Positions 1-42,514 of a stretch of 42,514 bases of DNA are shown one piece after another. The DNA comes from an uncultured Ruminococcus sp. (GTDB taxonomy: Bacteria > Bacillota > Clostridia > Oscillospirales > Ruminococcaceae), in NCBI GenBank assembly GCA_902776945.1, contig CACYSH010000008.1:1-42514 (forward strand). The letters are read 5' to 3'. The translations under genes were made by a program, and so were the position numbers. Within the stretch, counting starts at the first letter, position 1. Each line of letters begins with the position of its first letter. The notes under the pieces are model-generated. The model did not search any database and was not told the DNA's origin. It saw only the letters and a program-made list of their open reading frames with translations.

Positions 1-38
1 TGCGTTTTTCTCGCTACCTCTCATCGGACAGCTTATTT

Positions 39-67
39 ATTATATCACCTTTTCTCTCTCTTGTCAA
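39..67 (-). promoter_or_regulatory. Minus-strand sigma-A promoter reading out of the left edge
   Basis: On the minus strand TTGACA (62-67) and TATAAT (39-44) are separated by exactly 17 bases. The transcript would run leftward through about 35 bases of leader before the window ends, so the regulated gene is outside. The leader contains GAGAGGTAGCGAG, loosely like the 5' end of a lysine riboswitch, but too little is present to assign it. Confidence 0.75.
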
Positions 68-273
68 CCTATTTTGCGCAAGTTTTTTAAGTTTGGGTCA
101 TTCGACATTTTCATTCGGCTTTTTTGACGTATTATGTGCTTTTTATACATAGATTTACCGCTTTTGCGCCCGCTTGCTGAGTTTCCTTATATAATAAAGG
201 AGGATTCACGACAATGTGAGTATATTCACAAGCACGGCAATATGTTAAATTTTATTTTTGTTTAAAAAAGGTA

Positions 274-302
274 TTGTAAAATCGCGTCGAATATTGTATA
301 AT
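274..302 (+). promoter_or_regulatory. Promoter of the prs pseudogene
   Basis: TTGTAA (274-279) and TATAAT (297-302) are spaced by 17 bases. This places a start site near 309, about 80 bases before the prs start codon at 392. The rest of 1-391 is AT-rich and shows no other gene. Confidence 0.7.
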
Positions 303-391
303 AAGGGGTAGAAAACAGGCGGATAGGTCTGAATATTCCCTATCGCCTTAATCGGATTAACCAAAAAAACAGAGAAAAGAGGAACTGTTAA

Positions 392-1445
392 ATGGGTACA
401 AACGTTGACAAGATATTCGATTCGGCAACTGCGGTGGCACCGCTCGGGATAATCGCCATGAAAGGCGCAAGCGAGCTTGGCAACCGCATCAACGAATACT
501 TCCTGAAATGGAGAGCGCCCTTTGAGGACACCGAGAAAAAGACTTATCTTATCGAGGCTGACTGCCCGCGCTTCCAGTCGGGCGACGGCAAGGGACTTAT
601 CAAAACAACTGTTCGCGGCAAAGACCTTTTCATCATCTGCGATATGGCTAATTACAGCTGCACCTACAAGATGTTCGGCAAAGAAAACGCCATGTCCCCC
701 GACGATCATTTTCAGGATCTGAAACGCATTATCCAGGCGGCAAGCGGCAAGGCGCACCGCATCAACGTTATAATGCCTATCCTTTACGGCGGCAGACAGC
801 ACCGCCGCTCCTGTGCAGAACGCTATCCCGCTCACGGGCTTCGACAACATCATGCCTTCCTATCAGGTACTGAAGGCTATGATGAAAACCTTCCCCGAGA
901 TAAAGTTCGACAAGGATAACTTTATGATAGTTTCCCCCGACGAGGGCGCTATCAACAGAAATATGTACTATGCTTCGGTACTTGGCGTTGATCTCGGTAT
1001 GTTCTACAAGCGCCGCGATTATTCGACCGTTGTTGACGGCAGAAATCCCATTGTCGCCCACGAATATATGGGCAACGACGTTGCGGGCAAGAACGTATTT
1101 ATCGCCGACGACCTTATCTCTTCGGGCGAAAGTATGCTCGATATTGCCATTGAGCTGAAAAAGCGCAGGGCGAACAAGATAATCTGCTATGCGACCTACG
1201 GTATGTTCACGAACGGTCTTGCGACATTTGACGAAAAGTATGCCGACGGCACGATAAGCGCAGTCCTCGGCACCAATCTCACCTACCGCACGCCCGAGCT
1301 GCTTTCGCGCCCGTGGTTCCACGAGGTTGACTGCTCGAAGTATATCGCTTACTATATCGCCACGCTCAACCATGATATGTCCATTTCGGACGTTATCGAC
1401 CCGCATCAGAAAATTGCGGCTCTTCTTGACAAGAACAAGCAGTAA
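392..1445 (+). pseudogene. prs: Ribose-phosphate pyrophosphokinase (PRPP synthetase) with an internal deletion and frameshift
   Basis: PRPP synthetase makes 5-phosphoribosyl-1-pyrophosphate from ribose-5-phosphate and ATP for nucleotide, His and Trp synthesis. The N-terminal part (392 to about 810) reads in one frame up to the ATP-loop segment GRQHRRS. The C-terminal part (from about 813) reads in another frame from VQNAIPLTGFDN and keeps the PRPP-binding loop IADDLISSGES near 1100 and a family-type end. Family members carry about 31-35 further residues between these points, including the Mg-binding FDAHDP segment. That stretch is absent and the frame is shifted, so the missing DNA is about 98 or 101 bases. 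As read, no intact enzyme can be made. PRPP synthetase is normally essential, so either another copy exists or this is an assembly defect. The sequence matches the longer clostridial type of PRPP synthetase. Confidence 0.85.
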
Positions 1446-1454
1446 ATCATAGTC

Positions 1455-1711
1455 GTGAAAAAAATCTTTTTTGTATAGCGGCTGTCATAATGCTGACGGT
1501 CTGCCTGTTATGCTCCTGCGGGAAATCGGGCAAGAGCTGCAAGATGACGTTCATAGTATCGTACAGCGGCGGCGACATCGCGGGGAACGCTCCCGACGAG
1601 GGCAAAATGCTCACCGCCGCCTACGGCAAGGAAACAAAGTCGCACAATACAGTCGTTTATGACAGTACCAGCTATTACAGAAAATTGATATTTTCGGATT
1701 TTTCAGAATAA
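1455..1711 (+). pseudogene. Small lipoprotein remnant, probably frameshifted near its start
   Basis: An open frame from 1490 to 1711 encodes a hydrophobic stretch ending in a lipobox-like LCSC followed by a polar segment of about 60 residues; I do not recognise the family. The hydrophobic part extends upstream in frame without a start codon. A GTG at 1455 followed by seven A's would supply the start and a KK charge cluster if one more A were present. This suggests a frameshift in the A run, real or a sequencing error. The protein is short and ends without a recognisable domain, so it is likely a decayed fragment. A hairpin with arms ACAGCGGA and TCCGCTGT follows at about 1720-1745 and may terminate transcription. 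Confidence 0.45.
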
Positions 1712-1769
1712 CAGGATATGACAGCGGAGAAATTTTTTTCCGCTGTTTGCCATATACGGAGGTAAAATC

Positions 1770-2477
1770 ATGATATACGGAGCGATCGTCGCGGGGGGAA
1801 CAGGCTCCCGCATGGGCGCGGATATTCCGAAGCAGTTTCTGCCGCTGTGCGGCAAGCCCGTGATCATCCGCACGGCAGAGCGCTTTCTTGACTGCCCTGA
1901 AATTGACATTTTATACATCGGAGTTCATGTCGGCTGGACGGAACAGCTTTCGGAAATGTGCCGCAAATTCATTCCCGATACGCGGAAAATAAGGGTCATC
2001 GCGGGCGGCAGCGACCGCAACGCCACGGTTCTGCGGATAATCGAGGCTATACGCGGCGAACACGGCATTTCGGACGACGATATTATTGTTACGCACGACG
2101 GCGTGCGCCCGTTTGTGACAGTCCGCGAGATAGAGCAGAGCATTTCCGCGCTTGACAGCTTTGACGGCGTGACGGTGTGTGCGCCTGTCAAGGACACTAT
2201 TCTCTGCTCGGAGGACGGCAGGGGTATTGACAGCGTACCCGACCGCTCGAAGCTGTTTCGCACGCTCACGCCGCAGACGTTCTGGCTTTCGGTATTGTCG
2301 GACGCTTTTGAACGGCTGCCGCATGAGACCGTTTCAAGGCTGACCGATACGGCGGGGCTGCTAAGAGAGCTTGGGAAGCCGGTAGGGCTGGTCCAGGGCG
2401 GAGAATACAATATAAAGCTGACGACCCCGATAGATATGAAGCTCGGGGAGCTTATACTCGCGCAGGAAGATATATAA
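1770..2477 (+). CDS. tarI: IspD/TarI-family cytidylyltransferase, closest in motifs to TarI (ribitol-5-phosphate)
   Basis: The enzyme transfers CMP from CTP to a sugar-alcohol phosphate. The 235-residue protein has the nucleotide-binding start IVAGGTGSRMG followed by PKQFLPL, then GGSDRNATV, DDDIIVTHDGVRPF and a C-terminal YNIKLTTPIDMK. The GGSDRN, THDxVRPF and YNIKxTTPxD patterns resemble TarI, which makes CDP-ribitol for teichoic acid or cell-surface polymers. IspD of isoprenoid synthesis usually reads HDAARP at that place. The length fits both families. A good ribosome-binding site (ACGGAGGTAAAATC) sets the start. No tarJ-like reductase lies beside it, so the substrate is inferred from sequence alone and IspD activity is not excluded. 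Confidence 0.75.
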   Translation: MIYGAIVAGGTGSRMGADIPKQFLPLCGKPVIIRTAERFLDCPEIDILYIGVHVGWTEQLSEMCRKFIPDTRKIRVIAGGSDRNATVLRIIEAIRGEHGISDDDIIVTHDGVRPFVTVREIEQSISALDSFDGVTVCAPVKDTILCSEDGRGIDSVPDRSKLFRTLTPQTFWLSVLSDAFERLPHETVSRLTDTAGLLRELGKPVGLVQGGEYNIKLTTPIDMKLGELILAQEDI

Positions 2478-2478
2478 A

Positions 2479-2715
2479 AGCGCAAAACGTCGGCAAACCA
2501 AAAATCCGAGGAATTTCACGGACGCGCAATGCTCACCCCTCCACTGCTTTTCCTGACCCTGAGTAAAGGATATTCAGGCGGTTTCTGTGCAGGGGCGCAC
2601 CTATGTGTTCGCCCGCAAATAGCGCGACCCACCCCACAAAACGGGCGCTCACACAGGAGCGCCCCTACGATCACGCCAATAAATGAACCCCGTACTACAT
2701 TTCATAATATATAAA
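2479..2715. repeat. Intergenic repeat DNA: degenerate 3'-UTR motif and GC-rich imperfect palindrome
   Basis: Just after the tarI stop codon, 2479-2516 holds a degraded copy of the 3'-UTR motif seen after three other genes (GCAAAACG, then GGCAAACCAAAAATCCGAGG). Further on, 2592-2670 contains GGGGCGCAC and GAGCGCCCCT arms around GTGTTCGCCC and GGGCGCTCAC, an imperfect palindrome of REP type. The open frame across 2529-2714 consists of this repeat and is not considered a gene. Confidence 0.55.
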
Positions 2716-2744
2716 AATATTAAACGTAAAAGGAGAACAAACCT

Positions 2745-3371
2745 ATGAACGAAAGAAAAACAATAGCCCTGACCTTCGATGACGGTCCCGACCCCGTGAT
2801 AACTCCGCAGGTGCTTGACCTGCTCGACGAATACAACGCCAAAGCGTCTTTTTTCCTTATCGGCGAACATATCACCCCCGAGACAGAACATCTTATCAGG
2901 CGCGAATACGAATCGGGTCACGAAATAGACCACCACTCGCTCACTCATCAGGATATGACAAAATTCACCCGCGAGGAAATCGCCGCCGAAACAGAGGAGA
3001 CCACCCGCCGCATTGTGTCGGTCATCGGCGAGGAGCCGAAATTCTTCCGCCCCCCGTTCATCTATTACAACGAACTTATGTTCGATACTATTCCCTACCC
3101 GTTCATCTGCGGCGTGGGCTGCAACGACTGGGAGCCTGATTTCCCCGCCGACGAACGCGCAAAAAAGATGCTTTCCTCCGCCGCCGACGGCGTAATGTTC
3201 CTGCTGCACGATATGAAATGGAACGACAAGACCGTTCAGGCGCTGAAAACCGTAATGCCCGAGCTTGCGGCGCAGGGCTATGAATTTGTCACGCTGACCG
3301 AGCTTTTCGCGATACACGGCAGAAAGCCGCAGCCGCGCATTCTTTACAGCAATGTTTTTCAGGATAAATAA
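2745..3371 (+). CDS. Polysaccharide deacetylase (NodB homology domain)
   Basis: This 208-residue protein is a carbohydrate esterase family 4 enzyme, a metal-dependent deacetylase of N-acetylated sugars in peptidoglycan, chitin or exopolysaccharide. TFDDGPDP near residues 9-16 supplies the catalytic Asp and metal Asp. HHSLTHQD near residue 65 gives the two metal-binding His. RPPF near residue 102 is motif 3, and LLHD near residue 150 carries the late His. No signal peptide or membrane segment is visible, so it is either cytoplasmic or exported by another route. A strong AAAGGAGAA ribosome-binding site fixes the start. It stands alone between repeats and a convergent gene. Confidence 0.88.
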   Translation: MNERKTIALTFDDGPDPVITPQVLDLLDEYNAKASFFLIGEHITPETEHLIRREYESGHEIDHHSLTHQDMTKFTREEIAAETEETTRRIVSVIGEEPKFFRPPFIYYNELMFDTIPYPFICGVGCNDWEPDFPADERAKKMLSSAADGVMFLLHDMKWNDKTVQALKTVMPELAAQGYEFVTLTELFAIHGRKPQPRILYSNVFQDK

Positions 3372-3406
3372 AAAAAGGGCGGGAGTTCAGGCTCCCGCCC
3401 TGCGTT
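3372..3406 (-). terminator. Intrinsic terminator of the 3415-3810 gene
   Basis: Arms GGGCGGGAG and CTCCCGCCC around TTCAGG form a nine-pair stem. On the minus strand the stem is followed by a run of seven T's. On the plus strand it lies immediately after the deacetylase stop codon but lacks a T tail, so it is mainly a minus-strand terminator. Confidence 0.85.
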
Positions 3407-3414
3407 ATCCGCGC

Positions 3415-3810
3415 TTATTTCTTGCCCGTGACCTTTTCGGCAACGCCCTTTACAGCGTCCTTTGCCTGACCGGCGACTGCGCCCGCTTTCTTGGCAGCCT
3501 CATCGGCAATGTTCTTTTTGCCGTGATTTTCGGAAACGAGAGTCAGCTCCTTGCCGTCAACAGTGACCTTGCACTCACTGTCGCCGAGCTTGATCTTCTT
3601 GATCGAAGCCTTTACCACAGCGCCGTTTTCGAGCTTGCCTTCAAGCTCTCCGATGCCGGTAACTGCCTTGATTCCCGTGCTTTCCGCCGCGACCTCGCCG
3701 TTGATCATGAGGACGATCTTTGCCTTAAGCTCGGAATTTCCAACGGTAATTTTATTGCCGTTATACTCGAACTCGTAAACGTCGTATGTATCCAAATTCA
3801 TTAAAGCCAC
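3415..3810 (-). CDS. Uncharacterised small protein with Lys/Ala-rich amphipathic tail
   Basis: The family is not recognised. The 131-residue product has a beta-rich, acidic N-terminal two thirds (YEFEYNGNKITV, VTVDGKELTLV). Its C-terminal 35 residues are rich in Lys, Ala and Gly (AAKKAGAVAGQAKDAVKG) and look like an amphipathic helix similar to LEA or general stress proteins. There is no signal peptide. Its own near-consensus promoter (3867-3895) and terminator (3372-3406) make it a monocistronic unit, as expected for an abundant or stress-linked protein. Function is not inferred beyond that. Confidence 0.7.
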   Translation of the reverse strand: MALMNLDTYDVYEFEYNGNKITVGNSELKAKIVLMINGEVAAESTGIKAVTGIGELEGKLENGAVVKASIKKIKLGDSECKVTVDGKELTLVSENHGKKNIADEAAKKAGAVAGQAKDAVKGVAEKVTGKK

Positions 3811-3866
3811 AATACATATCTCCTTTGCAATAAAATAATTACGCGGTATAATTTCGCCGCGATTAT

Positions 3867-3895
3867 ATTATATCACTAATCGCTAAATTTGTCAA
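3867..3895 (-). promoter_or_regulatory. Consensus promoter for the 3810 gene
   Basis: On the minus strand TTGACA (3890-3895) and TATAAT (3867-3872) are separated by 17 bases. Both hexamers are perfect. The start site would fall near 3860, about 50 bases before the ATG at 3810. Confidence 0.85.
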
Positions 3896-3969
3896 GAGCT
3901 TATTGAGAATTTTAGTCATTGTAAACGACTTTTTTCAGAGCCATATAAACAGCAAAGCAGAGGCATATC

Positions 3970-4062
3970 AAAAGTCTTAGGAAGGAAGTAACACGAGCAA
4001 GCTCGTGCAGGGGAAGACCCTTCCTAAGACTTTTGGTTTTGCCCTCGTTTTGCGGATTTGCT
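3970..4062. repeat. Inverted repeat AAAAGTCTTAGGAAGG downstream of thrS
   Basis: AAAAGTCTTAGGAAGG (3970-3985) and its perfect complement (4019-4034) form a 16-bp stem enclosing a smaller hairpin with arms CACGAG and CTCGTG. On the minus strand it begins within a few bases of the thrS stop and is preceded by CGCAAAACGAGGGCAAA, the same context seen after the gene at 27036 and, in variant form, after 10434. It may act as transcript end structure for thrS, although the T tail is weak. Confidence 0.8.
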
Positions 4063-4063
4063 T

Positions 4064-6010
4064 TTACTTCGCCTTCGTCGCAACCTCCGTAATGAGCTTA
4101 CTAAACAGCTCATCGGCAGGCATAGCAGGCAGCTCGCCTTCCTTACGCGACCTTACCGTAAAGGTATTATCCTTGACCTCATTATCGCCGCATATCAGCA
4201 GATACGGAATACGGTCGTTTCTGCCCTTCTTGATCTTCGGACCGATATTCGAATCCTCAACATCGACCGTTACGCGCATACCCGCATTCGACAGCCTTTC
4301 GGCAAACGCCTTTGCATACTCGTTGTTCTCGGGCTTGATAGGCAGTATACGCACCTGCTCGGGAGCCAGCCACAGCGGCAGCACGCCCGCATATTTTTCG
4401 ATAAGCAGTGCAAGCGTTCTCTCATAGCAGCCGACAGAAGTGCGGTGAATGATGTAAGGATTCTTCATCTTGCCGTCGGTATCAACGTACTCCATGCCGA
4501 ACTTCTTGGAAAGCAGCATATCTATCTGGATAGTGATAAGCGTGTCTTCCTTGCCGTACACGTTCTTTATCTGAATATCGAGCTTGGGCCCGTAGAATGC
4601 CGCTTCGTCAATGCCTATCTCGTAATCAAGACCGATATTGTCGAGAATGCGCTTCATTACGTCCTGAGCCTCGTCCCACTGCTCCTTCGTACCCTCGTAC
4701 TTATTGTTCGGGTTGGCGGGATCCCACTGCGAGAAGCGATAGGTTACGTCGTCGGCAAGACCTATCGTTTCAAGGCAGTATTTCGCAAGGTCGAGACAGC
4801 CCCTGAACTCTTCTTCAAGCTGCTCGGGGCGCAGGATAAGATGTCCCTCCGAGATAGTGAACTGACGAACGCGGATAAGACCGTGCATCTCGCCGCTGTC
4901 CTCGTTGCGGAAAAGCGTGGAGGTCTCGCCCAGTCTCATCGGCAGATCGCGGTAGCTGCGCTTTCTGTTCAGGAATACCTGATACTGGAAAGGACAGGTC
5001 ATCGGACGGAGCGCAAAACATTCCTTGCTCTCGTCGTCGGGGTCGCCGAAAATGAACATACCGTCGCGGTAGTGATCCCAGTGACCGGAGATCTTGTACA
5101 GGTCGCGCTTTGCCATGAACGGGGTCTTGGTCAGCTGATAGCCGCGCTTGTATTCCTCGTCCTCTATCCAGCGCTGTAAGGTCTGAATAACTTTAGCGCC
5201 CTTCGGCAGAAGGATAGGCAGACCCTGACCGATGTAATCAACGGTGGTGAAATATTCCAGTTCACGACCGAGCTTGTTGTGGTCGCGGAGCTTGGCTTCT
5301 TCAAGCGCTTTCAGATGTTCTTCAAGCATGGAAGCCTTCGGGAAGGCGGTGCCGTAGATACGCGAAAGCTGGATCCCGTCCTCCGCCTTGCCCCAGTAAG
5401 CGCCCGTGCAGGAAAGCAGCTTGACCGCCTTTATTACCGACACATTCATGATATGGGGACCCGCGCAGAGGTCGATAAAATCGCCCTGCTTGTAGAAACT
5501 GAGCTTTTCGCCGCGGTCGTCGTGCTTTTTGATAAGCTCTACCTTGTACTTTTCGCCGCGCTCCTCCATGAGCTTTATGCCCTCCTCGGCGGAAAGCTCA
5601 AAGCGTTCAAGCTCGTAGCCCTCCTTGGCGAGCTTTTTCATCTCGGCTTCTATCTTGCTAAGGTCTTCGGGTGAGAAGGGCTTTTCTACCTCAAAATCGT
5701 AGTAATAGCCGGTCTCGGTAGCGGGACCCCTTGCGAGCTTGGCTTCGGGGTAGAGGTTCTTTACCGCCTGCGCCATAAGGTGAGCTGCGGTGTGTCTGAA
5801 AGTCTCCGCGCCTGCCTTGCTGTCGAAGGTCAGCACCTCAAATTCGCAGTCGCTGTCAACGACGGTGCGGATGTCCTTCACCTCGCCGTTGATCTTTACG
5901 CAGCAGGCAGCCTTGTAAAGCCCCATGCCTATCCCCTTGATGATCTCAGCTGCGGGCTGTGCGGATTCTATCTCGCGCACGCTGCCGTCTTTGAGAGTAA
6001 GTTTAATCAT
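4064..6010 (-). CDS. thrS: Threonyl-tRNA synthetase
   Basis: The enzyme charges tRNA-Thr with threonine in the cytoplasm. The 648-residue protein has the family's domain order: an N-terminal TGS domain (1-60), the editing/SAD region with FRHTAAHLMAQ (about 70-80) and LCAGPHI near 182, the class II catalytic core with RPMTCPFQ (zinc ligand Cys) and RVRQFTISEGH, and the C-terminal anticodon-binding domain with PIKPENNEYA and RKEGE. Length is normal. The start is supported by AAAGGACAG upstream. The Imm22-like gene ends 20 bases upstream, so the two may be cotranscribed. No T-box lies directly ahead, but one sits about 1.8 kb upstream on the same strand before another gene. Confidence 0.97.
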   Translation of the reverse strand: MIKLTLKDGSVREIESAQPAAEIIKGIGMGLYKAACCVKINGEVKDIRTVVDSDCEFEVLTFDSKAGAETFRHTAAHLMAQAVKNLYPEAKLARGPATETGYYYDFEVEKPFSPEDLSKIEAEMKKLAKEGYELERFELSAEEGIKLMEERGEKYKVELIKKHDDRGEKLSFYKQGDFIDLCAGPHIMNVSVIKAVKLLSCTGAYWGKAEDGIQLSRIYGTAFPKASMLEEHLKALEEAKLRDHNKLGRELEYFTTVDYIGQGLPILLPKGAKVIQTLQRWIEDEEYKRGYQLTKTPFMAKRDLYKISGHWDHYRDGMFIFGDPDDESKECFALRPMTCPFQYQVFLNRKRSYRDLPMRLGETSTLFRNEDSGEMHGLIRVRQFTISEGHLILRPEQLEEEFRGCLDLAKYCLETIGLADDVTYRFSQWDPANPNNKYEGTKEQWDEAQDVMKRILDNIGLDYEIGIDEAAFYGPKLDIQIKNVYGKEDTLITIQIDMLLSKKFGMEYVDTDGKMKNPYIIHRTSVGCYERTLALLIEKYAGVLPLWLAPEQVRILPIKPENNEYAKAFAERLSNAGMRVTVDVEDSNIGPKIKKGRNDRIPYLLICGDNEVKDNTFTVRSRKEGELPAMPADELFSKLITEVATKAK

Positions 6011-6030
6011 ACTTATCTGTCCTTTCGTAT

Positions 6031-6450
6031 TTAATTATCATAATCAACATAATCAACATTAACACAATCAATAAATACCGCCTTATGTGCCGCGCTGACG
6101 TTCGTGCCGCCGTCATATTCGTAATCAAAGAGCAGTATTGCCGAATCAAAGCTGTCGGGCAGCTCGTCGCCTGTTGCCTCAGCAAAAGCCTTCGTGACGG
6201 CTTCGCATTCGGAACAGCCTTCTATAAGTGCGGCAATGCTTTTGGTCTTTCGTCCGTTGCAAATGCACTCAACGAAATCCTCGTCGTAGTCGCCGTCCAT
6301 ATCTATCCCGAAATCCTTCATAAGCTCGCTTTTGTACAGCTCAACATCTTCCTGCGCTTCGTCGGAATAATTCTTTTCGGTATAGGAAATAGCGTTCTTA
6401 AACGTACCGAAATTACCCGCCCAAAGCGATACAAAGCCTTTTCTTTCCAT
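6031..6450 (-). CDS. Immunity protein 22 (Imm22, formerly DUF4284) family protein
   Basis: The 139-residue protein begins with GFVSLWAGNF, has FGIDMDGDYDEDF near residue 50, an IEGCSEC segment near 75 and a C-terminal ILLFDYEYDG. This pattern fits the Imm22 family of cytosolic antitoxins found in polymorphic toxin loci. No toxin gene, LXG or HNH module, or other immunity gene is next to it, so it is an orphan here and may protect against toxins of competitors. A GGTGATATATT site precedes the ATG. It ends 20 bases before thrS and could be cotranscribed with it. The family call is from remembered motif patterns. Confidence 0.7.
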   Translation of the reverse strand: MERKGFVSLWAGNFGTFKNAISYTEKNYSDEAQEDVELYKSELMKDFGIDMDGDYDEDFVECICNGRKTKSIAALIEGCSECEAVTKAFAEATGDELPDSFDSAILLFDYEYDGGTNVSAAHKAVFIDCVNVDYVDYDN

Positions 6451-6507
6451 AATATATCACCTGCCGTTTCCGTGAATTTATGCCATTTTTCGTCAAACTT
6501 GTCCAAT

Positions 6508-6675
6508 AACCACTATATCGTAGGGCGGCGGGCTTGCTCCCGCCCGTTACGTCCGCATTACCCCAAAATCATCGTGTTTTCGATATTTTTGCGTTAGGTT
6601 AGTGCGTATGGGGCAAGCCCCCGCCCTACAAGCCTTGCGATATTCTCAAGTTGACGGTGCTGCTCATTTATAGAT
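6508..6675. repeat. GC-rich REP-like repeat with a GCTCATTTATAGA end
   Basis: CGTAGGGCGGCGGGCTTGCT (near 6519-6540) and GGGGCAAGCCCCCGCCCTAC (near 6609-6630) form an imperfect inverted repeat. It is followed by AAGCCTTGCGATATTCT and TGCTCATTTATAGA (up to 6672). Nearly the same right end occurs at 29750-29802, and a related end at 10540-10637. A further GCGGGAGCAAGCCCCCGCCC copy is at 23264-23284. It occupies the gap between the DinB-like and Imm22 genes. Confidence 0.7.
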
Positions 6676-6679
6676 TCCT

Positions 6680-7204
6680 TTACGGCTCAACCTTGCCCTT
6701 GCGGTATCTGCCGAAGAATATGCCGTCGTCAACGTACTTGCCCGTTTCGCTGACCCACATCGGGAACTGCCCCGTTGCAAGGGCGGTCTGACCGTTCAGC
6801 ATACCCGTGTGGAAGGATATATGCCTGAACTGGCGGAGAACAAGCTCCATGCGGGTGTAGCGGCAGCCCTCGGGCTTTTCGTAAAGCTGCTCGTCGGTAA
6901 GGCTGTCGAGATAATCGAGGGTCTTCTTCTCCACCGCGTCGAGATATTCAAGAAGCTGTTCGTCCGTAAGCACGGTATCGGAGGGATTGTCGGGATTGTC
7001 AAGCCCCTCGGTATGAAAAGGCGGTTCGTCATAGACATTCGGGTTGATGAACCACTTGTCCGCCGAATGGATCGCGTGATATGCCCAGCGCCAGCACGGA
7101 GCGCCGCAGCACAGCGCGTCACGGTCGTAGGTCTTTAGCGAGACCCTTATGTTGAGGAAATTCGGCACGACAACTTCCTTGATTATTTTACATAACTCGT
7201 TCAT
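6680..7204 (-). CDS. DinB-like (DinB/YfiT superfamily) protein
   Basis: The 174-residue protein looks like a DinB four-helix-bundle protein, a family of metal-dependent enzymes that often act in thiol transfer or stress responses. WAYHAIHSADKWF near residue 40 and RHISFHTGMLNG near residue 128 would supply the His metal ligands of the bundle. Asp/Glu-rich helices (TDEQLLEYLDAVEKK) lie between them. The C-terminus (FFGRYRKGKVEP) is short and basic. The start is the ATG preceded by AAAGGACGG. Substrate and thiol partner cannot be told from sequence. It lies between a MITE-like element upstream and the REP-like repeat downstream. Confidence 0.75.
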   Translation of the reverse strand: MNELCKIIKEVVVPNFLNIRVSLKTYDRDALCCGAPCWRWAYHAIHSADKWFINPNVYDEPPFHTEGLDNPDNPSDTVLTDEQLLEYLDAVEKKTLDYLDSLTDEQLYEKPEGCRYTRMELVLRQFRHISFHTGMLNGQTALATGQFPMWVSETGKYVDDGIFFGRYRKGKVEP

Positions 7205-7229
7205 TTTGAAAACCGTCCTTTCTTAAAAA

Positions 7230-7355
7230 GTTAATAGTGAAAAGTGAATAGTGAATAGTTAAGGAGCGCCTTCGGCGCGTATTTTTATAATTTTAAATCT
7301 GTGAGCGAAGCGAACACCATAACTATTCACTATTCACTATTAACTATTCACTATT
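7230..7355. mobile_element. MITE-like element, copy 1 (TTAATAGTGAATAG termini)
   Basis: The left end carries tandem TTAATAGTGAAAAG, TGAATAG and TGAATAG units. The right end carries the inverted CTATTCACTATTCACTATT and TAACTATTCACTATT. Inside is AAGGAGCGCCTTCGGCGCG, shared with copies at 17868-18090 and 28839-29040. No transposase is encoded, so it is non-autonomous. Its right end supplies the last codons and the stop of the gene at 7340-7762. Confidence 0.8.
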
Positions 7356-7762
7356 ATTGCCGCTGCCTGTAAGCACAAATGTGTTTGTGCCAGAGCCTTT
7401 TCGTTCTCGGGCGTGTACATCAGCTGGTTGTAATAGATGTACCCCCAGAATGCCAGGAACGCCGCGCTGATAAGCGTCGATAAGCCGTTCAGCACCGCCC
7501 CGAGCCATTTTGGTACGATTCGCCTGCCGCCCTGTCTGCCGAACGTCAGCTGCGAAAAAAAGGTGGAGAACCAGTAGCTGACGATGAACACCGGCACAAA
7601 GACCGCCTGCCCGAGATAGTAGGTCATTCCCCCGTAATACGAGAGGTAAATAATGTAAGCGATGTATCCGTCGGCGGCAAGCATAGCGGCATAGCATATC
7701 ACCGCAAGGCACCGCCTGATAATGATAATATCGCTGTCTTTGAACTTCGCCGCCGCACTCAC
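7340..7762 (-). CDS. Small membrane protein downstream of a T-box; 3' end replaced by a MITE-like repeat
   Basis: The family is not recognised. The product of about 140 residues has four hydrophobic segments (ICYAAMLAADGYIAYIIYL, the YLGQAVFVPVFIV stretch, LGAVLNGLSTLISAAFLAF and a short C-terminal one), so it is an inner-membrane protein. I chose the GTG at 7762 because an upstream TTG lies inside the T-box terminator; the ribosome site GGGGG is weak. The last codons (ATA ATA GTG AAT AGT TAA) are repeat sequence, so the original C-terminus may have been lost. The T-box upstream implies induction when an amino acid's tRNA is uncharged, which is unusual for such a protein. Confidence 0.55.
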   Translation of the reverse strand: MSAAAKFKDSDIIIIRRCLAVICYAAMLAADGYIAYIIYLSYYGGMTYYLGQAVFVPVFIVSYWFSTFFSQLTFGRQGGRRIVPKWLGAVLNGLSTLISAAFLAFWGYIYYNQLMYTPENEKALAQTHLCLQAAAIIVNS

Positions 7763-7769
7763 CCCCAAA

Positions 7770-8053
7770 AATGCCAAAAAGCCCCGATACCGCAAAAATG
7801 CAGCATCGGGGCGATAATTACCGCGTTTCCACCCGTTTCGCGGCTGCCTTTATTTATACGCAGACCGCCTTACACGCCGCTCTTACGGCGCAAAGCCTTT
7901 AACGGAGCTTACCCGTCGCTTATTGGGCGCACTCGGGGAATGGTACCCTTAATTTCGTGAAAACCGCGCACCTTTCAGCAATCGGAGCGCTCTCTGTTAC
8001 CGTTCACAAGTGAAACCAAGGACTTTCCCTTCACAGCTTTCTATATTAGGTTA
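7770..8053 (-). promoter_or_regulatory. T-box leader RNA (tRNA-sensing riboswitch)
   Basis: Read on the minus strand, the leader shows the T-box landmarks in order: AGAGAGCGC (AG bulge region of Stem I), GCTGAAAGG, a specifier-loop region GGTACCATTCCCCGAGTG, GGGTGGAAACGCGG as a variant of the GGGTGGNACCGCG antiterminator core, and an intrinsic terminator with arms GCCCCGATGC and GTATCGGGGC before TTTTT (7776-7812). The specifier is not certain: ACC (Thr), GGT (Gly) and TAC (Tyr) are all possible in GGGTACCA. The bulge UGGA would pair with a tRNA whose discriminator base is U, which is common for Gly and Cys. It precedes the small membrane protein, with thrS further downstream on the same strand. 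Confidence 0.85.
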
Positions 8054-8059
8054 AAATTT

Positions 8060-8088
8060 ATTTTATCACACAGAAAAGCGTTTGTCAA
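8060..8088 (-). promoter_or_regulatory. Promoter of the T-box transcript
   Basis: On the minus strand TTGACA (8083-8088) and TAAAAT (8060-8065) are spaced by 17 bases, giving a start near 8053 at the beginning of the T-box leader. Confidence 0.85.
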
Positions 8089-8112
8089 GCGTTCCGGACG
8101 AAAGTTCATCAA

Positions 8113-8349
8113 TTATTCACTTTTACCTTTTCTCAGCTTGCCGCCCTTCTTTGTCGTATTCCTGCGAAGTCCCGAAAAGAGCCACGATAAAACGCCGACG
8201 GTGACAGGCATAAAAAGGCTGTCTATCGCCGTAAACGAATAGCTCGCCTTTTCGACAAAGACCGTCCAGATAACGTCAAGAAGTATCCATATCAGTATGA
8301 ATACGAGCATATATGAAATGAACGCTATCGCTTTTTTCAATGCTTTCAC
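8113..8349 (-). CDS. Small two-helix membrane protein, unknown function
   Basis: The product of up to 78 residues has two hydrophobic segments (AIAFISYMLVFILIWILLDV and SLFMPVTVGVLSWLFSGL) and a strongly basic tail (RRNTTKKGGKLRKGK). I recognise no family. The start may be GTG at 8349 or TTG at 8340; AGGTG lies six bases before the latter. The stop precedes the T-box promoter by a few bases. Basic tails of this kind usually stay in the cytoplasm. It appears monocistronic. Confidence 0.5.
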   Translation of the reverse strand: MKALKKAIAFISYMLVFILIWILLDVIWTVFVEKASYSFTAIDSLFMPVTVGVLSWLFSGLRRNTTKKGGKLRKGKSE

Positions 8350-8380
8350 CTGCCTGATAAATATTTGTCTGATGTTTTGG

Positions 8381-8600
8381 CTAAAAAGAAAAAATATTTT
8401 TTGTTTGTATGCGGGGGGAGTTGTTGTTTTTTAAGCGAAGCACAGTATCATACTCACTCTCATTAACAATAACAATATCATTTACAGTATCCGTATCATT
8501 ATCTGTATCAGTATCAGTATCTGTATCAGTATCAGTATCTTTTGTATGCTTAAGCATACATTTGTATACAAGTGTATAAACACGCTCTGACAAATACTAT
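8381..8600. repeat. Hexanucleotide GTATCA/GTATCT microsatellite
   Basis: Positions 8476-8542 consist mainly of the units GTATCA, GTATCT and GTATCC repeated about ten times, flanked by AACAATAACAATATC and the palindrome TATGCTTAAGCATA (8547-8560). A minus-strand frame of 70 codons across it reads as Asp-Thr repeats. It is low complexity and has no ribosome-binding site, so I do not call it a gene. The rest of 8350-8811 is AT-rich and holds only the promoter at 8717. Confidence 0.7.
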
Positions 8601-8716
8601 TTTACCACAAATTGCAAACAATTTCAAGCGCTGCGGCAAAAAGTTTAAAAAATCAGCATTAAAACCGCTGACATCACGATTTTTATTAATAAATCATGAA
8701 AAGTTTCTTTGTTTAC

Positions 8717-8745
8717 TTTACAATTTCCTTGAATTATAGTATAAT
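8717..8745 (+). promoter_or_regulatory. Promoter of the diguanylate cyclase gene
   Basis: TTTACA (8717-8722) and TATAAT (8740-8745) are spaced by 17 bases, about 60 bases before the start codon at 8812. No c-di-GMP riboswitch is recognisable in the short leader. Confidence 0.75.
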
Positions 8746-8811
8746 ATTATTATCTATTTTGTTCAGTTTCGGAGTTTCCGGAACAATCATTTACCGATCG
8801 GAGTTTTTTCC

Positions 8812-10434
8812 ATGTATTTTAATACGCTGAAATTTTATATCCTGAGCGACGACGACGAGCTTGAAAAGCTGTTCGCTGCCTGCGAACCGCCCGAAGACTG
8901 CGGTTTCAAATTCCTCACGCTGGAGGATTCAAGCGACCTTGGCGCTCTTCCGCCCGATTCCGCCGTTATCGCCGACGGCATCGAACGCCTTGACGATACG
9001 CTCCTTGCCTACGGGCGCAATCTTATCGTTATCGACTACGCTTCGCGCTTCGAGGACGCTGACGAGCTTGTTATGTTCCGTGCCGACGGTATCTGGGCGC
9101 TGCCAGACGGCTCCCGCTCCGAAACAATGCTTATCACCTACTTCAACATCTTAGCCCGCCGCATGAAGACCGCCGCCGATTACCGCAAAATGACTATCTG
9201 TCTCAACACCGCTATTGACAGCATACCCGACCTTGCGTGGTTCAAGGACGAGATCGGCGCACACCTCATCGTGAACGAGAGCTTCTGCCGCACCGTCGAG
9301 AAATCCAAACAGCAGATATACAAGCGCGGTCATTACTACATCTGGGATATGCCGAAGGAGGAGTACGATCAGGGCGAGTATGTCTGCCTTGAGTCGGAGG
9401 ACGTTGTAATGGAGGCGCGGACTACCTGCCTTTTCGACGAGCGCATAAAGACAAAGAGCGGTATGCGGCTTTTCAAGACCTACAAATCGCCGCTTATCGA
9501 CACCGACGGCAGGATATTCGGCACCTGCGGCATCGCGCACGATGTCACCGACATACAGAATGTAAGCTCCGAAATGGACGTTCTGCTCGAAAGTATGCCG
9601 TTTGCTATAATCATACAGGACGCAAGGGGCATGATAATCAGCGCGAACAAGCAGTTCGAGACCTACTTCGGCAGGGCGCAGAATATTCTCGGCATGAATT
9701 TCCACTTATGGAAGGACGAGTATCTCTCGGGGCGCATGATAAACGTCGGCGGCAGAGAGGAGCTTCGTGTGGACGTTCACGGCGAGGAGCGCGTGCTGGT
9801 TTACGGTGAAGAACCGCTTATCGACGTTTTCCACGAAAAAATGGGCGGGATATGTATTTTCCGCGACGTTACCATTGAGCGCCATTTCGAGCGGCAGACC
9901 ATAGAGAGCGCCAACACCGATTTCCTCACGGGGCTTGACAACCGCCGCAGTCTTTCCGCAAGGCTTGACGAGTTGAAACAGTCCGAGCTGCTGACCGTGA
10001 TAACATTCGACCTTGACAATTTCAAAGAAGTCAACGACACTTACGGTCATCATGTCGGGGACGAAGCACTGGTGCTTGCTGCCCGCACGCTGCGTTCGAG
10101 CTTTCCGGGCGATTTAGTTGTGCGTCTGGGCGGCGATGAGTTTCTTGTGGCGGAATGCGACGGCACGCCTGTCTCGGGGATAAAACAGCGTGTGGAACAC
10201 GTTCTGGCGAATCTCGCAAGGGCTTTCAGGGGGCATGAGATGTTCTCTGGGCTGAGTATAAGCGCGGGGATAGCGTCGGCGACGAAGGGGAACGGCTTTG
10301 ATTTTGAGGCGCTTATGCGGCAGAGCGACAGTGCGCTTTACAGTGCGAAGAATAACGGGAAGAACTGCGTCTGTCTTTATGGCGAGGAGACCGACAGCTG
10401 GGACGACCTTGAAGACCTTGACGACGATTTCTGA
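8812..10434 (+). CDS. PAS-PAS-GGDEF diguanylate cyclase
   Basis: The protein makes cyclic di-GMP from two GTP, probably in the cytoplasm since no membrane segment or signal peptide is visible. The 540 residues contain a receiver-like N-terminal region (about 1-115), a first PAS domain (about 125-250, with SIPDLAWFKDEIG and IFGTCGIAHDVTD), a second PAS domain (about 258-355) and a GGDEF domain (about 365-525). The active-site motif RLGGDEF has GGDEF at residues 440-444, and the substrate-side motif DLDNFKEVNDTYGHHVGD is intact. The inhibitory I-site RxxD is absent: the aligned residues read FPGD, so feedback control by product is not expected. The C-terminus is acidic (SWDDLEDLDDDF). GGAG eight bases ahead supports the start. 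Confidence 0.93.
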   Translation: MYFNTLKFYILSDDDELEKLFAACEPPEDCGFKFLTLEDSSDLGALPPDSAVIADGIERLDDTLLAYGRNLIVIDYASRFEDADELVMFRADGIWALPDGSRSETMLITYFNILARRMKTAADYRKMTICLNTAIDSIPDLAWFKDEIGAHLIVNESFCRTVEKSKQQIYKRGHYYIWDMPKEEYDQGEYVCLESEDVVMEARTTCLFDERIKTKSGMRLFKTYKSPLIDTDGRIFGTCGIAHDVTDIQNVSSEMDVLLESMPFAIIIQDARGMIISANKQFETYFGRAQNILGMNFHLWKDEYLSGRMINVGGREELRVDVHGEERVLVYGEEPLIDVFHEKMGGICIFRDVTIERHFERQTIESANTDFLTGLDNRRSLSARLDELKQSELLTVITFDLDNFKEVNDTYGHHVGDEALVLAARTLRSSFPGDLVVRLGGDEFLVAECDGTPVSGIKQRVEHVLANLARAFRGHEMFSGLSISAGIASATKGNGFDFEALMRQSDSALYSAKNNGKNCVCLYGEETDSWDDLEDLDDDF

Positions 10435-10446
10435 ACAGGATAGAAA

Positions 10447-10638
10447 AATCTATAAATGAGCGAAAACCATAAAAAACGCAAAGTGAGGACAAACCAAAAG
10501 TCTTAGGAAGGGGCTGCACGAACAAGTTCGTGCAGCCGCCCTACAAGAATTGTGCGGAGCGGTCAGATTCGTGACAGCGAAGAAATTTATTGTGAAACCG
10601 TCAGTATCTGCGCGAGCGGACATCATTGCTCATTTACA
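10447..10638. repeat. Short element with TCTATAAATGAGC / GCTCATTTACAGA ends
   Basis: The left end TCTATAAATGAGC (from 10449) and right end GCTCATTTACAGA (to about 10640) are near-perfect inverted repeats about 190 bp apart. Inside lie the 3'-UTR motif ACCAAAAGTCTTAGGAAGG (10495-10513), a hairpin CTGCACGAA/TTCGTGCAG (10515-10536) and CCGCCCTACAAGAATTG. It fills the gap between the diguanylate cyclase and the PrsW-like gene and explains the apparent extension of that frame back to 10552. Confidence 0.65.
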
Positions 10639-10671
10639 GAAAATAATAAAACAAAAATGGAGACGATAAAA

Positions 10672-11982
10672 ATGGGAACTGCTTTAAACGCAATAACACT
10701 CGGCATTGCACTTCTGCCCACGATAGTTATAATGGCTCTTGTGCTTGCCAACGCAAGATTCAAGCGCGAACCGATAAAAAAGGTCGCTTCGGTATTCGGG
10801 ATAAGCGCACTTTCAACGATAGCCGCTGTGATCCTTGAAATGCTGGGGTCATTCGTGCTTACGCTGTTTGTCGTGATACTCTCGCTCGACCTTGGCACAA
10901 ACTCGGGCGTTACGATCAAGGAGTTTCTCGAATATATGCTTGTCGTGGGACCCGTCGAGGAAGCCTGCAAATACTTCACGTTCAAATGGATAATCTTCCA
11001 TGACCGCGATTTTGACAACACCTACGACGGCGTTATCTACGGCGCGGCTTCGGCGCTCGGCTTTGCCACCCTCGAAAACCTTATGTATGTGTTCGTCGGC
11101 AACGACAGCCCGCTTGAAACGGCGGCGATGCGCGGAGTGCTTTCGATACCGCTTCACGCCATTACGGGCATTGTAATGGGCTACTGGTTCGGCATTTCGA
11201 AATACCGCCGCTACAACAACGTTCAGCCCGAAACCCACCCCGAACGCAAGGCTTTCATTTTCTCGGTGGCTATACACGGTACATACGATTTCCTCGTGAC
11301 CTTACCCGCTATCTACGAGGATTCGCAGGCGGTCAGCACAGGTGCGCTTGTCGTGCTTATCGGCGTGATGATCTTTATTTATGTGCTTATGGGCAAGACG
11401 ATACGCCGCGCAAAGAACGAGACCCACAACATCTACAACCGCTACTACTACGAACAGCTTGACGGCGCAATGCAGGACAGGATAGGCGGAAAAACATCGG
11501 AAAAGCGCCGTTTCTTCGGTATGCCTTTCCCCTTCTACCGTCAGCAGGGCTTTAACCCCTACGACCCTTACGCGGGAATGAACTTAGCGCCCGTACCCGC
11601 CGCGCCGAATGCGGCTTATGTGTTCGGCACTCAGCAGCCATACAATCCCTACTATGCGCCTGCGGCACCGCAGCCCATGCAGACGGCTCCGACGATACCG
11701 CCCGTTCAGCAGCCGCAGGGGTATCCGTATCAGAATCAGTATGCTCCGCAGCAGCCTGTATATCAGGAGGCGCGGCAGCAGCAGCCGAATAATTGGAACG
11801 ATGAAGTGCAGACCGTTTACGGGCCGCCTTCGGCGCTGCGCGGTTCTCCGCTGCCGGGGTTCGGCAACGCGGGTAATAATGTGGTTCAGCCGCCGAAAAA
11901 ATACTGCGGAAACTGCGGCGCAGAGCAAAAGCCCGGCGCGAAATACTGCCGTGTGTGCGGTAACAAATTAACAGACGAATAA
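10672..11982 (+). CDS. PrsW-family intramembrane protease with Pro/Gln-rich linker and zinc-ribbon tail
   Basis: PrsW-like proteins are glutamic-type membrane proteases; in Bacillus PrsW cleaves an anti-sigma factor. The 436-residue product has several membrane helices in its first 270 residues. PVEEACKYFTFKW carries the EExxK motif, and IPLHAITGIVMGYWFG and FSVAIHGTYDF carry the conserved His residues. A cytoplasmic tail follows, rich in Pro, Gln and Tyr (about residues 300-400). It ends in a zinc ribbon CGNCGAEQKPGAKYCRVCG. I chose ATG 10672 because GGAG stands nine bases ahead and the first hydrophobic segment follows at once; the frame upstream is repeat sequence. The fused ribbon is common in Ruminococcus relatives and suggests protein docking. 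The substrate is unknown. Confidence 0.85.
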   Translation: MGTALNAITLGIALLPTIVIMALVLANARFKREPIKKVASVFGISALSTIAAVILEMLGSFVLTLFVVILSLDLGTNSGVTIKEFLEYMLVVGPVEEACKYFTFKWIIFHDRDFDNTYDGVIYGAASALGFATLENLMYVFVGNDSPLETAAMRGVLSIPLHAITGIVMGYWFGISKYRRYNNVQPETHPERKAFIFSVAIHGTYDFLVTLPAIYEDSQAVSTGALVVLIGVMIFIYVLMGKTIRRAKNETHNIYNRYYYEQLDGAMQDRIGGKTSEKRRFFGMPFPFYRQQGFNPYDPYAGMNLAPVPAAPNAAYVFGTQQPYNPYYAPAAPQPMQTAPTIPPVQQPQGYPYQNQYAPQQPVYQEARQQQPNNWNDEVQTVYGPPSALRGSPLPGFGNAGNNVVQPPKKYCGNCGAEQKPGAKYCRVCGNKLTDE

Positions 11983-11992
11983 ACATATTGTA

Positions 11993-12025
11993 AGGAGAGC
12001 TGTAAAAAAGCTCTCCTCTTTTTTT
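11993..12025 (+). terminator. Intrinsic terminator after the PrsW-like gene
   Basis: Arms AGGAGAGCT (11993-12001) and AGCTCTCCT (12009-12017) form a nine-pair perfect stem followed by eight T's, eleven bases after the stop codon. Confidence 0.93.
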
Positions 12026-12061
12026 CGCGGAAACGTATCCCCGTCAGCGGTTCACGGTAAC

Positions 12062-12135
12062 TTAAAAATATTTTTAAATACCCTTGACAACCCCGCCTTG
12101 CTATGCTATAATCTGTTTAAAGAAATTTTTAAACA
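12062..12135 (+). promoter_or_regulatory. Promoter and two operator-like dyads of the arsR/sdpI operon
   Basis: A perfect promoter, TTGACA (12084-12089) and TATAAT (12107-12112) with 17-base spacing, lies between two palindromes: TTAAAAATATTTTTAA (12062-12077) just upstream of -35, and arms TGTTTAAA/TTTAAACA (12114-12135) covering the start site. The placement suggests autorepression by the ArsR-type protein encoded next; binding is inferred. Confidence 0.75.
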
Positions 12136-12144
12136 GGTGATGTC

Positions 12145-12414
12145 ATGGGAGAAACCAATATCTTCAAGGTACTTGCCGACAGTCAGCGGCGGGATATTCT
12201 CGTCATGCTGCGAAACGGCAAACTCAGCGCGGGCGAGATAGCCGAAAGGCTCGGCATAAGCCCCCCCGCGCTTTCATATCATCTGCGGCTGCTGAAACAG
12301 GCAGACCTTATTATCGAGTACAAGCAAAAAAACTTCGTATTCTACGAGATAAACACGTCCGTACTGGACGAGCTTATAATGTGGGTGCAGCAATTCGGAG
12401 GTGACAGAAAATGA
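12145..12414 (+). CDS. ArsR/SdpR-family winged-helix autorepressor
   Basis: The 89-residue protein is a short ArsR-type DNA-binding regulator. FKVLADSQRRDILVMLRNG near residues 7-25 is the family signature, and SAGEIAERLGISPPALSYHLRLLKQADLI is the helix-turn-helix and recognition helix. YEINTSVLDEL completes the wing and dimer helix. No metal-binding ELCVCDL motif is present, so it is an SdpR-like rather than metal-sensing member. The start is set by AGGTGAT. It overlaps the next gene by four bases (ATGA), the usual arrangement of sdpR and sdpI. Palindromes flanking its promoter are likely its operators. Confidence 0.9.
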   Translation: MGETNIFKVLADSQRRDILVMLRNGKLSAGEIAERLGISPPALSYHLRLLKQADLIIEYKQKNFVFYEINTSVLDELIMWVQQFGGDRK

Positions 12415-13118
12415 AAAAAGCAATTTGGATAATCACGGCTTTGCAGATAATAATAACAGGTGTTGCTGTCAGGCTTATGCCCGACACCGTGCCGACGCAT
12501 TACGATATTTCCGGCAGGATAGACGGCTTCGGTTCAAAATACACCTACCTCATCATGCCGTTGGTCACGGTCGGGAGCGTGCTGATGTTCGCGGCAATTT
12601 CGCACTCGATGACAAAGAAGGCGGCGGCTTCAAAGGATGAAAAAAAGACCGCTGAAACGGTCTCAAACGCTAAGGTATTCAACATAATATCGCTTTGCAC
12701 GGCGCTTATGTTCGGCGCTATGCAGTGCTATATGCTCTGGTCTGCCGACCGTGCGGGCAAGGTGGGTGCGGAAAACTTCGAAGATAACGGTCTCGGCATA
12801 ACCTCGCTGATGCTGGGGATAATGTTCATCGTCTGCGGAAATTTTCTCCCCAAGACCAAGCCGAACGGCACCGTCGGACTGCGCACACAGTACAGTATGT
12901 ACAACGACAACACCTGGCGCAAAAGCAACGTCTACGGCGGAAAGGCGCTGATGCTCGCGGGACTGCTGACCGTAGTTACGGCGCTGTTCGCAAAGCCGGC
13001 AATAGCGATACTGCTCACGCTCGTGTACAACATCGCTGCGATGATCGCCTCCTGCGTGTACGCGAAAAAGGTCTATGACGAGGAGGTCAGCCTTTCCGAA
13101 TCTGAGAAAACTCGATGA
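12411..13118 (+). CDS. SdpI-family membrane protein (DUF1648 domain)
   Basis: SdpI of Bacillus gives immunity to the toxin SDP and transmits its presence to SdpR. The 235-residue protein begins with a membrane helix and the DUF1648 signature VPTHYDISGRIDGFGSK (about residues 28-45). Further helices follow (TYLIMPLVTVGSVLMFAAI, SLCTALMFGAMQC, LMLGIMFIVCGNFLPK), with the SdpI-type motif GTVGLRTQYSMYNDNTWRKSN near residue 160 and two last helices. Length fits the family. No sdpC-like toxin is nearby, so the pair probably protects against foreign toxin or monitors the membrane. Its 3' end overlaps the convergent gene 13087-13536 by 32 bases. Confidence 0.9.
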   Translation: MKKAIWIITALQIIITGVAVRLMPDTVPTHYDISGRIDGFGSKYTYLIMPLVTVGSVLMFAAISHSMTKKAAASKDEKKTAETVSNAKVFNIISLCTALMFGAMQCYMLWSADRAGKVGAENFEDNGLGITSLMLGIMFIVCGNFLPKTKPNGTVGLRTQYSMYNDNTWRKSNVYGGKALMLAGLLTVVTALFAKPAIAILLTLVYNIAAMIASCVYAKKVYDEEVSLSESEKTR

Positions 13119-13536
13119 TAACATAAGCAAGGCTCGGCAGAGTAAGTATCAGCCCGAAAATAATTATCGCCATGCTGTGGCGGTCGATCACATAGCTGCG
13201 GCGCTTTCCGCGGAAAAGCCGCAGCTTTGTTCTGCCCTTGCGGTAGATGAACTCGCGCATGACGTTTTCGGCGGGAAAAATATTCGGCAGGCGTTCGCTG
13301 CCCTCGCAGAGATAAAAAGCGGTCTCATAGCCGTGTTCGGGCTTTTCAAAGCCGTCAAGCTCGCCCTCTGCGCGTTCAGACCGCAGAAGGATCACCGACA
13401 TATAAAGGAAAAAGATCAGCATAAGCACCAGCGCAGCGATCATCAGCACCATAAGCACCGCCGCGACGGAAGTAAGGCTCACGCCCAGAATCACGCCAAG
13501 CACCGCAAGTATAACAAGAACTACCACAGCCTCCAT
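13087..13536 (-). CDS. Hypothetical membrane protein with C-terminal YcxB-like region
   Basis: The 149-residue product has two N-terminal hydrophobic segments (VVVLVILAVLGVILGV and VLMVLMIAALVLMLIFFLYMSVILL), a soluble middle with YETAFYLCEG and MREFIYRKGRTKLRLFRGKRRSYVIDRH, and one more membrane helix near the end (MAIIIFGLILTLPSLAYVII). The layout recalls YcxB/DUF-type small membrane proteins but I cannot name the family with confidence. I chose ATG 13536 because GGAGGTG lies at the correct distance; the longer frame to 13614 has no ribosome site. It converges with the SdpI-type gene and the two coding ends overlap by 32 bases. Confidence 0.65.
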   Translation of the reverse strand: MEAVVVLVILAVLGVILGVSLTSVAAVLMVLMIAALVLMLIFFLYMSVILLRSERAEGELDGFEKPEHGYETAFYLCEGSERLPNIFPAENVMREFIYRKGRTKLRLFRGKRRSYVIDRHSMAIIIFGLILTLPSLAYVIIEFSQIRKG

Positions 13537-13873
13537 ATTAAAAAACACCTCCGAAAAAGGGAATAAGGCACAAAAAAACCGCCATGCCGTCGTATGAGAT
13601 AATAAAACCCGCAAAAGCAGGACGGGTAAAACGCCCCAAAAGCATCACGCTCCCTTCGTCCGATCCTGATTTTACACGGCTCACGCGGTGCCAGGCGGGA
13701 GGTCTGCATTAGCTTAACGGAGAGCGAATCCCTGATTACATAAGTGTTGGATTAAATTGAACCCATACTAACGAACACAGCAGTAATTTTGACAATATTA
13801 AATTTTTTGCGGAAGCCTTAAAAGCCCCCTGATGTATTATTACCGCAATACCCGGTAAATATACCTTAGCTTA
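13537..13873 (-). other. Structured intergenic leader of unknown class
   Basis: No gene is seen here. On the minus strand a possible promoter (TTGTCA near 13784-13789, TAGTAT after a longer 19-base spacer) is followed by paired elements: CGCTCTCC with GGGAGCG (enclosing about 70 bases), AAAATCA with TGATGCTTTT, GGACG with CGTCC, and ACCCG...CGGGT before TTTATT, which may be a weak terminator. The decamer TGGCACCGCG matches the T-box core, but Stem I and correct T-box flanks are missing. Likely a regulatory leader for the gene at 13536; class not identified. Confidence 0.4.
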
Positions 13874-14191
13874 TCAGTCCTCTTCTTCCTCGTCGCCGTA
13901 TTTCTCGGCAATGAATTTCAGGAAAGCCTCTCCGACGCGGTCGTATTCCTCCTCATCGTCGATAGTGACCATAAGCTCTTCATCGCCCTCAAACTTGCTC
14001 TTAAGGATAACCAGCTCGCCATCCTCGGGAGCGTCCTCGGGGTTCTCTATATAAGGTGTAAGTCCGAAATACTTCTCGCCTTCAAAGCTGAGAATATCGA
14101 CCAGCTCGAACTCGGTCTCGTTGCCCTCATCATCTTCAAGTACATAAATATCGGGCGTATATTCATTCATTCCGCTTGTCATCTCGTCCAT
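13874..14191 (-). CDS. DUF1292 domain-containing protein (YrzB-like)
   Basis: This 105-residue acidic protein has the DUF1292 pattern: IYVLEDDEGNETEFELVDILSFEGEKYFGLTPY (about residues 15-48), then GELVILKSKFEGDEELMVTIDDEEEYDRV. The family is widespread in Firmicutes, often beside yrzL and yrrK, and has no settled function. It ends in a run of acidic residues. A full AGGAGG site sits eight bases before the ATG. It has its own perfect promoter (14254-14282), which diverges from the promoter of the large RNA. Confidence 0.88.
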   Translation of the reverse strand: MDEMTSGMNEYTPDIYVLEDDEGNETEFELVDILSFEGEKYFGLTPYIENPEDAPEDGELVILKSKFEGDEELMVTIDDEEEYDRVGEAFLKFIAEKYGDEEEED

Positions 14192-14253
14192 ATTATTTTC
14201 CTCCTAAAGTACATTTCCTTAACTTTCCAAAATAATCACGCGCTTACATAGAT

Positions 14254-14282
14254 ATTATATCACAGCTTGCCTTATTTGTCAA
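14254..14282 (-). promoter_or_regulatory. Promoter of the DUF1292 gene
   Basis: On the minus strand TTGACA (14277-14282) and TATAAT (14254-14259) are separated by 17 bases; both hexamers are perfect. It lies back to back with the plus-strand promoter at 14341, about 60 bases apart. Confidence 0.88.
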
Positions 14283-14340
14283 GTAGTAATTGTATACAAA
14301 ATTAGTCACAAAAATTTTCTTGTAATCTTGAAAAAAACTA

Positions 14341-14369
14341 TTGACATTCTCCTTCGTATGTGCTATAAT
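14341..14369 (+). promoter_or_regulatory. Perfect consensus promoter of the large structured RNA
   Basis: TTGACA (14341-14346), a 17-base spacer and TATAAT (14364-14369) are all at consensus, preceded by A/T tracts that could act as an UP element. The start site would be near 14376. A promoter this strong ahead of 1.67 kb without an ordinary gene suggests an abundant RNA. Confidence 0.9.
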
Positions 14370-15275
14370 AACATCAGAGAAAAGAAAACAGCATAAAGAA
14401 ACAGAAAGATAGCTCAAAGGCAGCCGAAAGGCTTCAAAGAAGGCTATCGGGAAACGGATAAGGTGCAGTTCTTTTTTCGGAAACGTCACCTTGGAACACG
14501 GCAGAGGTTCATCGACCGGTCAATACATTGCATGGCTTGACCAATGACGGTAGGTGCTGCTGAATGTTTCTAATTTGGCAGGAAGGGAGCGAGTCCAATG
14601 GATGTTTCTGAAATTCAGCAGAGTTCTCCGAAGCTCGCTGGCAGCCGTTAGTTTAAGAGAGATTCCCGAACGAATTGGGAGACAGGCGTTCGCCCCGCAT
14701 TAGTTCCCCGGGATCTGAATAGTATGATGAAATAAACGGCGGGCTTGAGTTTTGGTTATGACGATCATAACATAATGTCCTTGTTGACTTTACTCTGCTC
14801 GAAAGTTCTCTTCTCTAAAATTGAATAGCCGCAGTATACGGCAAATGGTTTTCTTTAAGCTCCGCACGGTGCGGAACAGTATCACATACAAAGGGTTGAT
14901 TCCTATGATTTTAAGAGGTTTTAAACCGAATATCATCTGAATAAGGAGTGTTTCCCATGTACTAACTGATTTGATACCCGTAATTTTCTATAAAGGGTGT
15001 GTCGCCTATGAAAGTACACATGAGATTTACGGATATAAAATAAGTCAGGAGTGTTTCCGATGTACTAAATGATTTTTCCCCGACACCTTAAAGACTTCGT
15101 AAAAGGGGCGTGACGCTTATGAGAGTTACCCGGAGATTTACGAATAAATAGATGTTTGGAGTGATTCCCATGTACAATTTGGTTTTCAGGTCGGATTAGT
15201 TTTCTGACCGCCGGATAAGACCCGGCACCGTTTTTTCCTTAGAATTCACACAGTCCGAATATTTCGCATCGGTCG

Positions 15276-15460
15276 GAAGGTTTGCCGCTTAATGTCACGG
15301 CGAGGGGTTTCCGGGGGCGAAGCAGTAGGAGGACTCTTAAAATATTACGATCGGAGTTGGTGTTTTATGAAAGTATTAGGCACCTCGAAGCGACGGGATA
15401 TTAAAGCGTAAGGAGTGAGTCCAAAGGTTTATTTAGCTTGACATTTACGACACTATTCAG
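15276..15460 (+). repeat. Large-RNA module A
   Basis: This is the first of three tandem modules. It opens with GGAAGG and CCGCTTAATGTCACGG (AATGTCA at 15291-15297) and closes with TTGACATTTACGAC (TGACATT at 15439-15445). Inside are a hairpin GGTG (15359-15362)/CACC (15381-15384) with TTTATGAAAGT in the loop, the motif GGAGTGAGTCC (15412-15422) and TATTTAGC. Module spacing to B is 234 bp. Confidence 0.8.
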
Positions 15461-15507
15461 AGCGTAATGCTTTGAACTTCCCGCTGTTCGGAGCGACGGG
15501 GCGCATT

Positions 15508-15690
15508 GGAAGGGGTTTCCGCATAATGTCACGGGAGACTTACAGGCGCGGGTCGGTCGTTCCAGATGAACAGACCACATTCTACATACAGGAGTGATGT
15601 GTTATGATTCAGCTCACATCGAAGAGGTTTGAATTTTAGCGCGAAAGGGTGAGTCCAAAGAACTATTTAGCTTGACATTTACGACTTTTA
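15508..15690 (+). repeat. Large-RNA module B
   Basis: AATGTCA is at 15525-15531 and TGACATT at 15673-15679, the same 155-base span as in module A. The central hairpin is GATGTG (15596-15601)/CACATC (15615-15620) with a 13-base loop containing TTATGATT. A variable insert forms the hairpin GGTC...GTTC/GAAC...GACC (15551-15576). GGGTGAGTCCAAAG follows at 15647-15660. Confidence 0.8.
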
Positions 15691-15739
15691 CTTCAAGTAT
15701 AGCTTGAATCACCGGCATTCCGGCTCAAAGGACGGCTGA

Positions 15740-15915
15740 CAGGTGAACTTCCGATAATGTCACGGAGGGGAACTCGGCAGAGCGTAAGAGCGCGGGGTGA
15801 GCCACAGTTTGAACAAGAGAGGTGATGTGCTATGAAAATGCTCACATCGAAGAGGTTAGATATTTAGCATTAAGGGGTGAGTCCGAAGTACTATTCAGCT
15901 TGACATTTACGCTTA
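15740..15915 (+). repeat. Large-RNA module C
   Basis: AATGTCA is at 15756-15762 and TGACATT at 15901-15907. The central hairpin is GATGTG (15824-15829)/CACATC (15843-15848) with a 13-base loop holding CTATGAAAATG. GGGGTGAGTCC is at 15874-15884. The linker from module B is made of two hairpins, TTCAAG/CTTGAA and CCGG/CCGG (15693-15724). Confidence 0.8.
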
Positions 15916-16018
15916 GTGCCTAAAGGTACAATTTATCTGAAAGGATAGAGTCCAATGAGATAGATACTTTTCACATAATCTATGAAAGGTGTAAATTCCA
16001 ATGGCTTAATAAATTATC

Positions 16019-16050
16019 AGTCCGCAGGCGGGTTGTCCTGCGGACTTTTT
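16019..16050 (+). terminator. Intrinsic terminator of the large RNA
   Basis: AGTCCGCAGG (16019-16028) and CCTGCGGACT (16037-16046) form a perfect ten-pair stem with an eight-base loop, followed by TTTTT. Confidence 0.93.
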
Positions 16051-16114
16051 GTTCCCCCGGCACCCGCGCAGACGGTTAATGAGATTTTGTGAGTTTACAG
16101 TCCTCAATTCATAA

Positions 16115-16151
16115 GAAAAAGCCCCGACGGCAATGACCGACAAGGGCTTTT
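16115..16151. terminator. Bidirectional terminator between the large RNA and prfC
   Basis: AAAAAGCCCCGACGG and CCGACAAGGGCTTTT pair with an A tract on one side and a T tract on the other, so it can stop transcription from both directions. On the minus strand it is the likely end of the prfC transcript. Confidence 0.8.
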
Positions 16152-16172
16152 ATTATTTCTCTTTTGATACGA

Positions 16173-16238
16173 CTGCGCGGGGACGACATGAAAGTTTATC
16201 ACGATGTAAGCGTGCCAAAAGCACGCCTCCCCGCGCAG
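16173..16238. other. Long hairpin in the prfC 3' untranslated region
   Basis: CTGCGCGGGGA (16173-16183) and TCCCCGCGCAG (16228-16238) are perfect 11-base complements. Between them lies a smaller hairpin GCGTGC/GCACGC around CAAAA. It begins five bases after the prfC terminal stop codon on the minus strand and lacks a T tail, so it may stabilise the 3' end. Confidence 0.6.
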
Positions 16239-16242
16239 GGGC

Positions 16243-17844
16243 TTATTGCAGGTCTCCCCTGCTGAACTCCGAAAGCTCCAAGCCCTCGTTGCGCTCCAGC
16301 GCCCAGCGAATATTCCATTCGCTCGTGAACAGCAGCAGCGGACGGTCGCGCATATCGGTAACGACCTTCGTGTCGGAGCTTATCTTCAAATCCTTCGCTT
16401 CAACGGGCGATTTGTCTATTCACCTGATGTGCGAATAACTAAGCCCCTCTTTGAGCATATCCACGCCGTATTCGTTCTTCATGCGGTACTCGAAAACGTC
16501 GAATTGCAGCACGCCCACAACGCCGACGATTATCTCCTCCATGCCGAGCAGCGGCTCGCGGAAGATCTGAATTGCGCCTTCCTGCGCGATCTGCGTGATG
16601 CCCTTAACGAACTGCTTGCGCTTCATCGTGTCCTTCGAGCGGTAGCGCATGAAATGCTCCGGCGCAAAAGTGGGGATTCCCTCGAACATGAACTTCTTGT
16701 TCGGAGCGCAAACCGTGTCGCCTATCGAGAAAATACCCGGGTCAAACACGCCGATGATGTCGCCCGCGTAGGCTTCGTCGATGATCTCGCGCTCCTGCGC
16801 CATGATCTGCTGCGGCTGCGAAAGGCGCATTTTCTTCCCGCCCTGAACGTGAAGTACGTCCATTTCCTTGTCGAACTTGCCCGAGCAGACGCGCAGGAAC
16901 GTGATTCTGTCGCGGTGCGCCTTGTTCATGTTCGCCTGGATCTTGAACACGAATGCCGAGAAATCGGGCGAGAACGGGTCGATAACGCCTTCGGTCGAGG
17001 TGCGCGGCATCGGCGGCGGGGTCATTTCGAGGAACTTTTCGAGGAACGGTTCAACGCCGAAATTCGTCAGCGCCGAGCCAAAAAACACAGGTGAGAGCCG
17101 CCCGTTATGCACCGCTTCAAGGTCAAGCTCGTCCGACGCGCCGTCAAGCAGCTCGATGTCGTCTTTGAGCGCTTCATAATTGGTGTCGCCAAGAATGTCG
17201 GCAAGCGCGGGGTCGGAGAGGTCAGCTTCGGTCGCCGAGACCTTGTGGCTGCCGCCCGTCGGGTCGAAGTAGATAACGTGGCGGCTGCGGCGGTCGAACA
17301 CGCCCTTGAACTCCTTGCCCGAGCCGATGGGCCAGTTGATCGGGCAGGTGGGCATACCAAGCTCGTTTTCGATCTCGTCGATGAGTTCGAACGGGCTGCG
17401 GGCCTCGCGGTCGAGCTTGTTGATAAACGTGAATATCGGGATATGCCGCATCGCGCAGACCTTGAACAGCTTGCGGGTCTGATTCTCCACGCCCTTTGAA
17501 GCGTCGATGACCATGACCGCCGAATCCGCCGCCATAAGTGTGCGGTAGGTGTCCTCCGAGAAGTCCTGATGTCCCGGCGTGTCGAGAATGTTGATAACGT
17601 GTCCCTCGTAGCTGAACTGCATTACCGAAGATGTTACCGAGATCCCGCGCTGTTTTTCAATCTCCATCCAGTCGGAAACGGCGTGACGGGCGTTCTTTTT
17701 GCCCTTTACCGCGCCCGCCTGCGCGATAGCCCCGCCGTACAGCAGGAATTTTTCGGTAAGCGTAGTTTTACCTGCGTCGGGGTGCGAGATTATGGCGAAG
17801 GTACGCCGTCTTTTTATTTCGTCAACTAAATTTGTATTTGCCAA
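16243..17844 (-). CDS. prfC: Peptide chain release factor 3 with an in-frame UGA at codon 475
   Basis: RF3 is the GTPase that removes RF1 or RF2 from the ribosome after peptide release. The translated product has the G motifs SHPDAGKTTLTEK, RGISVTSSVMQF, DTPGHQDFS and NKLDREA, then domains II and III with GVVGVLQFDVFEYRMKNEYGV. At codon 475 (16420-16422), after SYSHIR, the codon is TGA where the family has Trp (HIR-W-ID). The same frame continues for 58 codons with a family-like end (TDMRDRPLLLF, WALERNEGLELSEF) to TAA at 16243. The full length of 533 residues is normal. I chose TTG 17844 because GGAGG lies seven bases ahead. Other genes here use TGA as stop, so UGA is not a sense codon generally. 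Either UGA readthrough, a nonsense mutation or a sequence error is involved. Confidence 0.9.
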
Positions 17845-17867
17845 TTTAATTCCTCCGCTTTGCAAAA

Positions 17868-18090
17868 AAGTGAACAGTGAATAGTGAAAAGTGAATAGTT
17901 AAGGAGCGCCTTCGGCGCGATTATGCGGACGCTTCGCTCCGCTTTTTATCGGTTCTGCTGACGAGCGAAGCGAGTCAATGCGCGGCTGCATGAACGGCAC
18001 AAACGCAGTTTGTGCATTCATGCCATCGCCGCGCAACATCGCCGCAGGCGATACCTTAACTGTTCACTATTCACTCTTAACTATTAACTA
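17868..18090. mobile_element. MITE-like element, copy 2
   Basis: The left end AGTGAACAGTGAATAGTGAA and right end TTCACTATTCACTCTTAACT are inverted. The interior has AAGGAGCGCCTTCGGCGCG, GACGAGCGAAGCGAGTCAAT, a GCACAAACGCAGTTTGTGC hairpin and ATCGCCGCAGGCGAT. It separates prfC from the aminopeptidase gene. Its right end supplies the TAA stop of the aminopeptidase. No transposase is encoded. Confidence 0.82.
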
Positions 18091-19490
18091 AAAAAGGCGT
18101 TTACGGCGAGATAGCATTGGTAGGTGTCGAGCTTCGATGTTACTTCGAACGGCGCGTGCATCGAAAGCACAGGCACGCCCATGTCAATAACGTCCATGTC
18201 GAGGTCGGCGATGTAGCAGGCTACCGTTCCGCCGCCGCCAGCGTCAACCTTGCCAAGCTCGCCCGTCTGCCAGATAACGCCCGCTTCGTCCATCATGCGG
18301 CGCACAAAGCCCACCGTTTCGGCGGAAGCGTCGGAAGTGCCGCTCTTGCCGCGTGCGCCCGTGTACTTCGTGAATACCACGCCGTAGCCCAGCTTAGAGG
18401 CGTTGCGGCTCTCGGTCACGTCGGAGAAGGTCGGGTCTTCGGCGGCGTTCACATCGGCGGAAAGGCATACCGAATGGCTGATGACCGTGTGACCCTTAAC
18501 GCCCTGCGTTTCGGCAAGGTCATCAATGAAATACGGCAGATACGAGCTGTTCAGACCCGTGTTGCCCTCGCTGCCGATCTCCTCCTTGTCGGTGAGAACG
18601 GTCATTGCGGTGTACTCGGGGTCTTTGCAGGCAATAATTCCCATGAGTGACGGATAAGCGCAAACGCGGTCGTCCTGACCGTAAGCGCCGACCATGCTTC
18701 TGTCAAAGCCCAAATCACGCGCTTTGAACGCGGGGACTATCTCCAGCTCCGCCGAAACGAAATCATGCTCGGTGATGCCGTACTTCTCGTTTAAAATGCG
18801 CAGAATGTTGAGCTTGACTTTCTTAGAAACCTTGTCGTCGCGGAAGGGTCTCGACCCGACAAGCAGATTAAGCTCCTCGCCCGTGATGCCCTTCGCAAGA
18901 GTGCGCTGCATCTGCTCGCCCGCAAGGTGGATAAGCAGGTCGGTCACGCAGAAAACGGGGTCTCCGTCGTCCTCGCCGATGCAGACCTTCACGCTCTCGC
19001 CGTCCGCCTTGACGATAACGCCGTGCAGCGCCATAGGAACAGTCGTCCACTGGTACTTCTTGATTCCGCCGTAATAATGGGTCTTGAAAAGCGCCATGTC
19101 CTTGTCTTCGTAAAGCGGGTGCTGTTTCAGGTCAAGGCGGGGCGAGTCGATATGCGCCGCCGCAAGGCGAATGCCCTCCGCAAGCGGCTTTTTACCCATA
19201 ACAGTCAGTATGATCGACTTGCCGCGGTTGTTGAAATAGAATCTCTCGCCGGGCGCGTACTTCTTTCCTGGAACGTATTCCTCAAAACCCGCTTCTCCGG
19301 CAAGCCTTACCGCTTCGGCGGTCGCCTCGCGCTCGGTCTTTGCGGCGTTCAGAAAGCTCTTGTAGCCCTCGCAGAACTCGTCCGCCTTTGCAATTTCCTC
19401 GTCGCTCATGATGAGCGCGGCGTTCTTCGGCTTTTCGCAAAGCTGCTCTTCAAGCAACTCGCCTGCGGTCTTTTCTTTTTCGTTACTCAT
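18084..19490 (-). CDS. M18-family aminopeptidase
   Basis: This zinc metallopeptidase removes N-terminal residues, often acidic ones, in the cytoplasm. The 468-residue protein has AAHIDSPRLDLK (first metal His and Asp) near residue 110, the VGAYGQDDRVC segment near 267, DKEEIGSEG (catalytic Glu and metal Glu) near 300, and the terminal MHAPFEVTSKLD with a metal His. The length suits the family. I chose ATG 19490, which has GGAGG eight bases ahead; two upstream ATGs lie within that site. The start overlaps the end of the lytic transglycosylase gene by eight bases, which indicates cotranscription. The stop codon lies at the border of a MITE-like element, and the C-terminus AVNAFFS is close to normal. 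Confidence 0.93.
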   Translation of the reverse strand: MSNEKEKTAGELLEEQLCEKPKNAALIMSDEEIAKADEFCEGYKSFLNAAKTEREATAEAVRLAGEAGFEEYVPGKKYAPGERFYFNNRGKSIILTVMGKKPLAEGIRLAAAHIDSPRLDLKQHPLYEDKDMALFKTHYYGGIKKYQWTTVPMALHGVIVKADGESVKVCIGEDDGDPVFCVTDLLIHLAGEQMQRTLAKGITGEELNLLVGSRPFRDDKVSKKVKLNILRILNEKYGITEHDFVSAELEIVPAFKARDLGFDRSMVGAYGQDDRVCAYPSLMGIIACKDPEYTAMTVLTDKEEIGSEGNTGLNSSYLPYFIDDLAETQGVKGHTVISHSVCLSADVNAAEDPTFSDVTESRNASKLGYGVVFTKYTGARGKSGTSDASAETVGFVRRMMDEAGVIWQTGELGKVDAGGGGTVACYIADLDMDVIDMGVPVLSMHAPFEVTSKLDTYQCYLAVNAFFS

Positions 19491-20133
19491 TTTCATTTCC
19501 TCCATTAAACTCGGGAAGCCCCTTGTATTTTCTGTATGTTTTTACCACTTTGTAAATATAATCCTTGGTGACATCGGAGGGCATAGCGTCAATGCCTTCG
19601 TCGATATTGAAATGCTCGGGATCTATCGTGCCGTCGTCTATCCAAGCCTGAACGGCGTTCATTCCCTGATGATACGCGGCAGAGGTAAGCTCGTAGCTGC
19701 CGAAATCATTGTAGAGATACGAAAGCAAATATGTTCCGTAGCGTATATTATATTCCGCCGTGTACATATCATCGAAAGTAAGCCCGTCGTCGCCGCCGAG
19801 CCTGTATTGTATCCAGTCGAAAGCGTCGGGCATTATCTGCATAAGCCCACGCGCACCGACATTGGATTCCGCGTCCTCGACGAAAGAGGACTCGGTGCGT
19901 ATAACGGCGTATATGTAACACGGGTCAACGCCAAATTCCTCCGCCGACTGCATGACATATTCTTTGTAATAGGTCGGGTAGGTGAAATAGGTCTTTGCAG
20001 GCTGCTCGCTCATCTGCGGCTGTTCGGGCGGCTCGCGGAAGATTATCAGCAGCCCTATCCCGATAATAAGCATTATAACAATAAACACTACCAGCCCTGT
20101 CGGATTTTCTTTTTTTGCTAATTTGTTTGACAT
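19483..20133 (-). CDS. Membrane-anchored lytic transglycosylase (SLT domain)
   Basis: The protein cleaves the glycan strands of peptidoglycan. An N-terminal membrane anchor (LVVFIVIMLIIGIGLLIIF, residues 14-32) is followed by the SLT domain. AVIRTESSF near residue 77 contains the catalytic Glu, then GARGLMQIMP near 93 and AAYHQG near 150. The length of 216 residues fits short firmicute members. The family name is clear; the partner for its activity is not. It follows coaE by 19 bases and overlaps the aminopeptidase gene, so it belongs to the operon from DUF951 onward. Confidence 0.92.
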   Translation of the reverse strand: MSNKLAKKENPTGLVVFIVIMLIIGIGLLIIFREPPEQPQMSEQPAKTYFTYPTYYKEYVMQSAEEFGVDPCYIYAVIRTESSFVEDAESNVGARGLMQIMPDAFDWIQYRLGGDDGLTFDDMYTAEYNIRYGTYLLSYLYNDFGSYELTSAAYHQGMNAVQAWIDDGTIDPEHFNIDEGIDAMPSDVTKDYIYKVVKTYRKYKGLPEFNGGNENE

Positions 20134-20152
20134 TTCTTTTGTTTCCTTTTCT

Positions 20153-20773
20153 TTATGTTTTTATTTCAAACCTTTTCTTTATCAGTTCGGCTGTCTCGGC
20201 GGCGGCTTTCTCCGCATCGGAGACAGCCCCGCCGTTTTCTATAACATAATCTGAATGGGCGCGGAAAAACTGCTCATCGTGCTGCGCCGCCGTCCTCGCC
20301 CGCGCCGCCTGCTCCGAAATATTATCGCGTTCCATAATGCGCATTATGCGCTGTTCCTCCGGCGCAACGCAGCTTATCACCGCGTCGCATAGCTTGTCCG
20401 CTCCCGCCTCGAAAAGCGTCGGCGCGTCAAGCAGGATAAGCCCGTGACCCTCCGCGTAAGCCGCCCCGATCATCTCACTTATCAGCTTATTTATATGCGG
20501 AAAAATAGCCGCGTTATACCGCGCAAGCAAACCGCTGTCCGAGAAAAGCGCTGCGGCTGCCTTCCGCCTGTCAAACACGCCGTTCATGAAAAAGTCGGGG
20601 AACTGCCGCCCGATGTCCCGCGCCGACTCGCTGCCCTCTTTCAGCACGAGAGCCGTCAGCCTGTCGCAGTTGATATGATAAAAGCCGTGCAGCAGCATAA
20701 CTTGGCTTACGGTAGTCTTTCCCGCTCCCGTCTGCCCGGTAAGCCCGATGATAAAGGGCTTTCCCGCGCTCAT
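20153..20773 (-). CDS. coaE: Dephospho-CoA kinase
   Basis: CoaE catalyses the last step of coenzyme A synthesis, phosphorylating the 3'-OH of dephospho-CoA with ATP. The 206-residue protein has the P-loop GLTGQTGAGKTT (about residues 10-21), the substrate segment INCDRLTALVL with the expected Asp, FPHINKLISEM and LLDAPTLFEAG, then ARTAAQHDEQFFRAHSDYVIEN at the C-terminal lid. It starts inside the end of tsaC (four-base overlap, ATGA), so the two are translationally coupled. Confidence 0.95.
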   Translation of the reverse strand: MSAGKPFIIGLTGQTGAGKTTVSQVMLLHGFYHINCDRLTALVLKEGSESARDIGRQFPDFFMNGVFDRRKAAAALFSDSGLLARYNAAIFPHINKLISEMIGAAYAEGHGLILLDAPTLFEAGADKLCDAVISCVAPEEQRIMRIMERDNISEQAARARTAAQHDEQFFRAHSDYVIENGGAVSDAEKAAAETAELIKKRFEIKT

Positions 20774-21807
20774 GGCTTGACCACCCTGAACGCCGCGGCG
20801 CGTATCATGCGGTTGTATACCGCCAGCCCAACGCCTTCGGTCGTGGGACAGCGTGCAAATACCTCCGCCGCGCCCGTTTCGTCAGCCTCGCGCAGCGCCG
20901 CGAACAGCCTGTGCGCCTGCTCCTCGGGGGTGTCGCCGATTACGATGTACGGCACATCAAGCCCCTCAATATCGGTATCGCGGAACACAAGGCAGACCGT
21001 TCCCGGCTGCGCGTGCTTATACACATAAATCGCGAACTGCCTTGCCGAGCCTTCAACGAGCGTGACCTTCGCTTTCGGCGCATAGTGCTTGTACTTCATG
21101 CCGGGCGAAGCGACCTTAGCGCCGTTTTCCACCGCGTGAAGCACGCCCTTGTCAATGCGCACATCAGGCGTGACCTCCGAAAGCATCTGCGCCGTTATCC
21201 GCCCGGGACGGAGTATCTTTATAGCGCCGTCGCCCACGCCGTCGTCCTCAAAGCAGATGACCGTCGATTCCACGCCCGCGTCGCACTCGCCGCCGTCGAT
21301 TATCGCGGGTATCCTGCCGTTCATATCCTTTAAAACGTGTGCCGCGCAGGTCGGCGAGGGCGAACCCGAAAGATTCGCCGAAGGAGCCGCCAGCGGCACG
21401 CCCGCCGCGTCGATAAGCGCCCGCGCCACAGGGTGCGAGGGCATTCTTACGCCGACGGTATTCAGCCCACCCGACGTGATAAGCGGCACGTTCGGCGTTT
21501 TCGGCAGCACCATTGTCAGCGGGCCGGGCCAGAACCTTTTCGCGCAGGTGACGGCGATCTGCGGAAGCTCTGCGGCGATACCTGTTATCATGGAAAGGTC
21601 GCTGATGTGGACTATAAGCGGATTGTCGGCGGGGCGCTCCTTCGCCGCAAATATTTTTGAGACCGCATTCTCGTTGAAAGCGTCGGCGGCAAGCCCGTAA
21701 ACTGTCTCGGTGGGCATTCCGACCACCTCGCCCGCCCTGATGAACGCCGCCGCCTTTTTAACCGACAGCTCCGAGCCGTCAAGCATTACAGTCTGATATT
21801 TAGCCAT
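20770..21807 (-). CDS. tsaC: L-threonylcarbamoyladenylate synthase (Sua5/YwlC type)
   Basis: The enzyme makes threonylcarbamoyl-AMP from threonine, bicarbonate and ATP, the first step toward t6A in ANN-decoding tRNAs. The 345-residue protein is the two-domain Sua5 form. A YrdC domain (1 to about 205) has GEVVGMPTETVYGLAADA, AKERPADNPLIVHI, GGLNTVGVRMPSHPVARAL and SANLSGSPSPT. A C-terminal Sua5 domain (about 225-345) follows the linker SPGMKYKHYAPKA. The gene follows prfA by 24 bases, a common firmicute pairing that groups translation factors with tRNA modification. Confidence 0.94.
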   Translation of the reverse strand: MAKYQTVMLDGSELSVKKAAAFIRAGEVVGMPTETVYGLAADAFNENAVSKIFAAKERPADNPLIVHISDLSMITGIAAELPQIAVTCAKRFWPGPLTMVLPKTPNVPLITSGGLNTVGVRMPSHPVARALIDAAGVPLAAPSANLSGSPSPTCAAHVLKDMNGRIPAIIDGGECDAGVESTVICFEDDGVGDGAIKILRPGRITAQMLSEVTPDVRIDKGVLHAVENGAKVASPGMKYKHYAPKAKVTLVEGSARQFAIYVYKHAQPGTVCLVFRDTDIEGLDVPYIVIGDTPEEQAHRLFAALREADETGAAEVFARCPTTEGVGLAVYNRMIRAAAFRVVKP

Positions 21808-21831
21808 AAATTACCACGACTCCAAAATTTG

Positions 21832-22914
21832 TCACTTGTTTTTGTCCTGCTCGGCAAGCTGCGCCGCACGGTCGGCGACGGCAAGCGCGTCGATCACCTC
21901 GTCGAGCTGACCGTTCATAAAGCTGTCGAGCTTGTATATCGTAAGGCTTATGCGATGCTCGGAAACGCGGTTCTCGGGGAAATTGTAGGTGCGTATCCGC
22001 TCCGAGCGGTCGCCCGTGCCGACCATTGAGCGCCGCTTCGAGGCTATCTCCTCGTCGTGCGCCGACTGCTTCATAGCAAGCAGCCGCGAACGCAGCTCGC
22101 GCATTGCCTTATCCTTGTTCTTGTACTGCGAGCGCTCGTCCTGGCACTCGACAACAAGCCCCGTCGGCAGATGGGTTATCCGCACCGCCGATTCGGTCTT
22201 GTTTATATGCTGACCGCCCGCGCCCGACGCACGGAACACATCTATTTTAAGCTCGGTAGCTTCGTTCAGCTCCAGTTCGACATCTTCCGCTTCGGGGAGA
22301 ACGGCGACCGTCACGGTCGAGGTGTGCCGCCTGCCCTGCGATTCGGTCTCGGGGATACGCTGCACGCGGTGAACGCCGCTTTCGTACTTCATACGCGAGT
22401 AAGCGCCTTCGCCCTCGATAGAGAAAACGACCTCCTTGCAGCCGCCAAGCTCCGTTTCGTTCATGCGGATAAGCTCGGTCTTCCAGCCCCTCGACGCGGC
22501 GTAAAGCGTGTACATCCGGTAGAGGGAATGCGCGAAAAGCGCGGATTCCTCACCGCCCGCGCCGCCGCGGATCTCGACGATAACGTTCTTTTCATCGTTG
22601 GGGTCTTTGGGGAGCAGCATTATTTTAAGCTCCTCCGAGAGCGTTTCGCAGGCTGCCGCCGAGCTGACGAGCTGTTCCGAGACCATTTGTTTCATTTCCT
22701 CGTCAAGTCCGCCCTCGTCCATAAGCTCGCGGGCTTCGGCGTTCTCGGCTTCGGCGCGGGCAAGCGCCTTTATTTTTTCCGCAAGGGGCTGAAGGCGGGA
22801 ATATTCCTTCATGAGCGCGGTATATTTTTCGGTATCGCTGACCGTTTCGCTTTGAGTGAGCAATTCGGACACTTCCTCGAAGCGGTCGGCAATAGTCATT
22901 AGCTTATCGTCCAT
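21832..22914 (-). CDS. prfA: Peptide chain release factor 1
   Basis: RF1 recognises UAA and UAG and triggers release of the finished peptide. The 360-residue protein has the PxT decoding tripeptide PET within RIPETESQGRRHTSTVTVAV (about residue 187) and the GGQ release motif in RASGAGGQHINKTESAVRITH (about residue 232). Its length is normal. It begins four bases after the DUF951 gene, so the two are coupled. In this window RF1 and RF3 lie about 5 kb apart on the same strand, separated by tsaC, coaE and two cell-wall or peptidase genes. Confidence 0.97.
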   Translation of the reverse strand: MDDKLMTIADRFEEVSELLTQSETVSDTEKYTALMKEYSRLQPLAEKIKALARAEAENAEARELMDEGGLDEEMKQMVSEQLVSSAAACETLSEELKIMLLPKDPNDEKNVIVEIRGGAGGEESALFAHSLYRMYTLYAASRGWKTELIRMNETELGGCKEVVFSIEGEGAYSRMKYESGVHRVQRIPETESQGRRHTSTVTVAVLPEAEDVELELNEATELKIDVFRASGAGGQHINKTESAVRITHLPTGLVVECQDERSQYKNKDKAMRELRSRLLAMKQSAHDEEIASKRRSMVGTGDRSERIRTYNFPENRVSEHRISLTIYKLDSFMNGQLDEVIDALAVADRAAQLAEQDKNK

Positions 22915-22918
22915 TGGC

Positions 22919-23113
22919 TCAATCCTTATTTTCTTCGGGTCTGATGATATTTTTAACGTTTTTCTCCGCCTTGCTGCGGGGAATCATGAATTCCCTGCCG
23001 CAGCCCGCGCAGCGCAGGCGGAAGTCCATTCCGGAGCGCAGCACGTTCATTTCATTAGAGCCGCAGGGGTGTTTCTTTTTCATAACAAGCGTATCACCTT
23101 TTTGTATATCCAT
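22919..23113 (-). CDS. DUF951 family protein
   Basis: This 64-residue protein matches the DUF951 pattern: MKKKHPCGSNEMNVLRSGMDFRLRCAGCGREFMIPR, with Cys at three places that could bind zinc, and a basic region AEKNVKNI. The family is small and of unknown function in Firmicutes. I chose ATG 23113, preceded by AAAGGAGCC; the longer frame to 23200 has no site. It is the first gene of the operon and overlaps nothing upstream. Confidence 0.9.
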   Translation of the reverse strand: MDIQKGDTLVMKKKHPCGSNEMNVLRSGMDFRLRCAGCGREFMIPRSKAEKNVKNIIRPEENKD

Positions 23114-23453
23114 AACGGCTCCTTTCAAAAAATAAAAACGCGCAGGTGAATAAATCTGCAAAACGTGACAAAAACAAGTAAATTGCCGATTTTCGCACAA
23201 CAGCGGCAGGCATTATCATCACGGCGAAAATATGCGCAAACATCGCGGCTTTGCATGATAAGCGGCGGGAGCAAGCCCCCGCCCCACACGTTCATGTGAA
23301 ACAATGCAGGCTCGCGGGTATTATATTAACATCTTATTATACCATAAATAAGCCGCAAGCGCAAGCGCTCGTCAATAAAATTTACGATAGAGGTACAAAA
23401 ACGTTTACAATTCGTGCTGTTTTTGTATAAATTATTAAAATTCTGATAATCTC
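23114..23453. other. Intergenic region with one REP-like palindrome
   Basis: Apart from a GCGGGAGCAAGCCCCCGCCC palindrome (23264-23284), related to the copy near 6609-6630, this region is AT-rich and shows no gene, terminator or leader that I can identify. The end of it holds the lysA promoter. Confidence 0.6.
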
Positions 23454-23482
23454 TTGACGATTTCCGAGAAAAGTGATATAAT
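23454..23482 (+). promoter_or_regulatory. lysA promoter
   Basis: TTGACG (23454-23459) and TATAAT (23477-23482) are 17 bases apart. The leader of about 90 bases before lysA shows no lysine riboswitch. Confidence 0.85.
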
Positions 23483-23577
23483 AATAGTGTATTTTTTGTA
23501 CATGAATATTTCTCATGCCGTCAGGTTTTTACTGTATTGCAGGAGTAAAGTAATAAATCAGCAAAGGAATGATACCC

Positions 23578-24846
23578 ATGAAAAAACCGTTCATCACAAA
23601 GGCGCAGGCGGAAGAGATCGTAAAGACCTACCCCACACCGTTCCATATCTACGACGAAAAGGGCATACGCGAGAACGCCCGCAATCTGTACAAGGCTTTC
23701 TCGTGGAACAAGGGCTTCCGCGAGTACTTCGCCGTGAAGGCTACGCCCAATCCCTATATCCTGAATATCCTCAAGGAAGAGGGCTGCGGCGTTGACTGCT
23801 CTTCCCTCACCGAGCTTATGATGAGCGAGGCTTGCGGCTTCAAGGGCAGCGACATCATGTTCTCCTCGAACGTTACCCCCGCCGAAGACTACAAGCTGGC
23901 GAGAGAGCTTGGCGCTTTCATCAACCTCGACGACTTCACGCACATTGATTTTCTTGACAAGCTCTGCGGCATTCCCGAGACTATCTTCTGCCGCTACAAT
24001 CCCGGCGGAGAGTTCCAGATCGAAACGCAGATAATGGACACTCCCGGCGACGCGAAGTACGGCTTTACCCACGAGCAGATAATCGAGGGCTTCCGCATTC
24101 TGAAAGAAAAAGGCGCTAAAAAGTTCGGCATTCACGCTTTCCTCGCTTCGAACACCGTTTCGAACGCCTATTATCCCAAGCTGGCGCGTATCCTTTTCGA
24201 ACTTGCCGTTGAGATCAAGGAAAAGACAGGCGCGGAGATCAAGTATATCAACCTTTCCGGCGGCGTTGGTATCCCCTACCGTCCCGACCAGGAAGGCAAC
24301 GACATTTTTGCTATCGGCGAGGGCGTTCACAAGGCGTTTGACGAAATTCTCGTTCCCGCAGGCATGGGCGACGTTTCTATCTTCACCGAGCTTGGCAGAT
24401 ATATGTTAGCACCCTACGGACACCTCGTGACGACCTGCATTCACCACAAGCACATCTACAAGGAATATGTCGGCGTTGACGCTACCGCCTGCGACCTCAT
24501 GCGCCCCGCGATGTACGGCGCTTATCATCACATCACCGTACTCGGCAAGGAAGACGCTCCCTGCGACCACAAGTACGATGTGACGGGTTCGCTCTGCGAG
24601 AACAACGATAAATTCGCTATCGACCGTATGCTCCCCGAAATTGACAACGGCGATATTCTCGTTATCCACGATACGGGCGCTCACGGCTGGGCTATGGGCT
24701 ATAACTACAACGGACGTATGCGCCACGCCGAGCTGCTTCTCAAAGAGGACGGCACCGTGCAGATGATACGCCGCGCCGAGACCCCCGCTGACTACTTCCG
24801 CACCCTCGATTTCAGCGGCATACTCGACAAGTACATCAAGAAATGA
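23578..24846 (+). CDS. lysA: Diaminopimelate decarboxylase
   Basis: LysA removes CO2 from meso-diaminopimelate to give lysine, using PLP. The 422-residue protein is a fold-type III PLP enzyme. The PLP Lys lies in EYFAVKATPNP (Lys54). HAFLASNTVSN, NLSGGVGIPYRP (phosphate-binding Gly loop) and FTELGRYMLAPYG follow. The C-terminal half has GSLCENNDKFA and DTGAHGWAMGYNYN, which carry the active-site Cys and Tyr region. I chose ATG 23578, with AAAGGA nine bases ahead, over ATG 23569, which would overlap that site. It is monocistronic, with its own promoter and terminator. Confidence 0.95.
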   Translation: MKKPFITKAQAEEIVKTYPTPFHIYDEKGIRENARNLYKAFSWNKGFREYFAVKATPNPYILNILKEEGCGVDCSSLTELMMSEACGFKGSDIMFSSNVTPAEDYKLARELGAFINLDDFTHIDFLDKLCGIPETIFCRYNPGGEFQIETQIMDTPGDAKYGFTHEQIIEGFRILKEKGAKKFGIHAFLASNTVSNAYYPKLARILFELAVEIKEKTGAEIKYINLSGGVGIPYRPDQEGNDIFAIGEGVHKAFDEILVPAGMGDVSIFTELGRYMLAPYGHLVTTCIHHKHIYKEYVGVDATACDLMRPAMYGAYHHITVLGKEDAPCDHKYDVTGSLCENNDKFAIDRMLPEIDNGDILVIHDTGAHGWAMGYNYNGRMRHAELLLKEDGTVQMIRRAETPADYFRTLDFSGILDKYIKK

Positions 24847-24861
24847 TCTTGACACTTTCGC

Positions 24862-24889
24862 GCACACTCTTTCGGGAGTGTGCGTTTTT
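24862..24889 (+). terminator. lysA terminator
   Basis: GCACACTC (24862-24869) and GAGTGTGC (24876-24883) form an eight-pair stem with a TTTCGG loop, followed by GTTTTT. Confidence 0.92.
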
Positions 24890-24911
24890 ACATGAAATTT
24901 TCGTGAAATAC

Positions 24912-24940
24912 TTTATTTTCCGCGCCGTTTATGATATAAT
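24912..24940 (+). promoter_or_regulatory. Promoter of the DUF308-like gene
   Basis: TATAAT (24935-24940) is 17 bases from TTTATT (24912-24917). The -35 is weak. It lies between the lysA terminator and the gene at 24996. Confidence 0.6.
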
Positions 24941-24995
24941 TATATTATGGTTAAGCCATATAAGCCATAAAAAAGAAAAAAGGAGAGACAAAAAA

Positions 24996-25619
24996 ATGAA
25001 AGACTTTATGAAGAGATTTTCCCCCGGTTCGCTGATATGCTGCGCGGCGGGCGTGCTGTTGCTCGTGAACCCGCATATCATCACGGACTTACTTAACACC
25101 GTTATCGGCGTTGTGCTTATCGCGCTCGGTGTGCTGTGGGCGGCGGGACTGCTGATGAACAAGCAGCCCGAACAGCCGCTGTCAGAAATCATCTTGCCGC
25201 TGCTCGGGAGCATAGCGCTGGCAGTCGGCGGATTTTATGTGCTGCGGCACACGGGGCTGCTTGAAAGAGTCCTCATGCTGGCGCTCGGCATTTATCTTCT
25301 CTGCTCGGCGCTGCCGAAGCTCATCGAATCGCTGCGCACGAAGAAGTCAGGCGGCAGCGGCTGGGAAAAATCGGCTGTCACCTCGGCGGCAACGGTTATT
25401 CTCGGAGTGGTAGCGATAGCGATACCCGCGTTCCTTCCCGCGTTTGTGATGAAAACGCTCGGCGTGCTGCTGATACTGGGCGGAATCGGCAATTTTATCA
25501 GCGGACTTTCCTCGTCGAAGCTGTTCCGCGACATGAAATTGGACTACGAGTACCGCAAAGGCAAGCCCGCGCCCAATACAAGCGGCAAGGTCATAGACAT
25601 TGAAAATTACAGAGATTAA
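24996..25619 (+). CDS. DUF308/HdeD-like membrane protein
   Basis: The 207-residue protein has six hydrophobic segments in three similar pairs, such as SLICCAAGVLLLVNPHIITDLL, VIGVVLIALGVLWAAGLLM, LLGSIALAVGGFYVL, VLMLALGIYLLCSAL, SAATVILGVVAIAIPAFLPAFV and TLGVLLILGGIGNFISGL. This repeat layout fits the DUF308 (HdeD) family, linked to acid stress in enterobacteria; no function is assured here. The C-terminus is hydrophilic (DYEYRKGKPAPNTSGKVIDIENYRD). I chose ATG 24996 because AAGGAGAGAC stands just ahead; the longer frame begins in the lysA terminator. Confidence 0.75.
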   Translation: MKDFMKRFSPGSLICCAAGVLLLVNPHIITDLLNTVIGVVLIALGVLWAAGLLMNKQPEQPLSEIILPLLGSIALAVGGFYVLRHTGLLERVLMLALGIYLLCSALPKLIESLRTKKSGGSGWEKSAVTSAATVILGVVAIAIPAFLPAFVMKTLGVLLILGGIGNFISGLSSSKLFRDMKLDYEYRKGKPAPNTSGKVIDIENYRD

Positions 25620-25625
25620 ATAAAG

Positions 25626-25666
25626 ATCCCCCTCGCGGACTTGCCCGTGAGGGGGATAATTTTTTT
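25626..25666. terminator. Convergent terminator
   Basis: ATCCCCCTC (25626-25634) and GAGGGGGAT (25649-25657) form a nine-pair stem, followed by AATTTTTTT on the plus strand. It lies between the DUF308-like gene and the end of the convergent lipoprotein gene. Confidence 0.88.
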
Positions 25667-25671
25667 ATGCT

Positions 25672-26715
25672 TTACGAATACATATTGTTGTCGCAGATCT
25701 CGATCTTGATTACCTCGTCGTCGATAACTATGGCCGTAAGCGAAACGCTGCCGTCGTAATAGGTGTACATACAGCCGTCCTCTACGGAATAATTGGTACC
25801 GCAGATAGCTTCAAGCTGCGAAAGCGTCATGCCTGTCTGCAAGCCGTTCGAGATAGAAACGCCGCTGTCGCCCGAAACCTCTATGTAGCTTATCTGACCG
25901 TCGGTCTCAGCCACGATAACATCGCCGTAATAATGCTCGGTGATCGTTTTGCCGTTGGAAGAATTTACCCACTGCTGCGAATTATAGGTCTGCGAGCCGA
26001 AGTAGCCCGAGCTGGAAGAAAAGCTGTCGCCGAGACCCGCCGAAATGCCGTTGATATTCAGTTTGCTCCGACTTGCAAGACCGTTATTGCTTGCCGTGCC
26101 GGGATTGGGATTGGGATTTGCAGACGGATCGGGCGATGTAGTACCGGAGGTCGTATCGGGCGCGGAGGGATTCGGATTGCCGGGATCGGGGATACCCGGA
26201 TTCAGATTCTGCTGCGACGATTGAGCAGGAGTCGCCGAGCTTGCCGTTGTAGTCGTTGTGGTCGTGGCTTTCGATGTAGTTGTAGTCGTGGAAGATGTCG
26301 AAAGCGTCGCTTTGGTCGTAGTGGTAGCCTTAGTCGTGGTGGTAGCCTTACTCGTTGTGGTGGTCGTGGTAGTCGGCTTGGAGGTAGTCGTTACAGTCCG
26401 CTTTGTGGTAGTCGCGGGAATTATCTGCTTTATTGTCGTGGTAGTAGCCGATTTGGTGGTAGTCTTCTTAACAGTCCCCGCAATTTCGCTGTCGCCAAGC
26501 AGGGGAATCTCGGTCGTTATCGCGCTTATCTGACTAACTGAGGAAGACGTTTCGCCGTCGGCTTCAAGCAGCGAGTCGAAAGAAAAAGGCGTAGTGGTGG
26601 TCAGAACAGGCGCTTTTTCCTTTTTTTGCTGTATCTCGACCTTTCCGCAGGAGCCGAGCAGCGAGACCGCCAGAATGGCTGCCGCCGTTCCCGAGATCAT
26701 CTTTTTATATTCCAT
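25672..26715 (-). CDS. Secreted lipoprotein with long Thr-rich linker
   Basis: The 347-residue product has a lipoprotein signal peptide ending in the lipobox LGSC (Cys23). A low-complexity segment of about 110 residues consists mostly of Thr with Ser, Lys and Ala (KATTTTK repeats, about 80-165) and is followed by a Pro/Asn-rich stretch. The C-terminal 130 residues form a compact domain with ITEHYYGDVIVAETDGQISYIEV and TGMTLSQLEAICGTNYSV. Thr-rich linkers usually project a domain through the cell wall and are often glycosylated. I do not recognise the terminal domain; MTLSQLEAICG is faintly like SmpA/OmlA-type modules. A perfect promoter stands 60 bases ahead. Confidence 0.8.
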   Translation of the reverse strand: MEYKKMISGTAAAILAVSLLGSCGKVEIQQKKEKAPVLTTTTPFSFDSLLEADGETSSSVSQISAITTEIPLLGDSEIAGTVKKTTTKSATTTTIKQIIPATTTKRTVTTTSKPTTTTTTTSKATTTTKATTTTKATLSTSSTTTTTSKATTTTTTTASSATPAQSSQQNLNPGIPDPGNPNPSAPDTTSGTTSPDPSANPNPNPGTASNNGLASRSKLNINGISAGLGDSFSSSSGYFGSQTYNSQQWVNSSNGKTITEHYYGDVIVAETDGQISYIEVSGDSGVSISNGLQTGMTLSQLEAICGTNYSVEDGCMYTYYDGSVSLTAIVIDDEVIKIEICDNNMYS

Positions 26716-26774
26716 TTTTTTACACTCTCGCTTTCTTTTATCCGGAATTTCTTTTCCTACAAATTATATTATAT

Positions 26775-26803
26775 ATTATACGTCAATCGACTGTGTTTGT
26801 CAA
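26775..26803 (-). promoter_or_regulatory. Promoter of the Thr-rich lipoprotein gene
   Basis: On the minus strand TTGACA (26798-26803) and TATAAT (26775-26780) are 17 bases apart, both perfect. Confidence 0.87.
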
Positions 26804-26922
26804 GGTTTTTCATTCCGATTTCACATAATGCCAAAAAATGCAGCGCAGCCGAGTAAAAAATATGCACTATTGGGGATTTTCGATAAATATAGCTTTCACA
26901 AAAGCGCAAGGTGAAACATATC

Positions 26923-26990
26923 AAAAGTCTTAGGAAGAAGGGTTGCCCCCAGACCCCATTCCTAAGACTTTTGGTATGCCCTCGCTTTGC
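26923..26990. repeat. Inverted repeat AAAAGTCTTAGGAA downstream of the vWA gene
   Basis: AAAAGTCTTAGGAA (26923-26936) and its perfect complement (26959-26972) form a 14-bp stem. On the minus strand the motif is preceded by CGCAAAGCGAGGGCATA, as after thrS and, in variant form, after the diguanylate cyclase gene. It starts about 45 bases after the stop codon of the gene at 27036. Confidence 0.78.
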
Positions 26991-27035
26991 GTTTGTTTTC
27001 GGCTTTGGCATCTATTGATCTACTTATTTCGCGGC

Positions 27036-28688
27036 TCAAACGCCCAGCTTATCAATCATCGAAATAAGCTCCGAAGCATCCAGCGACAAGCCGTCGGTAT
27101 ACTTCCTTATCGCGGCAATATCGTCCGCCGAGAGCTTCGCCCCGCCGCGAAGACCCTTCGCCGTCATCGCCGCCGCCGCCGCAAGCCTGATATTCTCCGA
27201 AGCCTCATCAAGCGCCTTATAGCTGCCGACCTCCGCCGACGATTCGATCAGCTTACTCTCGTTCTCATCGCGCTCCTTATAGCGCACGGAAACCTTAGCC
27301 AGTCTGCCGTCAAGCCCGTCAAAGCTGCACGGCTCCTTGCTGTTGCTGTTCGGACGGTTCTCGTGACCCGCCGGAACTATCTCATAAAGCGCCGTGACCT
27401 GCTGACCCGCGCCAACATCGCCCGCGTCCTTAGCGTCGTTCTCGAAATCTTCATTGGCAAGAACTCTGTTTTCGTAACCCACGAGCTTATACGCGCTTAC
27501 GGTCGCGGGGTCAAATTCTATCTGGATCTTCGCGTCCTTCGCAACCGTGAAAAGCGTGCCGTTCATCTCGGTGACAAGAATCCTGCGGGCTTCGTCGAGC
27601 GTGTCGATATAGGCATAATTGCCGTTGCCGTTGTCCGCGAGCGCTTCAAGGCGGTCGTCCTTGTAATTACCCATACCGAAACCCAGCACCGAAAGGAACA
27701 CGCCCTTCTCGCGCTTTTCCTCAATGAGCTTTGTAAGCCCCTCGGCAGAGGAAACGCCAACATTAAGGTCGCCGTCGGTGGCGAGGATAACGCGGTTATT
27801 TCCGCCCTCGATGAAGTATTTCTCGGCGATCTCATAAGCGGTGTTGATACCCGCCGCGCCCGCCGTTGCGCCGCCCGCCTGCAAAGCATTCAGCGCGTTA
27901 TTTATCGCCTGATAATTGCTGCCTCTTTCGCCCTCAAGGACTACCTCGTCCGCGCCTGCATAGGTGACTATCGAAACACGGTCGTCAGCGCCCATATTTT
28001 CCGCGAGCATAGAGAACGCCTGCTGCACGAGCGGCAGCTTGTTGTCCTCGTACATCGAACCGCTTACGTCTATCAGGAAAACTATGTTCGAGTCGATGTC
28101 CTTCACTTCGATGTCCTGCGCCTGCAAGCCGACAAGCAGCATTTTGGAGTCCTCGTTCCACGGGCAGTCGGATACCTCCGTAGTTATCGAGAGCTTGTCC
28201 TCGCTGCCGGGCTTCGGAGCGTCGTAAGCGTACTTGAAGTAGTTGATAAATTCCTCGGTGCGGACGGCTTCGGGATCGATCTCCCAACCACTGTCGATCA
28301 TGCGGCGGACGTTCGTGAACGAAGCTGTGTCAACGTCGGTGGAGAAGGTCGAAGTCGGTTCGTCGGCGGTGAGGACAAAGTTATTTTCGGGCGCGTGGGT
28401 GTATTCCTCGGAATTCATATCAAACGCACCATCATAATCGCCCCATGATGCGTCGCAGGCTTCCTCCATCACGCCATTGTCGAAGTATTCCGCCGCCATA
28501 GCGGGAGACTCCCTTTCCGCGTTGAGAGCCTTTTTGCTGCGGGAGGGGGAATCGGATTTTGCCGCTCCTGCCAAAGCGGTATCGCCATTGGCGAAGCTTT
28601 CGTAACTGCCGCAGGCGCTGCCCGCGATCACCATTGTCAAAGCCATTACTGCTGCGAATATTTTTCTGCTGTTTATACGTTTTTTCAT
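27036..28688 (-). CDS. Lipoprotein with von Willebrand factor A domain (YfbK-like)
   Basis: The 550-residue product has a lipoprotein signal with lipobox IAGSAC (Cys near residue 26), a spacer, an N-terminal vWF_A-associated region with NNFVLTADEPTSTFSTDVDTASFTNVRR, and a vWA domain (about residues 170-345). The metal site DVSGSM opens the domain, TAGAAG carries the MIDAS Thr, and TDGDLNVG carries the late Asp. A C-terminal DUF3520-type domain follows, ending in LSLDASELISMIDKLG. Such proteins bind other surface or secreted proteins. I chose ATG 28688, with AAAGGAGG ahead; the longer frame begins seven codons earlier. The partner is unknown. Confidence 0.9.
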   Translation of the reverse strand: MKKRINSRKIFAAVMALTMVIAGSACGSYESFANGDTALAGAAKSDSPSRSKKALNAERESPAMAAEYFDNGVMEEACDASWGDYDGAFDMNSEEYTHAPENNFVLTADEPTSTFSTDVDTASFTNVRRMIDSGWEIDPEAVRTEEFINYFKYAYDAPKPGSEDKLSITTEVSDCPWNEDSKMLLVGLQAQDIEVKDIDSNIVFLIDVSGSMYEDNKLPLVQQAFSMLAENMGADDRVSIVTYAGADEVVLEGERGSNYQAINNALNALQAGGATAGAAGINTAYEIAEKYFIEGGNNRVILATDGDLNVGVSSAEGLTKLIEEKREKGVFLSVLGFGMGNYKDDRLEALADNGNGNYAYIDTLDEARRILVTEMNGTLFTVAKDAKIQIEFDPATVSAYKLVGYENRVLANEDFENDAKDAGDVGAGQQVTALYEIVPAGHENRPNSNSKEPCSFDGLDGRLAKVSVRYKERDENESKLIESSAEVGSYKALDEASENIRLAAAAAMTAKGLRGGAKLSADDIAAIRKYTDGLSLDASELISMIDKLGV

Positions 28689-28774
28689 ATTAAACGCCTC
28701 CTTTACCAATATAGACGGAAACGGGAAGGGAGATATTACAGCATTTCAAAAATATTTCAGAAAAATATTTTCCG

Positions 28775-28803
28775 TTGACAATCGCCCGTGCAAATGGTAT
28801 AAT
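28775..28803 (+). promoter_or_regulatory. Promoter upstream of the CAT-like gene, split from it by a MITE
   Basis: TTGACA (28775-28780) and TATAAT (28798-28803) are 17 bases apart and both perfect. The start codon is 280 bases downstream, with a MITE-like element between. Confidence 0.85.
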
Positions 28804-28838
28804 TATCATATACTATATATAAATGAGCATTTGTATAT

Positions 28839-29040
28839 AGTTAATAGTGAATAGTGAATAGTTAATAGTTAATGTATCGCCTTCGGCGATGTTGCGCTGC
28901 GAACGTGCAGCGCATTGACTCGCTTCGCTCGTCAGCTTGTATCACAATAATTAACAAATATAGGTGCGGCGCGCAGCGTCCGCATAATCGCGCCGCAGGC
29001 GCTCCTTAACTATTCACTATTCACTATTCACTGTTAACTG
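28839..29040. mobile_element. MITE-like element, copy 3
   Basis: The left end TTAATAGTGAATAGTGAATA and right end TATTCACTATTCACTATTCA are inverted. Inside are ATCGCCTTCGGCGAT, GCATTGACTCGCTTCGCTCG and CGCGCCGCAGGCGCTCCTTA, all shared in inverse order with copy 2. An outer pair, AAATGAGCATTTGTA (from 28820) and TTTACAAACGCTCATTTA (from 29041), extends the inverted repeat. It lies in the leader of the CAT-like gene. Confidence 0.82.
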
Positions 29041-29084
29041 TTTACAAACGCTCATTTATTGTACCATTAAAAAGGAGCTTCTGC

Positions 29085-29735
29085 ATGAACTACAAAGTTA
29101 TCGACAAAGAAAAATACTACCGCCGCGGCGTTTACCGACATTTCACCGAGGACTGCAAATGCTCGGTGTCAATGACCGCAAGGCTCGACGTTACCGCGCT
29201 AAAAGAGTTCTCCAAACGCACGGACACGAAATTCTATCTTAATTTCCTTTACGTCCTCTGCCGTGCGCTCAACTCCCGCGATGACTACCGCATGAATTAC
29301 CTCTGGCAGACCGACGAGCTTGTCTGCTACGACGTGATAAACCCGACCCAGTACGTCTTCCACGAGGACACCGAGACCTGCACGCCCGTCTACACCCTCT
29401 ATAACGAAAATTATGAAGAGTTCTACCGTGCTGCTTTAGCCGACCTCGAACGAGCCAAGCAGACCCGCGAATACGCTCTTGACCCCGCAAATCACCCGAA
29501 CTGGTTCGACGCTTCGTATATTCCGTGGCTTTCCTACGATTCGCTTCACATCGAGCTGCCCGACGGCTATCTTTATTTTCTGCCGATAATCAACTGGGGC
29601 AGCTACCGCGAGGAAAACGGACGGTTAATGCTGCCGCTGACCGTGCGGCTGAATCACGCGGCGGCTGACGGCTATCTTATCGCGAAGGTGTTCAAGCTCG
29701 TCGGCGAGGAGATAGAAAGGCTTGTCAGAATCTGA
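29085..29735 (+). CDS. Chloramphenicol acetyltransferase-like (CatA-type) O-acetyltransferase
   Basis: CatA enzymes acetylate chloramphenicol from acetyl-CoA. The 216-residue protein has the family's length and the catalytic segment LNHAAADGYLIAKVF (His and DG) near residue 192, in place of the usual HHxxxDGxH. RRGVYRHFTEDCKCSVSMTARLDV opens the protein, and WFDASYIPWLSYDSL with PIINWGSYREENGRLMLPLTVR are typical. Residues for drug binding are not all checkable, so it may be a xenobiotic or sugar acetyltransferase that does not confer resistance. AAAGGAGC supports the start. Promoter and gene are separated by a repeat element. Confidence 0.82.
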   Translation: MNYKVIDKEKYYRRGVYRHFTEDCKCSVSMTARLDVTALKEFSKRTDTKFYLNFLYVLCRALNSRDDYRMNYLWQTDELVCYDVINPTQYVFHEDTETCTPVYTLYNENYEEFYRAALADLERAKQTREYALDPANHPNWFDASYIPWLSYDSLHIELPDGYLYFLPIINWGSYREENGRLMLPLTVRLNHAAADGYLIAKVFKLVGEEIERLVRI

Positions 29736-29749
29736 AAAATCAGACCTAC

Positions 29750-29805
29750 AAGTCTTGCGATATTCTGAATTTGTGCAAGTTGACAACATTGCTCATTTAT
29801 AGACA
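29750..29805. repeat. Right-end copy of the GCTCATTTATAGA element
   Basis: CCTACAAGTCTTGCGATATTCT and TGCTCATTTATAGA match 6625-6672 nearly base for base, with a 10-15 base insert between. It lies just after the CAT-like stop codon, before a terminator. Confidence 0.65.
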
Positions 29806-29831
29806 TAAATTCCGGTTTACCAAAAAAAGCG

Positions 29832-29864
29832 CCCGTATCGTCAGCAAACGATACGGGACTTTTT
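29832..29864 (+). terminator. Terminator of the CAT-like gene
   Basis: CCCGTATCGT (29832-29841) and ACGATACGGG (29848-29857) form a perfect ten-pair stem followed by ACTTTTT. Confidence 0.92.
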
Positions 29865-29910
29865 AAAAAAGAATAAGATATGATATGAAAGGGATAGGAT
29901 ATAGCTTAAA

Positions 29911-30657
29911 TCAAACAGTGCAGATCACAGCGCCGTAAAAGATCATTCCGAACGATGTCAGGAAAAGCATAGCCGAATAGTGCTTGACCTCGCCGTCGGA
30001 ACGTCTGCCGAAAATGCCGACTGCCGAAAGCGCCACCAGCGGGATCCCGACGGTCAGACAGACGATAGGATACCACTGTATCGCGCTGAACTTTTTAAGC
30101 GCCAGCGGATAAGTGCCGATAGTCGCGATAGCTCCGAGCCAGTTCGCCCAAAAGACCCCGAGCGCCGCCCTCAGCCCGAACGGCAGCAAATCTTTAACAA
30201 CAGCGTAAATAACGAACGCCGTGAAGGGTATCATCATTATCCAGCCCTGAGCGCTCTCAATGCGCGGGAAATTCGTAAACCCCATGTCGTTCCTGAAACC
30301 GAAGTGCCACAAGCATTCGCCGAGCGCCTGCCACATCAGCAAGCCGCCCGCGCAGGCACAAAGCCACACGCCGTGTCCCCTGCCTGTCTCGCTGCGTTTG
30401 CTCAGTATCGTGGCGTAAACGGTAAAAACGCTGCTGCCGATGAACGCGAATATCATGTAAATAAGCCGCCCACGCGAAGGGTCTGTCTCGTCGCCGCCGA
30501 CATTGAACGAGGGCTGCACGAACCGCCCATCAGCGTTTCTTATAAGGCGGAAGAGCAGAACGGTCACGATCATAACTGCGACCATTTCAAGGAGCGGCAA
30601 GATACCCTCCCTGAGAGTGCGTTTCAGACTGGCTTTCATTTCAGACCGATCATTCAT
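29911..30657 (-). CDS. Polytopic membrane protein, unknown function
   Basis: The 248-residue product has seven or so hydrophobic segments: GILPLLEMVAVMIVTVLLF, LIYMIFAFIGSSVFTVYAT, GVWLCACAGGLLMWQALG, GWIMMIPFTAFVIYAVV, LGVFWANWLGAIATIGTY, WYPIVCLTVGIPLVALSAVG and AMLFLTSFGMIFYGAVIC. A conserved-looking loop ECLWHFGFRNDMGFTNFPRIES lies after the third. I cannot name the family. A GGGGG ribosome site supports the start. Its own promoter is at 30736-30764. Confidence 0.75.
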   Translation of the reverse strand: MNDRSEMKASLKRTLREGILPLLEMVAVMIVTVLLFRLIRNADGRFVQPSFNVGGDETDPSRGRLIYMIFAFIGSSVFTVYATILSKRSETGRGHGVWLCACAGGLLMWQALGECLWHFGFRNDMGFTNFPRIESAQGWIMMIPFTAFVIYAVVKDLLPFGLRAALGVFWANWLGAIATIGTYPLALKKFSAIQWYPIVCLTVGIPLVALSAVGIFGRRSDGEVKHYSAMLFLTSFGMIFYGAVICTV

Positions 30658-30735
30658 ACTGCGACCCCCTTCTATAATATATGATTTATATATAATTTAG
30701 ATTATATATTCTTCTTTTCATATATGTTTTTCTTT

Positions 30736-30764
30736 AGTATACCATAAACGTTTTCATAAGTCAA
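30736..30764 (-). promoter_or_regulatory. Promoter of the 30657 membrane protein gene
   Basis: On the minus strand TTGACT (30759-30764) and TATACT (30736-30741) are 17 bases apart. Confidence 0.78.
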
Positions 30765-30853
30765 TACTTTTAACAAAAAGTTCAGAATAATTTTTCCACA
30801 GTGATATGAGCGGACAAAAATGTTTATTTTCTTATGATCATTTGCGAAATGTA

Positions 30854-30882
30854 ATGACAAAAGCCCGGAAATATGATATAAT
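30854..30882 (+). promoter_or_regulatory. araD promoter
   Basis: ATGACA (30854-30859) and TATAAT (30877-30882) are 17 bases apart. The start codon follows after about 37 bases. I see no clear operator. Confidence 0.7.
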
Positions 30883-30919
30883 GTTCTTATTAAAATACAT
30901 CTTAAAGGAGAGATATTCA

Positions 30920-31609
30920 ATGCTTGAAGAATTAAAACAAAAGGTGCTTGAAGCCAATCTTTTACTGCCGAAATACAACCTCATCAAGTTCACATGGGGC
31001 AACGCTTCGGAGATCGACCGCGAGACCGGGCTTGTCGTGATAAAGCCCTCGGGCGTGGAGTACGACGGCATGAAGGCGGAGGATATGGTGGTAGTCGATC
31101 TTGACGGCAACGTTGTTGAGGGCAGATACCGTCCCTCCAGCGACACCCCGACCCATTTGGAGCTGTACAAGGCGTTTAAGGAAGTCGGCGGCATCGTCCA
31201 CACGCACAGCCCGTGGGCGGCTTCGTTCGCGCAGGCTGGCAGAGGGGTCGTTCCCTACGGCACCACGCAGGGCGACTATTTTTACGGCGAGATACCCTGC
31301 ACCCGCAAGATGACCCCCGCCGAGATCGCCGGAGAATACGAGAAGGAGACCGGAACCGTTATCATCGAGACTTTTGAGGGCATTGACCCGATGACGATAC
31401 CTGCGGTGCTTGTCCACAGTCACGGGCCTTTCACATGGGGCAAGGACTGCTTTGAGGCGGTGCATAATTCGGTAGTGCTTGAAGAGGCGGCGCAGATGAA
31501 TTTCCATACGATAATGCTGAATCCCGGGATAAAGCCCATGCAGCAGGAGCTGTTAGATAAGCATTATCTGCGTAAGCACGGCAAGAACGCATATTACGGG
31601 CAAAACTAA
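30920..31609 (+). CDS. araD: L-ribulose-5-phosphate 4-epimerase
   Basis: The enzyme converts L-ribulose-5-phosphate to D-xylulose-5-phosphate in arabinose use. The 229-residue protein is a class II aldolase-fold metalloprotein. [11 protein letters not shown] (phosphate loop), [25 protein letters not shown] and [16 protein letters not shown] (two metal His) are followed by [14 protein letters not shown] with the third metal His, and YYGQ at the end fits AraD. I chose ATG 30920, with AAAGGAGAGA ahead. It stands alone here; the araA/fucose-isomerase-type gene lies 5 kb away on the other strand. Confidence 0.94.
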
Positions 31610-31614
31610 ATGAG

Positions 31615-31655
31615 ATAAAAGATAAAAGATAAAAGATAAAAGATATTTTATTAAC
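31615..31655. repeat. GATAAAA tandem repeat
   Basis: The heptamer GATAAAA is repeated four to five times (about 31616-31643) directly after the araD stop, before the terminator at 31681. Confidence 0.85.
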
Positions 31656-31680
31656 AACAATCGCACAAAACCTATTTTTT

Positions 31681-31712
31681 GCCGCAGACTATTGAAATCT
31701 GCGGCTTTTTTT
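31681..31712 (+). terminator. araD terminator
   Basis: GCCGCAGA (31681-31688) and TCTGCGGC (31698-31705) form an eight-pair stem with a nine-base loop, then seven T's. Confidence 0.92.
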
Positions 31713-31759
31713 GATATAATTATTTTGCAAAAACCACTTTTATCGGGAGGATAATCACT

Positions 31760-32158
31760 ATGGAAAAGAACATGGATAAAATCCGCGAGTTTTTCTCGCA
31801 CGACAAATATGCCTTCAACACAGGCTGCTACATCGAGGACGTTGACGACTGCTTCGCCCGCATCAGTCTGACCCTTGATGAAAGACATTACAACGCGGTG
31901 GGCGGCGTTATGGGCGGCGTTTATTTCACGATTGCGGATTTCGCGTTTGCGGTGGCTTCGAACTGGCAGAAGTCGGGGACGGTTTCCATAACGTCCGATA
32001 TTTCGTTTATCGGCACTCCCAAGTCAAAAAAGATAATCGCCGAAACGCAGCTTGTCAAAAACGGTCGCACGACCTGCTGCTATAACGTGTCGGTCGCGGA
32101 CGATCTCGGCACTCCCCTCGCGGCGGTCAAGATCGTGGGTCTGCATCTGGGTAAGTGA
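31760..32158 (+). CDS. PaaI-family hotdog-fold thioesterase
   Basis: The 132-residue protein is a hotdog thioesterase of the PaaI/YbgC type, which hydrolyses acyl-CoA. HYNAVGGVMGGVYFTIADFAFAVASN (about residues 43-68) is the catalytic helix region, with the Asp of ADFAFA at the active site, and SDISFIGTPKSKKIIAETQLVKNGRTTCCYNVSV is the beta core. GGGAGGATAA supports the start. The next gene begins three bases after its stop, so thioesterase, NUDIX and membrane protein genes probably form an operon. The acyl group acted on is unknown. Confidence 0.88.
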   Translation: MEKNMDKIREFFSHDKYAFNTGCYIEDVDDCFARISLTLDERHYNAVGGVMGGVYFTIADFAFAVASNWQKSGTVSITSDISFIGTPKSKKIIAETQLVKNGRTTCCYNVSVADDLGTPLAAVKIVGLHLGK

Positions 32159-32161
32159 GCA

Positions 32162-32650
32162 ATGGCGGCGCAGAATAAGGACATGACCGTTCCGTGCGGC
32201 AACGGCTTGATAAACATAAGGGCAGGCGCGATAATCGCAAAGGACGGCAAAATTCTCATGGTCGGCAACGATAACGCGGATCATCTCTACTCGGTCGGCG
32301 GGCGCGTGAAGTTCGGCGAAACGGCGGAGGAGGCAATAAGGCGCGAGGTCTTCGAGGAAACAGGCGTGAAAATGGAGATCGACAGGCTGGGCTTCGTTCA
32401 CGAAAATTGTTTCTACGGCGACAGCGCCGCCAACAAGGGTAAATTGATATACGAAATTTCCTTTTATTTCTATATGAAGATCCCCGACGACTTCTCACCC
32501 GTATGCACGAGTTGCACGGATTTCGACGGCAAAGAGCATCTTGAATGGGTCACGCCCGACACCGAAACGACGATCTACCCCGAGTTTTTCCGCGAATATG
32601 CGCTTTCTCCGGCGGACGGCGTTCGGCACATGGTAACTGACGAGAGGTAG
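32162..32650 (+). CDS. NUDIX hydrolase
   Basis: The 162-residue protein has the Nudix box GRVKFGETAEEAIRREVFEE followed by TGV (about residues 43-65), which fits GX5EX5REX2EEXG. It would hydrolyse a nucleoside diphosphate linked to another moiety. The N-terminus has INIRAGAIIAKDGKILMVGND. The substrate is not shown; the C-terminal part has YEISFYFYMKIPDDFSP, common in ADP-ribose or dinucleotide hydrolases. The start follows the thioesterase stop after three bases, so it is coupled. Confidence 0.92.
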   Translation: MAAQNKDMTVPCGNGLINIRAGAIIAKDGKILMVGNDNADHLYSVGGRVKFGETAEEAIRREVFEETGVKMEIDRLGFVHENCFYGDSAANKGKLIYEISFYFYMKIPDDFSPVCTSCTDFDGKEHLEWVTPDTETTIYPEFFREYALSPADGVRHMVTDER

Positions 32651-32654
32651 CGGC

Positions 32655-32972
32655 ATGATGATCGGTTTCATCGTGTGGAGCGTGTGCGCGGCGGTTTTCT
32701 TTGGGCTGGCGGTTTACTGCCGTCGGGCAAAAAACGCCGTCGGCTTTTTTGCGGGGGTGCAGGCTCCCGAAGTCAGCGACATTAAGAGCTATAACCGCGC
32801 TGTTTCGCGCCTTTGGATAGTGTACGCGGTGCTTTTTGAAGCGCTGGGCGTACCGTTTCTTTTCGCTAAACAGAACAGCCCGGTGTACATCATTTCGGTG
32901 GTGGGGACGATGTTCATTTCGATAGGGGCAATGGCGGCTTATCATTTTATCGCGGAGAAGTACAAAAAATAA
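32655..32972 (+). CDS. Small membrane protein, DUF3784-like
   Basis: The 105-residue product has three hydrophobic segments (MIGFIVWSVCAAVFFGLAVYC, LWIVYAVLFEALGVPFLF and VYIISVVGTMFISIGAMAAY). A loop between them reads RRAKNAVGFFAGVQAPEVSDIKSYNRAVSRL. The pattern of a loop containing PEVSDIKSYN recalls DUF3784-type proteins; I am not certain. It begins four bases after the NUDIX stop with GAGGTAGC ahead. Its stop lies six bases from that of the convergent protease gene. Confidence 0.7.
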   Translation: MMIGFIVWSVCAAVFFGLAVYCRRAKNAVGFFAGVQAPEVSDIKSYNRAVSRLWIVYAVLFEALGVPFLFAKQNSPVYIISVVGTMFISIGAMAAYHFIAEKYKK

Positions 32973-32978
32973 CACGGC

Positions 32979-33521
32979 TTACATAATTAGCTCGGCTGCG
33001 GCGGCAAACACGGCAAACATAAACGCGGCGGGCGGGCTTACCGCAAACACGGCACCGATAAGCGGCAAAACGGTCACAGCGGCTATGATGCCCCGCGTTT
33101 TTTCGGGAAGATAGAGCGAAATCAGCCGCCCTCCGTCAAGAGCTTTCAGCGGCAGCAGATTTATCAGCCCGACCACAAGGCTGACATACATCAGCCCGCG
33201 CAAACCGAGCGCTCCCGACACGGCGGCAAGCAGAAAATTCACCGCGCACCCCGCCGCAAGAATTATCGTCTGACGCGGACGCGGAACGAGCCTGCTTTTC
33301 GGGACGAGCTTTATCCCGCCCGCGTAAAAACAGACCGCTTTCGGCGGGCAGCCGAGCAGCAGCATCGCCGCAAGGTGTCCCGTCTCGTGGAGCAGACAGC
33401 AGGTCAGCGCCGCGCCGACCGCGCCCGAATCCCCGCCGTACAGATAGAAATAAAACGTCAGCATGGCAAAAAAGCCGAAATAAAGGCGGATACTCACGCC
33501 GCCGAGCCTGAAACGAAGCAT
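32979..33521 (-). CDS. M50-family site-2 metalloprotease (SpoIVFB-like)
   Basis: This intramembrane zinc protease of 180 residues has the HExxH motif in LLHETGHLAAML (about residues 44-55) within its first helices, and NLLPLKALDGGRLISLYL (about 120-138) with the third zinc Asp of the LDGG motif. The layout of four to six helices fits SpoIVFB-type proteins that cleave membrane-bound sigma factors or regulators. Its target is unknown. It is convergent with the membrane protein gene at 32655. Confidence 0.88.
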   Translation of the reverse strand: MLRFRLGGVSIRLYFGFFAMLTFYFYLYGGDSGAVGAALTCCLLHETGHLAAMLLLGCPPKAVCFYAGGIKLVPKSRLVPRPRQTIILAAGCAVNFLLAAVSGALGLRGLMYVSLVVGLINLLPLKALDGGRLISLYLPEKTRGIIAAVTVLPLIGAVFAVSPPAAFMFAVFAAAAELIM

Positions 33522-33604
33522 GACACCGCCCCCGTACCATAATATGTGCGGCGGCGGCGGTCTATGCGTTCATCAAAAATTTACAAAATAAGCCGTTGGG
33601 GATA

Positions 33605-33633
33605 TTGACAAAAGCGGCGCGATATGGTATAAT
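33605..33633 (+). promoter_or_regulatory. Promoter of the rplJ-rplL operon
   Basis: TTGACA (33605-33610) and TATAAT (33628-33633) are 17 bases apart and both perfect, giving a start near 33640 at the beginning of the L10 leader. Confidence 0.88.
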
Positions 33634-33639
33634 ATTTAA

Positions 33640-33800
33640 GCATTCGTGATCTAAAGACAGTCGGCGGCACAGAAAAACAGTGCAGTAAGTCCGACCGAGG
33701 ATTCAAAGCGTAATATTTTATATTAGCTTACTTGTCCCCTGCTGTCTTTTTTTCGGCAAGGGATTTCTTTATTGCGTTTGCTATTTTTATTTTCTGTGAG
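33640..33800 (+). promoter_or_regulatory. Ribosomal protein L10 leader
   Basis: The transcript between promoter and rplJ has the L10-leader layout. AAAGACAG (33653-33660) can pair with CTGTCTTT (33742-33749) across about 80 bases, which include AGTCGGCGG and GTCCGACCGAGG. A T-rich tail follows. This fits autogenous control in which L10-L12 binds the leader to favour termination; the mechanism is known for the family and inferred here. Confidence 0.8.
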
Positions 33801-33811
33801 GTGAAATACAA

Positions 33812-34327
33812 ATGGCAAGTGAAAAGGTTTTGGCTTCCAAGAAGGAAAAGGTCGCACAGCTCGTTGAGCTGCTGAAAAACTCCAAGGCTGGCGCTCTCGT
33901 TGATTACGAGGGTATCACCGTTGAGGAGGACACCAAGCTCCGTAAGGATATGCGCGAAAACAACATCAAGTACTTTGTAGAAAAGAACACCATGCTCCGC
34001 CTTGCATTCAAGGAGGCTGGTATCGAGGGTCTTGATGAAAGTCTCAACGGCGCTACCGCTATCGCGGTTTCTCCCGACGACGAGACCGCTCCCGCAAGAA
34101 TGCTCGGCAAGTACGCTGAACAGATGGGCGAGAACAAGTTCAATCTCAAGGCTGGTTTCATCGGCACTACCGTTTACGATCAGGCTGGCGTTACCGCTCT
34201 TTCGAAGATCCCGAACAAGGAGACTCTGCTCGCACAGCTGGTCGGCTCTCTCCAGGGACCTCTCACCAAGCTCGCTGCTACCCTCAAGGCAGTTGCGGAC
34301 AAGAAGGCAGAGGAAGGCGCGGCTTAA
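33812..34327 (+). CDS. rplJ: 50S ribosomal protein L10
   Basis: L10 forms the base of the ribosomal stalk, holding dimers of L7/L12 and touching 23S rRNA. The 171-residue protein has KKEKVAQLVELLKNSKAGALVDYEGITVEEDTKLRKDMRENNIKYFVEKNTMLRLAF and then SLNGATAIAVSPDDE, both typical, with the helix that binds L12 at the C-terminus (LAQLVGSLQGPLTKLAATLKAVADKK). Codon use is strongly biased as in highly expressed genes. It follows its leader and is 86 bases ahead of rplL. Confidence 0.98.
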   Translation: MASEKVLASKKEKVAQLVELLKNSKAGALVDYEGITVEEDTKLRKDMRENNIKYFVEKNTMLRLAFKEAGIEGLDESLNGATAIAVSPDDETAPARMLGKYAEQMGENKFNLKAGFIGTTVYDQAGVTALSKIPNKETLLAQLVGSLQGPLTKLAATLKAVADKKAEEGAA

Positions 34328-34413
34328 TTCGCGCACTGCGTGCCGCGTAAACTGCGCGGCGTGAATCAACGTCCCCGCTAAAGGACGAATAAATTATAAA
34401 GGAGTTAATTATC

Positions 34414-34785
34414 ATGGCATCTGAAAAGATCACTGCTATCATTGAAGAAGTTAAGAATATGTCCGTTCTCGAGCTTTCCGAGCTTGTTGACGCTATCCAG
34501 GAAGAGTTCGGCGTTACCGCTGCTATCGCTGCCGGTCCTGCTGCCGGTGCTGCTGCTCCCGCTGAGGCTGAGAAGACCGAGTTCGACGTAATCCTTGCCA
34601 GCTTCGGCGACGCTAAGATGAACGTTATCAAGGCTGTTAAGACTATCACCGGTCTCGGACTCAAGGAGGCTAAGGCTCTCGTTGAGGAAGCTCCCAAGGC
34701 TATCAAGGAAGGCGTTTCCAAGGCTGAGGCTGAGGATCTCAAGAGCCAGCTCGAAGCTGCCGGCGCTACTGTTGAGCTTAAGTAA
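34414..34785 (+). CDS. rplL: 50S ribosomal protein L7/L12
   Basis: L7/L12 is the stalk protein that recruits translation GTPases, including RF3 of this window. The 123-residue protein has the N-terminal dimer helix ([18 protein letters not shown]), an Ala/Gly/Pro hinge ([21 protein letters not shown]), and the C-terminal domain with [24 protein letters not shown] and [33 protein letters not shown]. Codon use is highly biased. TAAAGGAGTT supports the start. Confidence 0.98.
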
Positions 34786-34817
34786 TTTACTTGACTTAAC
34801 TTTACATTGCTTTTAAG

Positions 34818-34848
34818 AGCCGTTCCCGTTCGCGGGGGCGGCTTTTTT
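34818..34848 (+). terminator. rplJL terminator
   Basis: AGCCGTTCCCG and CGGGGGCGGCT pair around TTCG with one G-T mismatch, followed by six T's. Confidence 0.88.
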
Positions 34849-35008
34849 GCTATAATATTTATGCAATTGTAATAAATACACAGTGCTTTTTTGATATAAT
34901 TTTGGTATATTTCTCTATTGAAAATTTAAGAAATATGATATATAATTATATTAATATACGATTTGTGTATTTATTATCAGATTATTCATTTATGAAAGGA
35001 TTTTTACT

Positions 35009-36304
35009 ATGATGAAAAAACGTGTTATCAGTGGATTGGCAGCACTTGTGCTTGCTCTTTCGGGCAGCGGAGCGGCTGTTGGTAATTTTGACGGTTTAAG
35101 TTTTGATATCGCGGCAAGCGCTGAATACTCGGGCGATGATTATATATACAATTACATCGCTGATGGTGTTACTGGAGAAAGAGTTGCCGTTTCTATCGAT
35201 GAATACATAGGTGATAGTACTAACGTAATTATACCTTCAGAGATTGACGGGTTGCCTGTTACAACATTAGGAGAAGCAGCTTTTAAAGGTAAGGAAATTG
35301 ACAGGGTGGTTATTCCGAATAGTGTGAAATCTTTGTCGTATGATTATGATTATGGAGTTTTTTCAGATTCAACAGTAAGAACAGTTATTTTACCCGATAG
35401 TTTGGATTCTATTCCCAGAGCTACGTTTATGAACTGTGCGTCTTTGGAATCAATAATTATCCCAAGTAGTATAACAAAAATTGGTTACAGAGCTTTTTTT
35501 GGCTGCACAAGTCTTACAAACGTGACATTAAACGAAGGACTTTTTTCTATTGGTGATGAGGCATTTAAACATTGCACAAGCCTGAAAACAATTCTTGTAC
35601 CAAAAAGCGTTAAAGAAATTGGAGTCTATGCTTTTGGATATCGAAAATCGGATCATGTTATGGAAGATTTCACACTTCAATGTTACAGAAACGGCATTCC
35701 ATATCAATATGCTCTTTCAAATAGCATAAATTATGAAATAGTATCTGCTATCTCGAAATATAACCCCGATATTACCGCGACCGCCGGCACCAATAGCGTG
35801 AGCCTTAACTGGAACACCGTAAAAAACGCGCAGAAGTACGCCGTTTGCGGCTATTCGAACGGCGTTTGGAATGTCCTCGCCGAGACCGCTGACACTTCCT
35901 ATGAGGTTAAGAAGCTCAAAACCAGCACAAATTACAAGTTTGCCGTTATAGCGATGTTTGAGGACGAATGGTACCCCGATTATTCGAACGCTAAGTCTGT
36001 AACAACTAAAGAGGAAGACATTACCGTTGTTTATCCCGAAGTCACCGGCGTGTACGTAAGCAGAAAGACCCATCAGGCAAGGGTCGAATGGGAGCCTGCT
36101 GCCGGTGCGGAGCGTTACTGCATTGCGATACTTGAAAACGGCAAGTGGAATGTAAAAAGCTACGTCAACTCCGATACATTTGAACTGACAACCCCGAAGC
36201 TCACCCCCGGAACCATTTACACTTTTGCCATTTGCGCAAGATTTAACGGCAAGTGGGATACGAGCAAGATTAACAGCAGAGCATTTAATGTCTGCGCATT
36301 ATAA
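35009..36304 (+). CDS. BspA-like leucine-rich repeat protein with two fibronectin type III domains
   Basis: A secreted protein of 431 residues. A signal peptide of about 37 residues ends near AASA. About six BspA/LRR_5 repeats follow (60-235), each with the pattern of a conserved aliphatic strand plus FxGCTSL, as in FFGCTSLTNVTLNEGLFSIGDEAFKHCTSLKTILVPKS. Two FN3-like domains follow (about 250-335 and 345-430), the first with ITATAGTNSVSLNWNTVKNAQKYAV. Such proteins bind host or polysaccharide surfaces. The LRR half is AT-rich and the FN3 half is GC-rich like the genome, with a sharp change near 35750. AAAGGA supports the start. Confidence 0.88.
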   Translation: MMKKRVISGLAALVLALSGSGAAVGNFDGLSFDIAASAEYSGDDYIYNYIADGVTGERVAVSIDEYIGDSTNVIIPSEIDGLPVTTLGEAAFKGKEIDRVVIPNSVKSLSYDYDYGVFSDSTVRTVILPDSLDSIPRATFMNCASLESIIIPSSITKIGYRAFFGCTSLTNVTLNEGLFSIGDEAFKHCTSLKTILVPKSVKEIGVYAFGYRKSDHVMEDFTLQCYRNGIPYQYALSNSINYEIVSAISKYNPDITATAGTNSVSLNWNTVKNAQKYAVCGYSNGVWNVLAETADTSYEVKKLKTSTNYKFAVIAMFEDEWYPDYSNAKSVTTKEEDITVVYPEVTGVYVSRKTHQARVEWEPAAGAERYCIAILENGKWNVKSYVNSDTFELTTPKLTPGTIYTFAICARFNGKWDTSKINSRAFNVCAL

Positions 36305-36330
36305 ACCCCACACATCGCACGTTACAAAAA

Positions 36331-36359
36331 AGAGCAGCCCCGCGCTGCTCTTGTTTTTT
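36331..36359 (+). terminator. Terminator of the BspA-like gene
   Basis: AGAGCAGC (36331-36338) and GCTGCTCT (36344-36351) form a perfect eight-pair stem followed by TGTTTTTT. Confidence 0.9.
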
Positions 36360-36370
36360 GCACAAAAATA

Positions 36371-36410
36371 CAGCCGACCGGAGATATTCTCTCCGGTCGG
36401 CTGCTGTTTT
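36371..36410. terminator. Second, bidirectional-type terminator
   Basis: CAGCCGACCGGAGA (36371-36384) and TCTCCGGTCGGCTG (36390-36403) form a perfect 14-pair stem with a five-base loop, with T runs on both sides. On the minus strand it is the probable terminator of the isomerase gene. Confidence 0.88.
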
Positions 36411-36438
36411 GTAGAAAGGATGAAATTATGTTTTTATC

Positions 36439-37944
36439 TTATGCCTTGTAAGGATTCTCGCCATAGTAGCGGATTCCGGCAGGACGGTTCCACTCTCTGT
36501 CGGTAACGCCCAGGAATTTAAGCGTATCGAAGATAGCCTTGCCGTGATGTCCGAATACTACGCAGCCATGATGCGGATAGCCTTTTTCTACCAGCACATA
36601 GCGGTAGAATCTGCCCATTTCCTTGATGCCGAAAATACCGATAGTGCCGAACGAACGTGTCTTGACAGGGAGAATCTCACCCTCCGCAGCGTAGGAACGC
36701 AGATCCGCGTCGGCAGTGGACTGGAGACGGAAGAAGGTGATCTCGCCAGGCTTGATGTCGCCTTCGAGCGTGCCGCGGGTGATGTCAGGCTCAACATCGG
36801 GTTCAAGACCGCGGTGCATGATGAGCTGATACTTCATAACAGGATTGTCGAGAATGCAGGCGGAGCCGTTGCCGCAGTGGAAGCCCATGAAGGTGTCTCT
36901 CTGCGTGTAGTCGAACTTGCCCTCGATGTCCTCGCGGTAGATGTTGCCGGGAACGGTGTTGTTGATGTCGAGCAGGGTAACGATCTCGTCGGAGATGCAG
37001 GTGCCGATGTACTCGGACAGAACGCCGTAGATGTCAACCTCGCAGGAAACCGGGATTCCCTTAGCCGCAAGTCTGCCGTTTACATAGCAGGGAACGAACT
37101 TGAACTCGGTCTGGAAAGCGGGCCAGCACTTGTTCGCGAAAGCCACGAACTTTCTTTCGCCCTTGTGAGCCTCAGCCCAGTCGGTAAGGGTAAGCTCGTA
37201 CTGCGCAAGGCGGGGCAGGATACCTGCCATTTTGTTGCCCGCGCCAAGCTCGGCAGCCATTTCCTCAACGAGAGCGGGAATGCGCTCGTCGTCCTTGTGA
37301 GCGTTGTAAGCTGCGTACAGGTCAAGCTCGGAGTTCTCCTCGATCTCCACGCCCAAGTCGTAAAGTCTTGCGATAGGCGCGTTGCAGGCGAGGAAGTCCT
37401 GCGGACGGGGACCGAACGAAATGATCTTTAAGTTTTTCAGACCAACGACCGCACGGGCGATGGGAATGAACTCGTTTATCATGTCGGCTACTTCGGGGGC
37501 GGTGCCTACGGGATACTCGGGGATATAAGCCTTCACGCCGCGGAGTTTAAGGTTGTAGCTGGCGTTCAGCATACCGCAGTAAGCGTCGCCGCGGTTGTCG
37601 ATAAGAGCGCTGCCGCAGTCGTCCTCAGCGGCAGCCACGAACATCGCGGGACCGTCAAAATACTTGGCAAGCAGCGTTTCGGGAGTCTCGGGACCGAAGT
37701 TTCCGAGATAAACAACGAGCGCGTTGCAGCCTGCGGCATTTACCTCGTCAAGAGCCTTTCTCATGTCCTTCTCGTTTTCGATAACGGTCGGACATTCAAA
37801 AATATCGGAAGCATCATACTTTTCGGTGTAAGCCTTAACGACCGCCTTCTTGCGGTTCTCCGAAAGGCTCATGGGGAAACAGTCACGCGATACCGCTACG
37901 ATACCGAGTTTGATGTCGGGTGTGTTACAGAATTTCTTACTCAT
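36439..37944 (-). CDS. L-fucose/L-arabinose isomerase family protein
   Basis: The enzyme family interconverts L-aldoses and ketoses with Mn. The 501-residue protein has the FucI/AraA-type core: FGPRPQDFLACNAPIARLYDLGVEIEENSELDLY, WPAFQTEFKFVPCYVNGRLAAKGIPVSCEVDIYGVLSEY and DINNTVPGNI with the metal-binding Glu and Asp, then MGFHCGNGSACIL and HRGLEPDVEPDITRGTLEGDIKPGEITFFRLQSTADADLRSY. C-terminal PHHGCVVFGHHGKAIFDTLKFLGV fits the family. It most resembles L-fucose isomerase-like proteins, and the sugar is not assured. ACGGAGGTATATATAA supports the start. The zinc-ribbon protein gene ends 82 bases upstream. Confidence 0.85.
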   Translation of the reverse strand: MSKKFCNTPDIKLGIVAVSRDCFPMSLSENRKKAVVKAYTEKYDASDIFECPTVIENEKDMRKALDEVNAAGCNALVVYLGNFGPETPETLLAKYFDGPAMFVAAAEDDCGSALIDNRGDAYCGMLNASYNLKLRGVKAYIPEYPVGTAPEVADMINEFIPIARAVVGLKNLKIISFGPRPQDFLACNAPIARLYDLGVEIEENSELDLYAAYNAHKDDERIPALVEEMAAELGAGNKMAGILPRLAQYELTLTDWAEAHKGERKFVAFANKCWPAFQTEFKFVPCYVNGRLAAKGIPVSCEVDIYGVLSEYIGTCISDEIVTLLDINNTVPGNIYREDIEGKFDYTQRDTFMGFHCGNGSACILDNPVMKYQLIMHRGLEPDVEPDITRGTLEGDIKPGEITFFRLQSTADADLRSYAAEGEILPVKTRSFGTIGIFGIKEMGRFYRYVLVEKGYPHHGCVVFGHHGKAIFDTLKFLGVTDREWNRPAGIRYYGENPYKA

Positions 37945-38026
37945 TTATATATACCTCCGTTTATTCCGAAGCAGCCGACGTTTTGGCGGTCTGCCGCGGT
38001 ATTTTTTACATATCTTAACAGAGCAT

Positions 38027-38431
38027 TCAGCCCTTTTTGATATTCACGGTAATGGTCTTTCCGCAGTTGGGGCAGACGGTGTTGTGCTTGCCCTCTACTC
38101 TCGGCAGACGAAGGGTCTTTTTGCAGCCGGGGCATTTCTTGAAGTAAAATGTCTCGCTCTGCTCCTTTATCATCTTGTTCCGCGCCGATAATGCCTTGAA
38201 CTTTTCGACCTTTGACATAAACAGCTCGTTTTCGCGCCGTCTTCTGTCAAGATTTTTCGAAAGCATCCTGAACAGCGTTTCGCCCAGCACCAAAAGCTCC
38301 GCGATGAAAAGTATCCACGACTGAAAGGTGAGGTTCAGAAACACAAGCAGAAGAAACACGCCGGACATAGCACAGAACAGCTGATCCATTCCGTAGCGCC
38401 CTTCCATGAACCTGATGAGCTTATCTTTCAT
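38027..38431 (-). CDS. Membrane protein with C-terminal zinc ribbon
   Basis: The 134-residue product has two membrane helices (GMDQLFCAMSGVFLLLVFLNL and WILFIAELLVLGETLFRML), a basic coiled region (LDRRRRENELFMSKVEKFKALSARNKM), and a zinc ribbon CPGCKKTLRLPRVEGKHNTVCPNCG. The ribbon has the usual CxxC-x-CxxC form. I chose ATG 38431, which follows GGAGGAACAAAG, over ATG 38458. Function unknown. It lies between the isomerase and the PrsA-like gene, both on the minus strand. Confidence 0.8.
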   Translation of the reverse strand: MKDKLIRFMEGRYGMDQLFCAMSGVFLLLVFLNLTFQSWILFIAELLVLGETLFRMLSKNLDRRRRENELFMSKVEKFKALSARNKMIKEQSETFYFKKCPGCKKTLRLPRVEGKHNTVCPNCGKTITVNIKKG

Positions 38432-38483
38432 TGGGTCTTTGTTCCTCCATATAATCATGCAACACGCCTGACATCAGTTCGTC

Positions 38484-40086
38484 TTATCTCTGCTTGGCGG
38501 CATATTCCTCCTGACGGTCATAGACTTCCTTAACGGTATAGCGCTTCATCGCCTTTTCGTTCACCACGATAGAAGCCGCGTCTATCCAGCCCTTTACAAG
38601 CTGTTCGAACTCGGTGTCCTTCATGCTGTGGATAATGGTGCTTCTGCGTTCGGGAACATAGTCCGTTCTTTCGGACACTTCGGCACGCATGAAAACATAG
38701 AAATAATCATCGTTTTCGTATTTGCCCGCCTTGCCGACTTCGGTTTCCTTAATAGCCTTGAGCATACCCGCGTAGGATTCGGAATAATTCTCGCTGCTCG
38801 CGTCAACGCCCTCGGTATAGTTTGTCATTAGCTCGTTGGCATAGGGGTCGGTTTCCTCCTCCTCAGTCAGCGGGTTCAGCCGTGGAATCGTCGGCATCGG
38901 AAGAGGTCTCTTCATCGGCAGCCGCCGCAGTAGTTTCCTTCTCCGTTTTCTCGGTCTCCTTTTCCTTGGACTCCTTTTCCTTGGTCTCCTCGGAGGTAGT
39001 TTCAGCCGCCGCGTCGTCCTTGGGAGCCGTAGTCTCGGCAGGAGCTTCGGAAGAATCAACAGCCGTCGTAGTCTCGGCAGGCTTTTCGGTCTCGGCTGCG
39101 GTCGTGGTGGTCTCGGCAGCCGGGGAAGTCTCATCAGGCACGGAGCTTTCTTCCGCTGCGGTAGTTACGGCAGCCGATACGTCGCCGCTCTCGGTGGTTT
39201 CTTCGTTGGCGGCATTGTTTTCGGGAACCTCTACGTCAATTGTCTGCTCGCTGCCGTCAAGATCGGCAAGGCTGAGTTCTTCCGCTTCGGTGCCTTCGGC
39301 AGCCTCCTGTGCTGCGGCTTCGGCAGCTTCTTTCTCCGCCTGCTTTTCCGCCTTGTAGGTTTCGTACTCGTTAATGAGCTGATCCATTCCCGCGAAATCG
39401 AGACCTTCCGCTTCGGTCGCGTACTTCTCCCAAAGAGCTTTCAGCTCCTCGTTTTCCTTATTTTTGGCTTCCTCGTCGGTCTCGGAGCTTTTGGGAATAG
39501 CCACAGACTTATATCTTATGTAGTTCTCGTTTACATATTTCTGGAGGTCGTCGTTTGTTATACCCTCTACGCCGTCCTCGGAGTAGTAGTATTCAAACAG
39601 CGTGTCCTTTTTATAGGAAAGCTCATTGCACATCTGGAGCGATTCGCGGCTAACGCCCTGGTACTCGTAATAATCCTTCTGCGAACCCCACGCGCTGGAA
39701 ACGCTGCTCTCGATGACCTGCACATCGCTCTCGGAGAGGGTAAGCCCCAGTTCATCGAACTTTGCCTGTATCGCCGCAAATTCCTTGGTATCGTCAAGAG
39801 CCTTGTCCTTAACGTAAGTCATGAAGTCCTTGCCTTCGACCTGCTTTTCAAGGCACTCGCTGAACTGCGTGATCTCTCCGGTATAGTACATCGTATACAT
39901 CTGCTGGGTCATCTCGTTCAAGATAAAATTGATGTACACGCCCGCGTTGATCTTCTTTCCTCCTGCTGTGACCGAATAATCGGTAGAGGAGGCGCAGCCC
40001 GTTACGGTACCCGCCGCCAGCACGGCAGCCGTCAGAGCAGCCGCAGTCCTTTTCATTCCTGACTTTTTCGTTCCTGCGAAAATCAT
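38484..40086 (-). pseudogene. PrsA-like foldase lipoprotein (peptidylprolyl isomerase fold), frameshifted
   Basis: The first frame (40086 to 38863) encodes a lipoprotein signal (VLAAGTVTGC), a SurA/PrsA-like N-terminal domain (INAGVYINFILNEMTQQMY, ADLQ...NENYIRYKSVAIPK) and a long Glu/Thr/Ala-rich stretch (about 250-400). It stops at TGA just after STAEPAD. A second frame, one base off, carries straight on with EEEETDPYANELMTNYTEGVDA and then KYENDDYFYVFMRAEVSERTDYVPERR, the end expected of the same protein, to 38484. One base is missing or added near 38865-38890, next to a GAGGAGGAGGAAA run. Restored length is about 530 residues. It folds or assembles exported proteins at the membrane. A promoter is at 40112-40140. 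Confidence 0.75.
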
Positions 40087-40111
40087 TTTTCTTTACTCTC
40101 CTTATTAATAA

Positions 40112-40140
40112 ATTATAGCGGTATCAGCCTGATAAGTCTA
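40112..40140 (-). promoter_or_regulatory. Promoter of the PrsA-like gene
   Basis: On the minus strand TAGACT (40135-40140) and TATAAT (40112-40117) are 17 bases apart. Confidence 0.7.
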
Positions 40141-40173
40141 CCCATTTTTTGCGAAATATCAAGCGAAATTTTG

Positions 40174-41058
40174 TTATTCTGCGTTTTCGGGCTTTTCGGT
40201 GAAAAATTCGTCGCGGCGGTTCTCGCCGTAGGTCGAAATACTTACCTTTTCAAACCTTATCGGCTCCTTCGGGGAGAGGTCGGCTTCCGCCGCCTTGTCG
40301 TCATCCCCGCCCGTATCGGGACGGACTACCTCCGCCGCAAGCAGCTTTGCGTAAACGTCCCCGCCGTCGTAGACCTGCGCGAATATCGTGTACTGCTGCG
40401 AGAAATTCGGCACGCCGCCGTGAGTTTTGAAAGCCTCGTTGAGCTTTACATTATCGCTGTACTCGTCAAGCTCCGCCTTTATCTCGTCGGTAAACTCGAT
40501 GCTCCCGACAAAGAGCGACCGCGACCCCGACCTTATCTGCGGATTTGTCAGCGAGGTGCGGTTGCCGTAGGCGATGACGGCTCCGTAGAAGGGCCACAGA
40601 TCCTTATGCAGCTCGGCATCAAGCTCGGTCTTGTCGGTATCATCGGTGTCGGTGCCGTCTGCCGATTTCGAGCCGCCCATGAAGTACACGCCGTCCTGCA
40701 CGGCAAAAACGCTCGTGCCGTCGTAGTAGCCCGAATTTACCAACTCGGTATATTTAGCGCACCACTGCGGAGCCTGCTCCGGGAAAAGCACCGCCTTGAA
40801 CGTCCCGAGATTCGTTTCGTAGATGACCACGGGCGTATCGTCGGCGGGCTGCATATACTGGATAAGCTGCAAGGTTTTGTAATCTATCTGCGCCCGCGGG
40901 TCGTTTCGCCTTGCAATGTAGTAGATCACCGAGAACACCAGCACGAAGGCTATGGCTATCATCGAGAACTGAAAATAGCCCTTCATGCGCTGCCGTGCCG
41001 CACTCACGCCCATTGAGGTGTTTGCTGATTTATCAATGATCGGTTTGTCGTTTTTCAT
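40174..41058 (-). CDS. Membrane-anchored cyclophilin-type peptidylprolyl isomerase
   Basis: The 294-residue protein has an N-terminal membrane helix (YFQFSMIAIAFVLVFSVIYYI, about residues 28-48) and a cyclophilin domain (about 75-265). VVIYETNLGTFKAVLFPEQAPQ opens the domain and FSQQYTIFAQVYDGGDVYAKLLAAEV closes it. GRSGSRS-like and FMGGSK segments are present, but the active-site Arg of standard cyclophilins (FHRV) is not evident: the place reads SVFAVQDGVYFMGG, so catalysis may be weak. It ends before the PrsA-like promoter. Two foldases next to each other suggest that exported proteins are handled at this membrane. Confidence 0.75.
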   Translation of the reverse strand: MKNDKPIIDKSANTSMGVSAARQRMKGYFQFSMIAIAFVLVFSVIYYIARRNDPRAQIDYKTLQLIQYMQPADDTPVVIYETNLGTFKAVLFPEQAPQWCAKYTELVNSGYYDGTSVFAVQDGVYFMGGSKSADGTDTDDTDKTELDAELHKDLWPFYGAVIAYGNRTSLTNPQIRSGSRSLFVGSIEFTDEIKAELDEYSDNVKLNEAFKTHGGVPNFSQQYTIFAQVYDGGDVYAKLLAAEVVRPDTGGDDDKAAEADLSPKEPIRFEKVSISTYGENRRDEFFTEKPENAE

Positions 41059-41101
41059 TATTCTTTTTTCATTTCCTTATGATATTTCTCGGAGGGAAGG
41101 T

Positions 41102-42514
41102 TCACGCCCTGCGCACCTTCGTTCCCTCGCGGGTCTCCTCGATGACCCAGCCGAGAGCCGTTATCTTGTCGCGCAGCTCGTCCGCCTTGGCGAAATCCTT
41201 AGCCTTTCTTGCCGCCTTGCGTTCCTCAACGAGAGCCGTTATCTCGGCAGGAATATCCGCCGCCGCTGCCTGCTCCGCCTTGATCTTTTCTTCTGCATGG
41301 CGCATAAGGTCAAGCCCCAGCACCTCGTCAAACTTCCGCAGCAGAGTGAGCTTCTGCGAGCGCGAAACATCGGCTTTCAGCACATCGTACATAACGGTTA
41401 TCGCCTGCGCGGTGTTCAGGTCGGTGCCGAGCGCATTATTGAACGCTTCATAAAGCTCGTTATACTTAGCGTCGTTGTCCTCGCCCATTTTCTCCTTCGA
41501 GATAGCCGCAATGCGCGTGATGAGCTTGTCAAACGTGTTCTTAGCGTTGTCAAGGTTCTCCCAGTCGAACACCAGCGACTTTCTGTAATGCGATTGCAGG
41601 CAGAAGAAACGGTAAACGAGCGGGTCATAACCTTTTTCTTCCAAAAGTGAAACAGTCAGCAGCGTGCCTTTCGACTTGCTTATCTTGCCCGAAACGTCGT
41701 TCAGATGATGAACGTGGAACCAGTAGCTGCACCATTTGTGTCCCAGATACGCTTCGGACTGCGCGATCTCGTTGGTGTGGTGCGGGAACTGATTGTCTAT
41801 GCCGCCGCAATGCAGGTCGAGATACTCGCCGAGATTCTTCATGGAAATGCAGCTGCACTCGATGTGCCAGCCGGGATAACCCACGCCCCACGGCGAATCC
41901 CATTTCAGCTCCTGATCGTCGAACTTCGATTTAGTGAACCAAAGCACGAAATCAGCCTTGTTGCGCTTGTTGCCGTCGGCTTCAACGCCCTCGCGCACGC
42001 CCACGGCAAGATCGTCCTCGCTTACGTCGCCGAAAACATAGTATTCTTTGAGCTTCGAGGTGTCAAAGTAGATGTTCCCGCCCGCTTCGTAGGCGTATCC
42101 CTTTTCCATAAGCACTGTTATAACGCGGATAAACTCGTCGATGTAGCTTGTCGCGGGTACGATAACGTCGGGCTTTTTGATGTTCAGCTTTTCACAGTCG
42201 GAAAAGAAAGCCTTCGTGTAGAAATCGGCTATCTCCATGACGGTCTTGTGCTCGCGCTTTGCGCCCTTGAGCATTTTGTCGTCGCCCGTGTCGCCGTCGG
42301 AGGTCAGATGCCCCACGTCGGTGATGTTCATGACGCGGGTAACGTCAAGCCCCGTGAACCGCAGGTACTTTTCGAGAACGTCCTCCATGATGTAGGTGCG
42401 GAGATTGCCGATGTGCGCGTAGTGGTACACGGTAGGTCCGCAGGTGTACATGGAGAATTTGCCCGGCTCATGCGGGACTATTTCTTCTTTTTTGCGTGTG
42501 AGAGAATTGTAAAG
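41102..42514 (-). CDS. cysS: Cysteinyl-tRNA synthetase (start lies beyond the window)
   Basis: The enzyme charges tRNA-Cys. The frame is open to the right edge and reads LYNSLTRKKEEIVPHEPG before MYTCGPTVYHYAHIGNL, so only a few N-terminal residues are missing; the ATG at 42451 is internal. The class I motif HIGN is at AHIGNLRTY, and the second motif KISKSKG lies near residue 270. The zinc-binding Cys and His residues are in CGPTVY and in WHIECSCISM with HHTNEIAQSE. The C-terminal anticodon-binding domain ends with AKDFAKADELRDKITALGWVIEETREGTKVRRA. The length of about 470 residues is normal. Confidence 0.97.
   Translation of the reverse strand, partial: LYNSLTRKKEEIVPHEPGKFSMYTCGPTVYHYAHIGNLRTYIMEDVLEKYLRFTGLDVTRVMNITDVGHLTSDGDTGDDKMLKGAKREHKTVMEIADFYTKAFFSDCEKLNIKKPDVIVPATSYIDEFIRVITVLMEKGYAYEAGGNIYFDTSKLKEYYVFGDVSEDDLAVGVREGVEADGNKRNKADFVLWFTKSKFDDQELKWDSPWGVGYPGWHIECSCISMKNLGEYLDLHCGGIDNQFPHHTNEIAQSEAYLGHKWCSYWFHVHHLNDVSGKISKSKGTLLTVSLLEEKGYDPLVYRFFCLQSHYRKSLVFDWENLDNAKNTFDKLITRIAAISKEKMGEDNDAKYNELYEAFNNALGTDLNTAQAITVMYDVLKADVSRSQKLTLLRKFDEVLGLDLMRHAEEKIKAEQAAAADIPAEITALVEERKAARKAKDFAKADELRDKITALGWVIEETREGTKVRRA

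Follow-up and report, generated by a model that had tools for sequence, protein, structure and literature searches.

The window analysed here, a stretch of 42,514 nucleotides from a contig of an uncultured Ruminococcus sp., contains on its + strand an exact match to the promoter TTGACA-N17-TATAAT (14341..14369, with TTGACA at 14341 and TATAAT at 14364), from whose position transcription is predicted to start near 14376. An intrinsic terminator on the same strand (16019..16046) consists of a ten-pair stem, AGTCCGCAGG/CCTGCGGACT, and the T run TTTTTG. The whole predicted transcript, which we call the array RNA, is about 1.68 kb long (14376..16051, + strand). The original prediction, one promoter-to-terminator transcript of unknown class with a perfect promoter, a ten-pair terminator and tandem repeated modules, was borne out: the unit is kept in relatives and has no Rfam match, and one of its direct repeats, 90 nt long, occurs three times at intervals of about 230 nt. 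The further claim that it contains no ordinary gene holds, as the ORF listing has no + strand ORF of at least 80 amino acids inside the array RNA, which also rejects a hidden long ORF. It does not extend to very short ORFs, of which the RNA carries 12, micro-ORFs of 2-17 codons with Shine-Dalgarno (SD) sequences.

Known RNA classes did not account for the transcript. ARAGORN found no tRNA or tmRNA in the window, in agreement with the prediction that the RNA is not a tmRNA, and both were rejected as candidates. The proposed check against all Rfam models gave no match at the gathering cut-off in the window and merely five, with E-values of 0.8-7.7, at E ≤ 10 over 14250-16150, so that any Rfam class was rejected as well. 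OLE, GOLLD, ROOL, HEARO and raiA, which the RNA had been said not to resemble, indeed gave no match at E ≤ 10 over 14250-16150 and none at gathering in 40 related loci.

On the other side of the promoter lies a divergent gene (13874..14191, − strand) for a 105-residue DUF1292 protein (Pfam PF06949, E-value of 1.2e-14), which synteny identifies as a frequent neighbour. Farther from the array, and sharing the strand of DUF1292, lies a 6S (SsrS) RNA gene (13572..13789, − strand; 42.5 bits, gathering cut-off 46.4). No 6S (RF00013) match lies inside 14376-16051; the match is the neighbouring gene. In other members of the family, arrays of the same architecture again lie next to a divergent DUF1292 gene. 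A 6S match was found in all 13 genomes of the genus, six of them above the gathering cut-off. In 12 of the 13, the distance between it and the start of the array is about 0.55-0.6 kb; in G002, it is about 20 kb from the array on the same contig. Adjacent 6S genes were found in 26 of 30 DUF1292-anchored loci. Two further scans found 6S at gathering in 12 of 20 and 9 of 20 loci, which partially overlap with the 30 and include stretches that stop short of the 6S side. In G022, a promoter and an ORF1-like module (see below) are on another contig than DUF1292 and 6S. Because G002 and G022 hold the array or its start elsewhere, the array is a gene of its own, usually beside 6S. Past the terminator, the next long ORF lies at different places and on either strand in different loci; in the window, it is convergent. 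As the terminator precedes this next gene and no downstream cistron was seen on the transcript, the array RNA does not fit a multi-uORF leader.

The array RNA is more than a chance arrangement. A DNA search, the homologue check suggested with the prediction, found the array in every one of the 13 genus genomes, among them that of the window, and the promoter is present in all 18 homologues examined in this and other genera (a nineteenth, L058, is truncated where its contig ends and was not counted). The homologue transcripts are 0.82-1.91 kb long. A script detected a GC-rich terminator in all homologues but L054, where one is visible by eye and the transcript end was set manually to where the stretch stops; in L044, the script took a second, later stem.

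Across the family, a plain DNA search reached the array in 12 of 297 genomes, and we therefore used a motif pattern and DUF1292 anchoring instead. The module pattern GGNGTGAGTCCRAWG had 103 sites in 69 of 396 family genomes and 26 of 126 genera, compared to three for the reversed pattern. Class-wide, in a sample to which other families of the order contributed just 10 genomes, it occurred in 9 of 341 genomes, seven outside the family, against four control matches. Because this is background, the range of the array is the family, as far as the module pattern tells. A covariance model, R1 (B-A), had only seven pairs and proved narrow, with matches in 5 of 394 genomes of the order, all in this family.

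The modules share a common anatomy: each contains an extended stretch complementary to the 3' end of 16S rRNA, and in many of them an AUG follows at fixed spacing, with a stop after one or two codons. Side-by-side comparison of homologues revealed chains of modules such as AAGGAGTGTTTCCC-ATG TAC TAA. In the window, dipeptide modules on the + strand encode MY at 14940..14965 (AAGGAGTGTTTCCC-ATGTACTAA) and again at 15043..15068, MR at 15938..15963 (ATGAGATAG) and, in the last module, MA at 15984..16009 (ATGGCTTAA), each followed by a stop codon. By eye, the alignment suggests that the SD sequence GAAAGG of the MR module could pair with CTTTTC downstream.

Modules of the form GG..TCCN-ATG occur in 48 of 50 loci. 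Among 173 sequence-unique copies, 85 have their first in-frame stop at codon 3 (TAA 40, TAG 29, TGA 16), while the other two frames give 6 and 2; a further 21 stop at codon 4. From one set of 40 loci, 31 went into this count, namely all 29 with DUF1292 plus L106 and L109; L099-L102, L104, L111, L122, L136 and L137, with no DUF1292 in the stretch, were left out. Because the second codon of the 85 dipeptide modules varies (Ala 43, Arg 16, Tyr 7, Glu 7, Lys 5, others 7), dipeptide length is conserved more than the residue.

To control for kinship, we used DUF1292-anchored loci from about one genome per genus, with three genera represented twice. Of the DUF1292 matches listed, 70 loci were examined (30 + 40); 49 have a promoter within 60-500 nt, and the 21 without one by this rule were excluded from all 49-locus counts. 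The 49 loci contain 146 SD+CCN-AUG modules, compared to 8.25 in dinucleotide-shuffled sequences and 10 on the antisense strand. Such modules are present in 48 of the 49 loci; 39 have two or more, and 10 have none or one. Dipeptide ORFs make up 54 of the 146 modules (10 and 6 in the other frames, 0.3 when shuffled), and at least one di- or tripeptide ORF occurs in 34 of the 49 loci. No such excess over shuffles was seen for ATGs without an SD, or with an SD and no CCN. The dipeptide modules have the make-up of two-codon minigenes, SD, AUG, one sense codon and stop, with frame-specific counts that indicate selection.

Longer micro-ORFs accompany the dipeptide modules. The ORF1 module (14581..14651, + strand) reads GGGAGCGAGTCCA-ATG, with ORF1 itself at 14598-14651, peptide MDVSEIQQSSPKLAGSR and a TAG stop, and is the best conserved segment of the array in the genus. 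An ORF1 counterpart of 13-29 residues exists in 38 of the 49 loci. Residue 5 is E in 23 of these 38 (other frames 0 and 2) and positions 3-6 include an acidic residue in 34 (other frames 1 and 8), from mixed codons (GAA/GAG and GAC/GAT). Past residue 6, ORF1 is very variable. Synonymous and non-synonymous changes in the genus stand at 14:20, compared to 7:23 and 9:26 in the other frames, a weak excess.

Also on the + strand are micro-ORFs for MILRGFKPNII (14888..14940), MKVHMRFTDIK (14991..15043), MRVTRRFTNK (15102..15151), MYNLVFRSD (15153..15199, in a module GGAGTGATTCCC-ATG), MKVLGTSKRRDIKA (15350..15411), MIQLTSKRFEF (15587..15639, with its AUG inside a GATGTG/CACATC hairpin) and MKMLTSKRLDI (15815..15867), all ending in a stop. 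Basic peptides with [ND]I or [ED]F at the C-terminus recur among the micro-ORFs. Across loci, micro-ORFs reach about 25 codons, and those of 10-15 codons stop just short of the following module, by a few bases. Of 40 units picked by the upstream motif alone, 39 have their first frame-0 stop no more than 14 nt ahead of the following module, compared to 0 and 8 in the other frames; an earlier count of 55 of 56, against 1 and 15, was biased, as its ORFs were picked by frame-0 length. The stops of 65 collected micro-ORFs are TAG (27), TAA (23) and TGA (15). Because they are so near the next start, the arrangement would suit coupling or reinitiation. The in-frame placement of stops, the micro-ORF ends that track the next module and the acidic ORF1 peptide across genera suggest that selection acts on the modules as start sites of translation, with micro-ORFs. 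We are highly confident in this anatomy, a conserved tandem micro-ORF start-site array.

We also examined how the modules relate to the 16S rRNA. The module motif AAGGAGUGAGUCC is an altered copy of the perfect 16S 3'-end complement AAGGAGGUGAUCC; in this genus the 16S rRNA ends GGCTGGATCACCTCCTTTCT, as seen in 1 of 13 genomes of the genus; no such end was found in the window's own MAG. The mean duplex energy with the 16S 3' end is -13.7 kcal/mol for the 146 modules versus -9.9 kcal/mol for 32 gene starts of the window, hand-picked from the ORF list. In the array RNA, 13 sites reach -12 kcal/mol or better, seven with an AUG 8-28 nt on; controls had 1-6 such sites in 16 window stretches and 3-4 in two shuffles.

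Not all modules contain a start codon. The strict core GTGAGTCC occurs 55 times in sense and never in antisense in the 49 loci, where about 0.8 are expected, and an AUG follows 25 of these copies and not the other 30. Scrambling the stretch after the SD in two sets both selected by GTGAGTCC weakened the mean energy from -15.75 to -11.57 in 29 non-AUG modules and from -13.43 to -9.10 in 25 AUG modules, in each case beyond all 100 scrambles. With the extended tail, the values are -19.6 kcal/mol for the 29 and -14.9 kcal/mol for the 25, and the strict non-AUG modules pair further towards helix 45 (3' strand) than the AUG modules. Because modules without AUG pair even better, the element common to the modules is the 16S complement, start or none. 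With a looser core, modules followed by AUG number 99, versus 2.5 shuffled and 3 antisense, and those without AUG number 179, versus 117 shuffled and 170 antisense, which is barely above antisense. Among non-AUG modules, clear enrichment is therefore limited to the strict GTGAGTCC form. At the place of the AUG, strict non-AUG modules have AAG in this genus and often CC elsewhere. They also share a downstream motif, for which ribosome binding alone is no explanation. In the window, non-AUG modules on the + strand are GGAGTGAGTCCAAAG (15412..15426, with AAG at the AUG place), GGGTGAGTCCAAAG (15647..15660) and GGGGTGAGTCCGAAG (15874..15888), with a tail, TTGACATT, at 15438-15445, 15672-15679 and 15900-15907, respectively.

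The original prediction described the RNA as dense in hairpins. Instead, the mean folding z-score of 200-nt windows is -0.75 in the array RNA and -0.11, -0.34, -0.14 and +0.02 in four homologues, so that folding is about like that of shuffled sequence. Only single windows stand out, such as those at the two ends of the array RNA (z of -2.4 and -3.5). A globally stable fold was rejected on these values. The view of a densely structured non-coding RNA of the OLE, GOLLD or ROOL kind was not supported, as global folding is not above shuffled in the five RNAs and the modules look like translation starts.

Local pairings are plausible all the same. Hairpins around the AUG of longer micro-ORFs are visible as GATGTG/CACATC, GATGC/GCATC and GTGCAA/TTGCAC, with a best stem that averages 5.75 versus 5.50 ± 0.11 when arms are re-paired (60 units). 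For the hairpin and duplex sets, identical sequences were merged and the L056 ORF (MLGV...), which overlaps a module, was excluded. A loop sequence, AATGTCAC (15291..15298, + strand; further copies at 15525-15532 and 15756-15763), is complementary to the tail TTGACATT and may pair with it. This loop-tail complement, AATGTCA/TGACATT, flanks each pair of micro-ORF and non-AUG module. Loop and tail multiply together as one block and are equal in number in 12 of the 13 genus RNAs; L054 has two loops and one tail. Because both are invariant, their pairing can show no covariation.

We propose, tentatively and at slightly less than an even chance, that the locus encodes a dedicated ribosome-engaging decoy RNA, a function suggested by its sequence features. 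30S subunits would bind the modules via an unusually long SD:anti-SD duplex. At AUG modules, initiation by the 30S would yield a formyl-dipeptide and be followed by termination with the ribosome still tethered; with a one-codon ORF, termination would come before the ribosome leaves the SD duplex, which could lead it to restart or stay in place. Non-AUG modules would hold the 30S without initiation. If abundant, the RNA could thereby keep 30S subunits parked, or serve as a buffer for them or for initiation capacity, without protein output, as a translational counterpart of the neighbouring 6S RNA. 6S RNA holds RNA polymerase by imitating a promoter, and bacteria idle ribosomes with proteins. 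An RNA of repeated translation start sites would, if the proposal is true, be a third way beside these two, and one hardly visible to annotation pipelines because its ORFs are so short. More doubtful is the wider version, in which a family-wide ribosome parking RNA, a new type of regulator built of start sites with one-codon ORFs and of start-less traps, buffers free 30S and forms with 6S a locus of RNA polymerase and ribosome decoys. A paired transcription and translation decoy locus may exist here; the idea is attractive and rests on synteny, which proves no shared role.

Several observations count against the decoy. Many loci carry a modest number of modules, which is small for a titrating sponge unless copies of the RNA are very abundant. 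Conserved peptide features, superfluous in a pure decoy, are present in ORF1 and in the ORFs of 10-15 codons. The downstream motif of the strict non-AUG modules and the near-antisense level of the loose-core non-AUG modules also speak against it, as do the 21 of 70 DUF1292 loci without a promoter by our rule and the genomes G002 and G022, in which the array, or its beginning, is separate from 6S and DUF1292.

The array could instead be a sensor of translation status, in which micro-ORF occupancy picks an alternative fold or stability of the RNA, so that fold or lifetime is the output, similar to leader-peptide attenuators or GCN4-type counting over multiple uORFs. The micro-ORF stops just before the next module (39 of 40), which suit reinitiation or coupling, would fit such a sensor, as would the AUGs in local hairpins, the SD that can pair with CTTTTC downstream and the loop AATGTCAC and tail TTGACATT that flank each micro-ORF/non-AUG pair in equal numbers in 12 of 13 RNAs. 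We nevertheless consider it unlikely, as no downstream cistron is seen, the transcript ending at its own terminator and the next ORF varying between loci, and as support for the stems is weak (5.75 versus 5.50 ± 0.11 after re-pairing). The acidic N-terminus of ORF1 across genera and the recurrent basic micro-ORF products with C-terminal [ND]I or [ED]F could also point to a micropeptide operon, with ORF1 and the 10-15-codon products active as signals or regulators and the dipeptide ORFs as spacers. However, the commonest product is a dipeptide whose second residue is variable (A, R, Y, E, K, ...), non-AUG modules yield no peptide and ORF1 is very variable past residue 6, which makes this explanation quite improbable.

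That the modules pairing best, and furthest into the 3' strand of helix 45, are those without AUG (-19.6 versus -14.9 kcal/mol) would be expected of a chaperone or maturation RNA for the 16S 3' end, whose modules pair with (pre-)16S rRNA for processing or quality control. The stops after AUG would then merely prevent harmful translation, yet both the distance to the AUG and the position of the stops look like products of selection for initiation, beyond mere tolerance, and we regard this role as very unlikely. The reading originally favoured, a classical large structured non-coding RNA with incidental SD-like motifs, explains the transcript unit, the modular repeats without an ordinary gene and some conserved complementarity; given z-scores near zero in five RNAs and frame-specific stop placement, it is now hardly credible. 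The many AGGA/GGAG repeats also recall a CsrB-type protein sponge with repeated GGA motifs, to which we assign virtually no chance, since a sponge needs neither AUGs nor in-frame stops. A CsrA sponge was also rejected on the absence of a PF02599 match from the window's own genome (93% complete), with positive controls in E. coli, B. subtilis and T. maritima.

Finally, we compared the array RNA with known systems. In its proposed role it resembles its neighbour: 6S RNA, like the proposed decoy, imitates the normal substrate of a core machine. While 6S RNA imitates an open promoter with a compact fold of about 190 nt, the array RNA imitates translation starts, is 0.8-1.9 kb long and is little structured. 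OLE, GOLLD, ROOL, raiA and HEARO are likewise large stand-alone transcripts without an ordinary gene, from which the array RNA differs in its low overall structure and its start-site modules. The GCN4 leader has several very short uORFs in a row, as in the array RNA, but is eukaryotic and scanning-based with a main ORF downstream, and the array RNA has no downstream ORF. The tarsal-less/polished rice RNA resembles it as one transcript with several ORFs of about 11 amino acids; it is not known to have dipeptide cistrons or 16S complementarity, and no peptide motif is known to be common to the two. Two-codon minigenes, of which lambda bar is one, have an AUG, one codon and a stop behind a start signal, as in the array RNA. 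Another, mg2 of axe-txe, lies in another gene's leader, where its translation has a regulatory effect, according to PMC8708949. Unlike mg2 as described there, the array RNA has tandem minigenes on a dedicated transcript, non-AUG modules and extended 16S complementarity.

We found nothing similar to a dedicated tandem start-site array in searches of open-licence PubMed Central. Two RNA-discovery papers (PMC11109978 and PMC8632094) do not mention Ruminococcus, nor anything like a tandem array, in their main text; the latter names 6S RNA as a regulator of RNA polymerase. Two-codon minigenes are known in leaders, and multi-uORF leaders in eukaryotes. The array makes three questions testable: the buffering of initiation capacity, the deliberate use of two-codon ORFs and the role of the uncharacterised DUF1292/6S locus in gut and rumen Clostridia. 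Carriers of genus-type modules include Ruminococcus sp. YE71, a sequenced strain of the genus that has the array, and MAGs from rumen, rabbit and roe deer (22 stretches).

Across genera, among the 49 DUF1292-anchored loci, array modules that carry the 16S complement without an AUG, the non-AUG GTGAGTCC modules, are often followed downstream by a shared motif, R-(CC/AA)..TTTAG[CT]; one such module with its motif lies at 15412-15445 in the window. Pairing with 16S rRNA alone is an insufficient explanation for this motif.

A second complementarity was found around the micro-ORFs, where the hairpin loop AATGTCAC (15291-15298) is complementary to TTGACATT further downstream (15438-15445), with two further copies in the window. 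The number of AATGTCAC loops equals that of TTGACATT in 12 of the 13 genus RNAs, and a kissing interaction that encloses the micro-ORF is possible. L105, a related locus from another genus, has modules around 2530-2600 and around 2957-3030 (in oriented coordinates) where the non-AUG module tail GCTTCC is complementary to GGAAGC, the Shine-Dalgarno sequence of the module that follows. This complement, noticed by eye only, suggests sequestration of the Shine-Dalgarno sequence.

The window's 6S RNA gene (13572-13789, minus strand) scores 42.5 bits, below the Rfam gathering cut-off of 46.4, and is therefore missed by a standard Rfam scan; 6S RNA falls below this cut-off in seven of the 13 genus genomes, including the window's own. 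The prfC reading frame (Peptide chain release factor 3; 16420-17865, minus strand) matches the RF3_C domain and ends early inside this C-terminal domain, which is covered to position 87 of 132. At the corresponding place, the close relative L043 has an ORF of 533 amino acids. The short prfC is either a broken gene or an assembly error. Other known RNAs near the array, all at single loci, are an RNase P RNA in L131 (1-320, minus strand) and a SAM riboswitch in L124 (2595-2715) and L126 (690-810).
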